From Paraburkholderia adhaesiva (GTDB taxonomy: Bacteria; Pseudomonadota; Gammaproteobacteria; Burkholderiales; Burkholderiaceae), in NCBI RefSeq assembly GCF_021390575.1, contig NZ_JAJEJQ010000001.1, positions 1,340,501 through 1,404,500 on the forward strand: a stretch of DNA of 64,000 bases, given 5' to 3'. The notes beneath the pieces were generated by a model. That model worked only from the letters and a program-made list of their open reading frames with translations, was not told the origin of the DNA and made no database searches. The translations under genes and the position numbers were made by a program. Of the stretch, positions 1-64,000 are shown one piece after another; positions within the stretch are counted from its first letter, which is position 1; the number at the start of each line of letters is the position of its first letter.

Positions 1-432
1 CAGGCGGAAGTCGCGCAACGCGTTGTCGAGAATCTTCTTGCGCTCGCCCGAAAGCAGTTCGAACGAGTTGTGCGTGGTGATGCCCTTGTACTTCTCGTAG
101 AGCGCGAGATTCTGGCCGACGCTCGCCCAGAACTCGGTCACGCGCGGCAGGTTCTCGCCGTAGACGGCGCGCAGTTCCGGCGTATCGGCTACGGCATTCA
201 GATGGCCGACGACGCCCCAGGCGCGAGAGAGCGGCTCGCTGGCGCGCTCGACGGGTTCGACCACATCGCTCCATTGCGCGGGCGTCATCGGCTGTGCGGC
301 GCGGTCCACGGCGGCACGCGCATCGGCGAGCAGCACGTCGAGCGCGGGCGTCACGTGTTCGGGGCGAATTTCGCCGAAGCGCGGCAGGCCGGTGAAGTCG
401 AGCAGCGGATTATCGGAGGGAGTAGTAGCCAT
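1..432 (-). CDS. prlC: Oligopeptidase A (M3 metallopeptidase), N-terminal part, cut by window edge
   Basis: The first 144 codons of a cytoplasmic M3-family zinc oligopeptidase that degrades short peptides left by other proteases; the gene runs off the left edge. The visible protein begins MATTPSDNPLLDFTGLPRF, followed by RPEHVTPALD and later VGHLNAVADTPELR and YEKYKGI, the helical N-terminal segment of the PrlC/thimet oligopeptidase family. The HEXXH zinc motif would lie outside the window, so catalytic residues cannot be checked. The ATG (432-430) follows a GGAC-rich stretch with no strong Shine-Dalgarno. It lies downstream of folD on the same strand, separated by 313 nt that include a folD terminator, so it probably has its own promoter. 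Confidence 0.88.
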   Translation of the reverse strand, partial: MATTPSDNPLLDFTGLPRFGEIRPEHVTPALDVLLADARAAVDRAAQPMTPAQWSDVVEPVERASEPLSRAWGVVGHLNAVADTPELRAVYGENLPRVTEFWASVGQNLALYEKYKGITTHNSFELLSGERKKILDNALRDFRL

Positions 433-745
433 GATGCGTCCTGTGTCCTGTCTGTCGCGGTTCGATGTGAAAGAGTCCGGCGGGTGTGCGTCGATGCGTC
501 GATGCATCGCGCGGACCCCGATAGTTCGTTTATTGGGGCGCGGTGCGCACTTTCCAACCGGGCAACGCCTGCAAAATTAACAGATGTCGGCGTGCGACGG
601 CGAATTGCTGTCTTAGCCGATCCTACTGCAACGCGTAGCGTTGAGTGCCGGACGTGGGCGTAAAAAAGCGGCCTCCGAAAGGCCGCTTGTTCTATGCCGC
701 TGGCCGCGCGCGCGGCGCGGCGAGAGTCATGAAAGTGAAAGCGAG
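433..745. other. Intergenic region between prlC and folD
   Basis: 313 nt without a convincing gene. It contains the folD terminator near its right end and must hold the prlC promoter, for which I see no clear -35/-10 pair. A short repeat of GTCGATGC units lies at about 490-508. Small reading frames crossing it have no recognisable product. Confidence 0.6.
662..688 (-). terminator. Rho-independent terminator of folD
   Basis: On the minus strand a 9-bp GC-rich stem (680-688 with 666-674, arms AAGCGGCCT/AGGCCGCTT) with a 5-nt loop is followed by a run of T residues (667-662). It lies about 58 nt after the folD stop codon, in the right orientation to end folD transcription before prlC. Confidence 0.85.
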
Positions 746-1603
746 TCAGGCGTTCGCCGCGGCGCGCTCGGCTGCTTCGATCGTATTGACGAGCAGCATC
801 GTGATGGTCATCGGGCCGACGCCGCCCGGCACCGGCGTGATGTGTCCGGCCACTTCCTTCACGCCTGCGAAGTCGACGTCGCCGCAGAGCTTGCCGTTGT
901 CGTCGCGGTTCATGCCCACATCGATCACAGTCGCGCCCGGCTTCACCATGTCGGCGGTGAGGATGTTGCGCTTGCCCACGGCCGCCACGACGACGTCCGC
1001 CTCGCGCGTGTGCGCCGCGAGATCGCGCGTCTTGCTGTGGCAGACCGTGACGGTCGCTCCAGCTTCGAGCAGGAGCATGGCCATCGGCTTGCCGACGATA
1101 TTCGAGCGGCCGATCACCACTGCATTCGCGCCCGTGAGAGCGATCTTGTACGCCTCGAACATCTTCATCACGCCATAGGGCGTGCACGGACGAAAGAGCG
1201 GCTGGCCCGTCATCAGCGCGCCCGCGTTGGCGACGTGAAAGCCGTCCACGTCCTTCTCGGGCGCGATGGCTTCGATCACCTTGTGGCTGTCGATGTGCTT
1301 CGGCAGCGGCAGTTGCACGAGGATGCCGTGGATCTTCGGGTCATTGTTCAGTTCGTCGATGCGCTTGAGCAGGTCGGTTTCGGAGAGCGTGGCGGGGTAG
1401 CGGTCGAGCGACGAGTAGAGGCCGTTGTCCTCGCAGGCCTTCACCTTGTTGCGCACGTAGACTTCGCTAGCCGGATTGTCGCCGACCAGCACGACGGCAA
1501 GACCCGGTCGATGGCCGCGGGCGGTGAGGGCGGCGGCGCGTGTGGCGACGTCGGTGCGCAGAAGCTTTGAGAGGGCGTTGCCGTCGATGAGGGTGGCTGT
1601 CAT
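746..1603 (-). CDS. folD: Bifunctional methylenetetrahydrofolate dehydrogenase / methenyltetrahydrofolate cyclohydrolase FolD
   Basis: A 285-residue cytoplasmic enzyme that interconverts 5,10-methylene- and 10-formyl-tetrahydrofolate using NADP, feeding purine and formyl-methionine synthesis. The family signatures are intact: [13 protein letters not shown] with the catalytic lysine at residue 53, the substrate loop [20 protein letters not shown], the Rossmann motif [12 protein letters not shown] and the C-terminal [12 protein letters not shown]. Length matches the family. The ATG at 1603 gives the standard N-terminus MTATLIDG. It is preceded on the same strand by a response regulator gene 245 nt away and followed by its own terminator, so it is probably monocistronic. 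Confidence 0.97.
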
Positions 1604-1848
1604 GGTCGGTCGAGGTCGAGAATGGGCAAGGCGGGAGCAACGGAAGTGCGCGGCGCGATCCGGGCGGGGCCGTTGCGAAGGCCGATATTATACCGTCGCC
1701 CAGCGGGCGCTTCGGCGTGCGGGGATGGCGCGGGGGAGTGCGCGGGCGAATGCAACGCGTGCGCCAATGCAAAGCGTCCCGCGAACCGGCCCGGCCACTG
1801 GGGCGGGCGGTTGCACGGGACGTGAGACCGCTGCGGCGGTGCCGCCGC

Positions 1849-2496
1849 TTACTGTTGCGGCTGCTGCGGCTTGTTGGAGAGCGCGAGACGCAACAGGTCG
1901 GCGACCGTGTTGACGTTCAGCTTCTCCATGATGTTCGCGCGGTGCGCTTCGACGGTCTTGATGCTGATGCCGAGATCGTCGGCGATCTGCTTGTTCAGAC
2001 GACCTGCGATGATGCGCTCGAGCACCTGGTGCTCGCGTGCGGTCAGCTTGCCGAGGCGCTCGGCGGCAGCACGCTGCTGCTGCACGTTGCTGCTCTCGCT
2101 GCGCGCCTTGTCGAGCATGCGCTCGACGAGCTTGCGCAACTCGGCTTCGTCGAACGGCTTCTCGATGAAGTCCATCGCGCCTTTCTTCATCGTCGAGACG
2201 GCCATCGGCACATCGCCGTGGCCCGTCACGAAGATGATCGGCAGCGCGGCGTTCTCGGCGATCAGGCGCTCTTGCAGTTCGAGCCCGCTCATGCCGGGCA
2301 TCCGAACGTCCAGAATGAGGCAGGCGATCTGCCCGGCTTGCTGCGCAGGCTGGTACGTCTCGATGAACTCTTCCGCGCTGTTGAAGCACTGCACACGGTA
2401 GCCGTTCGCTTCGAGCAGCCAGCGCAGGGAGTCTCGTACTGCCTCATCGTCGTCGACAACAAAGACAGTTTCCTGAGTGGTGACTGGGCTGTTCAT
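1849..2496 (-). CDS. FixJ/NarL-type response regulator (REC + LuxR HTH)
   Basis: A 215-residue transcriptional response regulator. Residues 9-125 form a receiver domain with acidic pocket VVDDD, phospho-acceptor aspartate 63 in ILDVRMPG, and the conserved lysine in FIEKPF. The C-terminal third is a LuxR/FixJ helix-turn-helix (LTAREHQVLERIIAGRLNKQ, then ISIKTVEAHRANI). The start MNSPVTTQ is chosen because its ATG overlaps the stop of the upstream histidine kinase as ATGA (2496-2493), implying translational coupling; a longer upstream extension in the same frame only shadows the kinase gene. It resembles the response regulators called FixJ in the Burkholderia cepacia complex. The nearby divergent PDH operon is a possible but untested target. 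Confidence 0.93.
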   Translation of the reverse strand: MNSPVTTQETVFVVDDDEAVRDSLRWLLEANGYRVQCFNSAEEFIETYQPAQQAGQIACLILDVRMPGMSGLELQERLIAENAALPIIFVTGHGDVPMAVSTMKKGAMDFIEKPFDEAELRKLVERMLDKARSESSNVQQQRAAAERLGKLTAREHQVLERIIAGRLNKQIADDLGISIKTVEAHRANIMEKLNVNTVADLLRLALSNKPQQPQQ

Positions 2497-5009
2497 GGCT
2501 CTCCCGTAACGGTTGTTGGAGTCGGTTCTTCGGTGCCGTCGCGTGACGGTGTGTCCGCTTCGCCGATCGGCAGACTGCAATGGAACGTGGCACCGCTGAT
2601 GTGGCCGTCGGCTTCGACGTTGTTGACCACCCACAGGCGCCCGCGGTGCGATTCGATAATCGAACGGCAAATGTTCAGCCCCATGCCCATGCCATCGGAC
2701 TTGGTGCTGTAGAACGGTTCGAAGAGGCGTTCGGCCGTGGCTTCGTCCACGCCGGGGCCCTGGTCCACGACGCTGATGCACACATTGCCGCCATCGCGCT
2801 TCACGACGACGCGGATCACCGGATCCATTGCGTTCGGACGGGCATCGGCCATGGCTTCAGCGGCGTTCTTCAAAAGATTGACGAGCACCTGCTCGATCAG
2901 CACCGGATCGACATATATCACAGGCATGCGCGAGCGCATGTCGGTCACGATGCGGATGCGGCGCTTGCGCGCTTCGATTTCGGCGAGGCCCACGGCGTCG
3001 GCAACGATGTCGGCGACGCGCGCGGCCTGGCGCTTCGGTTCGGAGCGCTTCACGAACTCACGGATGCGCTTGATGATCATGCCGGCGCGCACGGCCTGCT
3101 GCGCCGTTTTTTCGAGCGCGGGCAGCAAATTCTCGGGCGCGCCGCGTCCTGACTTCACGAGCGCGACGGTGCCTGACGCATAGTTGTTGATCGCGGCGAG
3201 CGGCTGGTTCAGCTCGTGCGCGAGCGAAGACGCCATTTCGCCCATCGTCATCAGGCGGCTCGTGAACTGCAGCTTTTCATCCTGCTGGCGGGCGAGTTCC
3301 TGGGCCTGCTTGCGCGTGGTGATGTCGGTTGCGATCTGCATCTGCGCGAGGTGACCGTCCACCCACTGAATGTACTGGCGCCGCACCTCGAACCACTTCT
3401 GAATGCTCTCTACGTACACTTCCTGCGCGTCGGCGGTGCTCTCGGTGAGCGCCGCGGCAGGCAGTCCCGCGAAGGCGTCGACCATGTCGATCGAGTCCGA
3501 CGACGCGTTCGCCGAATCGAATCCGCCACCGCCTGCCAGTTCCAGATGACCGTCCGGCCGGATGCCGAACAGGTGACGGTAGTAGCGGTTCGCGAACAGC
3601 AGTTCGGCTTCGTCGGCGGCGAGCACGGACACGGCGGCGTCGAGGCTCTCCAGCACCGTGGTGAAACGCTCGTGCGCGGCGGCGAGTTCTTCGCGGGCGC
3701 GCTTCGGTTCGGTGATGTCCGTCATCGACGACATCCAGCCGGTTTGACGGCCCGAACTGTCGATGAGCGGAGAGACATAAAGCCGCGCATGGAACTGCGA
3801 GCCGTCCTTGCGGCGCACGCGCAATTCGAATCCGGAAGAGGGCGCCTTGCCGCGCAGTGTCATGTCGAGCTGGCGCTGCATTTCCGGGTACGCGTCGCGC
3901 GGCCAGTACGGGAACGGCGCGTTCTTGCCGACGAGGTCGCTTTCGTCCCATCCGGTCATGCGGCAGAACGCGGGGTTCACGTGCGTGATGCGGCCGTGCA
4001 TGTCGAGCACCCGCATGCCGATCAGCACCGAATTTTCCATCGCGCGGCGGAAGAACGCTTCCGCATAGAGCGCCTGCTGCGCCTCGAAGCGCTGACGCGT
4101 GTGCTTCCACAGGCTCCAGAGGCTCCACAGCACGAAGCACGACAGACCCGCAACCAGCCACACGAGCGTGTTGTTCGTGAAGTTGGTCATCTGCGGGTAC
4201 GAGTACACGCGCACGGAGAGGCCCTGGCCCGGCGGGTCGAGCGGCAGGTCGTAGTACACGTCACGCGGCAAACGCGGACGCGTCGAGGTGGTGGCGAGCT
4301 CGCGATTGTTCGCGTCGATGATCGAGATCTTGTACTTGGCCGACAGCTCGGGCGGGATGTCGCGCTTCAGTATGCCTTCGATCGAGAACACGGCCGCGAT
4401 CGAGCCAAGAAATTCGCGGTCGCGGTATACAGGTGTCTGCAGCGTGATGTACCCGTTGCCGAGATCGTCGTAGATGATCGGTGAATAGACCTGGCGGCGC
4501 GTCGCCCGCGCCTCGGCGAAAGCAGCCTTGACCGCTTCATCCATCTGCTGGTCGCTTGGCTTCGCGAGCCGCTGGCCGAACATCGGCATGGCCGTGCTCG
4601 GCCAGCGCGGTTGTTCCTCGGTCGTATACCAGTTCAGGTAGAGAATCTCGGGATGCCCTTGCATGATGTCCGTGGTGGACACCTGGAAGGACTTCGGGTC
4701 GGCGTGGCCGGCGACGAGGTCGCGCGCGAGCGCCTGGAGCTGTTCTTGCGCGCCCGTCATCGAAAGACGGATCTGCTGCTGGGCCCACGCGACATTGCGG
4801 TACAGCGTGTCTTCCTGCTGCTGCTGCTCGCGGCGGTTGAGGCTCCACAGGATCAGGCTCATGACGACCAGGAACACCAGGATCGACAGGAGCGGCGTGA
4901 GCAAATAGGAATTGGACCACCAGGGTCCGTGGTGCCAGCGAGACGGCGTCGAGTCGCCGGGCGAACCGGGCGGCCGCGCCGAGCGTGCGAAAAGCCGTTC
5001 GGTCAACAT
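2493..5009 (-). CDS. Transmembrane PAS sensor histidine kinase (FixL/DctB-like)
   Basis: An 838-residue inner-membrane histidine kinase partnered with the overlapping response regulator. A first membrane segment (about residues 34-56, YLLTPLLSILVFLVVMSLIL) and a second (about 283-302, LVWLVAGLSCFVLWSLWSLW) enclose a roughly 225-residue periplasmic sensor region with PDC/Cache-like features (YNGYITLQTPVY-type strand). The cytoplasmic part holds a PAS domain (VLIGMRVLDMHGRITHVNPA), a second PAS-like region, a dimerisation domain with H-box SSLAHELNQPLAA (phospho-acceptor His598) and a HATPase domain (NLLKNAAEAM, DQGPGVDE, GMGMGLNICRSI). The first PAS lacks a heme-ligating histidine in the expected helix, so an oxygen-sensor role like rhizobial FixL is not evident. 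It is divergent from aceE across 344 nt. Confidence 0.92.
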   Translation of the reverse strand: MLTERLFARSARPPGSPGDSTPSRWHHGPWWSNSYLLTPLLSILVFLVVMSLILWSLNRREQQQQEDTLYRNVAWAQQQIRLSMTGAQEQLQALARDLVAGHADPKSFQVSTTDIMQGHPEILYLNWYTTEEQPRWPSTAMPMFGQRLAKPSDQQMDEAVKAAFAEARATRRQVYSPIIYDDLGNGYITLQTPVYRDREFLGSIAAVFSIEGILKRDIPPELSAKYKISIIDANNRELATTSTRPRLPRDVYYDLPLDPPGQGLSVRVYSYPQMTNFTNNTLVWLVAGLSCFVLWSLWSLWKHTRQRFEAQQALYAEAFFRRAMENSVLIGMRVLDMHGRITHVNPAFCRMTGWDESDLVGKNAPFPYWPRDAYPEMQRQLDMTLRGKAPSSGFELRVRRKDGSQFHARLYVSPLIDSSGRQTGWMSSMTDITEPKRAREELAAAHERFTTVLESLDAAVSVLAADEAELLFANRYYRHLFGIRPDGHLELAGGGGFDSANASSDSIDMVDAFAGLPAAALTESTADAQEVYVESIQKWFEVRRQYIQWVDGHLAQMQIATDITTRKQAQELARQQDEKLQFTSRLMTMGEMASSLAHELNQPLAAINNYASGTVALVKSGRGAPENLLPALEKTAQQAVRAGMIIKRIREFVKRSEPKRQAARVADIVADAVGLAEIEARKRRIRIVTDMRSRMPVIYVDPVLIEQVLVNLLKNAAEAMADARPNAMDPVIRVVVKRDGGNVCISVVDQGPGVDEATAERLFEPFYSTKSDGMGMGLNICRSIIESHRGRLWVVNNVEADGHISGATFHCSLPIGEADTPSRDGTEEPTPTTVTGEP

Positions 5010-5179
5010 GGCAAGGATTGTAGCTCAGCGTAAGACACGGAATTGCCGCTAAAAAAGCGGTATTTGGCCGATAAACGGGCGCAAACTGGCCGTTATCGCG
5101 GCAGGTTCGCGAACGATTAAGCGTGCACTGCAACATTTTTTCATATTATAAAATTACATCTCGCCATTCGAAAATTTTG

Positions 5180-5209
5180 TTGCGCTAGGCCGTGGGGGGT
5201 CATTACAAT
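5180..5209 (+). promoter_or_regulatory. Probable sigma-70 promoter of the aceE-aceF-lpdA operon
   Basis: TTGCGC (5180-5185) and TACAAT (5204-5209) separated by 18 nt. Transcription would start near 5216, leaving a leader of about 138 nt before the aceE ATG, long enough to contain the stem-loops at 5246-5337. The match is moderate and is based on sequence only. Confidence 0.45.
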
Positions 5210-5298
5210 CGCCCGAAAGTAATTGCGGTTGGCCCTGGCTCGTGTCGGGCAAGTCGCCCGCATGGTCCGATCAACAGCCCTTTTCCGCCCTTATGGGC

Positions 5299-5343
5299 AT
5301 GGGACCAGAGTAAGGCGCTAAAGCGCCAACTCTGTTCGACACA
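5299..5343 (+). promoter_or_regulatory. Structured 5' leader element of aceE (copy 1 of a paired element)
   Basis: A two-tier stem-loop just before the aceE Shine-Dalgarno. The outer stem pairs 5303-5311 with 5329-5337 (8 of 9 pairs, C/U mismatch at 5305/5335). The inner hairpin GGCGC-TAAA-GCGCC spans 5314-5327. The same element, identical at 39 of 44 positions plus one gap, lies before lpdA at 9854-9897. There one outer pair is replaced by a compensatory one (A5307-U5333 becomes G-C). The AGGAG Shine-Dalgarno begins about 6 nt after the stem. Conservation of both structure and position suggests a cis-acting RNA or a protein-binding site; the ligand is unknown. Confidence 0.7.
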
Positions 5344-5353
5344 GGAGACGAGC

Positions 5354-8050
5354 ATGTCCGCTGTACCCGACGAAGTCCTGAAGTACGTAGCCGCCGACAA
5401 GGACGAAGATCCCCAGGAAACCGCCGAATGGCTTGAAGCACTGGACGGCGTCATCTCGACGGTCGGTCCCGACCGCGCCCACTATTTGATCGAAAAGCAG
5501 ATCGAGTTCGCCCGCGTGCATGGCGAGCATCTGCCGTTCTCGGCGAACACGCCGTACATCAACACCATCCCGGTCGCCGACCAGGCACAGAATCCCGGCG
5601 ACCAGGACATCGAACACCGCATCCGTTCGTACACGCGCTGGAACGCCATGGCGATGGTGCTGCGCGCCGGCAAGCACACGAACGTCGGCGGCCACATCGC
5701 TTCGTTCGCCTCGGCCGCGACGCTCTATGACGTCGGCTATAACCACTTCTGGCGTGCGCCGTCCGCGGAACACGGCGGCGATCTCATCTTCGTGCAGGGC
5801 CACTCGTCGCCGGGCGTCTACTCGCGCGCGTTCCTGCTCGGCCGCCTGACGGTCAAGCAGCTCGACAACTTCCGTCAGGAAGTGGGCGGCGAGGGCATCC
5901 CGTCGTATCCGCACCCCTGGCTGATGCCGGACTTCTGGCAGTTCCCGACCGTCTCGATGGGCCTCGGCCCGATCATGGCGATCTACCAGGCGCGCTTCAT
6001 GAAGTACCTGCATGCGCGCGGCATTGCGAACACCAACGGCCGCAAGGTCTGGGCCTTCCTCGGCGACGGCGAAACGGATGAGCCGGAATCGCTCGGCGCG
6101 ATCGGCATGGCCGGCCGCGAGCGTCTCGACAACCTCGTGTTTGTCATCAACTGTAACCTGCAGCGTCTTGACGGCCCGGTGCGCGGCAACGGCAAGATCA
6201 TCCAGGAACTGGAAGGCGAATTCCGCGGCGCCGGCTGGAACGTCGTCAAGGTCATCTGGGGCAGCCGCTGGGACGCGCTGTTCGCACGCGACAAATCGGG
6301 CGCGCTGATGCGCCGCATGATGGAAGTCGTCGACGGCGAGTACCAGACGTACAAGTCGGAGTCGGGCGCGTACGTGCGCGAGCACTTCTTCAACTCGCCG
6401 GAACTGAAGGCGCTCGTCGCCGACTGGTCCGACGACGACATCTGGAACCTGAACCGCGGCGGCCATGATCCGCACAAGATCTACGCGGCGTTCCAGCAAG
6501 CCAGCAACGCCAAGGGCCAACCGACCGTCATCCTCGCGAAGACGATCAAGGGCTACGGCATGGGCGAAGCCGGCCAGGCGATGAACATCACCCACCAGCA
6601 GAAGAAGATGCAGGTGGATCAGCTCAAGAAGTTCCGCGACCAGTTCCGTCTGCCGATCACCGACGAACAGATCGTCGACGTGCCTTACCTCACGTTCGAG
6701 GAAGGCTCGAAGGAACTCGATTACATGCGCCAGAAGCGCATGGACCTCGGCGGCTACCTGCCTGCGCGCCGCCAGAAGGCGGAGTCGCTGCCGGTGCCTG
6801 CGCTCGATGCATTCGAGCCGCTGCTCAAGGGCTCGGGCGAAGGCCGCGAGATCTCGACGACGATGGCGTTCGTGCGGATCCTGAACATCCTGCTGAAGGA
6901 CAAGGCGCTCGGCAAGCGCGTCGTGCCGATCGTGCCGGACGAGTCGCGTACGTTCGGTATGGAAGGCCTCTTCCGCCAGATCGGCATCTGGAATCAGGAC
7001 GGCCAGAAGTACGTGCCGGAAGACTCCGACCAGCTGATGTTCTACAAGGAATCGCAGACCGGCCAGATCCTGCAGGAAGGCATCAACGAAGCCGGCGGCA
7101 TGGCCGACTGGATCGCCGCCGCGACGTCGTATTCGACGCACGGCGAGATCATGGTGCCGTTCTACATCTTCTACTCGATGTTCGGCATGCAGCGCATCGG
7201 CGACCTCGTGTGGGCGGCAGGCGACATGCGTTCGCGCGGCTTCCTGCTGGGCGGCACGGCAGGTCGTACGACGCTGAACGGCGAAGGCCTGCAGCACGAA
7301 GACGGCCACTCGCTGATGTGGGCAGCTTCGGTCCCGAACTGCGTGAGCTACGATCCGACGTTCGGCTATGAACTCGCCGTCATCATGCAGGACGGTCTGC
7401 GCCGCATGGTGCAGGACCAGGAAGACGTGTTCTATTACGTCACGGTGATGAACGAGAACTACGAGCACCCGGCGATTCCGCAGGGCGAGCAAGTGGCGGC
7501 GGACATCATCAAGGGCATGTACTCGTTCCGCAAGGGCGACGCGAACTCGAAGAATCCGCGCGTGCAACTGATGGGCGCGGGCACGATCCTGAACGAAGTG
7601 ATCGCCGCCGCCGACCTGCTCAAGAACGAGTGGGGCGTCGAAGCCGATATCTGGAGCGTGCCGAGCTTCACGGAACTCGCGCGTGAAGGTCACGAAATCG
7701 AGCGCTGGAACCTGCTGCATCCGAGCGAGCCGCGTCGCGAATCGCACGTCGAGAAGCTGCTCAAGGACACGCAAGGTCCGGTCATCGCATCGACGGACTA
7801 TGTGCGTGCCCTCGTTGACCAGATCCGCGGCCTCGTTCCGCGCAAGTTCGTGGTGCTCGGCACCGACGGTTTCGGCCGTTCGGATACGCGTGAAAAGCTG
7901 CGTCATTTCTTCGAAGTCGATCGTTACTGGACGACGGTTGCGGCGCTCAGCGCGCTCGCGGACGAAGGCAAGATCGAGCGCAAGGTTGTGGCAGACGCCA
8001 TTGCGAAGTACAACCTCGATCCGTCCAAACCCAACCCGATGACCGTCTAA
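5354..8050 (+). CDS. aceE: Pyruvate dehydrogenase E1 component, homodimeric
   Basis: An 898-residue thiamine-diphosphate enzyme that decarboxylates pyruvate and acetylates the lipoyl groups of AceF, the committed step from glycolysis to acetyl-CoA. The TPP motif begins GDGETDE at residues 237-243 and ends near VFVINCN at about 262-268. The segments YTRWNAMAMVLRA, HSSPGVYSRAF and GLQHEDGHS match the homodimeric (E. coli AceE-like) E1 class, and length is standard. I chose the ATG at 5354 (AGGAG six nt upstream, N-terminus MSAVPDEVLKYVAADKDEDP); an in-frame extension to 5192 would run through the structured leader. It is the first gene of the aceE-aceF-lpdA operon. Confidence 0.98.
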   Translation: MSAVPDEVLKYVAADKDEDPQETAEWLEALDGVISTVGPDRAHYLIEKQIEFARVHGEHLPFSANTPYINTIPVADQAQNPGDQDIEHRIRSYTRWNAMAMVLRAGKHTNVGGHIASFASAATLYDVGYNHFWRAPSAEHGGDLIFVQGHSSPGVYSRAFLLGRLTVKQLDNFRQEVGGEGIPSYPHPWLMPDFWQFPTVSMGLGPIMAIYQARFMKYLHARGIANTNGRKVWAFLGDGETDEPESLGAIGMAGRERLDNLVFVINCNLQRLDGPVRGNGKIIQELEGEFRGAGWNVVKVIWGSRWDALFARDKSGALMRRMMEVVDGEYQTYKSESGAYVREHFFNSPELKALVADWSDDDIWNLNRGGHDPHKIYAAFQQASNAKGQPTVILAKTIKGYGMGEAGQAMNITHQQKKMQVDQLKKFRDQFRLPITDEQIVDVPYLTFEEGSKELDYMRQKRMDLGGYLPARRQKAESLPVPALDAFEPLLKGSGEGREISTTMAFVRILNILLKDKALGKRVVPIVPDESRTFGMEGLFRQIGIWNQDGQKYVPEDSDQLMFYKESQTGQILQEGINEAGGMADWIAAATSYSTHGEIMVPFYIFYSMFGMQRIGDLVWAAGDMRSRGFLLGGTAGRTTLNGEGLQHEDGHSLMWAASVPNCVSYDPTFGYELAVIMQDGLRRMVQDQEDVFYYVTVMNENYEHPAIPQGEQVAADIIKGMYSFRKGDANSKNPRVQLMGAGTILNEVIAAADLLKNEWGVEADIWSVPSFTELAREGHEIERWNLLHPSEPRRESHVEKLLKDTQGPVIASTDYVRALVDQIRGLVPRKFVVLGTDGFGRSDTREKLRHFFEVDRYWTTVAALSALADEGKIERKVVADAIAKYNLDPSKPNPMTV

Positions 8051-8069
8051 CGCATCACCCCTGTGCATC

Positions 8070-8110
8070 GCATGCGCGGCCTCTCCGAAGCGGGGAGGCC
8101 TCTCGCATGC
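8070..8110 (+). other. Strong hairpin in the aceE-aceF intergenic gap
   Basis: GCATGCG (8070-8076) pairs with CGCATGC (8104-8110), enclosing GGCCTCTCC (8078-8086) with GGGGAGGCC (8092-8100; one G-U or mismatch) around the loop GAAGC. No T-run follows, so it is not a standard intrinsic terminator. An RNA processing or stability element, or a partial attenuator, is more likely. It lies 18 nt before the aceF start codon. Confidence 0.65.
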
Positions 8111-8128
8111 AGCCCCGGAGACACAACA

Positions 8129-9778
8129 ATGAGTCAAACGATCGAAGTGAAGGTGCCGGACATCGGCGATTACAAGGACATTCCTGTGATCGAGGTGCTG
8201 GTCAAGGCGGGTGATACCGTCGAAAAAGAGCAGTCGCTCATCACGCTGGAGTCCGACAAGGCGACCATGGACGTGCCGAGCCCTGCATCGGGCACGGTCA
8301 AGGAAGTGCGAGTCAAAGTAGGCGATAACGTGTCGGAAGGCGTGCTCGTCCTGGTGCTGGATGGCGCAGGCGCTGCCGCCGCGCCTGCACCGGTTGCGGC
8401 GAGCGCTGCAGCACCCGCACCGGCTGCGCCTGCAGTACCTGCTGCTGCACCGGCCGCTGCGAGTGGCGGCGTGCAAACGGTCAAGGTGCCGGACATCGGC
8501 GATTACAAGGGTGTGCCGGTCATCGAAATCGGCGTGAAGGTGGGCGACCGCATCGAGAAGGAACAGTCGCTCGTCACGCTCGAATCGGACAAGGCGACCA
8601 TGGACGTGCCGAGCCCGGTAGCCGGCGTCGTCAAGGAAATCCTGGTCAAGGTCGGCGATGAAGTTTCCGAAGGCACCGGTATCCTCGTGATCGAGGCCGA
8701 AGGTGCAGGCGCTCCCGCCGCCGCACCCGCGCCGAAGCAACCGGTCGAAGTGCCGTCGGACGCACCTGTGCCCGCAGCGGCCGCACCCGCGGCTGTCGCA
8801 CCGTCGGCACTGGCGCAGGCGCCGATCATTCCGGCAGGTGAAGGCGGCACGCGCCGTCCGAGCCATGCGTCGCCGTCCGTGCGCAAGTTCGCGCGTGTAC
8901 TCGGTGTCGATGTGTCGCGCGTGCAAGGTTCGGGTCCGAAGGGCCGCATTACCCAGGACGACGTCACCGCGTTCGTGAAGGGTGTCATGACGGGCGCGCT
9001 GGCTGCGCCGGCTGCCGCGGCTCCAGCCGGCGGCGCGGGCGGCGAGCTGAACCTGCTGCCCTGGCCGAAGGTCGATTTCACGAAGTTCGGTCCGATCGAT
9101 CCGAAGCCGCTCTCGCGCATCAAGAAGATCTCGGGCGCGAACCTGCACCGCAACTGGGTCATGATTCCGCACGTCACGAACAACGACGAAGCGGACATCA
9201 CCGACCTCGAAGCGCTGCGTGTGCAACTGAACAAGGAAAACGAGAAGTCGGGCGTGAAGTTCACGATGCTCGCGTTCGTCATCAAGGCCTGCGTCGGCGC
9301 GCTGAAGAAATTCCCGACTTTCAATGCGAGCCTCGACGGCGACAATCTCGTCTTCAAGCAGTACTACCACGTCGGTTTCGCAGCCGACACGCCGAACGGT
9401 CTCGTCGTTCCGGTGATCCGCGATGCGGACAAGAAGGGTCTCGTCGATATCGCGAAGGAAATGGCCGAACTGTCGAAGCTCGCGCGCGAAGGCAAGCTCA
9501 AGCCCGACCAGATGCAGGGCGGCTGCTTCTCGATCTCGTCGCTCGGCGGCATCGGTGGCACGAACTTCACGCCGATCATCAACGCGCCGGAAGTGGCCAT
9601 TCTCGGCCTGTCGCGCAGCGCGATGAAGCCGGTGTGGGACGGCAAGCAGTTCGTGCCGCGCCTCACGCTGCCGCTGTCGCTGTCGTACGACCACCGTGTG
9701 ATCGACGGCGCGGAAGCTGCACGCTTTAACGCGTACCTCGTCTCGATCCTCGGCGATTTCCGCCGCGTGATCCTGTAA
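8129..9778 (+). CDS. aceF: Pyruvate dehydrogenase E2, dihydrolipoyllysine acetyltransferase
   Basis: A 549-residue core subunit of the PDH complex that transfers acetyl groups from lipoyl arms to CoA. Two N-terminal lipoyl domains carry modifiable lysines K44 and K155, each in ESDKATMDVP. They are joined by Ala/Pro-rich flexible linkers. Next comes a peripheral-subunit-binding domain (about residues 250-290, SHASPSVRKFARVLGVD, GPKGRITQDDV), then the catalytic acetyltransferase domain with the active-site motif DHRVIDGAEAARF near residue 520. The start at 8129 follows CCGGAG and gives MSQTIEVKVPDIGDY. The 78-nt gap from aceE holds a large hairpin, which might adjust E1:E2 stoichiometry (inference). 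Confidence 0.98.
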   Translation: MSQTIEVKVPDIGDYKDIPVIEVLVKAGDTVEKEQSLITLESDKATMDVPSPASGTVKEVRVKVGDNVSEGVLVLVLDGAGAAAAPAPVAASAAAPAPAAPAVPAAAPAAASGGVQTVKVPDIGDYKGVPVIEIGVKVGDRIEKEQSLVTLESDKATMDVPSPVAGVVKEILVKVGDEVSEGTGILVIEAEGAGAPAAAPAPKQPVEVPSDAPVPAAAAPAAVAPSALAQAPIIPAGEGGTRRPSHASPSVRKFARVLGVDVSRVQGSGPKGRITQDDVTAFVKGVMTGALAAPAAAAPAGGAGGELNLLPWPKVDFTKFGPIDPKPLSRIKKISGANLHRNWVMIPHVTNNDEADITDLEALRVQLNKENEKSGVKFTMLAFVIKACVGALKKFPTFNASLDGDNLVFKQYYHVGFAADTPNGLVVPVIRDADKKGLVDIAKEMAELSKLAREGKLKPDQMQGGCFSISSLGGIGGTNFTPIINAPEVAILGLSRSAMKPVWDGKQFVPRLTLPLSLSYDHRVIDGAEAARFNAYLVSILGDFRRVIL

Positions 9779-9791
9779 AGCCGCTTCGCTG

Positions 9792-9829
9792 ACCGGCTTG
9801 CCGCCCACTGCGTAGGGCGGCAAGCCGGT
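9792..9829 (+). other. Perfect 15-bp hairpin in the aceF-lpdA gap
   Basis: 9792-9806 is the exact reverse complement of 9815-9829 with an 8-nt loop. It starts 14 nt after the aceF stop codon and is not followed by a T-run, so it may act as a 3' mRNA stabiliser or processing site rather than a terminator. The lpdA leader element follows 25 nt later. Confidence 0.75.
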
Positions 9830-9853
9830 AGCTTCCGTCGATCTAGCAAAGTA

Positions 9854-9897
9854 ATGGGACCGCAGTAAGCGCTAAAGCGCCGACTCCGGTCGACACA
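9854..9897 (+). promoter_or_regulatory. Structured 5' leader element of lpdA (copy 2 of a paired element)
   Basis: The same two-tier stem-loop as before aceE. The outer stem pairs 9858-9866 with 9883-9891 (8 of 9 pairs, C/C mismatch at 9863/9886). The inner hairpin GCGC-TAAA-GCGC spans 9869-9880. It is followed by GACACA and the AAGGGG Shine-Dalgarno (9897-9902). Of five substitutions relative to the aceE copy, two form a compensatory pair (G9862-C9887 in place of A-U). aceF, between the two, has no copy. Confidence 0.7.
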
Positions 9898-9907
9898 AGG
9901 GGACACT

Positions 9908-11680
9908 ATGAGTCTCGTCGAAGTGAAAGTGCCGGACATCGGCGACTTCAAGGACATCGATGTCATCGAGGTCAATATCAAGGCCGGCGACGTCATCGAA
10001 AAAGAACAGACGCTGCTCGCGCTCGAGTCGGACAAGGCCACGATGGAAGTGCCGAGCGACGTCGCGGGCACCGTCAAGGAAGTGAAGATCAAGCAGGGCG
10101 ACAAGGTCTCGCAAGGCACCGTGATCGCGCTGGTTGAGGTTTCCGCTGGCGCAGCTGCGGTCGCGGCTGCACCTGCTCCGAAGGCGGAAGCGCCGAAGCA
10201 GGAAACACCGAAGGCCGCGGCATCCGCACCCACACCCGCACCTGCGGCGGGCAGCTACAGCGGTGGCGCTGACATCGAATGCGACATGCTCGTACTGGGC
10301 GCTGGCCCTGGCGGCTACTCGGCTGCGTTCCGCGCAGCCGACCTCGGCATGAAGACCGTGCTGGTCGAGCGGTATTCGACACTCGGTGGCGTGTGCCTGA
10401 ACGTCGGCTGCATTCCGTCGAAGGCGCTTCTGCACACGGCGCTCGTTGTTGAGGAAGCCGAAGCACTGGCCGCGCATGGCATCACGTTCGGCAAGCCGCA
10501 GGTCGATCTCGACAAACTCCGCGACTTCAAGTCCGGCGTCGTCAAGAAACTGACGAGCGGTCTCGCGGGCATGGCGAAGGCGCGCAAGGTCGAGGTCGTG
10601 ACCGGCCTCGGTTCGTTCGTCGATCCGCACCACATGGAAGTGGTGGGCGAGGGCGGCAAGAAGGTCGTGAAGTTCGCGAAGGCGATCATCGCGGCCGGTT
10701 CGCAGGCGGTGAAGCTGCCGTTCATGCCCGAAGATCCGCGTGTGGTCGACTCGACCGGTGCGCTCGAACTGCGCCAGATCCCGCAGAAGATGCTCGTGAT
10801 CGGCGGCGGCATCATCGGCCTCGAAATGGCGACGGTCTATTCGACGCTCGGCGCGCAGATCGATGTCGTGGAAATGCTCGACGGCCTGATGGCCGGTGCG
10901 GACCGCGATCTGGTGAAGGTCTGGGAAAAGTACAACGCGAATCGCTTCGCGAACGTCATGCTCAAGACGAAGACGACGAAGGCCGAGGCGAAAGCCGACG
11001 GCATCTACGTCACGTTCGAAGGCGAGAAGGCGCCCGCGGAGCCGCAGCGCTATGACCTCGTGCTGGTCGCCGTCGGACGCTCGCCGAACGGCAAGAAGAT
11101 CGGCGCAGACAAGGCTGGCGTCGCGGTAACCGATCGTGGTTTCATCGACGTCGACAAGCAGATGCGCACCAACGTGCCGCACATCTTCGCGATCGGCGAC
11201 GTCGTCGGGCAGCCGATGCTCGCGCACAAGGCCGTGCATGAGGGCCACGTGGCGGCGGAAGCGGCGCATGGCGAGAAGGCATACTTCGACGCGCTGCAGA
11301 TTCCGTCGGTGGCCTACACCGATCCGGAAGTCGCCTGGGCCGGCAAGACCGAAGACCAGTGCAAGGCCGAAGGCATCAAGTACGGCAAGGCAGTGTTCCC
11401 GTGGGCCGCATCGGGCCGCGCGATCGCGAACGGCCGCGATGAAGGCTTCACGAAGCTGATCTTCGACGAAGAGACGCATCGCGTGATCGGCGGTGGCATC
11501 GTCGGCCTGAACGCCGGTGACCTCATCAGCGAAGTCTGTCTCGCCGTCGAGATGGGCGCGGACGCGGAGGACATCGGCAAGACGATCCACCCGCACCCGA
11601 CGCTGGGCGAATCGATCGGCATGGCCGCCGAACTGTACGAAGGCGTCTGCACGGACCTTCCGCCGCAAAAGAAAAAGTAA
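9908..11680 (+). CDS. lpdA: Dihydrolipoyl dehydrogenase (E3) with N-terminal lipoyl domain
   Basis: A 590-residue FAD enzyme that reoxidises dihydrolipoyl groups of PDH with NAD+. Residues 1-80 form a lipoyl domain (lysine 43 in LESDKATMEVP), joined by an Ala/Pro/Lys linker to the flavoprotein. The flavoprotein has the FAD motif LGAGPGGYSAAFRAAD, redox-active disulfide CLNVGCIPSK, NAD motif IGGGIIGLEMA, the second FAD motif IFAIGDVVGQPMLAHKA and the C-terminal catalytic HPHPTLGES. Such lipoyl-E3 fusions are known in Neisseria and beta-proteobacteria. The ATG at 9908 follows AAGGGG. It is the last gene of the operon, ended by the hairpin at 11705. Confidence 0.97.
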   Translation: MSLVEVKVPDIGDFKDIDVIEVNIKAGDVIEKEQTLLALESDKATMEVPSDVAGTVKEVKIKQGDKVSQGTVIALVEVSAGAAAVAAAPAPKAEAPKQETPKAAASAPTPAPAAGSYSGGADIECDMLVLGAGPGGYSAAFRAADLGMKTVLVERYSTLGGVCLNVGCIPSKALLHTALVVEEAEALAAHGITFGKPQVDLDKLRDFKSGVVKKLTSGLAGMAKARKVEVVTGLGSFVDPHHMEVVGEGGKKVVKFAKAIIAAGSQAVKLPFMPEDPRVVDSTGALELRQIPQKMLVIGGGIIGLEMATVYSTLGAQIDVVEMLDGLMAGADRDLVKVWEKYNANRFANVMLKTKTTKAEAKADGIYVTFEGEKAPAEPQRYDLVLVAVGRSPNGKKIGADKAGVAVTDRGFIDVDKQMRTNVPHIFAIGDVVGQPMLAHKAVHEGHVAAEAAHGEKAYFDALQIPSVAYTDPEVAWAGKTEDQCKAEGIKYGKAVFPWAASGRAIANGRDEGFTKLIFDEETHRVIGGGIVGLNAGDLISEVCLAVEMGADAEDIGKTIHPHPTLGESIGMAAELYEGVCTDLPPQKKK

Positions 11681-11704
11681 GCGCGTTTTGCGGTGAACAA
11701 ATGG

Positions 11705-11738
11705 AAACGGCGCACCCCGCGAGGGGTGCGCCGTTTTG
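11705..11738 (+). terminator. Rho-independent terminator of the pdh operon
   Basis: AAACGGCGCACCCC (11705-11718) pairs perfectly with 11723-11736 around the tetraloop GCGA, and the 3' arm ends in TTTT. It lies 24 nt after the lpdA stop. The opposite strand has only a short T-run, so it acts mainly for the plus strand. Confidence 0.88.
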
Positions 11739-11907
11739 TCATGGGTTCCGCTGGTGTGCTGCGAGAGGGCGGCCGCGTGCCAAAAATTCCCGGCCACTTA
11801 AGACCGGGCAAGCAGCGTGCCGTTTGCCGGCATGCTGGAGCGTCAGGTCCGGCGGTGGGCGCGCGTCACTTCACCTCGCGCGTGCCCGCTCTCGGCACAA
11901 CCAGACG

Positions 11908-12480
11908 TTAAGCGGGCTTCTTGGCCGAAGCGGCAGCCGAGCGCGACGCTTGTGCGGCGGCCTTGCTGGCGGCAGCGGTGGCTGCGTTGAAATTGCTTTC
12001 GGCCATTTCCACGGCTTGCTTCGTGGCTTTTTGAACCGTTTCGTACGTCGTGTTAGCCGCGTTGATCGCGGACTTGATCACGGCGACAGCCGTCTCGGAA
12101 CCGGCCGGGGCGTTCTTCGCGACGTTGTCGACGAGCGACTGCACCTTGCGGTTTTGCTCTTCATAGTGCGCTTCGGCGACCTTCGCGAATTCGGCTTGCG
12201 TGGCCGAGGCGATTTCGTAGACGTGACGGCCATACGAGAGCACCTTTTCAGCGAGCGGCTGGGCATAGCCGGCTTGGAGGGCCAGCAGCTCCTGCGCGTC
12301 CTTCGCGGACAGCGCGCGCTGTGCGTGCTCTTGCGTTTCCGACAGATTCGAGCGAACGGCCTGAAGATTCAATTCGACGAGTTTTTCCACACCCTCGAAT
12401 GCCTTGCTGGTCAGACCGAAGAGGGTTTCGAGATTGGCCTTCTGGGCAGCGGCGAATTGCTCAGGGGTCAGCAGACTCAT
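11908..12480 (-). CDS. phaP: Phasin family protein (PHB granule-associated)
   Basis: A 190-residue phasin, an amphipathic helical protein that coats polyhydroxyalkanoate granules and controls their size and number. The sequence is typical of Burkholderiales phasins: [39 protein letters not shown], and a low-complexity Ala/Ser/Lys tail ending AAASAKKPA. The ATG at 12480 follows CAGGAG; an upstream in-frame extension of 45 codons crosses the promoter and is rejected. A sigma-70 promoter with a palindromic operator lies directly upstream, consistent with repression by PhaR. Its position next to pdh fits a link between acetyl-CoA supply and PHB storage (inference). Confidence 0.93.
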
Positions 12481-12562
12481 GTTTACGCTCCTGGATTGAT
12501 GACGGGCCGTCTGATGCGGTCCGTGTAAGTAAGTGGCAAGACTCAGGTGGTCTGCTGCGCGC

Positions 12563-12578
12563 TTTGTGCGTCGCAGCA
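12563..12578 (-). promoter_or_regulatory. Second TTTGTGCGTCGCA operator copy, just downstream of the phaP -10
   Basis: The 13-mer TTTGTGCGTCGCA (12563-12575) recurs at 12622-12634. This copy also forms part of a 7-bp inverted repeat TGCTGCG/CGCAGCA (12553-12559 with 12572-12578). It falls around the predicted transcription start, where a repressor would block initiation. Confidence 0.5.
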
Positions 12579-12587
12579 TTGGTACCG

Positions 12588-12615
12588 ATTTTAGGATGAC
12601 GTCAAAGAAAGTCAA
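12588..12615 (-). promoter_or_regulatory. Sigma-70 promoter of phaP
   Basis: Read on the minus strand: -35 TTGACT (12615-12610), 16-nt spacer, -10 TAAAAT (12593-12588). Transcription would begin near 12581, giving a leader of about 100 nt. Operator-like repeats flank it on both sides. Confidence 0.7.
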
Positions 12616-12622
12616 GAATTAT

Positions 12623-12637
12623 TTGTGCGTCGCACAA
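12623..12637 (-). promoter_or_regulatory. Perfect palindromic operator upstream of the phaP promoter (probable PhaR site)
   Basis: TTGTGCG-T-CGCACAA is a perfect 7+1+7 palindrome just upstream of the -35 box. PhaR, the PHB-responsive repressor of phasin genes in beta-proteobacteria, is known to recognise TTGTGC/GCACAA-type sites; assigning this site to PhaR is inference. Confidence 0.6.
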
Positions 12638-13092
12638 TGTCATTAATTTGTTATTAAACAGATACTTATGCGTGCTGATTGGGGCGCGATCGCTGCGCTT
12701 CGAGGGGCATAACAGGTGACGTCGAGGATCGCAATCGGCAAAACCCCGCTGCATCTGGCAAGATGTGTTATCGCGCTAACTGATGTGTGTTTCGGAATTA
12801 CGGCAGACTGATGAGGGATTGTCCTGAGTGCGTCCACCAAATTCCGAGTTAGCACGTTAAGGACCCATCGCTCTCGAATCAGAATTCCCGACGCGATCGT
12901 TTCCCGGTATTTTTTCCCGAAATCAAGTTTGACTCCGCCGGTGCCGTTAACTCCGTGCAAACGAAGACGGTGCCGTGCTGGAAGGGTGGTCCGGCATTGC
13001 GATTGCTGTTTTGAATCGGGTATTTGAAAGCTATCGGTTGCTTAAATCGAAGGTCAGACTTCGGTTTAATGAGCGTAGATAAGTGCTTCAAT
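12638..13092. other. Relatively AT-rich intergenic stretch between phaP and pbpG
   Basis: About 455 nt with visibly lower GC than the neighbours. Short open frames occur on the minus strand, but they show no family motif, biased codon use or good ribosome-binding site. I see no RNA gene or repeat. It could be a decayed gene or a transcribed non-coding region. Confidence 0.5.
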
Positions 13093-13121
13093 TTGCGTAA
13101 TTTTCGTTGTTTTACTACACT
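13093..13121 (+). promoter_or_regulatory. Probable sigma-70 promoter of the PBP7-like gene
   Basis: TTGCGT (13093-13098), 17-nt spacer, TACACT (13116-13121). The predicted start near 13128 precedes the ATG at 13157 and argues against an upstream TTG start at 13121. Confidence 0.55.
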
Positions 13122-13156
13122 TGGCGAACGATCCTGTCGCTCCATCCAGAACACCA

Positions 13157-14356
13157 ATGAAATCGGACAAGCTCCTGTCGTTCAAACTGATGCACGGTGC
13201 AATGGCCAGCACCGTGTTGTCGGTGGCTGTCTCCCTGGCCATCAGTGCAACGATTGCCGCGCCCATGAGCGCCTTCGCTGCAACGCAAGATGCCCCGGCA
13301 GCCAAAACCACGAAGGCGAAAAAGGCCGCCAAAAAGGTCGCGCCCGCTTCGGCGCCCGCAGCAACGGCGCCGGCCAAGGTCTCACAGAAGTCTGCCAAAG
13401 CGTCGGGCGCTGCCGCGTCCGGTGAGGACGCAGCGCGCCCGGTCGTGAAGAGAAAGCGGGTGACCTATACGATGAACGGCCACCACCACACGGCGATGCG
13501 CCGTGTGACGTTCGAGCCGCGTCAACCCAGCGTCGGCCAGGCGTTCGGCCTGCATGAATCGCCGGACGCGCTGGCGCTGCGTTCGGGCGTTGCCTACGTC
13601 GTCGACCAGAACACGCTCGAACCGCTCTTCGACAAGAACTCGCACGCCGTCGTGCCGATCGCCTCGATCTCGAAGCTGATGACCGCGATGGTCGTGCTCG
13701 ATTCGAAGGAACCGCTCACGGATTCGATCGAAGTCTCGGACGAAGATCGCGACTACGAGAAGAACACCGGTTCGCGCCTCTCTGTGGGCTCGGTGCTGAC
13801 GCGCGAGGACATGCTGCACATCGCGCTGATGGCATCGGAGAACCGCGCCGCGGCAGCGCTTTCCCGTTTCTACCCGGGTGGACGTCCGGCGTTCATCGCG
13901 GCGATGAACGCCAAGGCGAAGCAACTCGGCATGACGGATACGCACTTCGAGAACTCGACGGGCCTTTCCAGCCAGAACGTCTCGAGCGCGCGCGATCTCG
14001 TGAAGATGGCCAACGCCGCGTACCAGTACCCGATGATCCGGAAGTTCTCGACGGACCACAGCTACGATGTGTACACGGGCAAGCGCACGATCGCCTACAA
14101 CAGCACGAATGCGCTGGTTCGCAATCCGTCGTGGGACATCGGTCTGCAGAAGACTGGCTTCATCAACGAAGCGGGTGAATGCCTCGTGATGCAGGCGACC
14201 ATTCGCAACCGTCCGGTGATCATGGTGCTGCTCGATTCGAGCGGCAAATACTCGCGCTTTGCGGACGCGTCACGCGTGCGTGCGTGGCTTGACGCCGGCG
14301 GCGCCGACCAGCAGCCGCGTATCACCAGTGCGGACGCGGGTGGTCCGGGGACCTGA
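13157..14356 (+). CDS. pbpG: Periplasmic D-alanyl-D-alanine endopeptidase, PBP7-like (S11 family)
   Basis: A 399-residue serine peptidase of the low-molecular-weight penicillin-binding proteins that cleaves peptidoglycan cross-links. A long signal peptide (about residues 1-41, ending AFA-AT) precedes a roughly 90-residue Ala/Lys-rich, probably disordered linker. The catalytic domain has SISK (nucleophile S170, K173), SEN (227-229) and KTG (332-334), all intact. The linker is longer than in E. coli PBP7. The ATG at 13157 has a poor Shine-Dalgarno; a TTG 36 nt upstream lies on the predicted -10 box and is rejected. It is monocistronic, ended by the terminator at 14383. Confidence 0.92.
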   Translation: MKSDKLLSFKLMHGAMASTVLSVAVSLAISATIAAPMSAFAATQDAPAAKTTKAKKAAKKVAPASAPAATAPAKVSQKSAKASGAAASGEDAARPVVKRKRVTYTMNGHHHTAMRRVTFEPRQPSVGQAFGLHESPDALALRSGVAYVVDQNTLEPLFDKNSHAVVPIASISKLMTAMVVLDSKEPLTDSIEVSDEDRDYEKNTGSRLSVGSVLTREDMLHIALMASENRAAAALSRFYPGGRPAFIAAMNAKAKQLGMTDTHFENSTGLSSQNVSSARDLVKMANAAYQYPMIRKFSTDHSYDVYTGKRTIAYNSTNALVRNPSWDIGLQKTGFINEAGECLVMQATIRNRPVIMVLLDSSGKYSRFADASRVRAWLDAGGADQQPRITSADAGGPGT

Positions 14357-14382
14357 TCGGCCCTGAGCCTGCCTCCAATGCG

Positions 14383-14412
14383 AAACGCCCCGTCATTGCG
14401 GGGCGTTTGCTT
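14383..14412. terminator. Terminator between convergent pbpG and the iclR-type gene
   Basis: A 9-bp stem (14383-14391 with 14400-14408, arms AAACGCCCC/GGGGCGTTT) is followed by GCTTTT on the plus strand. The arms give a shorter T-run on the minus strand, so it probably serves pbpG mainly and the convergent regulator partly. Confidence 0.8.
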
Positions 14413-14439
14413 TTGTACCGTCGATGCGCGACGCGGCGC

Positions 14440-15246
14440 TTACGCAGTCTGCGAGGCGCCCTCGGCGGGCTCGGGGTGGTAGCCGAGCGATTCGGAGATG
14501 ACCAGTGCGGTCTTGCTAAGCTGGCCGAGCCAGGAATCCTGCAGGCGGTCGGCGGGCGCCGACAACGAGAGTCCTGCGACCAGCTTGCCGGTGTCGTCGT
14601 AGATGCCCGCTGCGATGCAGCGCACACCCAGTTCCAGTTCTTCGTTGTCGCGCGCACACGACTGCTGGCGCACGTGAGCCAGCTCGCGCTCGAGTCGGCT
14701 CAGGTCGGTGATGCTGTTGCGCGTGTGACCCGAGAGGCCAGTGCGCGTGGCGTAAGCGCGTACGCGGTTGGCTTCGTCGGCGGCGAGAAAGAGCTTGCCG
14801 ACCGATGTCAGATGCAGCGGCGCGCGTCCACCAATCGCCCGAACGACCTGCATGCCCGACCGCTCCGAGTAGGCCCGCTCGATGTAGACGATCTCGTCAC
14901 CCTGGCGTACCGACAGATTCACGGTCTGGCCGGTGAGGCGGTGCAGCTCGCGCATCGGCGTGAGCGCGGCGTCACGCACCGAGAGGCGCGCTTTCACAAG
15001 ATTGCCGAGTTCCAGCAGACGCATGCCGAGCCGGTAGGTGCCCGGATCTGAGCGGTCGACGAGTCGACAGCTCACCATGTCGTTGAGGATTCGGTGTGCG
15101 GTGGAGGGATGGAGTTCGGTGCGCTGCGCCAGTTCCTTGAGGCTGACTGGATCGCTGTGCGCGGCGAGTGCGTCCAGGAGGCGCATCATCCGCTCGATCA
15201 CCTGAATGGACGTCTTCTGATCGGGCGTGTTGCCACTTTCGCTCAT
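14440..15246 (-). CDS. IclR-family transcriptional regulator
   Basis: A 268-residue DNA-binding regulator. The N-terminal winged helix-turn-helix (about residues 14-75: QVIERMMRLLDALAAHSDPV, LKELAQRTELHPSTAHRILN) is followed by the IclR effector domain (GMRLLELGNLVKARLSVRD, IYDDTGKLVAGLSLSAP). It is divergent from lutA across 177 nt, so the lactate-utilisation genes are its likeliest target and a 2-hydroxy- or 2-oxo-acid its likely effector; both are inferences from position. The ATG at 15246 gives a standard-length protein. Confidence 0.94.
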   Translation of the reverse strand: MSESGNTPDQKTSIQVIERMMRLLDALAAHSDPVSLKELAQRTELHPSTAHRILNDMVSCRLVDRSDPGTYRLGMRLLELGNLVKARLSVRDAALTPMRELHRLTGQTVNLSVRQGDEIVYIERAYSERSGMQVVRAIGGRAPLHLTSVGKLFLAADEANRVRAYATRTGLSGHTRNSITDLSRLERELAHVRQQSCARDNEELELGVRCIAAGIYDDTGKLVAGLSLSAPADRLQDSWLGQLSKTALVISESLGYHPEPAEGASQTA

Positions 15247-15423
15247 GGGTTCGTATTCGGTTGACGCGTGAAGCGGAAGCTCATTGTATCTCGTATGGTG
15301 AAAAAAGGAAGCATGAGGCGGCCCTATATGCTGCTACGCGTCATCACGGACGGCCTGCAATGATGCGTTGGTAGCGTGCGCGAAACGTCGCATAATCGGG
15401 GACGGTTTATGAGAGGAGCCGCC

Positions 15424-16146
15424 ATGCGAGTTGGTTTGTTCGTCACCTGTCTGATCGACACAATGCGTCCCGAGATCGGTTTCTCGACGATCAAACTGCT
15501 GGAGCAGGCCGGCTACGAAGTGGTGGTGCCGTCCGCGCAGACCTGTTGCGGGCAGCCCGCCTACAACTCCGGCGAGCGCTCGCTCGCACGCGATCTCGCC
15601 GAGAAAACGCTGCGTGAATTCGAGCAGTTCGATTACGTCGTGGTGCCGTCGGGTTCGTGTGGCGGCATGATCCGCGTGCACTACGGAGATCTGTTCCGCG
15701 ACGACCCCGAACTCATGGGCCGCTACGGCAAGCTGCGCGAGCGCGTCTACGAACTGACCGACTTCCTCGTCAACGTCGCGAAGGTCTCGCTGACGCCCGG
15801 TGAATTCGAGGGGCCGGTCACCTATCACGATTCCTGCTCGGGTTTGCGCGAGCTTGGCGTGAAGGCTCAGCCGCGCGCGTTGCTCGCGCAGCGTGGTGTC
15901 GAAGTCCGCGAGATGAAGGATTGCGAGCACTGCTGTGGCTTCGGCGGGACCTTCGCCGTGAAGTACGGGGCGATATCGACCGCCATCGCCGACGAGAAAT
16001 GCGCGAATGTGCGGGCCAGCGGCACGGGCGCGGTGGTGCTCGGCGATCTCGGCTGCATGCTGAATATCGAAGGGCGCTTGCGCAGGACCGGCGATACCGC
16101 GACGCGCGTGCTCCATATCGCCCAGGTGCTGGCGGGCGACGTCTGA
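15424..16146 (+). CDS. lutA: (Fe-S)-binding protein LutA/YkgE, lactate utilisation
   Basis: A 240-residue protein with two CCG-type cysteine motifs, QTCCGQPAYNSGE near residue 39 and CEHCCGFGGTFAVKYG near 162, the DUF224/CCG domain found in LutA, GlpC and heterodisulfide reductases. In Bacillus subtilis LutABC supports L-lactate oxidation to pyruvate as an Fe-S flavin-independent enzyme. The ATG at 15424 follows AGGAG; a 16-codon upstream extension lacks one. It is followed by lutB after 61 nt. No lutC follows, so the complex as encoded here looks incomplete. Confidence 0.93.
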   Translation: MRVGLFVTCLIDTMRPEIGFSTIKLLEQAGYEVVVPSAQTCCGQPAYNSGERSLARDLAEKTLREFEQFDYVVVPSGSCGGMIRVHYGDLFRDDPELMGRYGKLRERVYELTDFLVNVAKVSLTPGEFEGPVTYHDSCSGLRELGVKAQPRALLAQRGVEVREMKDCEHCCGFGGTFAVKYGAISTAIADEKCANVRASGTGAVVLGDLGCMLNIEGRLRRTGDTATRVLHIAQVLAGDV

Positions 16147-16207
16147 CGCGCCACCACCTCTTTAGCCTGCCACTTTCGCCGCGGTCTAACGCCCAGGATC
16201 CCAAGCC

Positions 16208-17647
16208 ATGCAAGTCCAGTCGATGCACTTCAAGGCGCGCGCCGGCCAGAAGCTGGCCGACCAGCGCCTCCAGCAGAACCTCACGAAGCTCTCGACGAAA
16301 TTCGTCTCCGCGCGCGCCGAGGCGATCACGGCGATCGACTTTCCGGCGACGCGCGACGCGCTAAAGGCGCGGCGCAATCGTGCGCTGGAGAACCTCGATG
16401 TCTGGCTGGAGCAGTTCGAAACCGAGGCGGCGCGGCGCGGTGTCACGGTGCTCTACGCCGAGACAGCGCGCGATGCGGCGCAGCTCGTTGCCGACATCGC
16501 GCGCAAGCACGACGTGCGCAAGGTCATCAAGACGAAGTCGATGGTGTCCGAGGAGATGCGGCTGAACACGGTGCTCGAAGAGATGGGCGTCCAGTCGATC
16601 GAGACCGACCTCGGCGAATACATTCTGCAGATCAACAACAACGAACCGCCGAGCCACATCATTGCGCCCGTCGTCCACAAGGACAAGGACGAGATCGCCG
16701 ATCTCTTCGCGAAGACGCACCACAAGCCGCGCCTGACCGAGATCCCCGACATGACCCGCGAGGCGCGCGAGATGCTGCGGCCGCATTTCCTGTCGGCGGA
16801 CATGGGCGTGACGGGTGGCAACTTCCTCGTCGCGGAAACGGGCTCGGTCGTGCTGGTCACGAACGAGGGCAACGAGGGCATGTGCACGGTGATGCCACGC
16901 GTGCATGTTGCGGTGACCGGGATAGAGAAGGTGCTGCCGACGCTGGAGGATCTCGCGACGGCCATGCGCCTGTTGCCGCGCTCGGCGACGGGGCAGGCGA
17001 CCTCCAACTACTTTTCCGTGCTGACCGGGCCGCGTGGCAAGGACGATCAGGATGGTCCGGAGCATATGTACGTGGTGATCGTCGACGGCGGCCGCACGGG
17101 GCTGATCGGCGGGGAGTTCCAGGAGATGCTGCGCTGCATCCGGTGCGGCGCCTGCATGAACCACTGTCCCGTCTACCAGAAGGTCGGCGGGCACACGTAT
17201 GGATGGGTCTATCCGGGGCCGATGGGGTCCGTGCTGACGCCAAGCTATGTCGGTCTCGACAAGGCGCTCGATCTGCCGCAGGCCGCCACGCTTTGCGGCG
17301 AGTGCAACAGCGTCTGTCCGGTCGGAATTCCGCTCTCCGATCTGCTGCGCAAGCTGCGCGAGAAACAGATGGAGCGGCACCTGCGACCATGGCGCGAGCG
17401 TGCGGCGCTGGCCGTCTGGGGCTGGCTCGCGCTCAATCCGGGCGTGTATTCGCTGATGACGAAGCTCGGCGTGCGCGTGCTGGAACGCATGGGCGGGCAG
17501 GGGCGGCTGATCCACAGGCTGCCATTCGCGCGCGGCTGGACCGATGGACGCGATATGCCCGCGCCGGTCGGCCGGACGTTTCGCGAGCTGTACGCCGCGC
17601 GGCAGACACACCTCGACACGACGGGGCGTCGGTCGGAGGCAGGCTGA
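16208..17647 (+). CDS. lutB: LutB/YkgF-type iron-sulfur protein, lactate utilisation
   Basis: A 479-residue protein with an N-terminal LUD domain (about residues 70-300: VRKVIKTKSMVSEEM, GGNFLVAETGSVVLVTNEGN) and a C-terminal ferredoxin-like domain. The latter holds CIRCGACMNHCPVY (C310, C313, C316, C320) and CGECNSVCPVGI starting at C363, ligands for [4Fe-4S] clusters. Electrons from lactate probably pass through these to an acceptor in the respiratory chain. It forms an operon with lutA. The third partner LutC is absent downstream; instead 441 nt containing a small membrane protein precede the phosphatase gene. Confidence 0.94.
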   Translation: MQVQSMHFKARAGQKLADQRLQQNLTKLSTKFVSARAEAITAIDFPATRDALKARRNRALENLDVWLEQFETEAARRGVTVLYAETARDAAQLVADIARKHDVRKVIKTKSMVSEEMRLNTVLEEMGVQSIETDLGEYILQINNNEPPSHIIAPVVHKDKDEIADLFAKTHHKPRLTEIPDMTREAREMLRPHFLSADMGVTGGNFLVAETGSVVLVTNEGNEGMCTVMPRVHVAVTGIEKVLPTLEDLATAMRLLPRSATGQATSNYFSVLTGPRGKDDQDGPEHMYVVIVDGGRTGLIGGEFQEMLRCIRCGACMNHCPVYQKVGGHTYGWVYPGPMGSVLTPSYVGLDKALDLPQAATLCGECNSVCPVGIPLSDLLRKLREKQMERHLRPWRERAALAVWGWLALNPGVYSLMTKLGVRVLERMGGQGRLIHRLPFARGWTDGRDMPAPVGRTFRELYAARQTHLDTTGRRSEAG

Positions 17648-17800
17648 GCAAGTTTTTTCAAGCCTACCAGGCGTACTGTTTAACCTGGAGCAACAGTGTG
17701 TTTGTCGCAGCCGGGTTTTTCCTGATTGCGGATGTCTATATCATTTCGACTGGCGATAGTGTGTCCCGCGCGATCGCACCCCAGTCGAGAGATCCGCATC

Positions 17801-18019
17801 ATGAAAAGGAAAATATTGGTGTACTGGCCCCTGGCCCTGATCGTGCCGTTGGCGACGATCGCATGGATACACGCGTGGCAAACGGCCCAGCAGGCGATGC
17901 CGCTCGCCGCTGACGAGTTGACCGCAGAACTGGCCCGCACCGTGTCGTATGGCCTCGTCGGCAGCGACGGGAAGGTGTCCGTCAGGGCGAATCGCGCTGA
18001 CGTGCCGCGCTCGATCTGA
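17801..18019 (+). CDS. Small single-pass membrane protein, function unknown
   Basis: A 72-residue frame. It starts MKRKILVYWPLALIVPLATI, a positively charged N-terminus followed by one hydrophobic segment (about residues 5-26) that could be an uncleaved signal anchor. A short polar tail ends DVPRSI. A weak GAGAGA precedes the ATG at 17801. I recognise no family. It sits between lutB and the phosphatase, where lutC might have been expected, but shows no resemblance to LutC. It may be a real small gene or a chance frame; the charged-hydrophobic start favours the former. Confidence 0.42.
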   Translation: MKRKILVYWPLALIVPLATIAWIHAWQTAQQAMPLAADELTAELARTVSYGLVGSDGKVSVRANRADVPRSI

Positions 18020-18087
18020 CGGACTGCTTTGTATAATCGCGCGCTGAATCGGTCTGCGCGACGCTTCGCGCGCCATCCTTCGTCACG

Positions 18088-18570
18088 ATGAAAAACGTTT
18101 CAGTCTGTTTCGTCTGCCTCGGCAACATCTGTCGCTCACCCACGGCTGAGGCCGTGATGCTCCATCTGGTCGAGGAGGCGGGGCTGGCGGCACACATCGG
18201 CGTCGATTCGGCGGGGACCGGGGACTGGCACATCGGCGAGGCGCCCGATGCGCGTGCGCAGCGCGCCGGCGGTCGCCGTGGGTACGATCTGACGCCTTTG
18301 CGCGCGCGTCAGATTGGCGCAGACGACTTTCAGCGCTTCGATTTCGTCGTCGCGATGGACGAGGCGAACATGAGCGCGCTGCAGGATGTGTGTCCTGCGT
18401 CGATGCGTCACAAAATCCGTCTGCTGATGGAATTCGCACCCCAGTTGGGCACGCGCGTGGTCGCGGACCCCTATTTCGGCGGCGAGGCTGGCTTCGAGAC
18501 GGTGCTCGATCAGTGCGAGGCGGCCTGCGCCGGGCTTCTCGCCGCGATGCGCGGCCACCTGGCTGACTAG
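18088..18570 (+). CDS. Low-molecular-weight protein tyrosine phosphatase
   Basis: A 160-residue cytoplasmic phosphatase. The active-site loop CLGNICRSP (nucleophile C10, R16) is at the N-terminus and the general-acid aspartate lies in DPYFGG near residue 130, the standard LMW-PTP arrangement. Relatives dephosphorylate tyrosine kinases of exopolysaccharide export (Wzb type) or act on small phosphates. No capsule or kinase gene is near, so the substrate is open. TATAAT at 18032-18037 may be its -10 box. The iscR promoter follows 95 nt after its stop. Confidence 0.93.
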   Translation: MKNVSVCFVCLGNICRSPTAEAVMLHLVEEAGLAAHIGVDSAGTGDWHIGEAPDARAQRAGGRRGYDLTPLRARQIGADDFQRFDFVVAMDEANMSALQDVCPASMRHKIRLLMEFAPQLGTRVVADPYFGGEAGFETVLDQCEAACAGLLAAMRGHLAD

Positions 18571-18664
18571 CGCGAGCACGGAATGGCCGACGAACACTCC
18601 ATTTCATGTTTTGCGACGTTTTTGGGTGTTAGTAGCCCACTTATTAACCCAATTGGCGTCCGGG

Positions 18665-18689
18665 ATACTTGACGAAATTACTCATGTAT
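18665..18689 (+). promoter_or_regulatory. IscR type-1 binding site 1 (with iscR promoter -35)
   Basis: A 25-bp imperfect palindrome, ATACTTGAC at the left and TACTCATGTAT at the right, matching the type-1 IscR consensus (ATASTTGACT...AGTCRRGTAT pattern). TTGACG (18669-18674) inside it and TATACT (18691-18696), 16 nt apart, form a sigma-70 promoter for iscR, so holo-IscR binding would repress it. Confidence 0.75.
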
Positions 18690-18691
18690 TT

Positions 18692-18716
18692 ATACTTGAC
18701 GAAAATTGTCGAGAAT
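18692..18716 (+). promoter_or_regulatory. IscR type-1 binding site 2
   Basis: A second 25-bp copy starting ATACTTGACGAAAATTGTCG, positioned 27 bp after site 1. It overlaps the -10 box and the likely transcription start. Tandem IscR boxes at the iscR promoter are the standard arrangement for feedback repression by [2Fe-2S]-IscR. Confidence 0.75.
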
Positions 18717-18733
18717 TGTGGTCCCCTTACATC

Positions 18734-19267
18734 ATGAGACTCACCACGAAAGGCCGTTTCGCCGTCACGGCGATGATTGACCTGGCCCTGCGCCAGGAGC
18801 AGGGCCCGGTGACGCTTGCGGGTATCAGCCAGCGCCAGCACATTTCGCTCTCTTACCTCGAACAGCTGTTCGGTAAGCTGCGCCGTCATGAAATCGTCGA
18901 ATCGGTCCGCGGGCCGGGCGGCGGGTACAACCTCGCGCGTCGCGCGGAGGATGTGACGGTGGCGGACATCATCATTGCCGTCGATGAGCCGCTCGACGCC
19001 ACGCAGTGTGGCGGCAAGGGCTCCTGCGAGGGCACCAAGCAGAACGACGGCCACTGCATGACGCACGAACTCTGGTCGACGCTGAACCAGAAGATGGTCG
19101 AGTACCTCGATTCCGTGTCGCTCAAGGATCTGGTGGAAAAGCAGCGCGAGCGCGACGGCGCCGCGCCCTCCGTGCTGCGCGACCGCCGCGCGGATACGCC
19201 CGCCCACGATCCGGTGCGCCCCGTCCCGCTGGGCCCGAACTCGATATTCAACATGGCCGGTTCATGA
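18734..19267 (+). CDS. iscR: Fe-S cluster assembly transcriptional regulator IscR
   Basis: A 177-residue Rrf2-family regulator that binds a [2Fe-2S] cluster and represses the isc operon when clusters are plentiful. The start MRLTTKGRFAVTAMIDLAL and the winged helix (ISLSYLEQLFGKLR, GPGGGYNLAR) are typical. The cluster ligands are C92, C98 and C108 with H111. Relative to E. coli (C92, C98, C104, H107) there are four extra residues between the second and third cysteines. The ATG at 18734 lies 17 nt after the second IscR box. It leads the isc cluster, with iscS 58 nt downstream. Confidence 0.97.
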   Translation: MRLTTKGRFAVTAMIDLALRQEQGPVTLAGISQRQHISLSYLEQLFGKLRRHEIVESVRGPGGGYNLARRAEDVTVADIIIAVDEPLDATQCGGKGSCEGTKQNDGHCMTHELWSTLNQKMVEYLDSVSLKDLVEKQRERDGAAPSVLRDRRADTPAHDPVRPVPLGPNSIFNMAGS

Positions 19268-19325
19268 TCGCGGATCACGGCCAGCGCAATACACAAAGCA
19301 GCACACAGAATTTCCGGAGCGATAG

Positions 19326-20549
19326 ATGAATAACGACATTCCCCACCTGCCCATTTACATGGACTACAGCGCGACGACGCCCGTCGACCCGCGCGTGGTG
19401 GACAAGATGATTCCGTATCTGCGCGAGCAGTTCGGCAATCCGGCGTCGCGTAGCCACGCTTACGGCTGGGACGCGGAGCGTGCCGTCGAAGAGGCGCGCG
19501 AGCAGGTTGCTGCGCTCGTGAACGCTGATCCGCGCGAAATCATCTGGACTTCCGGCGCGACCGAATCGGACAACCTCGCGATCAAGGGTGCCGCGCACTT
19601 CTACAAGAGCAAGGGCAAGCACATCGTCACGGTGAAGACGGAGCACAAGGCCGTGCTCGACACTTGCCGCGAACTCGAGCGCGAAGGCTATGACGTGACG
19701 TATCTCGACGTGCTCGACAACGGTCTGCTCGATCTGGAAGTGTTCAAGGCCGCGCTGCGGCCCGACACGATTCTCGTCTCCGTCATGCACGTGAACAACG
19801 AGATCGGCGTGATTCAGGACATCGAGGCGATCGGTGAGATCTGCCGCGAGAAGGGCATCATTTTCCACGTCGACGCAGCGCAATCGACGGGCAAGGCGCC
19901 CATCGACCTGCAAAAGCTCAAGGTCGACCTGATGTCGTTCTCGGCGCACAAGACCTATGGCCCGAAGGGTATCGGTGCGCTCTACGTGCGACGCAAGCCG
20001 CGCGTGCGTATCGAGGCTCAGATGCACGGCGGCGGCCACGAGCGCGGTATGCGTTCGGGCACGCTGGCTACGCACCAGTGCGTCGGCATGGGCGAAGCGT
20101 TCCGCATCGCGCACGAAGAAATGGCGACGGAAAACGAGCGTGTCCGCATGTTGCGCGACAAGCTGCTGAACGGCCTGAAGGAAATCGACGAGACCTACGT
20201 GAACGGCGACATGGAACACCGTGTCCCGCACAACCTGAACATCAGCTTCAACTTCGTCGAAGGCGAGTCGATGATCATGGCCGTGAAGGACGTGGCGGTG
20301 TCGTCGGGTTCGGCGTGTACGTCGGCTTCGCTTGAGCCGTCGTATGTGCTGCGCGCGCTCGGCCGCAACGACGAACTGGCTCACAGCTCGATCCGTTTCA
20401 CGGTGGGCCGCTTCACGACCGAAGAAGAAGTCGACTTTGTGATCAACCTGCTGAAGACGAAGATCGCCAAGCTGCGCGAACTCTCGCCGCTGTGGGAAAT
20501 GCACCAGGACGGCATCGATCTGTCGACCATCCAGTGGGCCGCGCACTAA
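19326..20549 (+). CDS. iscS: Cysteine desulfurase IscS
   Basis: A 407-residue PLP enzyme that removes sulfur from cysteine and passes it as a persulfide to IscU, and to tRNA thiolation and cofactor pathways. The PLP lysine is K209 ([10 protein letters not shown]) and the persulfide cysteine is C331 on the mobile loop [14 protein letters not shown]. Other motifs include [13 protein letters not shown] at the N-terminus and [12 protein letters not shown]. Size and motifs match group I IscS. A CCGGAG Shine-Dalgarno precedes the ATG. It is second in the isc cluster, 86 nt before iscU. Confidence 0.98.
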
Positions 20550-20635
20550 ACGCGCGAGACCGAAAGCCGATACGGCCGCAGCGCAATCGCGACTAGACGC
20601 ATGCAGCGCGGCCAACGAATAGAAGGAGTGTGATC

Positions 20636-21049
20636 ATGGCATACAGCGAAAAGGTTCTGGACCACTACGAAAACCCGCGTAACGTTGGCTCGTTCGCGAA
20701 GGACGACGACGCGGTCGGTACTGGCATGGTCGGCGCGCCGGCCTGCGGCGACGTGATGAAGCTGCAGATTCGCGTGGGTACGGACGGCGTCATCGAAGAC
20801 GCAAAGTTCAAGACGTACGGCTGCGGTTCGGCGATCGCATCGAGTTCGCTCGTGACCGAGTGGGTCAAGGGCAAGACCCTCGATCAGGCGCTCGCCATCA
20901 AGAACACGCATATCGCGGAGGAGCTCGCGCTGCCGCCGGTGAAGATTCACTGCTCGATTCTCGCGGAAGACGCGATCAAGGCAGCAGTGGCAGATTATCG
21001 CCAGCGTCATACCGATCAAGCGGACGCAGTGAAGGCGGACGCGGCTTAA
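20636..21049 (+). CDS. iscU: Fe-S cluster scaffold protein IscU
   Basis: A 137-residue scaffold on which [2Fe-2S] clusters are built before transfer to apo-proteins. Ligands C37, D39, C63 and C106 are present, as is the HscA-recognition motif LPPVK (99-103). The ATG at 20636 is chosen over a GTG two codons upstream because AAGGAG (20623-20628) is optimally spaced. The C-terminus is about 10 residues longer than E. coli IscU (RHTDQADAVKADAA). A 152-nt gap containing two hairpins separates it from iscA. Confidence 0.97.
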   Translation: MAYSEKVLDHYENPRNVGSFAKDDDAVGTGMVGAPACGDVMKLQIRVGTDGVIEDAKFKTYGCGSAIASSSLVTEWVKGKTLDQALAIKNTHIAEELALPPVKIHCSILAEDAIKAAVADYRQRHTDQADAVKADAA

Positions 21050-21057
21050 GCGAGACG

Positions 21058-21104
21058 CTTGGCACGCGCCAAGGCAGGGGCGCAGCGGACGGAACACCGT
21101 CCGC
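21058..21104 (+). other. Two hairpins in the iscU-iscA gap
   Basis: CTTGGC-ACGC-GCCAAG (21058-21073) and GCGGACGG-AACA-CCGTCCGC (21085-21104), both perfect. Neither is followed by a T-run. They begin 9 nt after the iscU stop and may be mRNA processing or stability elements separating iscRSU from iscA. Confidence 0.65.
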
Positions 21105-21201
21105 CGCGGGATTAGGACTTTGAATGCAGGCAAGGGTTGCGCTGCGGCGTGAAGGGACGGTAGGTCCGGACCTTACGGCGCGAGTGCGCGGCGATGACGC
21201 T

Positions 21202-21525
21202 ATGGCAATTACGTTGACGGAAAAAGCAGCACAGCACGTTCAGAAATACCTGGTGCGGCGTGGCAAGGGCATGGGCCTGCGCCTCGGCGTGCGCACGACG
21301 GGCTGTTCGGGGCTTGCGTACAAGCTCGAGTACGTGGATGAACTCGCGCCCGAGGACAACGTGTTCGAGAGCCATGGCGTGAAGGTCATCGTCGATCCGA
21401 AAAGTCTTTCGTACATCGACGGCACGCAACTCGACTTTGTGCGCGAAGGGCTCAACGAAGGCTTCAGATTCAATAATCCGAACGTAAAGGACGAGTGCGG
21501 CTGCGGCGAGTCCTTTCGCGTTTGA
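21202..21525 (+). CDS. iscA: A-type iron-sulfur carrier IscA
   Basis: A 107-residue A-type carrier that receives clusters from IscU and delivers them, chiefly as [4Fe-4S], to target enzymes. Ligands C35 (TTGCSGLAY), C99 and C101 (DECGCGESF) are intact. The start [17 protein letters not shown] is chosen from the family; no clear Shine-Dalgarno precedes it, and a 26-codon in-frame extension (from 21124) has no homologous character. Weak initiation might limit its dose relative to IscU. An intrinsic terminator follows directly. Confidence 0.95.
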
Positions 21526-21542
21526 GCCCGCGCGATGCGGTG

Positions 21543-21567
21543 AAAAGGCGGCCTGTGCCGCCTTTTT
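21543..21567 (+). terminator. Intrinsic terminator between iscA and hscB, inside the isc cluster
   Basis: AAAAGGCGGC (21543-21552) pairs with GCCGCCTTTT (21557-21566) around the loop CTGT, ending in five T residues (21563-21567). It begins 18 nt after the iscA stop. It would end or attenuate the iscRSUA message ahead of hscBA-fdx-iscX. Confidence 0.8.
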
Positions 21568-21627
21568 GACTTTTGATGGGATGCGCGCGGCGCGCCCGAT
21601 GGAGCCCCACCGGGGCAGCATAATTCA

Positions 21628-22164
21628 ATGACTTCGCTTTCCTCGCTCTCCGATAGCCACTTCGTCCTGTTCGGTCTGCCCGAGCAGTTCGCGACCGACG
21701 CCAGTGCGCTCGATCACGCGTACCGCACGGTGCAGGCGCAGGTCCACCCCGACCGCTTTGCCGCGGCCGGCGACGCGCAAAAGCGCATTGCGATGCAGTG
21801 GGCCACGCGCACGAACGAGGCGTACCAGACGCTGCGCGATCCGCTCAAGCGTGCGAAGTATCTGCTGCATCTGCGCGGTATCGACGTCGGTGCCGAGAAC
21901 AACACGGCGATGGAGCCCGCGTTCCTGATGCAGCAGATGGAGTGGCGCGAAGCGATCGAGGATGCGGTCGGTGCGAAGAACATTGATGCGCTCGACGCGC
22001 TTGCAGTGGAACTGCGCGACGACGAACGCGCGCGCTTCGCGAAGCTTGCGGCGCTGCTCGATAGCGGCTCGAACCAGCCGGCGGCCGAGGCGGTGCGCCA
22101 GTTGATGTTCATCGAGCGCGTGGCGGGCGAGATCGACGCGAAGATCGAGCGGCTGGAAGGCTGA
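21628..22164 (+). CDS. hscB: Fe-S cluster co-chaperone HscB (Hsc20)
   Basis: A 178-residue J-domain co-chaperone that brings IscU to HscA and stimulates its ATPase. The HPD motif lies in [11 protein letters not shown] near residue 40, and the C-terminal helical IscU-binding domain includes [16 protein letters not shown]. The ATG at 21628 has no good Shine-Dalgarno; a small GCCCC-ACC-GGGGC hairpin (21604-21616) lies just upstream. It follows the terminator at 21543, so it may need read-through or its own promoter (CATAAT at 21619 is too close to the ATG for a normal leader). hscA follows after 94 nt. Confidence 0.96.
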
Positions 22165-22258
22165 ACGCGGGACTGAATGCAGCGCTTGCCGGCCAGTGCG
22201 GCGGGCAGGGCGTCAACACGGATTAGAAGGGCCGCGAGGTCCGTACAAGATTACACAG

Positions 22259-24130
22259 ATGGCATTACTGCAAATCTCCGAACCCGGCATGGCGCCGGCG
22301 CCGCATCAGCGGCGGCTAGCGGTCGGCATCGACCTCGGCACGACGAACTCGCTGGTCGCTGCCGTGCGCAGCGGCGTGCCCGATGTGCTGCCCGATGAGG
22401 CCGGTCACGTGCTGCTGCCGTCCGTGGTCCGCTATCTCGCGAACGGCGGACGCCGCATCGGCCGCACGGCGAAGGCGGAAGCGGCCACCGATCCGCGCAA
22501 CACGATCGTTTCGGTCAAGCGCTTCATGGGCCGCGGCAAGACCGACGTCGAAGGTGCGGCGAACGCGCCGTACGAATTCGTCGACGCACCGGGCATGGTG
22601 CAGATCCAGACCGTCGATGGCGTGAAGAGCCCTGTCGAAGTGTCGGCGGAAATTCTCGCGACGCTGCGTCAGCGCGCCGAAGACACGCTCGGCGATGAAC
22701 TCGTGGGCGCGGTCATCACGGTGCCCGCGTATTTCGACGAAGCGCAGCGTCAGGCGACGAAGGACGCCGCGCGTCTCGCCGGTCTTAACGTCCTGCGCCT
22801 CCTGAACGAACCGACCGCGGCGGCGATTGCCTATGGCCTCGACAACGGCGCGGAAGGCCTCTACGCGGTCTACGACCTCGGCGGCGGCACGTTCGACCTG
22901 TCGATCCTCAAGCTCACGAAGGGCGTATTCGAAGTGCTCGCAGCGGGCGGCGATTCGGCACTCGGGGGCGACGACTTCGATCACGCGCTCTACGCGTGGG
23001 TGCTGGAGCAGGCCGGTATCGAACCGGCGACGCTCGCGCCCGAAGACGTACGTCTCATGCTCGATCGCGTGCGCGACGCCAAGGAAGCGCTCTCGTCGGC
23101 GCACGAGGCGCGTGTCGAGGTCACGCTCTCGAACGGCAAGCAGATCGCGCTGACGATCGACGAACCGCGTTTCGAAGCGCTCACGCAAACGCTCGTGCAG
23201 CGCACGCTCACGCCGACGAAGAAGGCGCTGCGTGACGCCAAGGTCCCGGTTGCCGACGTGAAAGGCGTGGTGCTGGTGGGCGGCGCGACGCGCATGCCGG
23301 TGATTCGACGTGCCGTCGAGCAGTTCTTCGGCAAGGCACCGCTCACGAATCTGGACCCCGATCAGGTGGTGGCGCTAGGCGCTGCGGTCCAGGCCGACCT
23401 GCTCGCGGGCAACCGCGGCGGCGAGGACGACTGGCTGCTGCTCGACGTGATCCCGCTGTCGCTCGGCGTCGAGACGATGGGCGGCCTCGTGGAGAAGATC
23501 ATCCCGCGCAATTCGACGATTCCCGTCGCACGCGCGCAGGACTTCACGACGTTCAAGGACGGCCAGACCGCGATGGCGATCCACGTCGTGCAGGGCGAGC
23601 GCGAACTCGTCTCCGACTGCCGCTCGCTCGCACGTTTCGAGCTTCGCGGCATTCCGCCGATGGCGGCTGGCGCGGCGCGCATCCGCGTGACCTACCAGGT
23701 CGACGCCGACGGTCTGCTTTCCGTGTTCGCGCGCGAGCAGCTTTCGGGTGTCGAGGCGTCGGTGGTGGTGAAGCCTTCCTACGGTCTCGCCGACGACGAC
23801 ATCGCGAAGATGCTCGAAGACAGCTTCAAGACCGCCGACATCGACATGCGCGCGCGGGCGCTGCGCGAAGCGCAGGTGGAGGCCGAGCGGATCATCGAGG
23901 CGACCGGAGCGGCGCTTGCCGCCGACGGCGAACTGCTCGACGCCGACGAGCGCAAAGACGTGGACGCCCTCATCGACGCGCTGCGCACGATTGTGCAAGG
24001 CGAGGACACGGATGCGATCGAAACGGCGACGAAGGCGCTCTCCGAGGGCACCGACGAGTTCGCCGCGCGCCGCATGGATAAGGGCATCAAGCGGGCGCTG
24101 GCGGGCAAACGGCTCGATGAAATCGGCTGA
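22259..24130 (+). CDS. hscA: Hsp70-type Fe-S assembly chaperone HscA
   Basis: A 623-residue specialised Hsp70 that binds the LPPVK motif of IscU and drives cluster release with ATP. The nucleotide-binding domain shows [45 protein letters not shown] and [12 protein letters not shown]; the substrate-binding domain begins near [17 protein letters not shown]. The start [11 protein letters not shown] at 22259 (family-like N-terminus) is preferred over a 21-codon upstream extension. It is followed by a 174-nt gap with a strong hairpin before fdx. Confidence 0.97.
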
Positions 24131-24235
24131 ACGCAACGCGACAGCAGGTTTATAAGCGCCGGGCGCGGAAGTTTTCGCCCGCCGTGGCGTGTGCGTGGTT
24201 TCCCGATTCAGGAAAGCGCGCAGCGAAAGTAGAAT

Positions 24236-24273
24236 GGGCGCAGGCCTCCGTCTGGGACGGAGGCACGGCGCCC
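24236..24273 (+). other. Strong composite hairpin in the hscA-fdx gap
   Basis: GGGCGC (24236-24241) pairs with GCGCCC (24268-24273), enclosing GCCTCCGTC-TGG-GACGGAGGC (24244-24264, perfect 9-bp stem). No T-run follows. It sits 31 nt before the fdx ATG and may tune fdx-iscX expression relative to hscBA. Confidence 0.7.
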
Positions 24274-24304
24274 GGTAAGAACGTTATTGGTTACGGAATT
24301 CTCA

Positions 24305-24646
24305 ATGACTCAAATCGTGGTGCTGCCCCATGTCGAACTGTGCCCGGAGGGCGCGGTGATCGAAGCAAAGCCGGGCGAGAGTGTGTGCGACGCGCTGCTG
24401 GAACATGGCATCGAGATCGAACATGCATGCGAAAAGTCGTGTGCCTGCACGACCTGTCACGTGATCGTGCGGGAAGGCTTCAACGAACTCGAGCCGTCCG
24501 AGGAAGGCGAGGACGACCTGCTCGACAAGGCGTGGGGTCTGGAGCCGACTTCGCGCCTGTCGTGTCAGGCGATCGTGCCGGAAGAGGGCGACCTGGTGAT
24601 CGAGATTCCGCGTTACTCGATCAACCACGCGAAGGAAAACCACTAA
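24305..24646 (+). CDS. fdx: ISC-type [2Fe-2S] ferredoxin
   Basis: A 113-residue adrenodoxin-like ferredoxin that supplies electrons for cluster assembly on IscU. Cluster ligands are C42, C48, C51 and C87 (HACEKSCACTTCHV and RLSC), with the extra C46 also seen in E. coli Fdx. The ATG at 24305 gives MTQIVVLPHVELCPEG; a six-codon upstream extension is rejected. iscX follows 22 nt later. Confidence 0.97.
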   Translation: MTQIVVLPHVELCPEGAVIEAKPGESVCDALLEHGIEIEHACEKSCACTTCHVIVREGFNELEPSEEGEDDLLDKAWGLEPTSRLSCQAIVPEEGDLVIEIPRYSINHAKENH

Positions 24647-24668
24647 GCGAAAAGAGGAGCGTGCCGAT

Positions 24669-24866
24669 ATGAAATGGACCGATGTGCAGGACATCGCGAT
24701 AGCGTTGACGGATACCCATCCGGAAGTCGATCCGCAGTACGTGCGCTTCACCGATCTGCATCGCTGGATCACGGAACTGGAAGGCTTCGACGACAACCCC
24801 GAGCACTCGAACGAGAAGATCCTGGAGGCGATCCAGGCCGCGTGGATCGAGGACGCGAGTTATTGA
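24669..24866 (+). CDS. iscX: Fe-S assembly protein IscX
   Basis: A 65-residue acidic protein that binds IscS and iron and modulates desulfurase activity, the last gene of the isc cluster. Family signatures are MKWTDVQDIAIAL, DPQYVRFTDLHRW and a C-terminal EAIQAAWIEDA. GAGGAG precedes the ATG. The bidirectional terminator at 24892 closes the operon. Confidence 0.95.
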   Translation: MKWTDVQDIAIALTDTHPEVDPQYVRFTDLHRWITELEGFDDNPEHSNEKILEAIQAAWIEDASY

Positions 24867-24891
24867 GTCTCCGGTCAGGCTTCAGGCTGTA

Positions 24892-24928
24892 AAAAAGGCG
24901 ATTTGCCCGTTGGGCAAATCGCCTTTTT
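24892..24928. terminator. Bidirectional terminator between iscX and the glycine-zipper gene
   Basis: A perfect 17-bp stem (24892-24908 with 24912-24928) with loop GTT. Its arms end in A5/T5, giving T-runs on both strands. It serves the convergent isc operon and the minus-strand gene at 24958. Confidence 0.92.
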
Positions 24929-24957
24929 CATTGCGGCGGATTCTGCTCGCTTCGCGC

Positions 24958-25716
24958 TCAGGCGGCGACCAGCGCACCGTTCTCGACACGTACGCGCTGG
25001 CCTTGCTGGAAGGGCGGCGCCTGGTGGTAGGTGAAGTGGCGCGTCTTGCCGTCTTCCATGCGCACGCGCACCGAATAGTCCGTCGTGCTCCGGAGGTGCT
25101 TTTCGAGCGCGTTGCCGCCGACGCCACCACCGAGCGCGCCAAGCAGCGTCATCGCGACACGGCCGCCACCGGCACCGAACTGATTGCCGACCAGGCCGCC
25201 TGCGACGGCACCGCCCACTGCGCCGATACCGGTGCCATGGCCTTCGTGCTTGACTGCGGAAATCGATACGACTGTACCGCACGCGGCGCACGCGGCACCG
25301 GCTTGCGGCGATTCCTGGCCTGCCTGGCCTGCTTGGTCATACTGGCCCTGCTGCGCATACTGCTGCGGCTGCTGGCCGTACTGAGGCGGTGGCGCACCGG
25401 TCCCGGCGGCTTGCTGCTGCGCGCGCGGGTTGGTTGGCGCTTTGTTTGGCGCCATTTGCACGCTGTGGACCGATGGCGCCGGTTGCGTCGAATCGATGGT
25501 CGGTTGCGTCGAATCGATGACTGACGGTGGTGCCATCTCGGTCGTCTGGCCAGTCTGCGTCTGGTCGTTCTGCGACGAGGAACTGAACGCCGTTGGGAGG
25601 ACGCCGGTAATGGCGGCGGTGGCCCCAAGGCTAGCGACGATGACTGCAGCAGCAGCGGTGGCGATCAGCGGATGGAGCCGACGCCGTGGTGCGATGTTCG
25701 GATCGGTCTGGTTCAT
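24958..25716 (-). CDS. Glycine-zipper 2TM envelope protein (SlyB-like C-terminus)
   Basis: A 252-residue predicted envelope protein. An N-terminal signal or anchor (about residues 16-44, LIATAAAAVIVASLGATAAI) is followed by a long Gln/Pro/Ser-rich region. The C-terminal third has two glycine-zipper helices (GIGAVGGAVAGGLVGNQFGA and LLGALGGGVGGNALEKHL) and a beta-rich tail, as in SlyB and other 17-kDa surface antigen proteins. There is no lipobox cysteine at the N-terminus, so it is probably membrane-anchored rather than lipidated. The linker contains a tandem STQP-containing repeat encoded by two 21-bp units (25480-25521). A GGAG precedes the ATG. Precise function unknown. Confidence 0.85.
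   Translation of the reverse strand: MNQTDPNIAPRRRLHPLIATAAAAVIVASLGATAAITGVLPTAFSSSSQNDQTQTGQTTEMAPPSVIDSTQPTIDSTQPAPSVHSVQMAPNKAPTNPRAQQQAAGTGAPPPQYGQQPQQYAQQGQYDQAGQAGQESPQAGAACAACGTVVSISAVKHEGHGTGIGAVGGAVAGGLVGNQFGAGGGRVAMTLLGALGGGVGGNALEKHLRSTTDYSVRVRMEDGKTRHFTYHQAPPFQQGQRVRVENGALVAA
25480..25521 (-). repeat. Two 21-bp tandem units within the glycine-zipper gene
   Basis: CGGTTGCGTCGAATCGATG is repeated at 25480 and 25501 with only the last two bases differing. In frame, it duplicates IDSTQP in the flexible linker. A potential site of length variation between strains. Confidence 0.8.
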
Positions 25717-25931
25717 GACAGGCTCCGTCTTTGGAGGCGTGGATTTTTATAAGACAGAGTGTGAGGGAGATCGATAACCGCGGAGTTTCAATTTGTAACC
25801 CACTCCATACGCCCAAATAGTGCGCGATCTCGCTGGATTCTGAAGCGGCGCATATACGCTCGTTCTGATCGTTGATGCGCGGCGCGGGGCAGGGGACGGA
25901 TCGCAGAGGCTTTTACCGACGGTTACAAACA

Positions 25932-25969
25932 ATCGGGGCGCAGGCGGCGTGAACCGCGTGCGCCCCGAT
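25932..25969 (-). terminator. Probable terminator of lysS
   Basis: Read on the minus strand, ATCGGGGCGCA (25969-25959) pairs with TGCGCCCCGAT (25942-25932 region) across a GC-rich loop, followed by TTGTTTGT. It starts 28 nt after the lysS stop codon. The T-run is interrupted, hence moderate confidence. Confidence 0.6.
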
Positions 25970-25997
25970 GGCGTGATTGCAGACCCGAATGTGTCGC

Positions 25998-27533
25998 TTA
26001 GTCTTCGCGGCGCAGGTGCGGGAAGAGGATGACGTCGCGGATGCTCGGGCTATCGGTCAGCAGCATCACCAGACGGTCGATGCCGATGCCACAGCCGCCC
26101 GTCGGAGGCATGCCGTACTCGAGCGCGCGGATGTAGTCGGCGTCGTAGAACATCGCTTCTTCGTCGCCGGCGTCTTTCTGCTCGACCTGCTTCTTGAAGC
26201 GCGCGGCCTGGTCTTCCGGATCGTTCAGCTCCGAGAAGCCATTCGCGATCTCGCGGCCCGTGATGAAGAGTTCGAAGCGCTCGGTGATGCCCGGCTGCGT
26301 GTCCGAGGCGCGCGCGAGCGGCGACACTTCCACGGGGTAATCGATGATGTAGGTCGGTTCCCACAGTTGCGACTCGGCGGTCTCTTCGAACAGCGCGAGT
26401 TGCAGCGAACCGACACCGGCGTTCAGGAACGCGGGCTGGTTTGCATCGACGCCGAACTTCTTCAGTTCGGTGCGCAGGAAGGCGGCGTCGGCGAGTTGCG
26501 CGTCCGTGTACTGCGGCGCGTACTTCTGGATCGCCTGCGTGATCGTCAGGCGGTGGAACGGCTTCGACAGATCGAGTTCGCGGCCCTGGTAGGTCACGAC
26601 GGCGCTGCCGAGCGCGTCGATTGCGGCCTGGCGGATCAGCGCTTCGGTGAAGTCCATGAGCCACGTGTAGTCCGTGTACGCGGCGTAGAACTCCATCATC
26701 GTGAATTCCGGATTGTGACGCGGCGACACGCCCTCGTTACGGAAATTCCGGTTGATCTCGAACACGCGCTCGAAGCCGCCGACGACCAGACGCTTCAGAT
26801 ACAGCTCAGGCGCGATGCGCATGAACATCTGCATGTCGAGCGCGTTGTGATGCGTGACGAACGGCTTGGCTGCCGCGCCGCCCGGGATCGGGTGGAGCAT
26901 CGGCGTTTCGACTTCCATGAAGTTGGCGTCGGCCATGAAGCGGCGCACCGACGAGATCGCCTTCGTGCGCGCAACGAAAGTCTTGCGCGATTCGGGCGTG
27001 ACGATCAGGTCGACGTAGCGCTGGCGATAACGCATTTCCTGGTCGGCGAGGCCGTGGAACTTGTCCGGCAGCGGACGCAGCGCCTTCGAGAGCAGGCGCA
27101 GTTCCGTGCAGCGAACCGACAACTCGCCCTTGTTCGTGCGGAACAGCACGCCGCGCGCAGCGACGATGTCACCGAGATCCCACTTTTTAAACGCGTCGTA
27201 GACGGCTTCGCCGACATCGGCGGGCGTGATGAAAAACTGGATCTGGCCCGAGCCGTCACGCACCGTCGCGAAGCTGGCCTTGCCCATCACGCGCTTGAGC
27301 ATCATCCGGCCGGCGATCGAGACTTCCAGCGCCTGGGCCTCGAGCGCGTCTTTGTCGGTATCGGCGTAGTCGCGCTGCAGGTCGGCAGCCTGGTGGGTCG
27401 GGCGGAAGTCGTTCGGATAGGCGACACCGGCCTCGCGCAGCGCGCGCAGCTTTTCACGGCGCTCGGCGATGATCTGGTTGTCGTCCAGTTCGGGCGCGGG
27501 GCTTGCCGCAGTCGGCTGGGTCGGTTCGGTCAT
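25998..27533 (-). CDS. lysS: Lysyl-tRNA synthetase, class II
   Basis: A 511-residue class IIb synthetase that charges tRNA-Lys. An OB-fold anticodon-binding domain (about residues 60-150: [20 protein letters not shown]) is followed by the catalytic core with motif 1 ([20 protein letters not shown]), motif 2 ([20 protein letters not shown]) and motif 3 ([20 protein letters not shown]). The ATG at 27533 gives [20 protein letters not shown]; an upstream 19-codon extension is not family-like. It follows prfB on the same strand after 210 nt, the gene pair order also seen in E. coli (prfB-lysS). Confidence 0.97.
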
Positions 27534-27743
27534 GATGGCTTGGGTTCGGTGATTCGGATTCTCTGGTCCACGGGGCGCGCCATGCTTCACGGCGCGCGAC
27601 CGGCGGAAATGCTTTCGGGACTCTAGCGCGTTTTATCGCGCGCCGTGGTTTTCGCGCTGCGCTGCAGCGACCGCGGCGCGCTTGTCGCCTGGCGCCGCAG
27701 CGGGCAGAAGCTACGCGGGACAGAAGCGCCCGCGCGGCGCGGC

Positions 27744-28848
27744 TTAAACGCCCTGTTTCAGGCTCGCGCTGATGAAATCGTCGAGATCGCCGTCGAGCAC
27801 GGCCTTCGTGTTGCTGATTTCGACGTTGGTGCGCAGGTCCTTGATACGGCTGTTGTCGAGCACATAGGAGCGGATCTGGTGGCCCCAGCCCACGTCCGAC
27901 TTGCCCGCTTCGAGCTTGTCCTGTTCCGACTGGCGCTTGCGCATTTCGGCTTCGTAGAGACGCGATTTCAGCATCGCCATGGCTTCGGCGCGGTTGCGGT
28001 GCTGCGAGCGGTCGTTCTGGCACTGCACGACGATGCCCGACGGCATGTGCGTGATACGCACGGCGGAGTCGGTCTTGTTGATGTGCTGGCCGCCCGCGCC
28101 CGAAGCGCGGTACGTGTCGATGCGCAGATCGGCCGGATTGACTTCGATCTCGAACGAGTCGTCGATTTCCGGATACACGAACACCGACGAGAACGACGTA
28201 TGGCGACCGCCCGACGAGTCGAACGGCGACTTGCGCACGAGGCGGTGAATGCCGGTTTCGGTGCGCAGGAAGCCGTAGGCGTATTCGCCTTCGACCTTGA
28301 TCGTCGCGCTCTTGATGCCGGCGACGTCGCCCTCGGACTCTTCGAGCACTTCCGTCTTGAAGCCCTTGCGCTCGCAGTAGCGTACGTACTGGCGCAGCAG
28401 CATCGACGCCCAGTCGCACGCTTCGGTGCCGCCGGCGCCGGCCTGGATATCGATGAATGCGTTGTTGGGGTCGGCCGGGTTCGAGAACATGCGGCGGAAT
28501 TCGACGTCTGCGACGCGCGTCTCGATTGCAGCGGCGTCGGCTTCGCAGGCGACGAGCGTGTCTTCGTCACCTTCTTCGCGCGCCATCTCGAAGAGATCCT
28601 GCGTGTCGCGCACGTCGTTTTCGATGCCGCCGAGTACGTTGACGACGCCCTCAAGCAGCTTCTTTTCCTTGCCGAGCGACTGGGCGTGCTTCGAGTCGTT
28701 CCAGACGTTGGGGTCTTCGAGTTCGCGGTTGACTTCGATCAGTCGCGTGGACTTGGCATCGTAGTCAAAGATACCCCCGTAGCTCGCCCGCGCGCGTGCG
28801 CAGGTCCGCCAAAGAGGCTTCGATCGCGTTAAGACGTTCCGCTTCCAT
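27744..28848 (-). CDS. prfB: Peptide chain release factor 2, with programmed +1 frameshift
   Basis: RF2 recognises UGA and UAA stops. The gene is read in two frames: codons 1-27 from the ATG at 28848 ([20 protein letters not shown]...), then an in-frame TGA at 28767-28765, then the main frame from 28766 to 27744, giving 367 residues. The site reads CGGGGGTATCTTTGAC, with the internal Shine-Dalgarno GGGGG and slippery CTT TGA exactly as in E. coli. The stop-recognition motif SPF ([12 protein letters not shown]) and the catalytic GGQ ([14 protein letters not shown]) are intact. The frameshift makes RF2 synthesis autoregulated: low RF2 favours the shift. Confidence 0.97.
28764..28780 (-). promoter_or_regulatory. 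prfB: prfB programmed +1 frameshift site
   Basis: On the minus strand: GGGGG (internal Shine-Dalgarno), TAT, CTT, then TGA followed by C. The peptidyl-tRNA on CUU slips to UUU and decoding resumes at GAC, skipping T28767. The stop codon is the 28th codon. Confidence 0.95.
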
Positions 28849-28879
28849 TTGTTTCGTGATCCGGGGCGTAAAACATTGA

Positions 28880-28885
28880 ATTATA
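28880..28885 (-). promoter_or_regulatory. Possible -10 box of prfB
   Basis: TATAAT on the minus strand, 32 nt before the prfB ATG. TTGATC lies upstream but only 14 nt away, so the -35 is uncertain. It would give prfB-lysS a promoter independent of recJ. Confidence 0.4.
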
Positions 28886-28945
28886 GCCGATTAGCCCCTG
28901 ATCAAGGGTGCGGCGGGCGCCGGGCGTGCCGTGTTTTCAGCGGCG

Positions 28946-30652
28946 TCAGTCGGCCGCGTGCTCCACGACGAGCTGCACGCGCGAGACGCCGTTCCACGTG
29001 TCGCGCACGAGTCGATAGGCGAGCGTCGTGCGTTGCGGCAGCGTTTCGGTGCGATTGAACCAGATCGCGTTGAAGCGCTGGCGGCCGCGCAGCAACTGCA
29101 GCTTCAGGTGCTTGTCCTTCACGAGCGCCTGTGACGCGACCTCGAATTCACCTGCGAATACGGGCGCCGGGAAGCCTTGGCCCCAGACCGCGGCATCGAG
29201 CATCTCGACGAAATCCGGCGTGAAGTAAGCCTCTTCGAGATCGCCGTCGGTTTCGACGGTGCGCGCGAGCGCTTCCGCCGAAAGCCACTCGCGGCCCACG
29301 CGCTCGAAGGCCGAGGCAAAGCGCGGCACGTCGGCGGCGGCGATCGTGAGGCCCGCCGCCATCGCATGGCCGCCGAACTTGAGGATGATGCCCGGCTCAC
29401 GCTTGCTGATGAGATCCAGCGCGTCGCGCATGTGGAAACCAGGGATCGAGCGGCCCGAGCCTTTCACGAGTTCACCGTCGTCATCGGCGGGGGCGAACGT
29501 GAACGACGGGCGATTGAACTTCTCCTTGAGCCGTCCCGCGACAATCCCGATCACGCCCTGATGCCAGCCCGGATTGAACAGCGTGATCGTGGCGTTGCCT
29601 TCGGGATCGACGTCGGCGAGATCGGCGAGTGCCTGCTGCTGCATGCCGGCCTCAATTTCACGGCGCTCGCGGTTCATCGCGTCGAGCTGCTGCGCGAGTG
29701 CCCACGCGCGGCCGACGTCGTCGGTGGTCAGGCACTCGATGCCGAGCGACATGTCCGAGAGCCGTCCCGCTGCGTTCAGGCGCGGTCCGAGCGCAAAGCC
29801 GAGGTCGAAGCCCGACGCGCTCTTTGCGTCGCGTCCCGCCGCGCGAAAGAGCGCGGCGATGCCCGGCTGCATGCGGCCGTTGCGGATGCGCTGGAGCCCT
29901 TGCGCGACGAGCACGCGGTTGTTGCAGTCGAGGCGTACGACGTCGGCGACCGTGCCGAGCGCCACGAGATCGAGCAGGCCGTCGAGGCGCGGCTCGGGGC
30001 GCGCGTCGGTGAACGCGTTGCGACGGCGCAGTTCCGCGCGCAGTGCGAGCAGCACGTAGAACATCACGCCCACACCCGCGATGTGCTTGCTTTCGAACGT
30101 GCAGCCCGGCTGGTTCGGATTCACGATCGCGCGCGCAGCGGGCAGCGTATCGCCGGGGAGGTGGTGATCGGTGACAAGCACGTCGATGCCGAGCGCGTTG
30201 GCCGCTTCCACGCCCTCGACGCTCGCGATGCCGTTATCGACGGTGATCAGCAAGTCGGGTTTGCCGCCAGGACGCTGCGCCGCGAGCGCGACGATTTCCG
30301 GCGTGAGGCCGTAGCCGTACTCGAAGCGGTTCGGCACGAGGTAGTCGATCTGCGCGCCGAGCATGCGCAGCCCGCGCACGGCCACCGCGCAGGCGGTCGC
30401 GCCGTCGCAGTCGTAGTCCGCGACGACCAGCATGCGACGGTTCGCGGCGAGGGCGTCGGCGAGGAGTGTGACGGCGGCTTCGAGGCCCTTCATGCCGGCG
30501 GGCGGCAGGAGGCGCGCGAGGCCAGTCTCGATTTCGTCGGGCTGGCACACGCCGCGCGACGCATAGAGACGCGCCAGGACCGGATGCAGGCCGTGGCGGA
30601 TGAGCACTTCGGCGTCGGCGGGAGAGCAGGCGCGGGTGACGATTCGGGTCAT
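28946..30652 (-). CDS. recJ: Single-stranded-DNA-specific exonuclease RecJ
   Basis: A 568-residue 5'-3' ssDNA exonuclease of recombinational repair and mismatch repair. The DHH-family motifs are present: VADYDCDGATA (79-87), LLITVDNG, VTDHHLPGD (about 160), and the DHHA1 C-terminal nucleic-acid domain with FGGHAMAAGLTI. Length is standard. It lies 21 nt downstream of the RpfE-like gene and 97 nt upstream of prfB on the same strand, so it likely shares a transcript with the former. Confidence 0.96.
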   Translation of the reverse strand: MTRIVTRACSPADAEVLIRHGLHPVLARLYASRGVCQPDEIETGLARLLPPAGMKGLEAAVTLLADALAANRRMLVVADYDCDGATACAVAVRGLRMLGAQIDYLVPNRFEYGYGLTPEIVALAAQRPGGKPDLLITVDNGIASVEGVEAANALGIDVLVTDHHLPGDTLPAARAIVNPNQPGCTFESKHIAGVGVMFYVLLALRAELRRRNAFTDARPEPRLDGLLDLVALGTVADVVRLDCNNRVLVAQGLQRIRNGRMQPGIAALFRAAGRDAKSASGFDLGFALGPRLNAAGRLSDMSLGIECLTTDDVGRAWALAQQLDAMNRERREIEAGMQQQALADLADVDPEGNATITLFNPGWHQGVIGIVAGRLKEKFNRPSFTFAPADDDGELVKGSGRSIPGFHMRDALDLISKREPGIILKFGGHAMAAGLTIAAADVPRFASAFERVGREWLSAEALARTVETDGDLEEAYFTPDFVEMLDAAVWGQGFPAPVFAGEFEVASQALVKDKHLKLQLLRGRQRFNAIWFNRTETLPQRTTLAYRLVRDTWNGVSRVQLVVEHAAD

Positions 30653-30673
30653 GCGGGGCGGCTTTTCGTTGAA

Positions 30674-31810
30674 TTATTCGATGAACAGCGACGCAAACAC
30701 GCGACGCCGCCAGAATTTGCGCAGGTCGCCGCGCGTAATCGTGAGATCGACCGAGCCGGTGTCGCCGCACAGGGTGAGGTCGAGCGCGCCGAGTTCGCCC
30801 GCCGCAAGCGCCGCGAGGGCGGGCGCGAACCAGTCGCGCTCCATGGCGGCGAACGCGGCGTTCCAGCGGTGCCAGTCCTGCTGGATGAACGGGGCCGAAA
30901 ACGGGTCGAGCTCGATGAGTGTCGTGCCGGTGTGCGGCCCGCTCTGCTGTGCCGGGAGCGCGCCGGTGCTACTTGCGGCTGTGTAGGCGGCGAACGTGGA
31001 CGGGGCGCTGCCCACATCGACACCCGCCGCGAGCGCGAGGCCGAGCGTGGCGGCCGCATCCGAGCGCACGCGCGAAAACGGGCTCTTTACCGGACGCAGC
31101 TTGCCCTGCGCGTGAAGCCAGATCGAATTGACGGCGGGCAGGCCGTGCGCTTCGCGAGCCTCGTTGACTGGGTGCTCGAACCAGGCCATCTGCACTTCGT
31201 TCTGCAGTTTCATCCACGCACGCGAACGCTGGCCGGAGCCTGCTTCGTGCGGCAGCCAGATCTCGATGCTGCGGCCGCTCGCGCGCAGCGGCGATGCGCC
31301 CGAGAGCGTGCCGAAGCTGTCGCTCGAGAGGTACCAGCGATGCGGCGTCGGCGCGGTGACCTGTACGCCCAGCTCTTCGATCAGCGGCTTCGCGACGGTA
31401 TAGAGCGTGGCGGCGTCGGTGTCGGCGAGATCGAGCGATGCCGGGTCGATCAGCACAAGGTGGTCGTGCGCGATGCGCACATGCACCGGCTGGACGCATG
31501 CCCAGGTGGCGTCGCCGGGCGAGCCGCCGTCGGCGAGCAGCATGTACGGGGCGAGCGGGGCTTCGTCGTCGGCGGTGGACGTTTTCGCCGGGCCGCCTGC
31601 ATTCGTGGCGGTGGCCCCGAACTGCCTGGCCACCCAGCGCTCGTGCGGCAGCGTGCGCTGGAAATCCTCGCCGATGACGGTCTCCCCGGCGCTCGCGCGG
31701 GCGACGAGCTTGTCGAGTGCCGGGGTGTCGAGGCCCGCGAGGGCGGTTGAGGCCGCTGCGGCAGAAGGTAGCGCGAAGGGAACGAGGAGATGGAGTCGGT
31801 CGGCGGGCAT
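30674..31810 (-). CDS. RpfE-like protein of unknown biochemical function
   Basis: A 378-residue protein annotated in relatives as a 'regulatory protein, RpfE type' or loosely as a phosphoglycerate-mutase-like protein. Visible conserved blocks are MPADRLHLLVPFALPS, HRWYLSSDS, EIWLPHEAGSGQRSRAWMKL, QMAWFEHPVNEAREAHGLPA and NSIWLHAQGKL. There is no signal peptide and no metal-binding motif typical of the alkaline phosphatase superfamily that I can identify. Its co-directional placement just ahead of recJ, prfB and lysS resembles the Xanthomonas rpf region, where rpfE is near the same genes. The role there is in extracellular enzyme regulation but the mechanism is unclear. Confidence 0.75.
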   Translation of the reverse strand: MPADRLHLLVPFALPSAAAASTALAGLDTPALDKLVARASAGETVIGEDFQRTLPHERWVARQFGATATNAGGPAKTSTADDEAPLAPYMLLADGGSPGDATWACVQPVHVRIAHDHLVLIDPASLDLADTDAATLYTVAKPLIEELGVQVTAPTPHRWYLSSDSFGTLSGASPLRASGRSIEIWLPHEAGSGQRSRAWMKLQNEVQMAWFEHPVNEAREAHGLPAVNSIWLHAQGKLRPVKSPFSRVRSDAAATLGLALAAGVDVGSAPSTFAAYTAASSTGALPAQQSGPHTGTTLIELDPFSAPFIQQDWHRWNAAFAAMERDWFAPALAALAAGELGALDLTLCGDTGSVDLTITRGDLRKFWRRRVFASLFIE

Positions 31811-32184
31811 GATGGGGCGAATTGTACTTCGCCACCTCGACTGCCGGGCGCGTCGCGCGGCCTCTGGTGCGACGTGCTGCTCGTCGCCGTGCGCTTGCTG
31901 CCATAGGAATCAGGCACTTGTGCGCGAAACTGCGCTCGAAGGAAGATGGTGCAGGCCGTGCTGGCGGTGCCCCGTTGCCGTTCATGTCGATCGCGGTCGG
32001 GGTGCAAAGGGTATTTCGCTCCGCCAATGTGGCAAACTTCGCGCTTGATCGCCGCCGCGAAAGGGGCCCGGACCCCGGGTCAGAGCCCTGCGACCCGTAC
32101 CCATCCGGACCTGGATGCGTCGTGCGGGCGAGCGACGATCCGTGACGCCGGCGGCGCACAATGAAGACGCAGATAAGGATTCGC
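31811..32184. other. Divergent intergenic region between the RpfE-like gene and lolC
   Basis: About 374 nt, GC-rich. It must hold promoters for both directions but I see no clear -35/-10 pair. A CCCGGACCCCGGG-like inverted repeat lies near 32070-32082. Open frames crossing it on the plus strand lack family features and ribosome-binding sites. Confidence 0.5.
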
Positions 32185-33438
32185 TTGAAACTTCCCTATG
32201 AATGGCAGATAGGCTGGCGCTACACCCGCGCCGGCAAGCGCACGACAGGCAACGGGTTCATCTCGTTCATCGCGCTCGTTTCGATGTCGGGTATCGCCCT
32301 CGGCGTCGCGGCGCTCATCGTCGTGCTTTCGGTGATGAACGGCTTTCAGCGCGACGTGCGCGACCGCATGCTGTCGGTGCTCGCGCACATCGAAGTTTTT
32401 TCGCCGACGGGCTCGATGCCCGACTGGCAACTCACCGCGAAGGAAGCGAGGACCAACCCCTCGGTGATCGGCGCGGCGCCTTACGTTGATGCCCAGGCGC
32501 TCCTCACGCGCGGCGACAGCGTGAGCGGTGTCGCGCTGCGCGGCATCGAGCCGTCCGAAGAGCCGCAGGTCTCCGACATCGGCAAGGAAATGAAGGCGGG
32601 CAGCCTGAACGACCTCGCGCCGGGCGGCTTCGGCATCGTGCTCGGCGCCGATCTCGCGGGGAGCCTCGGCGTGCAGATGGGCGACAAGGTCACGCTCGTC
32701 GCCCCTGAAGGCACGATCACGCCGGCCGGCATGCTGCCGCGCCTGAAGCAGTTCACGGTAGTCGGCGTGTTCGAGTCGGGGCACTACGAGTACGACAGCA
32801 CGCTCGCGCTAGTGCACATCCGCGATGCCGAAGTCCTCTACCGCCTGCAGGCGCCGACCGGCGTGCGCCTGCGCGTCAAGGACATGCAGCGCGCGCCCGA
32901 GGTTGCGCGCCAGCTCGTGCACACGCTTTCGGGCGACCTCTATATCCGCGACTGGACGCAGCAGAACAAAACGTGGTTCTCGGCCGTGCAGATCGAAAAG
33001 CGCATGATGTTCATCATTCTCACGCTTATCATCGCGGTCGCGGCGTTCAATCTCGTTTCGTCGCTCGTGATGACCGTCACCAACAAGCAAGCCGACATCG
33101 CCATCCTGCGCACGCTCGGCGCGCAGCCTTCGTCGATCATGAAGATCTTCGTCGTGCAGGGCGTGACGATCGGCTTCGCTGGCACCGCGATCGGCGTGGC
33201 GCTTGGCTGCCTGATCGCGTGGAGCATTCCGTGGCTCGTGCCGATGATCGAGCACCTGCTCGGCGTGCAGTTCCTTCCGCCGTCCGTCTATTTCATCAGT
33301 GAGCTGCCTTCGGAACTCGTCGCCTCCGACGTGATCCGCATCGGCTTGATTGCGTTCGTGCTGTCCGCGCTTGCGACGCTCTATCCGAGCTGGCGCGCGG
33401 CCAAGGTTCGTCCTGCGGAGGCACTGCGCTATGAATGA
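32185..33438 (+). CDS. lolC: Lipoprotein-releasing ABC transporter permease LolC/LolE
   Basis: A 417-residue inner-membrane permease of the LolCDE machine that extracts outer-membrane lipoproteins for transfer to LolA. One membrane helix near residues 22-50 ([20 protein letters not shown]) is followed by a periplasmic domain to about 260, then three C-terminal helices. [16 protein letters not shown] and the terminal [15 protein letters not shown] are characteristic. I prefer the TTG at 32185 ([23 protein letters not shown] just upstream) over the ATG at 32161, which adds eight residues and lacks a Shine-Dalgarno. The stop overlaps the lolD start by eight bases. Confidence 0.93.
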
Positions 33439-34162
33439 CCGTCAATCGATGCTCGCCGCCGCGGGTGACTATCCGTGGGTGATCGAAGCCGTCGGCATCT
33501 CGAAGACATTCGCCCAGGGCGGTCTCGAAGTGCCGGTACTCAAGCACACCGAACTCAAGGTCCGGCGCGGCGAAAAGCTCGCGGTCGTGGGCGCGTCAGG
33601 CTCCGGCAAGAGCACGCTGCTGCATGTGCTGGGCGGACTCGACGAGCCGGGCACGGGCAAGGTTTCGGTGCTCGGCAAGCCGTTCACCGAACTCTCCGAG
33701 CGTGAGCGCAATGATTTGCGCAATCGCGCGCTCGGCTTCGTTTATCAGTTCCATCATCTGCTGCCCGAATTCACGGCGCTGGACAACGTGGCGATGCCGC
33801 TGCGCATCCGTCGCATGACGCAGGACGATGCGCGCCGCGAGGCGCTGGAAATGCTGGACCGCGTGGGCCTTGCGCATCGCGCGAAGCATCGTCCGGGACA
33901 GCTGTCGGGCGGCGAACGGCAGCGCGTGGCGATCGCGCGCGCGCTCGTGACGAAGCCCGCGTGCGTACTCGCCGACGAGCCGACCGGCAACCTCGACGGC
34001 AGCACCGCCGATACGGTGTTCAACCTGATGCTGGAACTCTCCGACACGTTCGACACGAGTTTCGTGATCGTGACGCACGATCCGGACCTGGCTGCGCGGT
34101 GCGATCGCATTGTGCGGCTGCGCGACGGCGTACTGCACGAGGAGCCGGTTGTGCCGGTGTGA
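33431..34162 (+). CDS. lolD: Lipoprotein-releasing ABC transporter ATPase LolD
   Basis: A 243-residue ATPase that powers LolC/E. It has Walker [10 protein letters not shown], the Q-loop region [15 protein letters not shown] typical of LolD, signature [15 protein letters not shown], Walker [13 protein letters not shown] and the switch histidine in IVTHD. The ATG at 33431 overlaps the end of lolC (ATGAATGA), indicating translational coupling. tatD follows after 7 nt. With a single permease gene here, the transporter may be a LolC2/D2-type (LolF-like) complex unless lolE lies elsewhere. Confidence 0.97.
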
Positions 34163-34169
34163 GCCCGCC

Positions 34170-34958
34170 ATGTGGATCGACACGCATTGCCATCTCGACG
34201 CCGCCGAATTCGACGCGGACCGCGACGCGGTAATCGAGGCCGCGCGTGCGGCGGGCGTGTCGCGCATCGTGATTCCGGCGGTCGCGCGCGAGAACTTTGC
34301 GACGGTTCGTGCGCTGGCGCATCGCGTGGAGGGTGCGGTGTACGCACTTGGCATCCATCCGCTCTATACGCCCCACGCGCGTGACGAAGATCTCGACGCG
34401 CTGCGCCGGGAGATAGAGTCGAGTCTCGACGATCCGCGTTTCGTGGGCGTTGGCGAGATCGGCCTCGACTATTTCGTGCCGTGCCTCGACGACGCCCGGC
34501 AGCAACACTTCTACGATGCCCAACTGAAGCTCGCGCGCGAATTCGACCTGCCTGCGATCTGCCACGTGCGCAAGTCGCAGGACCAGGTGCTGAAGGGACT
34601 GCGTCGTAATGGCGTGCATCGCGGCATCGCGCACGCGTTCAACGGCAGCTTCCAGCAGGCGCAAGCCTTCATCGATCACGGGATGCATCTGGGCTTCGGC
34701 GGCAACGTTACGTTCGAACGCGCGCTGCAAATCCGGCGACTCGCACAGCAACTGCCGCTTGAAGCGATCGTCATGGAAACCGACGCGCCCGACATCTCGC
34801 CCGCCTGGCTTTATCGCGAGCGCAATACGCCGGACCAGGTGCCGCGCATCGGCGCGGTGCTCGCAGGCTTGCGCGGACTGACGCCCGACGAACTCGCCCT
34901 TGGCACAACGGCTAACGTTGCGGCTGCGCTGCCGCGGCTCGCACTTTCGTCCGCATAA
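34170..34958 (+). CDS. TatD-family metal-dependent hydrolase (YcfH-like)
   Basis: A 262-residue TIM-barrel hydrolase. Metal ligands are seen in DTHCHLD at the N-terminus, GEIGLDYF, CHVRKSQ, AHAFNGS and METDAPDISP, the TatD DNase pattern. Family members are 3'-5' exonucleases or D-aminoacyl-tRNA deacylases; the E. coli relative YcfH is near lolCDE and holB too. It starts 7 nt after lolD and is clearly in the same operon. Confidence 0.94.
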   Translation: MWIDTHCHLDAAEFDADRDAVIEAARAAGVSRIVIPAVARENFATVRALAHRVEGAVYALGIHPLYTPHARDEDLDALRREIESSLDDPRFVGVGEIGLDYFVPCLDDARQQHFYDAQLKLAREFDLPAICHVRKSQDQVLKGLRRNGVHRGIAHAFNGSFQQAQAFIDHGMHLGFGGNVTFERALQIRRLAQQLPLEAIVMETDAPDISPAWLYRERNTPDQVPRIGAVLAGLRGLTPDELALGTTANVAAALPRLALSSA

Positions 34959-35042
34959 TCGATTCGATGGCGGCGTGCGGCGCTTAGGTGCTGCACGGCT
35001 TGCGTTCGTGCAGTTCGCACCGCCTCGATTCGAGGAGTTCGG

Positions 35043-37676
35043 ATGCGGGCAGTGTGGGGCGGATTTGCACTCGGCGTGTGGTGGCTTCAGCAGCAGGCGG
35101 CTTTGCCGGGGTGGGGCGGCTGGATTTCGCTCGTCATTGCGGCGGTAGCGGCGGGCGCGTGGAGTGTGTGGGCGCTGGCGGGTGAGTCGGTCGCTGAGTG
35201 CGATCAGCGTAGCGGTGACGATGAGCGCGCTCGTCCAGCTCCGGCAGCCGCGAGCAGGCCGTGGTCAACCCAGCGGTCAACCCGATACCTCGTTCGCTTC
35301 ATACGCCCGAGCGGCTGGCTGGCGATCTGCGTTGCCGCGGCGTGCGCTGGATTTGGCTACGCGAGTTACCGCGCACAACTGCGCCTCGCCGATGCATTGC
35401 CTGCCCCCTGGCAGACACGCGATATCGAAGTCACGGGTTATGTGGCCGGGTTGCCGTCCCGGTCCGAAACCGGCGCGCGCTTTCCCTTCACTGTGGAATC
35501 ATGGGGTGCGCCTGCTGGGGCGGCTCGTCTTCCGCACACGATCCAGCTCACGTGGGTTGCACGCGACACACCGCTTCCTACGCTCGTGCCCGGCGCACGC
35601 TGGCGTTTTGCGGTGCGCCTGAAACGACCGCACGGCGAGCGCAATTTCGGCCTGCGCGATGCAGAAGCGGCGATGCTTGCGCACGGCGTCCGCGCGACCG
35701 GTTACGTGAGCGATTTGCAGCGCGCGCAGCGCCTGGCCGACGACGCGGGCGGCATCGGTATTCGTATCGAACGATGGCGTGCGGCGGTGCGTGCACGCAT
35801 CGATACCGTGCTCGCCGATGCGCCACATCGCGGCATAGTCGTGGCGCTCGCGACTGGCGCGCAGGACGCCGTGAGCGATGCCGACTGGCGGCTGATGCGC
35901 AACACCGGCACATCCCATCTGGTAGCGATTTCCGGCCTGCATTTCGCATTCGTCGCCGGGCTCGGTGGCTGGGCGGCGGGGGCGCTGTGGCGGCGCGCAC
36001 GCTGGCGCGGCATGAACGCGTCGTTGATCGTGCCCGCCCAGAAAATCGCCGTGGCGGGCGCGTTGTGTGCCGCCGGCGTTCACGCCGCGCTCGCGGGCTT
36101 TAACGTGCCGGTCCAGCGTGCGCTGTGGATGCTCGCGGTGGCGGCGGTCGCGGTTCTGAGCGGGCGCAATGTGGCGCGATCGCAGGTGCTTGCATGGGCG
36201 CTCGGGCTTGTGCTGATCCGCGATCCGTGGGCGGTGACGGCGGCGGGATTCTGGCTTTCGTTCGGCGCAGTCGCGGCGATACTCTTCGCCGCTGCAGGCG
36301 TGCCGCGCGTGCGGCGCGAGAGAAGCGAGGGTCACGTGCCCGATAACGTCGATCCGATGAGCGACGCGGCCCCCGTGGTCTCACGTGCCGACAAAACGCG
36401 ACGCCTGCTCGCGCAAACAGGCAATGCCGCACGCGGAATGGCAGACCGGCTGACGGACGCCGCGCGAGTGCAATGGGCGGTGACGATTGCACTCGCGCCG
36501 CTCACGGCTTACTGGTTTGCGCAGATACCGCTGATTGGACCGTTCGCGAATGCATTGGCGATTCCCTTCGTCAGTGCGCTCGTGACGCCCACGGTGCTCG
36601 CAAGCGTCGCGATTCCTGCGCCGCTCGACGCCTTTGCGTTGCAAGCGGCTCACGCGATGCTCGATCTGCTGGCTGCTGTCCTCGGCTGGTTTGATGGCGT
36701 GTCGTGGGCCGTGTTGCGCCTGCCGCAACCCAATGCATGGGCGCTGGCGTGTGCAGCTTTGGGCGTGGCGTGGTGTCTCGCGCCGCGCGGCTGGCCGCTG
36801 CGCTGGATCGCGCCGTTCATGTGGCTACCGCTCCTGTTTCCGGCACCCACGGGGCCACCCGCCGGGGCGTTCCGGGTCACCGCGCTGGACGTCGGGCAGG
36901 GCACTTCGGTGCTGGTGGAAACCGCGCGCCATACGCTGCTGTTCGACGCGGGAACGGGGCCGGAATCGACGCACGCGGGCGAGCGGATCGTCGTGCCGTA
37001 TCTGCAGGCGCACGGCGTCCAGCGCCTCGACATGTTCATGGTGAGCCACGACGACTCCGATCACTCCGGTGGCGCGCCGGCCGTGCTCGATCAGATCGCG
37101 GTGAAGCAGTTCGCGGCGGGTATCCAGCCGAATCATCCGCTCTGGGCGAGCGCGAGCCGAAGTGGCGCACAGGCGATCCAGTGCGCGGCCGGTCAGCGCT
37201 GGCACTGGGACGGAATCGACTTCGAGGTGCTTTGGCCCGACGCGGGTCCTCTCGCGGGCAAGCCGAACGCGCGCTGCTGCGTGCTGCGCGTTTCAACGAC
37301 GGGGCAGGGCGATACCACGGCGGCGCTCCTCGCGGCCGATATCGAAGCTGCCACCGAACGCACACTCCTCGTGCGCGCAGCCGATCGCCTGCGCGCTCAG
37401 GTGCTGGTGGTGCCCCATCACGGCAGCCGCACGTCGTCTACCGAGCCGTTCCTCGACTCTGTCTGGCCGCTCGTCGCGATTTTTCAGGTAGGCTACCTGA
37501 ACCGTTTTCACCACCCGCATCCCGGCGTGTACACGCGCTACGCGGCGCGACACATCGTTCTCACTCGCAGCGACTCGGATGGGGCCGTGCGTGTCGAGGC
37601 CCAGACCGGCGCTCTCGCGGTCGAACGCTATGTCGACACGCAGCGTCGATACTGGATGGACGTACCGGACGATTGA
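35043..37676 (+). CDS. comEC: DNA internalisation / competence protein ComEC (Rec2)
   Basis: An 877-residue polytopic inner-membrane protein forming the channel for single-stranded DNA uptake. An N-terminal membrane and DUF4131 region (to about 200) is followed by the competence domain with many helices (about 250-570: TSHLVAISGLHFAFVAGLGG, ALTAYWFAQIPLIGPFANAL). The C-terminal metallo-beta-lactamase domain (from about 610, TALDVGQGTSVLVE) has the metal motif HDDSDH at 669-674 and later VVPHHGSRTSS. A hydrophilic 50-residue insert lies at about 420-475 within the membrane domain. GAGGAG precedes the ATG. No other com genes are visible here. Confidence 0.95.
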   Translation: MRAVWGGFALGVWWLQQQAALPGWGGWISLVIAAVAAGAWSVWALAGESVAECDQRSGDDERARPAPAAASRPWSTQRSTRYLVRFIRPSGWLAICVAAACAGFGYASYRAQLRLADALPAPWQTRDIEVTGYVAGLPSRSETGARFPFTVESWGAPAGAARLPHTIQLTWVARDTPLPTLVPGARWRFAVRLKRPHGERNFGLRDAEAAMLAHGVRATGYVSDLQRAQRLADDAGGIGIRIERWRAAVRARIDTVLADAPHRGIVVALATGAQDAVSDADWRLMRNTGTSHLVAISGLHFAFVAGLGGWAAGALWRRARWRGMNASLIVPAQKIAVAGALCAAGVHAALAGFNVPVQRALWMLAVAAVAVLSGRNVARSQVLAWALGLVLIRDPWAVTAAGFWLSFGAVAAILFAAAGVPRVRRERSEGHVPDNVDPMSDAAPVVSRADKTRRLLAQTGNAARGMADRLTDAARVQWAVTIALAPLTAYWFAQIPLIGPFANALAIPFVSALVTPTVLASVAIPAPLDAFALQAAHAMLDLLAAVLGWFDGVSWAVLRLPQPNAWALACAALGVAWCLAPRGWPLRWIAPFMWLPLLFPAPTGPPAGAFRVTALDVGQGTSVLVETARHTLLFDAGTGPESTHAGERIVVPYLQAHGVQRLDMFMVSHDDSDHSGGAPAVLDQIAVKQFAAGIQPNHPLWASASRSGAQAIQCAAGQRWHWDGIDFEVLWPDAGPLAGKPNARCCVLRVSTTGQGDTTAALLAADIEAATERTLLVRAADRLRAQVLVVPHHGSRTSSTEPFLDSVWPLVAIFQVGYLNRFHHPHPGVYTRYAARHIVLTRSDSDGAVRVEAQTGALAVERYVDTQRRYWMDVPDD

Positions 37677-37722
37677 CGCGGCGGTGGCCACCTACTTACA
37701 AAACAACGGAGACAACTGGCCT

Positions 37723-38523
37723 TTGAAGAACGTCATCCACTTTTCGCACGCTAACGGCTTTCCTGCCTCGACGTATCGAACGCTCTTCGCCGAACTCGGC
37801 GACAACTACGAGCTGCGCCACATCGAGCGCGTCGGCCATGACGCGCGTTTTCCGGTCACGCGCGACTGGCCGCATCTCGTCGATGAGCTGATCGAGGACA
37901 TCGAGCGCAGCTACGAGCAGCCCGTGTGGCTCGTCGGCCATTCGCTCGGCGGCTATCTTTCGCTGATGGCGGCGCTCAGGAGGCCGCAGTGGGTGCGCGG
38001 GGTGGTGATGCTCGATTCGCCTGTGATCGCGGGATGGCGCAGCGGCATGTTGCGCGTGTCGCAGTGGACGGGCCTCGACGAGCGTCTTTCGCCCGCCGCG
38101 GCCACGCGCAATCGTCGCACCACGTGGGCCAACCGCGACGAGGCATGGCGGCACTTTCATTCGAAGCCCGCATTTGCGCGCTGGGACGAGCGCGTCCTGT
38201 CCGACTATGTCGACTTCGGCATTCCTCAGACGTCGGCCGACGGCGCACGCACGCTGGCGTTCGACCGGCGCGTCGAATATTTGATCTACCGCACACTGCC
38301 GCACACGCTTGGCGCGCGTCTCGCGCACGGCTCGCCCGTGCCGGTTGGCTTCATCGCTGGCACGCATTCGAAGGAGGTGCGCCAGGTCGGGCTTGCGGCA
38401 ACGCAACGCATCGCGGGCGATCGCTTCGAATGGATCGAGGGTTCGCACCTTTACCCGATGGAGCGCCCGATCGAAACGGCGCGTGCCGTGCAGCGCCTCA
38501 TCTACTCGATGGACAAAGTCTGA
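37723..38523 (+). CDS. Alpha/beta hydrolase fold protein
   Basis: A 266-residue serine hydrolase. The oxyanion-hole region HFSHANGFPAS is near the N-terminus, the nucleophile elbow is GHSLGG with S74, and a C-terminal catalytic histidine lies in EGSHLYPMERP. I prefer a TTG start at 37723 (MKNVIHFSHANGF, GGAG 12 nt upstream); a GTG at 37684 is an alternative adding 13 residues. Substrate unknown. It follows comEC by 46 nt and may be co-transcribed. Confidence 0.85.
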   Translation: MKNVIHFSHANGFPASTYRTLFAELGDNYELRHIERVGHDARFPVTRDWPHLVDELIEDIERSYEQPVWLVGHSLGGYLSLMAALRRPQWVRGVVMLDSPVIAGWRSGMLRVSQWTGLDERLSPAAATRNRRTTWANRDEAWRHFHSKPAFARWDERVLSDYVDFGIPQTSADGARTLAFDRRVEYLIYRTLPHTLGARLAHGSPVPVGFIAGTHSKEVRQVGLAATQRIAGDRFEWIEGSHLYPMERPIETARAVQRLIYSMDKV

Positions 38524-41321
<2,798 letters not shown>

Positions 41322-41330
41322 TCGCGATAA

Positions 41331-42689
<1,359 letters not shown>

Positions 42690-42755
42690 TTTGCATTAGT
42701 TAGTACGCAGAGAATGTCGACAGCCGCCATGCTGTCACTCTTCGACTCCTCTCTT

Positions 42756-42787
42756 CGCCGCCCTGCGTTCGTCGCAGGGCGGCGTTT
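42756..42787 (+). terminator. Hairpin terminator between eno and ftsB
   Basis: CGCCGCCCTGCG (42756-42767) pairs perfectly with 42773-42784 around TTCGT, followed by TTTGGTT. A 12-bp stem with a short T-run, 67 nt after the eno stop, probably terminating or attenuating transcription before ftsB. Confidence 0.7.
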
Positions 42788-42805
42788 GGTTATCCGGCAC
42801 CTTTC

Positions 42806-43249
42806 ATGCGGCTTGTCACTGTCGTTTTGATCATTCTGCTGGCGCTGATCCAGTATCCGCTCTGGTGGGGCCACGGCGGGTGGCTGCGCGTGCACGAGCT
42901 GCAGGGGCAGCTGGAACAGCAGCTCAAGCAGAACGATGACGAGAAAACGCGCAACGACCGCATTGCGGGCGAAGTGCAGGATCTGCAGAGCGGGACTTCA
43001 GCCGTCGAGGAGCGTGCGCGTTACGAGATGGGGATGGTGAAGGACAGCGAGGTGTTCGTTCAGTTTGTCTCGCCGAACCAGTCGCTGCCAGCGCCCAGCG
43101 TTTCTTCGAACACTTCGACGCGCGGTGTGGTGTCGGCTGCACCTGTGAAGGTCGTTCCGAACCCCGTGTCGCGCGTGCCTGAGAAAAAACGTGCTCGCGA
43201 GAAAGACGCGAAGAGCGAGAAGGACGTGAAGAAAAAGAAGGTAGGCTGA
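42806..43249 (+). CDS. ftsB: Cell division protein FtsB with long basic C-terminal tail
   Basis: A 147-residue bitopic inner-membrane protein of the FtsQLB divisome subcomplex. The N-terminal helix [21 protein letters not shown] is followed by a periplasmic coiled coil (about residues 30-75, [20 protein letters not shown], with [16 protein letters not shown]). The family usually ends soon after; here about 45 extra residues form a Ser/Pro-rich stretch and a very lysine-rich tail ([20 protein letters not shown]). Its place downstream of eno is conserved in proteobacteria. Confidence 0.92.
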
Positions 43250-43300
43250 GCTGGATTGCTGCCGACCACCGCCAGCTTCATCGGCGCGTGCAGTCAAATG

Positions 43301-43331
43301 AAAAAAGCGCGGCGACGAGCCGCGCTTTTTT
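43301..43331. terminator. Bidirectional terminator between ftsB and the small lipoprotein gene
   Basis: AAAAAAGCGCGGC (43301-43313) pairs with GCCGCGCTTTTTT (43319-43331), loop GACGA. The A6/T6 ends give T-runs on both strands, serving convergent genes. Confidence 0.9.
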
Positions 43332-43375
43332 GCTTTCGGCGATCGGGCGTGCGAGGGTGGGCGCCCGCGCTGGAC

Positions 43376-43777
43376 TTACCAGCCCCACCCCCAGCCAGGG
43401 GCCCCATAGCCGACGCCCCAACCACTTCCCCAGCCGCCGCTGTAGTAACTGCCGTAGACCGTGACGGGACGCGAGTAATAGCGCGCCCATGCCTGCTCGG
43501 CCGCCTGGGCGGCCATAGCGCGGTCCTGGTCGGCGAGCGCCTGGCGGTCGATTGCGTCGTAGCGTGCGCGCTCCTCGGGTGAAAGCGGCTTCGCGACGGT
43601 CGGGATACCCGATTGGTTTTCGGGCAGGCGGCTATAGATCGGCGACGGCCCCGGCGGGTCCATCACGCAGCCGCTCGTCATCGCGGCGAGTGCGCCGAGC
43701 GCAACCAGCGCAGCGATTGTCCCGGCGCGCTGCCCCACAACGCGCGATCGGCTTGCGTAAGATTTTTCCTTATTCAT
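43376..43777 (-). CDS. Small predicted lipoprotein with Tyr/Gly/Trp-rich C-terminus
   Basis: A 133-residue secreted protein. A basic N-terminus and hydrophobic segment (about residues 18-36) end at TSGC (C37), a lipoprotein-like cleavage site although the -3 residue is not the usual leucine. The middle has LSPEERARYDAIDRQALADQ and an alanine-rich helix. The last 25 residues are rich in Tyr, Gly and Trp (YGSYYSGGWGSGWGVGYG). The ATG at 43777 follows GGAGAG, preferred over one four codons upstream. No function can be assigned; homologues occur as hypothetical lipoproteins in Burkholderia. Confidence 0.75.
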   Translation of the reverse strand: MNKEKSYASRSRVVGQRAGTIAALVALGALAAMTSGCVMDPPGPSPIYSRLPENQSGIPTVAKPLSPEERARYDAIDRQALADQDRAMAAQAAEQAWARYYSRPVTVYGSYYSGGWGSGWGVGYGAPGWGWGW

Positions 43778-43921
43778 GCTTCTCTCCATTCTGTCGGACG
43801 CCTAAGCAAATCGAGCTGACAAGAGGCACCCACGATCCAGCTTGAGTTCAATCCGCGCGCACGCGCTACAGCTTGTACAGCAGCGCGTGCGTGGCGACCT
43901 GCATGACCGCCTGCGCGAAAA

Positions 43922-44884
43922 TCAATGACGCCGTTGCGCCGCGGGGGTGACTGCTTCTGAGAGCCCTGGCGTCGCGAAAAGTTGCGCGACGTCCACAGGG
44001 TCGAACTCGTAGCGCTGATTGCAGTAGTCGCAGTGGATTTCGACGTGGCCGCGCTCTTCGATCACACCGTCGATTTCCTCACGGCCCAGCATCTTCAACA
44101 TGGCGCCGACCTTTTCGCGCGAGCAGCTGCACTGGAAGCGCGTGGGCGCGGGTTCGAAGTGGCGGACGTTCTCCTGCCAGAAGAGCCGGCGGAACAGCGT
44201 CTCCGGTTCCTGCTCGAGCAGTTCGTCGCGCGAAAGCGTGCCGCCGAGTGTGCACACGCGCGCCCAGGTATCGCCGTCGAGCTCGTTAGGATGCGGCACG
44301 ATGCCGCCGTCGCCGGGCAGCTTTTGCAGCAGCATGCCGACGGCGCGCTCGCCATTGGCCGCGAGCCACAGGCGCGTGTCGAGCTGTTCCGAGTGATGCA
44401 TGTAGTGCTCGAGCACCTCGGAGATCGACTTGAGCGGGCCGTCGTCGCCGTTGAGCGGCACGATGCCCTGATACGGTTGCTGGCCAGGCTGCTTGTTGGC
44501 CGGATCGAGCGTAATCACGCAGCGGCCATGGCCGGTCGGATTGATGAGCTCGGCGAGCGTCATGTCTTCGGGCAGCGCCGCGGCGGCGTCGGGCGTGATA
44601 CCGTCGGCGAGCCGCGCGGTCGCGCGCATCGACAGATCCGAGCCGCATTGAACGACCAGCATACGCACGGGGCCATCGCCGAAAATCTGCATGATCAGCG
44701 TGCCGTCGAACTTCAGGTTGGCCGAGAGCAGGGCGCACGCGGCCATCATTTCGCCGAGCACGGTCTGAACCGGCATCGGGTACTGACGGCGCGTGAGCAC
44801 CTCCTGCCAGGTGTTGCGCAGCGAGACGATCTCACCGCGTACCGGGGCAGCGCTGAACAAGAATTTCTGCAACTGGTCGTTCAC
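43922..44884 (-). CDS. hslO: Redox-regulated chaperone Hsp33
   Basis: A 320-residue holdase chaperone activated by oxidative unfolding. The zinc-binding redox switch is intact: C252 and C254 (QCSCSREK) with C285 and C288 (CDYCNQRY). The N-terminal domain shows the family pattern (AAPVRGEIVSLRNTWQE, LSANLKFDGTLIMQIFGDGP). I choose a GTG start at 44884, preceded by GGAAAAG, giving MNDQLQKFLF; a longer extension to 45004 overlaps the upstream gene. Likely co-transcribed with the gamma-carbonic anhydrase gene 64 nt upstream. Confidence 0.95.
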   Translation of the reverse strand: MNDQLQKFLFSAAPVRGEIVSLRNTWQEVLTRRQYPMPVQTVLGEMMAACALLSANLKFDGTLIMQIFGDGPVRMLVVQCGSDLSMRATARLADGITPDAAAALPEDMTLAELINPTGHGRCVITLDPANKQPGQQPYQGIVPLNGDDGPLKSISEVLEHYMHHSEQLDTRLWLAANGERAVGMLLQKLPGDGGIVPHPNELDGDTWARVCTLGGTLSRDELLEQEPETLFRRLFWQENVRHFEPAPTRFQCSCSREKVGAMLKMLGREEIDGVIEERGHVEIHCDYCNQRYEFDPVDVAQLFATPGLSEAVTPAAQRRH

Positions 44885-44948
44885 AATCTTTTCCTTCGTT
44901 TCGATCCATGCGGCGCGGCTTGCGCCGGCGGGCGGGCATGTATGCCGC

Positions 44949-45473
44949 CTAGCCGATCCGCACGAGCTGCGCCTTAAAATATTCGCGACGCTTCGCATAA
45001 ACATCTGCGTTGCGCTTGAGGCCGACGATGTCGGCCTCGCTGAGTTCGCGCACCACTTTCGCGGGTGCGCCGAGAATCAGCGAGTTGTCGGGGAACACCT
45101 TGCCTTCGGTGACCACCGCTCCCGCGCCAACCAGACAGTTGCGGCCGATCACCGCGCCATTCAAGACCACGGCCTGAATGCCGATCAGCGCGCCTTCCTT
45201 CACGGTGCAGCCGTGCAGCATCGCCTGATGGCCGATCGTCACGTTCGCTTCGAGCGTGAGCGGGTAGCCCGGGTCGGTGTGCAGCACGGAGCCTTCCTGG
45301 ATGTTGCTGCGCTTTCCGACGGTGATCGGCTCGTTGTCGCCGCGCAGCGTTGCCCCGAACCAGACGCTCGACTCCTCGGCGAGCGTCACGTTACCGACGA
45401 CGGTTGCGTTGTCCGCAACGAACACGCTTTCGTGAATGGTGGGTGCGGCTTCGCCAAGCTTGTAGATGGTCAC
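44949..45473 (-). CDS. Gamma-carbonic anhydrase family protein (YrdA-like hexapeptide protein)
   Basis: A 174-residue left-handed beta-helix protein built from hexapeptide repeats (VVGNVTLAEESSVWFGATLR, NVTIGHQAMLHGCTVKEGAL, AVIGRNCLVGAGAVVTEG). Histidines positioned as zinc ligands are seen in SVLHTD and IGHQAMLHG. Family members are zinc-binding trimers, some with carbonic anhydrase activity, many without. A GTG start at 45473 with CAGGAG upstream gives MTIYKLGEAAPTIHES. It heads a minus-strand pair with hslO and is divergent from the DUF455 gene. Confidence 0.92.
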   Translation of the reverse strand: MTIYKLGEAAPTIHESVFVADNATVVGNVTLAEESSVWFGATLRGDNEPITVGKRSNIQEGSVLHTDPGYPLTLEANVTIGHQAMLHGCTVKEGALIGIQAVVLNGAVIGRNCLVGAGAVVTEGKVFPDNSLILGAPAKVVRELSEADIVGLKRNADVYAKRREYFKAQLVRIG

Positions 45474-45668
45474 GGTGGTGCGTCTCCTGAGTCTCGGGGT
45501 GCGGCTGCGGCGTTGTTGCGACTGGGCGCAGGGCGCGCAGCAGGTGAATCGCGTATTGTAAACGGTTGCGCGCGGACCGCCCGCCATGTCGCGGGGCACG
45601 TCGGCCTGCGGCAGGCCACAACGCGTCTACGTAGCCCGATTTTTCACCCGTTTTTCTGTACGTTCTCG

Positions 45669-46589
45669 ATGAATTCCGTTGCTTCAACCCATTCCACACC
45701 GAATGCCGACGACTTCAATGCGCCCGGGAACTGGCGTCTTGCCGCGCTCGATGCGCTGCGCGAGTGCGATCCCGCGGCGAAAGCCGAAGCGGTACGCGCG
45801 CTTCATGCGATCGCACAGGCAGGCATGTCGAATGGGGCGCCGCGCTGGGAGCCCGAGCACGAACTGCACGCCCCCGCTGGTCTGCCAGGTCGTCCCGCGA
45901 GGCCGGAGCTTGTCGATCCGCGTCAGCTCAAGCGGCGCAGCATGGGCACGCCGCAGGGCCGCGCGGTGCTGCTGCACGCACTGGCCCACATCGAATTCAA
46001 CGCCATCAACCTCGCGCTCGACGCCGTCTGGCGCTTCCCGGGGATGCCCGAGACGTTTTACGCCGACTGGCTGACGGTTGCCGCTGAGGAGGCGTATCAC
46101 TTCTCGCTGCTGAGTGCGCGCCTCGCGGACTACGGCCACGCCTACGGCGATTTCCCGGCCCACAACGGCTTGTGGGAGATGTGCGAGCGCACGCGCGATG
46201 ATGTGCTCGCGCGCATGGCGCTCGTGCCGCGCGTGCTGGAGGCGCGCGGGCTGGACGTCGCGCCGCCTATCCGTGCGCGTCTGAAACAAGCGGGCGACGA
46301 CGAGTCGGCGGCGGTTCTCGATGTGATCCTGCGCGACGAGGTAGGGCACGTGCGCATCGGCAACCGCTGGTTCCGTTATCTGTGCGACGTGCGTGGACTC
46401 GACCCACACGCGGCATGGCTCGCGCTTGCCGAACAATACCGGGCGCCCCGGATGCGCGGACCCTTCAACTTCGAGGCGCGCCGATCCGCCGGCTTCGACG
46501 ACACTGAACTGGACACGCTCGCCGCCCAGGACGCGTCAGGAGATGCGGCCGGCGGGGCCAGCCGCACCGGCGACGGAAGCGAAAAATGA
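45669..46589 (+). CDS. DUF455 ferritin-like domain protein, probable di-iron enzyme of unknown function
   Basis: A 306-residue protein of the DUF455 family. A four-helix ferritin-like core carries carboxylate/histidine motifs spaced as for a di-iron site: ALAHIEFNAINLAL, AAEEAYHFSLL and LRDEVGHVRIGN. Such sites often perform hydroxylation, but the substrate is unknown. The ATG at 45669 gives MNSVASTHSTPNADDFNAPG; the same frame stays open about 290 codons upstream but that part runs antisense through the carbonic anhydrase gene. A hydrolase gene follows after 71 nt with its own -10 box. Confidence 0.86.
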   Translation: MNSVASTHSTPNADDFNAPGNWRLAALDALRECDPAAKAEAVRALHAIAQAGMSNGAPRWEPEHELHAPAGLPGRPARPELVDPRQLKRRSMGTPQGRAVLLHALAHIEFNAINLALDAVWRFPGMPETFYADWLTVAAEEAYHFSLLSARLADYGHAYGDFPAHNGLWEMCERTRDDVLARMALVPRVLEARGLDVAPPIRARLKQAGDDESAAVLDVILRDEVGHVRIGNRWFRYLCDVRGLDPHAAWLALAEQYRAPRMRGPFNFEARRSAGFDDTELDTLAAQDASGDAAGGASRTGDGSEK

Positions 46590-46622
46590 GGGAATAGGCG
46601 TCGATTCGTCGCCGTGTCCCGA

Positions 46623-46628
46623 TATAAT
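46623..46628 (+). promoter_or_regulatory. -10 box (TATAAT) before the 46661 hydrolase gene
   Basis: A consensus TATAAT, 32 nt before the ATG. A -35 is not evident (TTCGTC lies at roughly the right distance). It suggests the hydrolase can be transcribed independently of the DUF455 gene. Confidence 0.5.
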
Positions 46629-46660
46629 CGAACGACCATTCTTTTTTGTTGCGCACCCGA

Positions 46661-47545
46661 ATGAACGTTTCCCGATCCGAGTTCGTTGAAGTCAATGGCA
46701 TACGCGTGCACGTGCGGCGCTGGGGCCCCAACGACGCACCCATCCTCTTCATGCTGCACGGCTGGATGGATGTGGCGGCGTCATTCCAGTTTGTCGTCGA
46801 TGCGCTCGGTGGCAACTGGCAGGTCATCGCGCCCGACATGCGCGGTTTCGGCCTCTCGGACTGGCCGGTTGCCGCGCAGGGCGGCGGCAACTACTGGTTC
46901 TACGACTATCTCGCCGATCTGGATGCGCTCCTCGATCACTACGCGCCCGACGGTGAGGTGAACCTCGTCGGCCACAGCATGGGCGCGAACATCGCTTGCC
47001 TCTATGCGGGCGTGCGGCCCGAGCGCGTGCGTCGCGTGATCGATCTCGAAGGCTTCGGCATGCCCGCAACCGTGGCCGCGCAGGCGCCGAAGCGCGTGCG
47101 CGCGTGGCTCGACGAAATGCGCGATCGGCCCACGTTGCGAAGCTACGCGACACTCGACGCGGTGGCCGCGCGTCTCACGAAGACGAATCCGCGGCTTGCC
47201 GCGGCGCGCGCGCGCTATCTCGCGCAGCACTGGTCGAAGCCGGACGGCGAGGGCGGCTACATGCTGCTCGCCGATGCGGCGCACAAGATGCGCAGTCCGC
47301 TTCTGTACCGCATCGACGAGGTCATGGCGATCTGGTCGCAGGTGCGCGCGAAGGTGCTGCACGTCGAGGCGGCCGATTCCGAAACGCTCGCGTGGCTCGC
47401 GGGCGCTGTTCCGATCGACGAATTCAAGGCGCGTTTCGCCGCGTTTCCCGATTGGCGTGAACGCATCATCGACGATGCCGGCCACATGATCCACCACGAC
47501 CAGCCTGAGGAAATTGCACGGCTGATCGAGGCTTTCTGCGCTTAG
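46661..47545 (+). CDS. Alpha/beta hydrolase
   Basis: A 294-residue alpha/beta hydrolase of the epoxide hydrolase/haloalkane dehalogenase-like group. It has HGWMD (33-37), RGFGLSDWP, nucleophile elbow LVGHSMGAN with S106 and the catalytic histidine in DDAGHMIHHDQPEEIA near the C-terminus. Serine at the elbow argues for an esterase/lipase-type mechanism rather than an aspartate-type epoxide hydrolase. Cytoplasmic, no signal peptide. The ATG at 46661 is preferred over one five codons upstream. Substrate unknown. Confidence 0.88.
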   Translation: MNVSRSEFVEVNGIRVHVRRWGPNDAPILFMLHGWMDVAASFQFVVDALGGNWQVIAPDMRGFGLSDWPVAAQGGGNYWFYDYLADLDALLDHYAPDGEVNLVGHSMGANIACLYAGVRPERVRRVIDLEGFGMPATVAAQAPKRVRAWLDEMRDRPTLRSYATLDAVAARLTKTNPRLAAARARYLAQHWSKPDGEGGYMLLADAAHKMRSPLLYRIDEVMAIWSQVRAKVLHVEAADSETLAWLAGAVPIDEFKARFAAFPDWRERIIDDAGHMIHHDQPEEIARLIEAFCA

Positions 47546-47664
47546 CCGCACGATCGGGCCCGACTTTTTGCGCATAACGCTGCCGGCGCCGCCCGTCGCT
47601 GGCCGTCCCCGGACGCCATCGATGCATTGCAGTAAAATGGCGTCAGACTTTTTTCCCGATTGTG

Positions 47665-48495
47665 ATGAACGCCGACCTACATTGCCACTCCACCGTCTCG
47701 GACGGCCAACTCGCTCCCGCCGCTGTTGCGCGGCTGGCGCAGTCGGGCGGGGTGACGCTATGGTCGCTCACCGATCACGACGAGATCGGCGGCCAGCGCG
47801 AGGCGCGCGAAACCGCCGAGGCGCTCGGCATGCGCTATCTGTGCGGCGTCGAGATCTCGGTGACGTGGGCGTCGCGCACCGTGCACATCGTGGGCCTGCA
47901 CGTCGATCCCGACTGTTCCGTGCTCGTGGAAGGGCTCGCGCGTACACGCGACGGCCGCGCCGCGCGCGCGGTTGCGATCGGCGAGCGGCTCGGCGAGCTC
48001 GGCATCCCCGATGCCTACGAGGGTGCGCTGCGCTACGTTTCCAATCCCGACCTGATCTCGCGTACGCACTTCGCGCGCTTCCTCGTCGAGTCGGGCCGCG
48101 CGCAGAACACGCAGGACGCGTTTTCGCGCTGGCTCGGCGAAGGCAAGCCGGGCTACGTCTCGCACCGATGGGCGAAGCTCGCCGACGCTGTCTCGTGGAT
48201 CAAGGCCGCGGGCGGCGAGGCCGTTATCGCGCATCCGGGCCGCTATCACTACACGCCGCTCGAATTCGACACGTTTTTCGGCGAATTCATCGATCTCGGC
48301 GGCAAGGCCATCGAGGTCGTCACCGGCAGTCACACGCCGGATCAATACGTCGAGTACGCTGCCGTTGCACGCCGTTTCGGCTTCGAGGCGTCGCGCGGCT
48401 CCGATTTTCACGCGCCGGGGCCCGATTTCATCGCGCCCGGCAGCCTGCCGCCGCTTCCCGCGAATCTCACTCCTGTCTGGGAACGATGGCTGTAG
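47665..48495 (+). CDS. PHP-domain phosphatase (YciV/RNase AM-like)
   Basis: A 276-residue PHP-fold metallophosphoesterase. Metal ligands lie in NADLHCHSTVSDG, LTDHDEIGG, the central AVIAHPGRYHYT and the C-terminal GSDFHAPG. The E. coli homologue YciV (TrpH, RNase AM) is a 5'-3' exoribonuclease/3',5'-nucleotide bisphosphate phosphatase involved in rRNA 5' maturation. It is followed, as in E. coli (yciV-yciO), by a YciO/Sua5-family gene, which supports the assignment. The ATG at 47665 is chosen over a GTG one codon before. Confidence 0.92.
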   Translation: MNADLHCHSTVSDGQLAPAAVARLAQSGGVTLWSLTDHDEIGGQREARETAEALGMRYLCGVEISVTWASRTVHIVGLHVDPDCSVLVEGLARTRDGRAARAVAIGERLGELGIPDAYEGALRYVSNPDLISRTHFARFLVESGRAQNTQDAFSRWLGEGKPGYVSHRWAKLADAVSWIKAAGGEAVIAHPGRYHYTPLEFDTFFGEFIDLGGKAIEVVTGSHTPDQYVEYAAVARRFGFEASRGSDFHAPGPDFIAPGSLPPLPANLTPVWERWL

Positions 48496-48533
48496 GCCGC
48501 GCTCGCGTGGCCCACAACCCCTGCATACCGTCG

Positions 48534-48570
48534 CGCCGTCAGTATCGTTGTGACGTACGATACGTCGGCG
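48534..48570 (+). repeat. Interrupted inverted repeat between the PHP gene and the YciO gene
   Basis: CGCCG (48534-48538) with CGGCG (48566-48570) enclose GTATCGT (48542-48548) with ACGATAC (48557-48563) around an 8-nt centre. The 22-bp inner palindrome has operator-like geometry; as RNA the whole could be a weak terminator followed by TTTCG. Confidence 0.55.
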
Positions 48571-48598
48571 TTTCGTCCCCTGTTAGCTGATCACTGCC

Positions 48599-49234
48599 AT
48601 GGCCCAGTACTTTCGGCTTCATCCCGACAATCCGCAGCCGCGCCTCGTCAAGCAGGCAGTGCAGATCATCCGCGACGGCGGCGTGATCGCGCTGCCTACC
48701 GACTCGAGCTACGCGCTCGCGGCGCGCATCGACGACAAGCAGGCCGCCGAACGCCTGCGTCGCATCCGCGGACAGGATGAGCGGGCGCTGCTTTCGCTGA
48801 TGGTGCGGGATCTGTCCGAACTGGCGAACTTCGCGATGGTGGACAACCAGCAGTACCGGCTCATCAAGTCGGTGACGCCGGGGCCCTATGTGTTCGTGCT
48901 GCAGGCGACGAAGGAAGTGCCGCGGCGGCTTTCACATCCGTCGCGCAAAACCATCGGGCTGCGGGTGCCGGGGCACCCGATTCCGCTTGCGATTCTCGAA
49001 GAACTCGGCGAGCCGCTGCTCGCCACGACGTTGATCCTGCCGCCGGACACGGAGCCGCTCAACGACCCCGAAGCGATCCGCGAACGGCTCGAAGCGCCAC
49101 TCGATCTCGTGATCGACGGCGGCGCGTGTCCGTGCGAACCTTCGACGATCGTCGATCTCACGGGCGGCGAGCCGGTGCTCGTGCGTGCCGGACGCGGGAG
49201 CCTCGCGCCGTTCGGTCTCGAGGAGCCGGCCTGA
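48599..49234 (+). CDS. YciO/Sua5-family L-threonylcarbamoyladenylate synthase-like protein
   Basis: A 211-residue YrdC-fold protein. Motifs are VIALPTDSSYALAARI, near-N-terminal KR-rich RIRGQDERALLSLMV, and TIGLRVPGHPIPLAIL and PSTIVDL. The shorter, non-SUA5 form matches YciO, a paralogue of TsaC, the enzyme of tRNA t6A synthesis; YciO activity in E. coli is weak and its role unclear. The ATG at 48599 lies 28 nt after the inverted repeat. Co-directional with the PHP gene and the M50 protease. Confidence 0.9.
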   Translation: MAQYFRLHPDNPQPRLVKQAVQIIRDGGVIALPTDSSYALAARIDDKQAAERLRRIRGQDERALLSLMVRDLSELANFAMVDNQQYRLIKSVTPGPYVFVLQATKEVPRRLSHPSRKTIGLRVPGHPIPLAILEELGEPLLATTLILPPDTEPLNDPEAIRERLEAPLDLVIDGGACPCEPSTIVDLTGGEPVLVRAGRGSLAPFGLEEPA

Positions 49235-49289
49235 TGTTCCGCTTCAACGTCCCTGGCTGCGCGCCGGGGCATTGATACAATACCCCGCC

Positions 49290-49955
49290 ATGGATGCTTC
49301 ACTGATACAGACGATCGCGGTCTACGCGCTTCCGGTCATCTTCGCCATTACGCTGCACGAGGCCGCGCACGGCTATGTCGCGCGCGCGCTCGGCGACAAC
49401 ACCGCATACGTGCTCGGCCGCGTGTCGCTCAATCCGATGCGCCACATCGATCCGATCGGCACGATCGCGATGCCACTGATCCTTTATTTCCTCACGGGCG
49501 GGGCGTTCGTGTTCGGATACGCGAAGCCGGTGCCGATTTCCTTCGGGAACCTGCGCAATCCGCGCTGGGGCACGCTCTGGGTGGCGGCGGCGGGGCCGGC
49601 GTGCAACTTCGTTCAGGCGCTCGTCTGGGGCGTGTTCGGCGTCGCGCTCGACGTATTCGGCATCAACGAGCCGTTCTTCACGCGCATGGCCGCGGCGGGT
49701 ATCGGCGTGAATCTCGTGCTCGGCGTGCTCAACCTCTTTCCGCTTCCGCCGCTCGACGGCGGGCGCGTTCTCGCGGCGCTCCTGCCGACGCGGCCGAGCA
49801 TTGCGCTCTCGCGCCTCGAGCCCTATGGTTTCATCATCGTGATGGCGTTGCTCGTCACGGGCGTCTTTACCCGATTCTGGCTGCGGCCGCTCGTGAGCCT
49901 CGGCTTCGACGCAATCTCGGCCATCCTTACCCCACTTCAGTCGCTCCTCTCATAA
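49290..49955 (+). CDS. Site-2-protease family (M50) membrane metalloprotease
   Basis: A 221-residue polytopic zinc protease of the short S2P class. The zinc motif HEAAH is at residues 23-27 in the first membrane segment (FAITLHEAAHGYVARAL). The third ligand motif lies in NLFPLPPLDGGRVLAALLP. There is no PDZ domain, unlike RseP. Substrates are unknown; relatives cleave membrane-bound regulatory proteins. The stop lies 4 nt before the trpS ATG, so they are probably co-transcribed. Confidence 0.93.
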   Translation: MDASLIQTIAVYALPVIFAITLHEAAHGYVARALGDNTAYVLGRVSLNPMRHIDPIGTIAMPLILYFLTGGAFVFGYAKPVPISFGNLRNPRWGTLWVAAAGPACNFVQALVWGVFGVALDVFGINEPFFTRMAAAGIGVNLVLGVLNLFPLPPLDGGRVLAALLPTRPSIALSRLEPYGFIIVMALLVTGVFTRFWLRPLVSLGFDAISAILTPLQSLLS

Positions 49956-49959
49956 CATC

Positions 49960-51162
49960 ATGTTCCCAGACCGTATCTTCTCCGGCATGCGGCCCACCGG
50001 GTCGCTGCACCTCGGCCACTATCACGGCGTGCTGAAAAACTGGGTGCGACTCCAGTCCGAGTACCCGAGCTTCTTCTGTGTGGTCGACTGGCATGCGCTC
50101 ACGACGCACTACGAAACACCCGAGATCATCGAGAAAAACGTCTGGGAAGTGCTGATCGACTGGCTGGCGGCCGGTATCGATCCGAACCAGGCGACGTTGT
50201 TCATCCAGAGCCGCGTACCCGAGCACGCCGAGCTGGCACTGCTGCTCGGCATGAGCACGCCGCTCTCGTGGCTCGAGCGCGTGCCGACCTACAAGGAGCA
50301 GATCGAAAAGCTGCGCGACAAGGATCTCGGGACGTACGGCTTCCTCGGCTACCCCGTGCTGATGGCCGCCGACATCCTGCTGTACCGTGCGTCGCTCGTG
50401 CCGGTGGGCGAGGATCAGGTGCCGCACGTCGAGATGGCGCGCGAAATGGCGCGGCGCTTCAACCACATGTACGGCCGCGAGCCGGACTTCGAGGAGAAGG
50501 CCAACGAAGCCGCGAAGAAGCTCGGTGGCAAGCGCTCGAAGCTCTATCACGAGCTGCGCAATGCCTACCAGCAGGAAGGCAATGAAGAAGCGCTCGAACA
50601 GGCGCGCGCGATGTTGTCCGAATCGCAGAGCCTTTCGATGAGCGACCGCGAACGCCTCTTTGGTTACCTCGAAGGCTCGCGCAAGATCATCCTGCCGGAG
50701 CCGCAGGTGCTGCTCACGGAGGCGTCGCGTATGCCGGGCCTCGACGGCCAGAAGATGTCGAAGTCGTACGGCAACACGATCGGCCTGCGCGAGGATGCCG
50801 AGTCGATCACGAAGAAAGTCCGCACCATGCCGACCGACCCGGCACGCGTGCGCCGCACCGATCCGGGCGATCCGGACAAGTGCCCGGTGTGGCAACTGCA
50901 CGAGGTCTACACGGACGAAGCGACGCACGAGTGGGTGCAGAAGGGTTGCCGCTCGGCTGGCATCGGCTGCCTCGAATGCAAGCAACCCGTGATCGAGGGC
51001 ATCCTGCGCGAGCAGCAGCCGATGCTCGAACGTGCGCAGAAGTACATGGACGACCCGTCGCTGTTGCGCGCGATCGTCGCCGATGGTTGCGACAAGGCCC
51101 GCAAGTTCGCGAACGAGACCATGCGCGACGTTCGCGAAGCAATGGGCCTCTCGTACAACTAA
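49960..51162 (+). CDS. trpS: Tryptophanyl-tRNA synthetase with insert and Fe-S-type cysteine motif
   Basis: A 400-residue class I synthetase that charges tRNA-Trp. HIGH-type motif HLGHYHG and KMSKS are present, with GEDQVPHVEMAREMARRFN in the catalytic core. It is about 65 residues longer than E. coli TrpRS: an insert of about 60 residues (roughly 180-245, FEEKANEAAKKLGGKRSKLY...) precedes KMSKS. The C-terminal domain has C308, C330, C337 and C340, a Cx21Cx6Cx2C pattern very close to the [4Fe-4S] site of Thermotoga maritima TrpRS. ATG at 49960. Confidence 0.96.
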   Translation: MFPDRIFSGMRPTGSLHLGHYHGVLKNWVRLQSEYPSFFCVVDWHALTTHYETPEIIEKNVWEVLIDWLAAGIDPNQATLFIQSRVPEHAELALLLGMSTPLSWLERVPTYKEQIEKLRDKDLGTYGFLGYPVLMAADILLYRASLVPVGEDQVPHVEMAREMARRFNHMYGREPDFEEKANEAAKKLGGKRSKLYHELRNAYQQEGNEEALEQARAMLSESQSLSMSDRERLFGYLEGSRKIILPEPQVLLTEASRMPGLDGQKMSKSYGNTIGLREDAESITKKVRTMPTDPARVRRTDPGDPDKCPVWQLHEVYTDEATHEWVQKGCRSAGIGCLECKQPVIEGILREQQPMLERAQKYMDDPSLLRAIVADGCDKARKFANETMRDVREAMGLSYN

Positions 51163-51173
51163 CGGCGGTTGCC

Positions 51174-51821
51174 TTGAGCACGACGCATACGTGTGCTGCC
51201 GGCGCGACTCAGGGTGCGCTTGCCGAACCGTCGCGCTGGGTGCGCCGTTGGGCGCATCTGGTGGCGCCGGGTGGGGCGGTACTCGACGTGGCGTCGGGCG
51301 GAGGGCGGCACGCGCGCTTCTTCGCTGAACGCGGCCATCCGGTGACCGCGCTCGATCGCGATGCGGCCGCGCTTGCGACGATGCGCGGCGTACCTGGCAT
51401 CGAGACGCTCGAATGCGATCTCGAAGGCGCGCCCTGGCCGCTCGCGAGCGAGGGGCCCGAATCGCGGTTTGCGGCGGTCGTCGTGACGAACTACCTGCAT
51501 CGCCCGCTCATGCCGCGTCTCATTGACGCGCTGGCGCCCGACGGCGTGCTCATCTACGAAACCTTCGCCCACGGGAACGAGACCGTCGGCAAACCGTCCA
51601 ATCCCGCATTCCTGCTCGCGCCGGGCGAACTGCTCGCAGTTTGCACGCCCGCGCTTCGGGTGATCGCGTACCAGGACGGATTTCTTTCACAGCCGCGTGA
51701 GGCATTTATCCAGCGGATCTGCGCAATACGGGAATCGCACAGTACGAATCCCGCTGAAATCAGCGGAAATCGAGATGCGACTCAGGTACTACCCGTGCCG
51801 CGTTACGATCTGGCCGGCTAA
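51174..51821 (+). CDS. Class I SAM-dependent methyltransferase
   Basis: A 215-residue Rossmann-fold methyltransferase. SAM-binding motif I is VLDVASGGGRHARFFAERG, followed by VTALDRDAAAL (acidic residue after strand 2) and FAAVVVTNYLHRPLMPRL. These resemble the TehB/Methyltransf_23-like families, some acting on tellurite or thiols; the substrate is unknown. I choose a TTG start at 51174, 11 nt after trpS; the Shine-Dalgarno is weak. The dapA -10 box lies right at its end. Confidence 0.85.
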   Translation: MSTTHTCAAGATQGALAEPSRWVRRWAHLVAPGGAVLDVASGGGRHARFFAERGHPVTALDRDAAALATMRGVPGIETLECDLEGAPWPLASEGPESRFAAVVVTNYLHRPLMPRLIDALAPDGVLIYETFAHGNETVGKPSNPAFLLAPGELLAVCTPALRVIAYQDGFLSQPREAFIQRICAIRESHSTNPAEISGNRDATQVLPVPRYDLAG

Positions 51822-51826
51822 TCCGC

Positions 51827-51832
51827 TACAAT
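51827..51832 (+). promoter_or_regulatory. -10 box (TACAAT) of dapA
   Basis: TACAAT, 34 nt before the dapA ATG and just after the methyltransferase stop. A -35 would lie in the upstream coding region. The dapA leader (TTTTTTTGACGTTTC) has no Shine-Dalgarno. Confidence 0.5.
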
Positions 51833-51865
51833 CGCGCTTTAACGTACTCATTTTTTTGACGTTTC

Positions 51866-52771
51866 ATGGCTAACGGCACTCAGGACGGCATTACGTTGCG
51901 CGGCAGCATCCCCGCGATCGTCACCCCCATGCATGAGGACGGCAGTCTCGATCTGCCGGCGTTCCGCAAACTGATCGACTGGCATGTGGAAGAGGGGACG
52001 GATGCCCTCGTCGTCGTCGGCACGAGCGGAGAGTCCGCCACGCTGGACGTCGAAGAACATATTTTGATGGTCAAGACGGCGGTCGAGCACGCCGCAGGCC
52101 GTTTCCCGATCATCGCAGGGTCGGGCGGCAATTCCACCGCCGAGGCGATCGAACTGACCCGCCAGGCCAAGGCAGTCGGCGCGCAGGCGTCGCTCCAGGT
52201 CGTGCCCTACTATAACAAGCCGACCCAGGAAGGGATGTACCGGCACTTCGCGAAGATCGCGGAGACGGTCGACTTGCCGGTCGTGCTGTATAACGTGCCG
52301 GGCCGCACGGTCGCGGACATGTCGAACGAGACGATCCTGCGCCTCGCGCAGGTGCCCGGCATCGTGGGCGTGAAGGAAGCGACGGGCAACATCGACCGCG
52401 CCGCACACCTGATCAAGCACGCGCCGGAAGGCTTCAGGATTTTCAGCGGCGACGATCCCACTGCGATCGCGTTGATGCTGCTCGGCGGCCACGGCAACAT
52501 TTCGGTGACCGCGAACGTGGCACCGCGCCAGATGAGCGATTTGTGCAAGGCCGCGCTCGAAGGCGACGTGAAGACTGCGCGCGCGATTCACATGAAGCTG
52601 CTGTCGCTGCACAAGAACTTGTTCATCGAATCGAATCCGATTCCGGTGAAGTGGGCGCTGCAGGAACTCGGACGCATCGAAGGCGGCATCCGCCTTCCGC
52701 TCACGCCGCTCGACGCGCGCTGCCACGACGTGGTTCGCACCGCGCTGCGCGAAGCCGGCCTGATTGGCTGA
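51866..52771 (+). CDS. dapA: 4-hydroxy-tetrahydrodipicolinate synthase
   Basis: A 301-residue aldolase condensing pyruvate with aspartate semialdehyde, the first committed step to diaminopimelate and lysine. The Schiff-base lysine is K170 (GVKEATGN); Y142 (LYNVPGRT) and T53 ([11 protein letters not shown]) complete the proton relay. Length matches the family. bamC follows after 105 nt, as dapA-bamC (dapX) does in E. coli. Confidence 0.98.
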
Positions 52772-52876
52772 CGGGTCCCAGATCTGCCACCCAGCGCCCG
52801 ATTTTTAACCGACGCCGCCACCCGCCCGTATCCAAGAAAGATCCCGGCTTTGCGTTCCAGCACCTCGAAGGTCCCC

Positions 52877-54019
52877 ATGAAACGTTCCGCTCTCTCCCTC
52901 CACGCAACCCGCATGGCGGTGCTGGCGCTGGCCATTGGTTCGCTCGCAGGCTGCGAATCGCTGAACGACTATTTCGCGTCCGACCGCGTCAACTACAAGG
53001 ACACGCCGAGCGCACCGCCGCTCGCGGTGCCGCACGATCTTGCGGCAGCGCCGACCGAACAGAAGTACGTCGCACCGCCGCCGCAGCTGGCGCTGGGCGG
53101 CGCACCCAAGGGCGCGGTGACGACGGCGGGTAACACGACGCTCGGCACGCCGACGGCGCAAGACCCGCTCGGCATGCACGTTGAACGCGACGGCGATCGT
53201 CGCTGGCTCGTGATCGACGGCCGCTCGCCCGACGACGTCTGGCCGATCCTGCAGACCTTCTGGACGGAAAACGGCTTCACGCTGGCCACTGATTCGGCGG
53301 CCACGGGCATCCTGACGACCGACTGGGCGGAAAACCGAGCGAACATTCCGGACGACTGGTTCCGCCGCACGATCGGCCGCGTGATCGACTTCGCGTACTC
53401 GTCGGGCACGCGCGACCGCTTCCGCACGCTCGTCACGCGCGGCCCGGACGGTCAGACCGACATTTCAATCACCCATGCCGCGATGGAAGAAATGCTGATG
53501 GGTCAGGACAAGTCGCAGTCGAAGTGGGTCGAGCGTCCGCGCGATCCGGCTCTCGAGGCGGCGTTCCTGTCGAAGCTGATGCAGAAGTTCGGTCTCACTG
53601 ACGCGCAGTCGAAGCAGCTGCTGACGGACGCGCGTACGTCGACGGTGGTCGCGCAACTCGACAAAGCCGCAGGCGGCGTCACGCTCGATTTGCCCGAGTC
53701 GTTCGACCGCGCATGGCTGCGTGTGGGTCTCGCGCTCGACCGCACGAACTTCACGGTCGATAACCGCGACCGCGCGAAGGGCCTGTACTACGTTCGCTAC
53801 GCCGACTCGATGCAGGAGTTGAAGGGTGACGGCCTGCTCGGCAAGCTGTTCTACAACCCGAAGACGGCTGCGAAGAACCAGGGGCCGGAGTTCATGATCG
53901 CGGTGCGCGCGAAGAGCGACTCGCAAACGCAGGTCGCCGTGCTCGACCACAACGGCCAGGTGGACACGTCGTCGGACGCGCAGCGCATCGTGGCTGCACT
54001 GCACGCCCAGCTCAACTGA
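52877..54019 (+). CDS. bamC: Outer membrane assembly lipoprotein BamC
   Basis: A 380-residue lipoprotein of the BAM complex that inserts beta-barrel proteins. The signal peptide ends in LAGC (C26), followed by an extended region and two helix-grip domains (about 100-215, RRWLVIDGRSPDDVWPILQTF; and 260-380, GGVTLDLPESFDRAWLRVGL with DRAKGLYYVRY). The ATG at 52877 gives MKRSALSLHATRMAVLALAI, preferred over one nine codons upstream. The next gene starts 7 nt after its stop. Confidence 0.94.
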   Translation: MKRSALSLHATRMAVLALAIGSLAGCESLNDYFASDRVNYKDTPSAPPLAVPHDLAAAPTEQKYVAPPPQLALGGAPKGAVTTAGNTTLGTPTAQDPLGMHVERDGDRRWLVIDGRSPDDVWPILQTFWTENGFTLATDSAATGILTTDWAENRANIPDDWFRRTIGRVIDFAYSSGTRDRFRTLVTRGPDGQTDISITHAAMEEMLMGQDKSQSKWVERPRDPALEAAFLSKLMQKFGLTDAQSKQLLTDARTSTVVAQLDKAAGGVTLDLPESFDRAWLRVGLALDRTNFTVDNRDRAKGLYYVRYADSMQELKGDGLLGKLFYNPKTAAKNQGPEFMIAVRAKSDSQTQVAVLDHNGQVDTSSDAQRIVAALHAQLN

Positions 54020-54026
54020 CGCGACT

Positions 54027-54809
54027 GTGCGCTTTGCTAGTCTCGGCAGCGGCAGCGAGGGCAATGCGCTGGTCGTAGAAGCAGGCCGCGGTGTCGGTGG
54101 TGCGGGCGCAACGCGCGTGCTGCTGGACTGCGGTTTTTCGGCAAAGGAAGTCGAGCGGCGGCTGGCGCGAGCCGGTCTCGCCGCCGACACCCTCCACGCC
54201 ATCCTGATCACCCACGAACATAGCGATCACATCGGCAGCGCACTCACACTCGCGCGCCGCTGGTCGATCCCGCTCTACATGAGCTGGGGCACGGCGCAGG
54301 CCGTCGGCGCCAGTGATGCTGGCGTCGACCTGCGCGTTCTGTGGGGTGACGAGACGGTCGAAATCGGTGAAGTCGACGTGTTGCCCTATACGGTTCCGCA
54401 CGATGCGCGCGAGCCGCTCCAGTTCGTGTTCAGTGACGGGGCGAGCCGGCTCGGCGTACTGACCGATGTCGGCGAATCGACGCCGCATATCGCCTCGATC
54501 CTCTCCGGTTGCGACGCACTCGTGCTGGAATGCAATCACGATCTCGCGATGCTTGCGGCGAGCCGTTATCCGCCTTCACTGAAGGCGCGCATCGGCGGAT
54601 CGCACGGGCACCTGAACAACGAAGCGGCCGCCGGGATTCTGGCGGCGCTCGATCGCTCAAAGTTGCGGCACCTCGTTGCCGCGCACCTAAGTCAGCAAAA
54701 CAACACGCCTGAACTCGCGCATGCCGCGATGGCCGGTGTGCTCGGCAACGCGGCGACGGAGATCGCGGTTGCATCGCAGGACGAAGGGTTCGACTGGGTG
54801 GTGCTCTGA
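54027..54809 (+). CDS. Metallo-beta-lactamase fold hydrolase (YycJ/WalJ-like)
   Basis: A 260-residue metallo-hydrolase. The zinc motif is THEHSDHIG, with DVGESTPHI and SHGHLNNEAA supplying further ligands, as in the YycJ family of putative 5' exonucleases or phosphodiesterases. It begins with a GTG at 54027, MRFASLGSGSEGNALVVEAG, 7 nt after bamC, implying co-transcription of dapA-bamC and this gene. Closed by the terminator at 54853. Confidence 0.92.
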   Translation: MRFASLGSGSEGNALVVEAGRGVGGAGATRVLLDCGFSAKEVERRLARAGLAADTLHAILITHEHSDHIGSALTLARRWSIPLYMSWGTAQAVGASDAGVDLRVLWGDETVEIGEVDVLPYTVPHDAREPLQFVFSDGASRLGVLTDVGESTPHIASILSGCDALVLECNHDLAMLAASRYPPSLKARIGGSHGHLNNEAAAGILAALDRSKLRHLVAAHLSQQNNTPELAHAAMAGVLGNAATEIAVASQDEGFDWVVL

Positions 54810-54852
54810 GCGGTCAACGCTCGCAAGCAACTCACAACCAGGCGCGGCACGA

Positions 54853-54886
54853 AAAAAAGCCCATGACAGTAGTCATGGGCTTTTTT
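54853..54886. terminator. Bidirectional terminator between the MBL gene and the BI-1 gene
   Basis: A perfect 15-bp stem, 54853-54867 with 54872-54886, loop AGTA. A6/T6 ends produce T-runs on both strands for the two convergent genes. Confidence 0.92.
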
Positions 54887-54934
54887 GTGCCAGAACTGCC
54901 GGCGAGCCGTCCGGCCCGCCAGACAGGGCAGTGC

Positions 54935-55633
54935 TCAGTTGCGGTTGCCGCCGAAGATGCCGAGCAGCGCGAGCAGGTTCGTGAAGACGTTATAGAGGTC
55001 CAGATAGATCGCGAGCGTGGCGGAGATGTAGTTCGTCTCGCCGCCGTTCACGACGCGCTGAACGTCGAACAGCATGTACGCCGAGAAGATCACGATGGCC
55101 AGGACCGAAAACGTGAGCATCAGCGCGGGCAGTTGCAGGAACATGTTCGCGACGCCGGCAAGCAGGAGCACGATCACGCCCATGAACAGCCACTTGCCGA
55201 GACCGGAGAAGTCGCGCTTGCTGACGGTGGCGATCGTGGCCATGGCCGCGAAAATCACGCCGGTGCCACCGAAAGCGAGCATGATGAGCGACGGACCATT
55301 CGAGAAGCCGAGGATGAACGACAGCAGCCGCGAGAGCATCAGGCCCATGAAGAACGTGAAGCCGAGCAGCACGAAGACGCCGACCGAGCTGTTCTTGGTG
55401 CGCTCGATGGCGAACATGAAGCCGAAGGCGATCGCGAAGAACGCGAGCAGGCTCATCGCCGGGCTCGTGGCCGCGAACAGCTGGAAACCGGTGGCGACGC
55501 CCACCCACGCTCCGAGCACTGTCGGCACCATCGACAGCGCGAGCAGCCAGTAGGTGTTGCGCAGTACGCGGTTGCGAGCCTCAGCCGAGATGACGGTGCC
55601 GCCGCGGCCGAAGTTATAGGGGTACTCGTTCAT
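54935..55633 (-). CDS. Bax inhibitor-1 family (YccA-like) membrane protein
   Basis: A 232-residue inner-membrane protein with seven predicted hydrophobic segments (e.g. TYWLLALSMVPTVLGAWVGV, AMSLLAFFAIAFGFMFAIER, WLFMGVIVLLLAGVANMF). The C-terminal FDVQRVVNGGETNYISATLA and YLDLYNVF are the UPF0005/BI-1 signature. E. coli YccA modulates FtsH; others are pH-sensitive calcium leak channels. AGGAG precedes the ATG at 55633. Divergent from ndk. Confidence 0.94.
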   Translation of the reverse strand: MNEYPYNFGRGGTVISAEARNRVLRNTYWLLALSMVPTVLGAWVGVATGFQLFAATSPAMSLLAFFAIAFGFMFAIERTKNSSVGVFVLLGFTFFMGLMLSRLLSFILGFSNGPSLIMLAFGGTGVIFAAMATIATVSKRDFSGLGKWLFMGVIVLLLAGVANMFLQLPALMLTFSVLAIVIFSAYMLFDVQRVVNGGETNYISATLAIYLDLYNVFTNLLALLGIFGGNRN

Positions 55634-55992
55634 GCTTGCTCCTTGCGTGAGGGGGCGCTGGTTCGGCGCTGGTTCTGATTTGGGCGCCACAGGCGGATTA
55701 CACGATCCGCACCTTCGTAAGATATGCGCGTCGCCCCGGAGTTTCAACGGGCCGACTCGCTACTTCGCGGTCCAGTGTACTGCAGGCACTGTGCGCATCG
55801 CGCATGCTTTTAGTGTTTTGGGGCCCGTGACCCGGCCGATGCCCCGGTTTGGGTCGCTTTGGGGTGCCATTTTGGCTACTTCAGGCGCTACTATCGGCCC
55901 GGCTAACAGGGTTCAATCGCAATCATACATGGGAACATGCTACAATTGCCGATTGTTTTAAACCTGTAACCTGTTAATTTTCTGGAGTTTTT
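55634..55992. other. Divergent intergenic region between BI-1 and ndk
   Basis: 359 nt. TACAAT at 55941-55946 is a likely ndk -10 box, without a clear -35. CTGGAG lies 6-8 nt before the ndk ATG. A direct repeat AACCTGT occurs near 55962-55976. The left half has no recognised feature and no gene. Confidence 0.55.
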
Positions 55993-56418
55993 ATGGCGAT
56001 CGAACGCACCCTGTCGATTATCAAGCCGGACGCAGTGGCGAAGAATGTGATCGGCCAGATCTACAGCCGCTTCGAAAACGCTGGCCTGAAGATCATTGCC
56101 TCGCGCATGGTTCACCTCTCGCGCGCTGACGCCGAGAAGTTCTATGCTGTTCACGCAGCACGTCCGTTCTTCAAGGACCTCGTCGACTTCATGATTTCGG
56201 GCCCGGTGATGATTCAAGTGCTCGAAGGCGAAGGCGCGATCCTGAAGAACCGCGATCTGATGGGCGCCACCGACCCGAAGAAGGCTGAAAAGGGTACGAT
56301 TCGTGCCGACTTCGCCGATAGCATCGACGCCAACGCCGTGCACGGCTCGGACGCCGCTGAAACGGCCGCTGTCGAAGTCGCGTTCTTCTTCCCGCAGGTC
56401 AACGTCTACTCGCGCTAA
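55993..56418 (+). CDS. ndk: Nucleoside diphosphate kinase
   Basis: A 141-residue enzyme that balances NTP and dNTP pools by phosphate transfer through a histidine intermediate. The catalytic His117 lies in NAVHGSD. Other conserved blocks are [18 protein letters not shown] and [14 protein letters not shown]. Standard length. First gene of the ndk-rlmN-rodZ-ispG-hisS-yfgM-bamB series, an order widely kept in beta- and gamma-proteobacteria. Confidence 0.98.
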
Positions 56419-56587
56419 GCGAGTCGGCGCGAGTTAGATAAGCAGCACCCCGGTCGCGAACGGCCATGGTGTTCACCGTCCACCCGGAGGCTCGCTGGAG
56501 TCGCACGGCTGGCCGGTGAACCCGCGGATCGACCAGCGGGTCGATCACGGGTAAACCGGGTTTCGCACTGAAATGGCAGGATTGACC

Positions 56588-57742
56588 ATGACGAGCAGTT
56601 CCACCGTCAACCTTCTCGATCTCGACGCCCAAGGGCTCGTCGCCTATTGCGAAAGCCTGGGCGAGAAGCCGTTTCGCGCCAAACAATTGCAACGCTGGAT
56701 CCATCAATACAATGCCGCCGACTTCGACGGCATGACGGATCTGGCGAAATCGCTGCGCGAAAAGCTCAAGGGGCGTGCCACCATCGGCATGCCCAGCGTC
56801 ATCAGCGATCACGTCTCTACCGACGGCACACGCAAGTGGCTCATCGACGTGGGCAACGGCAACGCCGTCGAAACCGTGTTCATTCCCGAAGAGACGCGCG
56901 GCACGCTGTGCGTGTCCTCGCAGGCGGGATGCGCGGTCAACTGCCGGTTTTGTTCCACCGGAAAGCAGGGATTCTCCCGCAACCTCACCACGGCCGAGAT
57001 CATCGGCCAGCTGCGCATGGCGGAGTTCGCGTTGCGCGCTTCGCTGCTGGGCGAAGCGGGCGGCAAGGCGACCGGCGGCGACGGCAAGGGCGAGCGCGTC
57101 ATTACGAACGTCGTGATGATGGGCATGGGCGAGCCGCTCCTGAACTACGAAGCCGTTGTGCCGGCGATGCGCCTGATGCTCGACGACAACGCGTACGGCC
57201 TGTCGCGCCGGCGCGTCACGCTCTCGACCTCGGGCGTCGTGCCGATGATGGACCGTCTCGGCGCGGAATTGCCCGTGGCGCTCGCCGTCTCGCTGCACGC
57301 ACCGAACGATGCGCTGCGCGACGAACTCGTGCCGCTCAATCGCAAGCACCCGCTGCGCGAACTGATGGCCGCGTGCGAGCGGTATCTGAAAGTCGCTCCG
57401 CGCGACTTCATCACGTTCGAGTACTGCATGCTCGACGGGGTTAACGACACGGAGAAGCATGCACACGAATTGCTCGCGGTTACGCGCGACGTTCCGTGCA
57501 AATTCAATCTGATACCGTTCAACCCGTTCCCCGAATCGGGCCTCCTGCGCTCGAAGCCTGAGCAGATCAAGCGTTTCGCGCAGGTTCTGATGGATGCGGG
57601 CGTCGTCACGACCGTGCGCAAGACGCGCGGGGACGATATCGATGCGGCTTGCGGGCAGCTCGCAGGCGAAGTGAAGGATAGAACGCGCCTTGCTGAACGC
57701 ACGGCGCGAAAGGTCATCGAGGTAAGGCCGGTGCAGCATTGA
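56588..57742 (+). CDS. rlmN: Dual-specificity 23S rRNA A2503 / tRNA A37 methyltransferase RlmN (radical SAM)
   Basis: A 384-residue radical SAM enzyme that adds C2-methyl to adenosine in 23S rRNA and some tRNAs. The [4Fe-4S] ligands are C115, C119 and C122 ([12 protein letters not shown]). The methyl-carrier cysteines C355 (DAACGQLAG) and C108 (LCVSSQAG) are both present, distinguishing it from non-catalytic paralogues. I choose the ATG at 56588 (AGGA 7 nt upstream, [15 protein letters not shown]) over one 15 nt earlier. The 169-nt gap from ndk contains hairpins such as GATCGACC-AGC-GGGTCGATC. Confidence 0.96.
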
Positions 57743-57936
57743 CTGTGCCGGTAACGATGAAGCCAGGGCGGCTGCGCGGGGGTCACGCGCCGTCCCGGTT
57801 GTAGTGGTCGGAAACGTTGCAGAGCGATCGGAAGCGGCACAGACGCCGCACATTTTGTTATAAACGGTCTGCGAATCGCGGGGCATGAACACCCGGGCGG
57901 TTCCAGGATTGAAAAGAAACGACGCAAGGATCACGG

Positions 57937-59088
57937 ATGAGCGAGCCGCAGCACCCTTTCGGGACAGACACCAACGCAGGTCGTCCGGCGCCGGGCAGTG
58001 CGCCATCGCCGGTGCAACCCGTTCCCGACACAATGGTCGCTGCCGGCGCGCGCCTCGCGCAGCTGCGCGAGGCGAAGGGTTGGGCGGTTGAGGACGTCTC
58101 GGCGCGGCTGAAGGTGTCGGTGCAGAAGTTGCGCTCGCTCGAAGCCGGCGATCTGACGCATCTGCCGGACACGACGTTCGCACTTGGCGTGGTGCGCAGC
58201 TACGCGAAGATGCTCGGCGCGGATCCCACTCCGTTCACGCAGGCCCTGCGCCGCGAACGCGGCATGCCGGAGCCGGATCTGTCGATGCCCGCTTCGGCCA
58301 GCTCCGACCTGCCGCGCGGCCGTGTCTCGCTGTCCCTCGGCGGCAACGCTGGGCCTCGTCATCGTTCGTGGCTGTGGGGCGTCGCGGCTGTGATCGTCGC
58401 GGTGATCGCGCTCAGCATGTGGCATACGAACAGCGGTGAATCGTCGGCGTGGTTCGCGCGCCTGAAGTCGATGGCGAATGGTGCGCCGGCACAGCCGGGC
58501 GGGGCGTCGGCGACGGTGGCCGAAGGCCAGACGGCGGGCGCTGCAGGCGCATCGGCGGTAGAGGGCGATCAGGCGCAGGCGAGCGCAAACACTCAGGCGA
58601 GCGATGCTGCAGCAGGTTCCGAATCCGCCGCGCCGGCCGATGCGGCGCCTGCAGCCGCAGGCAGCGCGCCGCAGGCCGTGGCGCCGGCGGTGGCACCCGC
58701 AGCGGCAGCGAGCGCGCCGACGACTGGCGCGGTGAGCACCCCGAAAGCGCCGGCCGCAGCTACGCCGGCCGCTAGCGAGCCGGTCGCGCAGAGTGCGTCG
58801 GCGGTGCACGTTACGCCGACGGCGGATACCTCGGGCGCCGATACGTCGACGTTCGCGATCCGTGTGACGCAGGACACCTGGGTCAACGTGCGGCAGAAGG
58901 ACGGCAAGGAGGTGTTCTCCGGAATGGTTCGCGGCAGCGACGCACGCGAGATCACGGGCACCGAGCCGCTGAAGATTACTGTGGGCAACAAGGCCGGCAT
59001 CGAGTCGATGACGATCGACGGCCAGCCGGTCGATCCGTCGAAGTACGCGTCGGCGCGCGGCAATGTCGCGCGTTTCGTGTTGCCTTGA
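57937..59088 (+). CDS. rodZ: Cytoskeletal protein RodZ-like (HTH + membrane helix + DUF4115)
   Basis: A 383-residue bitopic protein that links MreB to the elongation machinery. A cytoplasmic Cro-type HTH (about residues 36-105: LAQLREAKGWAVEDVSARLK) is followed by one membrane helix (about 144-162, SWLWGVAAVIVAVIALSMW), a long Ala/Pro/Ser-rich periplasmic linker (about 175-300) and a C-terminal DUF4115 domain (FAIRVTQDTWVNVRQKDGKE). The order rlmN-rodZ-ispG is conserved. ATG at 57937. Confidence 0.92.
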   Translation: MSEPQHPFGTDTNAGRPAPGSAPSPVQPVPDTMVAAGARLAQLREAKGWAVEDVSARLKVSVQKLRSLEAGDLTHLPDTTFALGVVRSYAKMLGADPTPFTQALRRERGMPEPDLSMPASASSDLPRGRVSLSLGGNAGPRHRSWLWGVAAVIVAVIALSMWHTNSGESSAWFARLKSMANGAPAQPGGASATVAEGQTAGAAGASAVEGDQAQASANTQASDAAAGSESAAPADAAPAAAGSAPQAVAPAVAPAAAASAPTTGAVSTPKAPAAATPAASEPVAQSASAVHVTPTADTSGADTSTFAIRVTQDTWVNVRQKDGKEVFSGMVRGSDAREITGTEPLKITVGNKAGIESMTIDGQPVDPSKYASARGNVARFVLP

Positions 59089-59210
59089 TAGATACATGGC
59101 ATGCGTTGGGGCCGGTCGTCGTTCACGTGGTTCACGATTCGCCGGCCGCAACGTTTTTCAGCTTGATCAATTCGCGCGCGGTTGCATTTCTTGTCGCGCG
59201 CGAGGTGTAA

Positions 59211-60530
59211 ATGGGTTTCCCGATGCAAACTGAACAGCAATTTCCGTCCAGCACCAGCCAGATCTGTTCGACTGAACCGATCCTCGGCGGCCACGCGCCG
59301 CGCCGCAAGTCGCACGGCGTTCACGTGCGCTGGGGCGGCAACCTCGTGACGGTCGGCGGCGACGCACCGGTGCGCGTGCAGTCGATGACGAACACCGACA
59401 CTGCTGACGCAATTGGCACCGCTATTCAGATCAAGGAACTGGCGCAGGCCGGTTCCGAACTCGTCCGGATCACCGTCAACACGCCCGAGGCGGCGGCGGC
59501 AGTTCCGGCAATCCGCGAGCAGCTCGATCGCATGGGTGTGTCGGTGCCGCTCATCGGCGACTTCCACTACAACGGCCACCTGCTGTTGCGCGACTATCCG
59601 GGCTGTGCCGAGTCGCTCTCGAAGTACCGGATCAACCCGGGCAACGTGGGTCAGGGTGCCAAGCGCGACACGCAGTTCGCGCAGATGATCGAGGCCGCGG
59701 CGAAGTACGACAAGCCGGTGCGCATCGGCGTGAACTGGGGCAGTCTCGATCAGGACCTGCTCGCGCGGATGATGGACGAGAACGGCGCGCGCAGCGAGCC
59801 GTGGGAAGCGCAGAGCGTGATGTACGAGGCGCTGATCCAGTCGGCGATCGGGTCGGCGGAACGCGCAGTCGAACTCGGCCTCGGACGCGACAAGATCATC
59901 CTGTCGTGCAAGGTCAGTGGCGTGCAGGATCTGATCGCCGTGTACCAGCAGCTCGCGAAGCGTTGCGAATTCGCGCTGCACCTCGGGCTGACCGAGGCGG
60001 GCATGGGCTCGAAGGGCATTGTCGCGTCGACGGCGGCGCTTTCCGTGCTGCTGCAGCAAGGCATCGGCGACACGATCCGCATCTCGCTCACGCCGGAACC
60101 GGGCGCGTCGCGTACGGGTGAAGTCGTGGTCGGTCAGGAAATCCTGCAGACCATGGGCCTGCGCTCGTTCACGCCGATGGTCATCGCATGTCCGGGTTGC
60201 GGCCGCACGACGAGCACGCTGTTCCAGGAACTCGCGTCGCAGATCCAGAACTATCTGCGTGCGCAGATGCCCGTGTGGCGCTCCGAATATCCAGGCGTCG
60301 AGACGATGAACGTCGCCGTGATGGGCTGCATCGTGAACGGCCCCGGTGAATCGAAGCACGCGAACATCGGCATCAGCCTGCCCGGTTCGGGCGAGAACCC
60401 GGCTGCACCGGTGTTCATTGACGGCGAGAAAGTGAAGACGCTGCGCGGCGAGCACATCGCTGAAGAATTCCAGCAGATCGTGAGCGACTACGTCGTGCGC
60501 AAGTACGGCAAGGCCGAAGCCACCGCCTGA
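59211..60530 (+). CDS. ispG: 4-hydroxy-3-methylbut-2-en-1-yl diphosphate synthase IspG
   Basis: A 439-residue [4Fe-4S] enzyme of the non-mevalonate isoprenoid pathway. Cluster ligands lie in CPGCGRTTS and [11 protein letters not shown], and the TIM-barrel substrate region includes [20 protein letters not shown]. It is longer than E. coli IspG, with an insert between barrel and Fe-S domain (about residues 150-260), as in other beta-proteobacteria. GAGGTG precedes the ATG at 59211; a second ATG at 59223 is an alternative start. Confidence 0.97.
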
Positions 60531-60600
60531 CGCAACCGGCCGCGAGCGAGCAGTAACGCACCGGCGCCACGCACAACCGAATATCGCCAATCGTAATCAG

Positions 60601-61938
60601 ATGACTGAACAGAAAAGAAAGCCCGAGAAGCTGACCGGCGTGAAGGGCATGAACGACATCCTGCCGCAGGACGCAGGGCTGTGGGACTTCTTCGAAACGA
60701 CCGTGAAGTCGATGCTCCGTTCGTACGGATACCAGAACATCCGCACGCCGATCCTCGAGCACACGCAACTTTTCACGCGCGGTATCGGTGAAGTGACCGA
60801 CATCGTCGAAAAGGAAATGTACAGCTTCACCGACGCGCTGAACGGCGAGAATCTCACGCTGCGTCCGGAGAACACGGCTGCGGTCGTGCGCGCGTCGATC
60901 GAGCACAACATGCTCTACGACGGCCCGAAGCGTCTGTGGTACGTCGGCCCGATGTTCCGCCACGAGCGTCCGCAGCGCGGCCGCTATCGCCAGTTCCACC
61001 AGGTTGGCGTCGAAGCGCTCGGCTTCGCGGGCCCGGATGCGGACGCGGAAATCATCCTGATGTGCCAGCGTCTGTGGGACGACCTCGGTCTCACCGGCAT
61101 CAAGCTTGAAATCAACTCGCTGGGTCTCGCTGAAGAGCGTGCCGCCCATCGCGTTGAACTGATCAAGTATCTCGAGCAGCACGTTGAACTTCTCGACGAA
61201 GACGGCAAGCGCCGTCTCTACACGAATCCGCTGCGCGTGCTCGACACGAAGAACCCCGCGCTGCAGGAAATCGCGAACAACGCGCCGAAGCTGATCGACT
61301 TCCTGGGCGACCACTCGCGCGCGCACTTCGAAGGGCTGCAGCGCATCCTCAAGGCGAACAACATTCCGTTCACGATCAATCCGCGTCTCGTGCGCGGTCT
61401 CGATTACTACAATCTGACCGTGTTCGAATGGATCACCGACAAGCTCGGCGCGCAGGGCACCGTCGCGGCGGGCGGCCGCTACGACCCGCTGATCGAGCAG
61501 CTGGGCGGCAAGCCGACGGCGGCTTGCGGCTGGGCGATGGGCGTCGAGCGCATCCTCGAATTGCTCAAGGAAGACGACCTCGTGCCGCAAGACGAAGGTT
61601 GCGATGTCTACGTTGTCCATCAAGGCGACGCGGCGCGCGATCAGGCGTTCATCGTGGCAGAGCGTCTGCGTGACACTGGCCTCGACGTGATCCTGCACTG
61701 CAGCGCCGACGGCCAGTCTGCGAGCTTCAAGTCGCAGATGAAGCGCGCGGATGCGAGCGGAGCTGCATTTGCGGTGGTGCTTGGCGAGGACGAGGTGGCG
61801 AAGGGTGTGGTCGGCGTGAAGCCGTTGCGCGGCGTGGCCGCTGACGCGCGCAACGAGCAGCAAACCATCGCGCTCGAAGACTTGACCGAATATCTAATCA
61901 ATGCGATGGTTGCATCCGCCGAAGACGGCGACGACTGA
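60601..61938 (+). CDS. hisS: Histidyl-tRNA synthetase
   Basis: A 445-residue class II synthetase. Motif 1 region ([16 protein letters not shown]), motif 2 ([21 protein letters not shown]), the HisRS-specific [15 protein letters not shown] and AAGGRYD, motif 3 ([13 protein letters not shown]) and a C-terminal anticodon-binding domain ([20 protein letters not shown]) are all present. ATG at 60601, 70 nt after ispG. Confidence 0.98.
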
Positions 61939-62042
61939 TCGCGTCAGGCAGAAAACACCTGCACAACACCCTCGACGTGCCTGATTTGCGGATCAGGCGC
62001 GCGAGACGACAGGCTGGATAAAAGAGAAGGAATCGCTACGCG

Positions 62043-62672
62043 ATGAGTTACCACGACGAACAGGAATCGATCGAGAGCTTCAAGGCATGGTGGGCGCAGT
62101 GGGGGAATCTCACTACGTGGATCGTGCTGATCGCTCTGCTCGCGCTCGCCGCGTGGAACGGCTGGAACTTCTGGCAGCGCCGTCAGGCGGCAGAGGCGTC
62201 GGTGCTGTACGACCAGGTGCAGCAGGCCGTGGGCGGAAACGACAAGGCGATGCTCACGCGCGTTGCGTCCGACATGGAAGACCGCTTCGGCGGCACCGCA
62301 TACGCACAGATGACGGCCCTTGCCGTCGCGAAGGCGCTCTACACAGCGGGCGACACGACGGGCGCGAAGGCGCAGCTGCAATGGGCCGCCGACCACGCGA
62401 AGGACGACGAATTCCGCCAGATCGCGAAGCTGCGTCTCGCGGCGTTGCTGCTTGACGAAAAGGCCTACGACCAGGGCCTCGCACTGATTCCGCAGCCCGA
62501 TTCGGGTCCGTTCAAGGGTATCGTCGCGGACGGCCGCGGTGACCTGCTCGCCGCGCAGGGCAAGCGCGACGAAGCGCGCGCAGCCTACCAGCTCGCGCTC
62601 GACACCTTGCCGAAGAGCGACACGTCCGGGCGTCAACTGATCCAGTTCAAGCTGGACGCGCTCGGCGGCTAA
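62043..62672 (+). CDS. YfgM-like ancillary SecYEG translocon subunit
   Basis: A 209-residue inner-membrane protein with a cytoplasmic N-terminus (MSYHDEQESIESFKAWWAQW), one membrane helix (about 23-41) and a periplasmic TPR-like domain (QMTALAVAKALYTAGDTTGA, LRLAALLLDEKAYDQGLALI, GDLLAAQGKRDEARAAYQLA). E. coli YfgM binds PpiD and SecYEG and hands nascent proteins to periplasmic chaperones. Its place between hisS and bamB is the same as in E. coli. Confidence 0.93.
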   Translation: MSYHDEQESIESFKAWWAQWGNLTTWIVLIALLALAAWNGWNFWQRRQAAEASVLYDQVQQAVGGNDKAMLTRVASDMEDRFGGTAYAQMTALAVAKALYTAGDTTGAKAQLQWAADHAKDDEFRQIAKLRLAALLLDEKAYDQGLALIPQPDSGPFKGIVADGRGDLLAAQGKRDEARAAYQLALDTLPKSDTSGRQLIQFKLDALGG

Positions 62673-62728
62673 GGCGCACGCGCGCCGCGAATCTCACTAA
62701 ACCAATACCATTCATGCTTCGCTCACCG

Positions 62729-63874
62729 ATGAATCTGCTGAAACGATACGTTGTGCCCACCGTCTGCGCGATGACGGTCCTTGCAATGGCGGCCTGCTCG
62801 TCGACCAAGGACGAGCGCCGCGTGCCGGTGCCGCTCACCGAGTTCAAGCCGGTGCTCAACGTCCAGCAGGTGTGGAAGGCGAGCGTCGGCAAGGCCGGCC
62901 GCTATCTCTTCGCGCCGGTTGCTGTCGGCGACGCCGTGTTTGCGGCGGGCGAGAACGGTTCGGTCGTGAAGATCGACGCGCAGACCGGCAAGGAAGTCTG
63001 GAGCACGAAGCTCAAGGGCGACCTGTCGGCCGGTGTGGGCAGTGACGGCAACTTCACCGCCGTCGGCGGCCTGAAGGGCGAGGTCTACGTGCTCGACGCC
63101 AATGGCAAGCTCTCGTGGCAAGCCACGGCGCCGGGCGAAATCATCTCGCCGCCGCTCGTCGGCAACGGGCTCGTGATCGTGCGCACCATCGACGGTCAGA
63201 TCGTCGCGTTCAACGCGCAGACCGGCGAACAGAAGTGGGCCTATCGCAACCGTGCCGTGCCGCTCAACCTGCGGGTTTCCGCGGGCATGACGTTCGCTGG
63301 CGACCAGGCCGTGCTCGCGGGCTTCCCGGGCGGCGGTTTCGCGGCGATCAACCTGCAGACGGGCGACGTGTTCTGGGAAACGCCGGTGTCCTATCCGAAG
63401 GGCGTGACGGAAGTTGAGCGTATCAACGATGTGAGCGGTCCGCCCACGCTCGTTGGCGCGACGACGTGCGCGGTCACGTTCCAGGGTCAACTGGGTTGCT
63501 TCGACGCGAATTCGGGTCGTCCGATGTGGACGAAGCCGTTCTCGAGCGTGAGCGGAATTGCCCAGAACGAGGACAGCGTGGTCGGCGCAGACGACTGGTC
63601 GGTTGTCCGCTCGTTCGGTGTATCGACGGGAACGCAGTCCTGGAGCACCGACAAGCTCAAGAGTCGCGACCTCAGCGTGCCGATGGTGCTCGGCCACGCG
63701 GTCGTGCTCGGCGACTTTGAGGGCTATGTGCATTTCCTGTCGCTTGACGACGGCAGTTTCGTGGCGCGTGTGAAGACCGACGGCAATCCGATCACGGCCG
63801 CTCCGGTTCTGGCCGGCAATACGCTCGTCGTCCAGACGAAGGGCGGCGGGCTGTACGGGCTGCGTCCGCAGTAA
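62729..63874 (+). CDS. bamB: Outer membrane assembly lipoprotein BamB
   Basis: A 381-residue lipoprotein of the BAM complex folding as an eight-bladed beta-propeller of PQQ-like repeats (e.g. VVKIDAQTGKEVWSTKLKGD, IVAFNAQTGEQKWAYRNRAV, SVVRSFGVSTGTQSWSTDKL). The signal peptide ends AMAAC (C23). I use the ATG at 62729 (MNLLKRYVVPTVCAM); another in-frame ATG at 62714 is possible, and neither has a clear Shine-Dalgarno. Last complete gene of the window; der usually follows. Confidence 0.95.
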   Translation: MNLLKRYVVPTVCAMTVLAMAACSSTKDERRVPVPLTEFKPVLNVQQVWKASVGKAGRYLFAPVAVGDAVFAAGENGSVVKIDAQTGKEVWSTKLKGDLSAGVGSDGNFTAVGGLKGEVYVLDANGKLSWQATAPGEIISPPLVGNGLVIVRTIDGQIVAFNAQTGEQKWAYRNRAVPLNLRVSAGMTFAGDQAVLAGFPGGGFAAINLQTGDVFWETPVSYPKGVTEVERINDVSGPPTLVGATTCAVTFQGQLGCFDANSGRPMWTKPFSSVSGIAQNEDSVVGADDWSVVRSFGVSTGTQSWSTDKLKSRDLSVPMVLGHAVVLGDFEGYVHFLSLDDGSFVARVKTDGNPITAAPVLAGNTLVVQTKGGGLYGLRPQ

Positions 63875-64000
63875 GCGCCATTCGACAACGACGCCGGGCC
63901 TGCGCAGCCAGGTGTTTCGAAGGGTAGTTGTCTACGCGTAGTGTTCGAGCCCCGGTCGAACCCTTCCCGCGCGGGTGGCGGGACGGCAAGACCGTGCGGT
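63875..64000. other. Non-coding end of the window
   Basis: 126 nt after bamB with no start codon leading to a recognisable protein. The usual next gene, der, does not begin within it. A GGTTCGA-like stretch near 63950 is part of the short repeat GTTCGA/GTCGAAC and is not a tRNA. Confidence 0.5.

Follow-up and report, generated by a model that had tools for sequence, protein, structure and literature searches.

The leaders before aceE and lpdA in Paraburkholderia adhaesiva are probably copies of a dispersed palindromic repeat lying mostly directly 5' of Shine-Dalgarno sequences

Introduction

Short palindromic repeats are usually regarded as intergenic clutter. CGTC REP families without a dedicated transposase have been described (PMC3733652, in its sections on these elements), and a translational role has been suggested for the TAACTGA repeats (PMC4679880, in the part dealing with them). 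Candidate structures also lie near dehydrogenase genes, as do the hairpins reported here: sucA and sucA-II (Rfam; sucA also in the relevant part of PMC4603805), neither of which the present repeat matches. The aceE motif of Weinberg 2010 is a candidate structure too, yet it is listed for gamma-proteobacteria, and the table of the same study gives Burkholderiales-1 the RNA status '?' and no Rfam number (PMC2864571, motif entries). Judged from that table entry alone, Burkholderiales-1 could be the same repeat as ours.

A covariance-model comparison with Rfam 15, sucA and sucA-II included, agrees with the original prediction for this locus in placing the element apart from the described families: it reaches no family at gathering and has chance matches only below it. 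The search at gathering returned one match, a TPP riboswitch in locus L206 (777-906, minus strand), near one array and outside the repeat. Word matching, as opposed to sequence matching, in open-licence PMC papers found no description of the repeat, nor did a word search of PMC4603805 turn up any reference to it.

Results and Discussion

Two copies in the pyruvate dehydrogenase region

By the window we mean the whole 64-kb stretch of DNA that was analysed. Its aceE-aceF-lpdA region contains the following features.

5295..5341, + strand: repeat copy before aceE (covariance model R1, 59.0 bits, E 4.9e-13; also from the fold)
5343..5347, + strand: aceE Shine-Dalgarno AGGAG, read from the sequence, 1 base past the repeat
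5354..8050, + strand: aceE, pyruvate dehydrogenase E1 (Pfam PDH_E1_M, E 2.7e-109)
8129..9778, + strand: aceF, dihydrolipoyl acetyltransferase E2 (Pfam 2-oxoacid_dh, E 1.1e-80 over 8132-9778; predicted start)
9850..9895, + strand: copy of the repeat between aceF and lpdA (covariance model R1, 56.4 bits, E 2.3e-12)
9897..9902, + strand: lpdA Shine-Dalgarno AAGGGG, read from the sequence, 1 base past the repeat
9908..11680, + strand: lpdA, dihydrolipoamide dehydrogenase E3 (Pfam Pyr_redox_2, E 2.6e-62)

When 5299-5343 was realigned with 9854-9897 the result matched the original prediction in its 39 identities and single gap, with 5 mismatches, and the pairs that it named are correct: A5307-T5333 corresponds to G9862-C9887, the unpaired C5305/T5335 to C9860-G9889, and the pair G5308-C5332 to a C9863/C9886 mismatch. 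In the aceE copy an outer stem (5303-5311 with 5329-5337) encloses an inner hairpin with a TAAA loop, and the copy finishes in TCGACA. At both genes this end lies 1 base before the Shine-Dalgarno (5341 to 5343 and 9895 to 9897) rather than about 6 nt before it as first described; about 6 nt is the spacing from Shine-Dalgarno to ATG at aceE and lpdA. Folded as short pieces, the aceE and lpdA copies have z-scores of -4.0 and -3.1, with 0/200 and 2/200 shuffles equally low; inclusion of flanks (73 and 76 nt) weakens the signal to z -2.8 and -1.9, a value reached by 2/200 and 9/200 shuffles. A covariance-model search of the window returned the aceE and lpdA copies, the sole further match being the second palindrome read in reverse (E 0.087).

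A separate long inverted repeat occupies 9787-9833 of the window, in the aceF-lpdA gap just upstream of the lpdA copy; its Rfam matches are to microRNAs below gathering, and it is possibly a terminator or another repeat. The aceE copy falls in a subfamily (L239, L198, window 5280-5300) in which a GCCC-N4-GGGC mini-hairpin at the 5' end replaces GCTTTGC.

A dispersed family

An exact pattern built from both copies has 8 matches in the 6.97-Mb genome of the same strain, and its reversed control has 0. The covariance model, with 46 positions and 14 pairs, gave 117 matches there at E <=0.1 (150 of 3085 candidates scored). After removal of 13 palindromes read in reverse and of the two full-length matches with the weakest scores, at least 102 copies in 61 arrays remained, each an imperfect palindrome of 46-49 nt. 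"Two copies in one operon" was therefore too narrow a description, the pair being 2 of these, and recent duplication within the pdh operon only is ruled out by the genome-wide copies. The pair in the window is an ordinary instance of a dispersed palindrome family. As far as sequence comparison can tell, both leaders are probably copies of one repeat, which lies mostly directly 5' of a sense-strand Shine-Dalgarno and is likely to be a mobile DNA element of the non-autonomous kind.

By pattern, the repeat occurs in 30 of 59 genomes, that is in 30/35 of the same genus (own included) and 0/24 of other families, with the control at 0 throughout. The model finds it in 46/120 genomes of the family, spread over 8/25 genera; this survey used stricter filters and scored at most 51 candidates per genome, so that its copy counts are lower bounds. 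Plasmids carry it as well, in 26 records (Paraburkholderia 10, Caballeronia 8, Burkholderia 8), and 25 of the 26 have no listed feature under the best match, the gene table being incomplete and 1 record unannotated. The nearest genome, G009, holds 95 copies in 55 arrays. Of the 61 arrays in our strain, 53 have downstream sequence in common with a G009 array, and aceE is among the 8 partnerless ones. Copy number and content are much altered between the two genomes, yet the downstream sequences are 91-98% identical.

The two sites in the window differ in how widely they are occupied. Among the best 80 of 594 related aceE loci no alignment score exceeds 36, the window's two copies scoring 72 and 76, and in side-by-side alignments the aceE copy is absent in 25 relatives and the lpdA copy in 24. 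When 30 genus loci per site (own included) were searched by covariance model, the aceE copy was present in 1/30 and the lpdA copy in 5/30, the four relatives being L364-L367. At aceE, 56/57 relatives align only from window position 5342 or 5339 onward; absence was judged by model search at 29 loci and solely from the start of the alignment in the other 28/57 relatives. The aceE and lpdA copies would then be two separate insertions, the lpdA one more widely shared.

Position at the Shine-Dalgarno

We counted an array as preceding a gene if a start codon lay <=25 nt from the array end, with a Shine-Dalgarno-like box and an ORF of >=60 codons. By this rule 39/61 own arrays and 34/55 G009 arrays pass, against 1/61 and 1/55 on the opposite strand and 28/610 and 26/550 when positions within these loci were shifted. 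If a split host copy may follow the array with its 3' half-arm, the count rises by 9 own and 8 G009 arrays (48 and 42; this extension has no matched control). Adjacency is not universal: 13/61 own and 13/55 G009 arrays fail even with the split-copy extension. In 22 loci from other genomes (one per genome, four same-genus) 16 pass, including L412 that does so only through the extension, and 6 fail, with 1 on the opposite strand. The 20 identical copies fetched from genome G114 give 0/20, and 18 lie inside a larger composite repeat; of the other two, one (L454) is followed by CAGGAG and an ATG that opens a frame of 45 codons.

Gene-family searches covered 46 of the 54 called downstream genes plus aceE and lpdA. 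Rule-passing arrays precede rodA, ppk2, ackA, ctaD, cfa, ogt, glgC, nadA, coaBC, gcvP, atpC, atpG and paaB, where part of the gene naming is our reading of the family matches. No common pathway is visible among the searched genes. A pathway regulon is rejected, the downstream genes searched being functionally unrelated.

Arrays and their polarity

Copies stand in tandem with a 49-nt period and the same orientation, and are also nested within the apical loops of other copies, the nested ones having GCT on both sides. In arrays of at least 2 copies the 3'-most copy has strictly the highest model score in 22/26 cases in our strain and 23/27 in G009, where chance would give 11.1 and 12.0; each genome has 2 ties, and the 5'-most copy alone scores highest in 1 and 2 arrays, respectively. 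The same polarity appears in arrays of two or more copies that do not pass the gene rule, both in our strain (6/7: L202, L204, L214, L226, L229 and L237, with L224 a tie) and in G009 (4/6: L317, L332, L347 and L362, with L344 and L360 ties). Combined, the 13 multi-copy arrays without a gene start have the 3'-most copy strictly best in 10 and tied in 3. Since arrays without a gene start show the polarity too, growth at the 3' end is favoured over selection on the gene-proximal copy alone.

In two other genomes a composite repeat exists in an empty form, with 2 nt between GGGGGG and GCGAACGAA (28 places), and in a filled form with 50 nt between the same boundaries, about 48 nt having been added. 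No target duplication is evident in this one empty/filled comparison, but its 5' edge is variable, reading either AGCT or CGCT. The larger composite repeat, CCCCCTCGGGGGG...GAACGAAnGTGAGCGTGGGGG (L436-L455 in G114, and L426-L435; one genus), hosts the element in 18/20 fetched copies and exists without it too.

Search for a mobilising enzyme

A search for relatives of Y1 transposases found no mobilising enzyme. Our genome encodes two weak Y1 relatives (L119:868-1887, minus strand, and L120:1459-2193, plus strand), which fall below the Pfam cut-off as whole proteins; inspected by eye against what we take to be the HUH motif, they lack its histidines. No repeat copy scoring >=34 lies within 1.5 kb of either. 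Movement of the repeat as a REP by a flanking RAYT is thus unsupported in our genome, the Y1 relatives being weak, free of flanking copies and without a visible HUH motif. Across the family, a Y1 relative, mostly weak and single, occurs in 104/120 genomes, namely in 46/46 repeat-bearing and 58/74 other genomes (Fisher p 0.0005). Because 14 of the 16 genomes that lack a Y1 relative fall below 3 Mb, genome reduction may explain the association; a Y1 protein acting in trans is a possible mover.

Covariation without a clear RNA signature

The consensus ends are GCATGGG and TCGACA on one strand and TGTCGA and CCCATGC on the other, and GACA is conserved in 54/61 array ends. Between them the stem sequence is highly variable with pairing retained: in an alignment of 67 copies (of 69 listed, one exact duplicate and one copy carrying a long insertion were left out) 91.5% of the cells in the 14 pairs are paired. 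A change on both sides is seen in 89 cells, against 24.5 in shuffled alignments (0/500 reach the value) and 13-17 with the partner slid. The number of pairs with both-side change, 9 versus 7.6 shuffled, is unremarkable (reached by 78/500). A comparison of orthologous copies, made on the 32 Shine-Dalgarno-adjacent terminal copies out of 53 matched sites, has both-side changes in 20/413 pair cells versus 3.9 expected, 18/20 of them Watson-Crick in both species; the 40 one-sided changes include 17 through G.T and 23 through other states. These paired changes at orthologous sites indicate that the palindrome is maintained.

Selection at the RNA level should leave an excess of G.U, which is expected neither under upkeep at the DNA level nor under palindrome-correcting mutation. 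Over 232 distinct copies we counted 122 G.T versus 105 A.C (p 0.29) with pair 21-35 excluded; that pair is mostly A-T or A.C (69 A.C, 6 G.T), and with it the totals become 128 G.T versus 174 A.C. Shine-Dalgarno-adjacent terminal copies (75) have 28 versus 30 (p 0.90), and the 118 other copies 79 versus 61 (p 0.15). A smaller set of 66 distinct copies had given 35 versus 22, an excess that shrank at 232 copies. As G.T and A.C are about equally common, the covariation does not single out RNA; the covariation whose absence would have spoken against the original prediction is strong, with no clear RNA-strand bias.

A probable mobile palindrome and its alternatives

The mobile-element reading may be put in the form of a mechanism. 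An enzyme would copy or move the hairpin as DNA, new copies would join at the 3' boundary, beside the purine-rich Shine-Dalgarno, and arrays would thereby grow toward the start codon. The palindrome would be kept since the DNA hairpin is the substrate, a suggestion that draws on the similar frequencies of G.T and A.C intermediates. Instead of a preference for insertion at this place, the element may simply survive just 5' of the Shine-Dalgarno. With more hesitation, we suggest that the hairpin may cap the ribosome site in the mRNA and that at some genes (lpdA, atpG) it may be kept for tuning translation of the cistron or mRNA stability. The combined proposal, a self-nesting palindrome that targets Shine-Dalgarno sequences in one orientation, in arrays growing toward the start, and so supplies many mRNAs across the genome with leader hairpins, some of them (atpG, lpdA) lasting, is offered tentatively.

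Part of the pattern might come from mutation instead of selection, with template switching in quasi-palindromes, or conversion or replacement among copies, perfecting both arms. The predominance of changes that are Watson-Crick in both species (18/20) and the balance of G.T and A.C suit such a process, as does array content that differs greatly between species whose downstream sequences are 91-98% identical, but it leaves dispersal, Shine-Dalgarno adjacency and orientation unexplained. We consider it somewhat unlikely as the source of the covariation, and it would act alongside the mobile-element explanation rather than replace it.

A post-transcriptional regulon, in which the mRNA leader is bound by an RNA-binding protein or acts via its stability alone, selection favours it before the Shine-Dalgarno of many genes and dispersal is a by-product, draws its support from the lasting sites. 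At lpdA the hairpin is found in five genomes, in three of which (L365-L367) the inner stem is rewritten with pairing intact. At atpG hairpins occur in 9/9 species: 3/9 carry the repeat by model (L232 in our strain, L457 and L458), and the other six (L456, L459-L463) have a hairpin of different sequence in the corresponding position ahead of the atpG Shine-Dalgarno, resembling the repeat in outline with an outer stem, a small internal mismatch and an inner stem. In none of the nine are more than 4/300 shuffles as stable. Element-free aceE leaders of the same length show no stand-out folding (z -1.6 to 1.6 in 8 of the 29 computed). The persistence at lpdA and the presence of an atpG hairpin in every species fit function as well as mobility, and some copies may be used by their genes, for example at atpG. 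Sense-strand placement at the Shine-Dalgarno, paired changes that keep the stem at orthologous sites and a higher share of Watson-Crick cells in Shine-Dalgarno-adjacent terminal copies than in others (91.2% versus 85.6%) point the same way, and some sites precede genes that, by the usual operon order, would be internal cistrons (atpG, atpC, lpdA). Against a regulon stand the lack of a clear G.U excess over A.C in all three tests (p 0.29, 0.90, 0.15), the functionally unrelated downstream genes, the 3'-end polarity that holds in arrays without a gene start, the unconserved aceE site and the copies found inside another repeat. On balance this explanation is unlikely.

A DNA operator, with the palindrome bound by a protein that acts in transcription or in organising the chromosome, would account for a palindrome whose intermediates lack strand bias and for its conserved end (GACA, 54/61). 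A promoter operator would, however, be unusual at the Shine-Dalgarno, where the repeat also stands within operons, and pairing is retained across widely differing stem sequences; we regard a DNA operator as very improbable. Scarcely credible is a metabolite-sensing leader coordinating E1 and E3 of pyruvate dehydrogenase, suggested by two copies in one operon that both stand at a Shine-Dalgarno, in view of about 100 further copies before unrelated genes, an aceE copy in 1/30 loci and a single simple hairpin without an Rfam match.

The cis-acting leader of the original prediction survives as a real co-varying hairpin directly 5' of both Shine-Dalgarnos, whereas coordination of E1 and E3 and sensing of a pyruvate, CoA, lipoate or thiamine metabolite are unsupported, as the same element precedes many unrelated genes and the aceE site is occupied in 1/30 loci. 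A sensor that belongs to the pdh operon alone is probably not what the two hairpins represent.

The family sits mostly at the ribosome site before dozens of metabolic and energy genes in the Burkholderia group; atpG, atpC, gcvP, ctaD, aceE and lpdA are examples in our genome. If insertion there is preferred, the repeat would be a mobile element that targets Shine-Dalgarno sequences and would naturally give rise to expression variants. The case also calls for caution in reading a co-varying hairpin found before several genes as a riboswitch: the covariation in this family lacks the excess of G.U that RNA should show.

Comparison with known systems

A metabolite riboswitch combines a complex fold with one pathway; here a simple hairpin precedes unrelated genes. 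The repeat has the features of a REP in being a short palindrome with many extragenic copies (at least 102, in 61 arrays). It resembles the GTAG and CGTC REP elements, a 20-40 bp class of dispersed extragenic palindromes of which CGTC is described as having no dedicated transposase (the search here found none either), but neither tag stands at the foot of its consensus; it also differs from the REP elements in lying mostly before genes at the Shine-Dalgarno and in forming same-orientation, nested arrays of 49-nt period (PMC3733652, as far as its sections on these elements go). With bacterial MITEs it shares being small, non-autonomous, dispersed and structured (PMC10969869), whereas the target duplication of MITEs is not evident for the repeat in the single empty/filled comparison. 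The words Shine-Dalgarno, ribosome binding, start codon and nested do not occur in the MITE review (PMC10969869). The TAACTGA repeats of Beggiatoaceae likewise lie a few nt upstream of the start codons of functionally unrelated genes, but these are heptamer direct repeats in other lineages, whereas the repeat described here is a palindrome (PMC4679880, in its treatment of the repeats).
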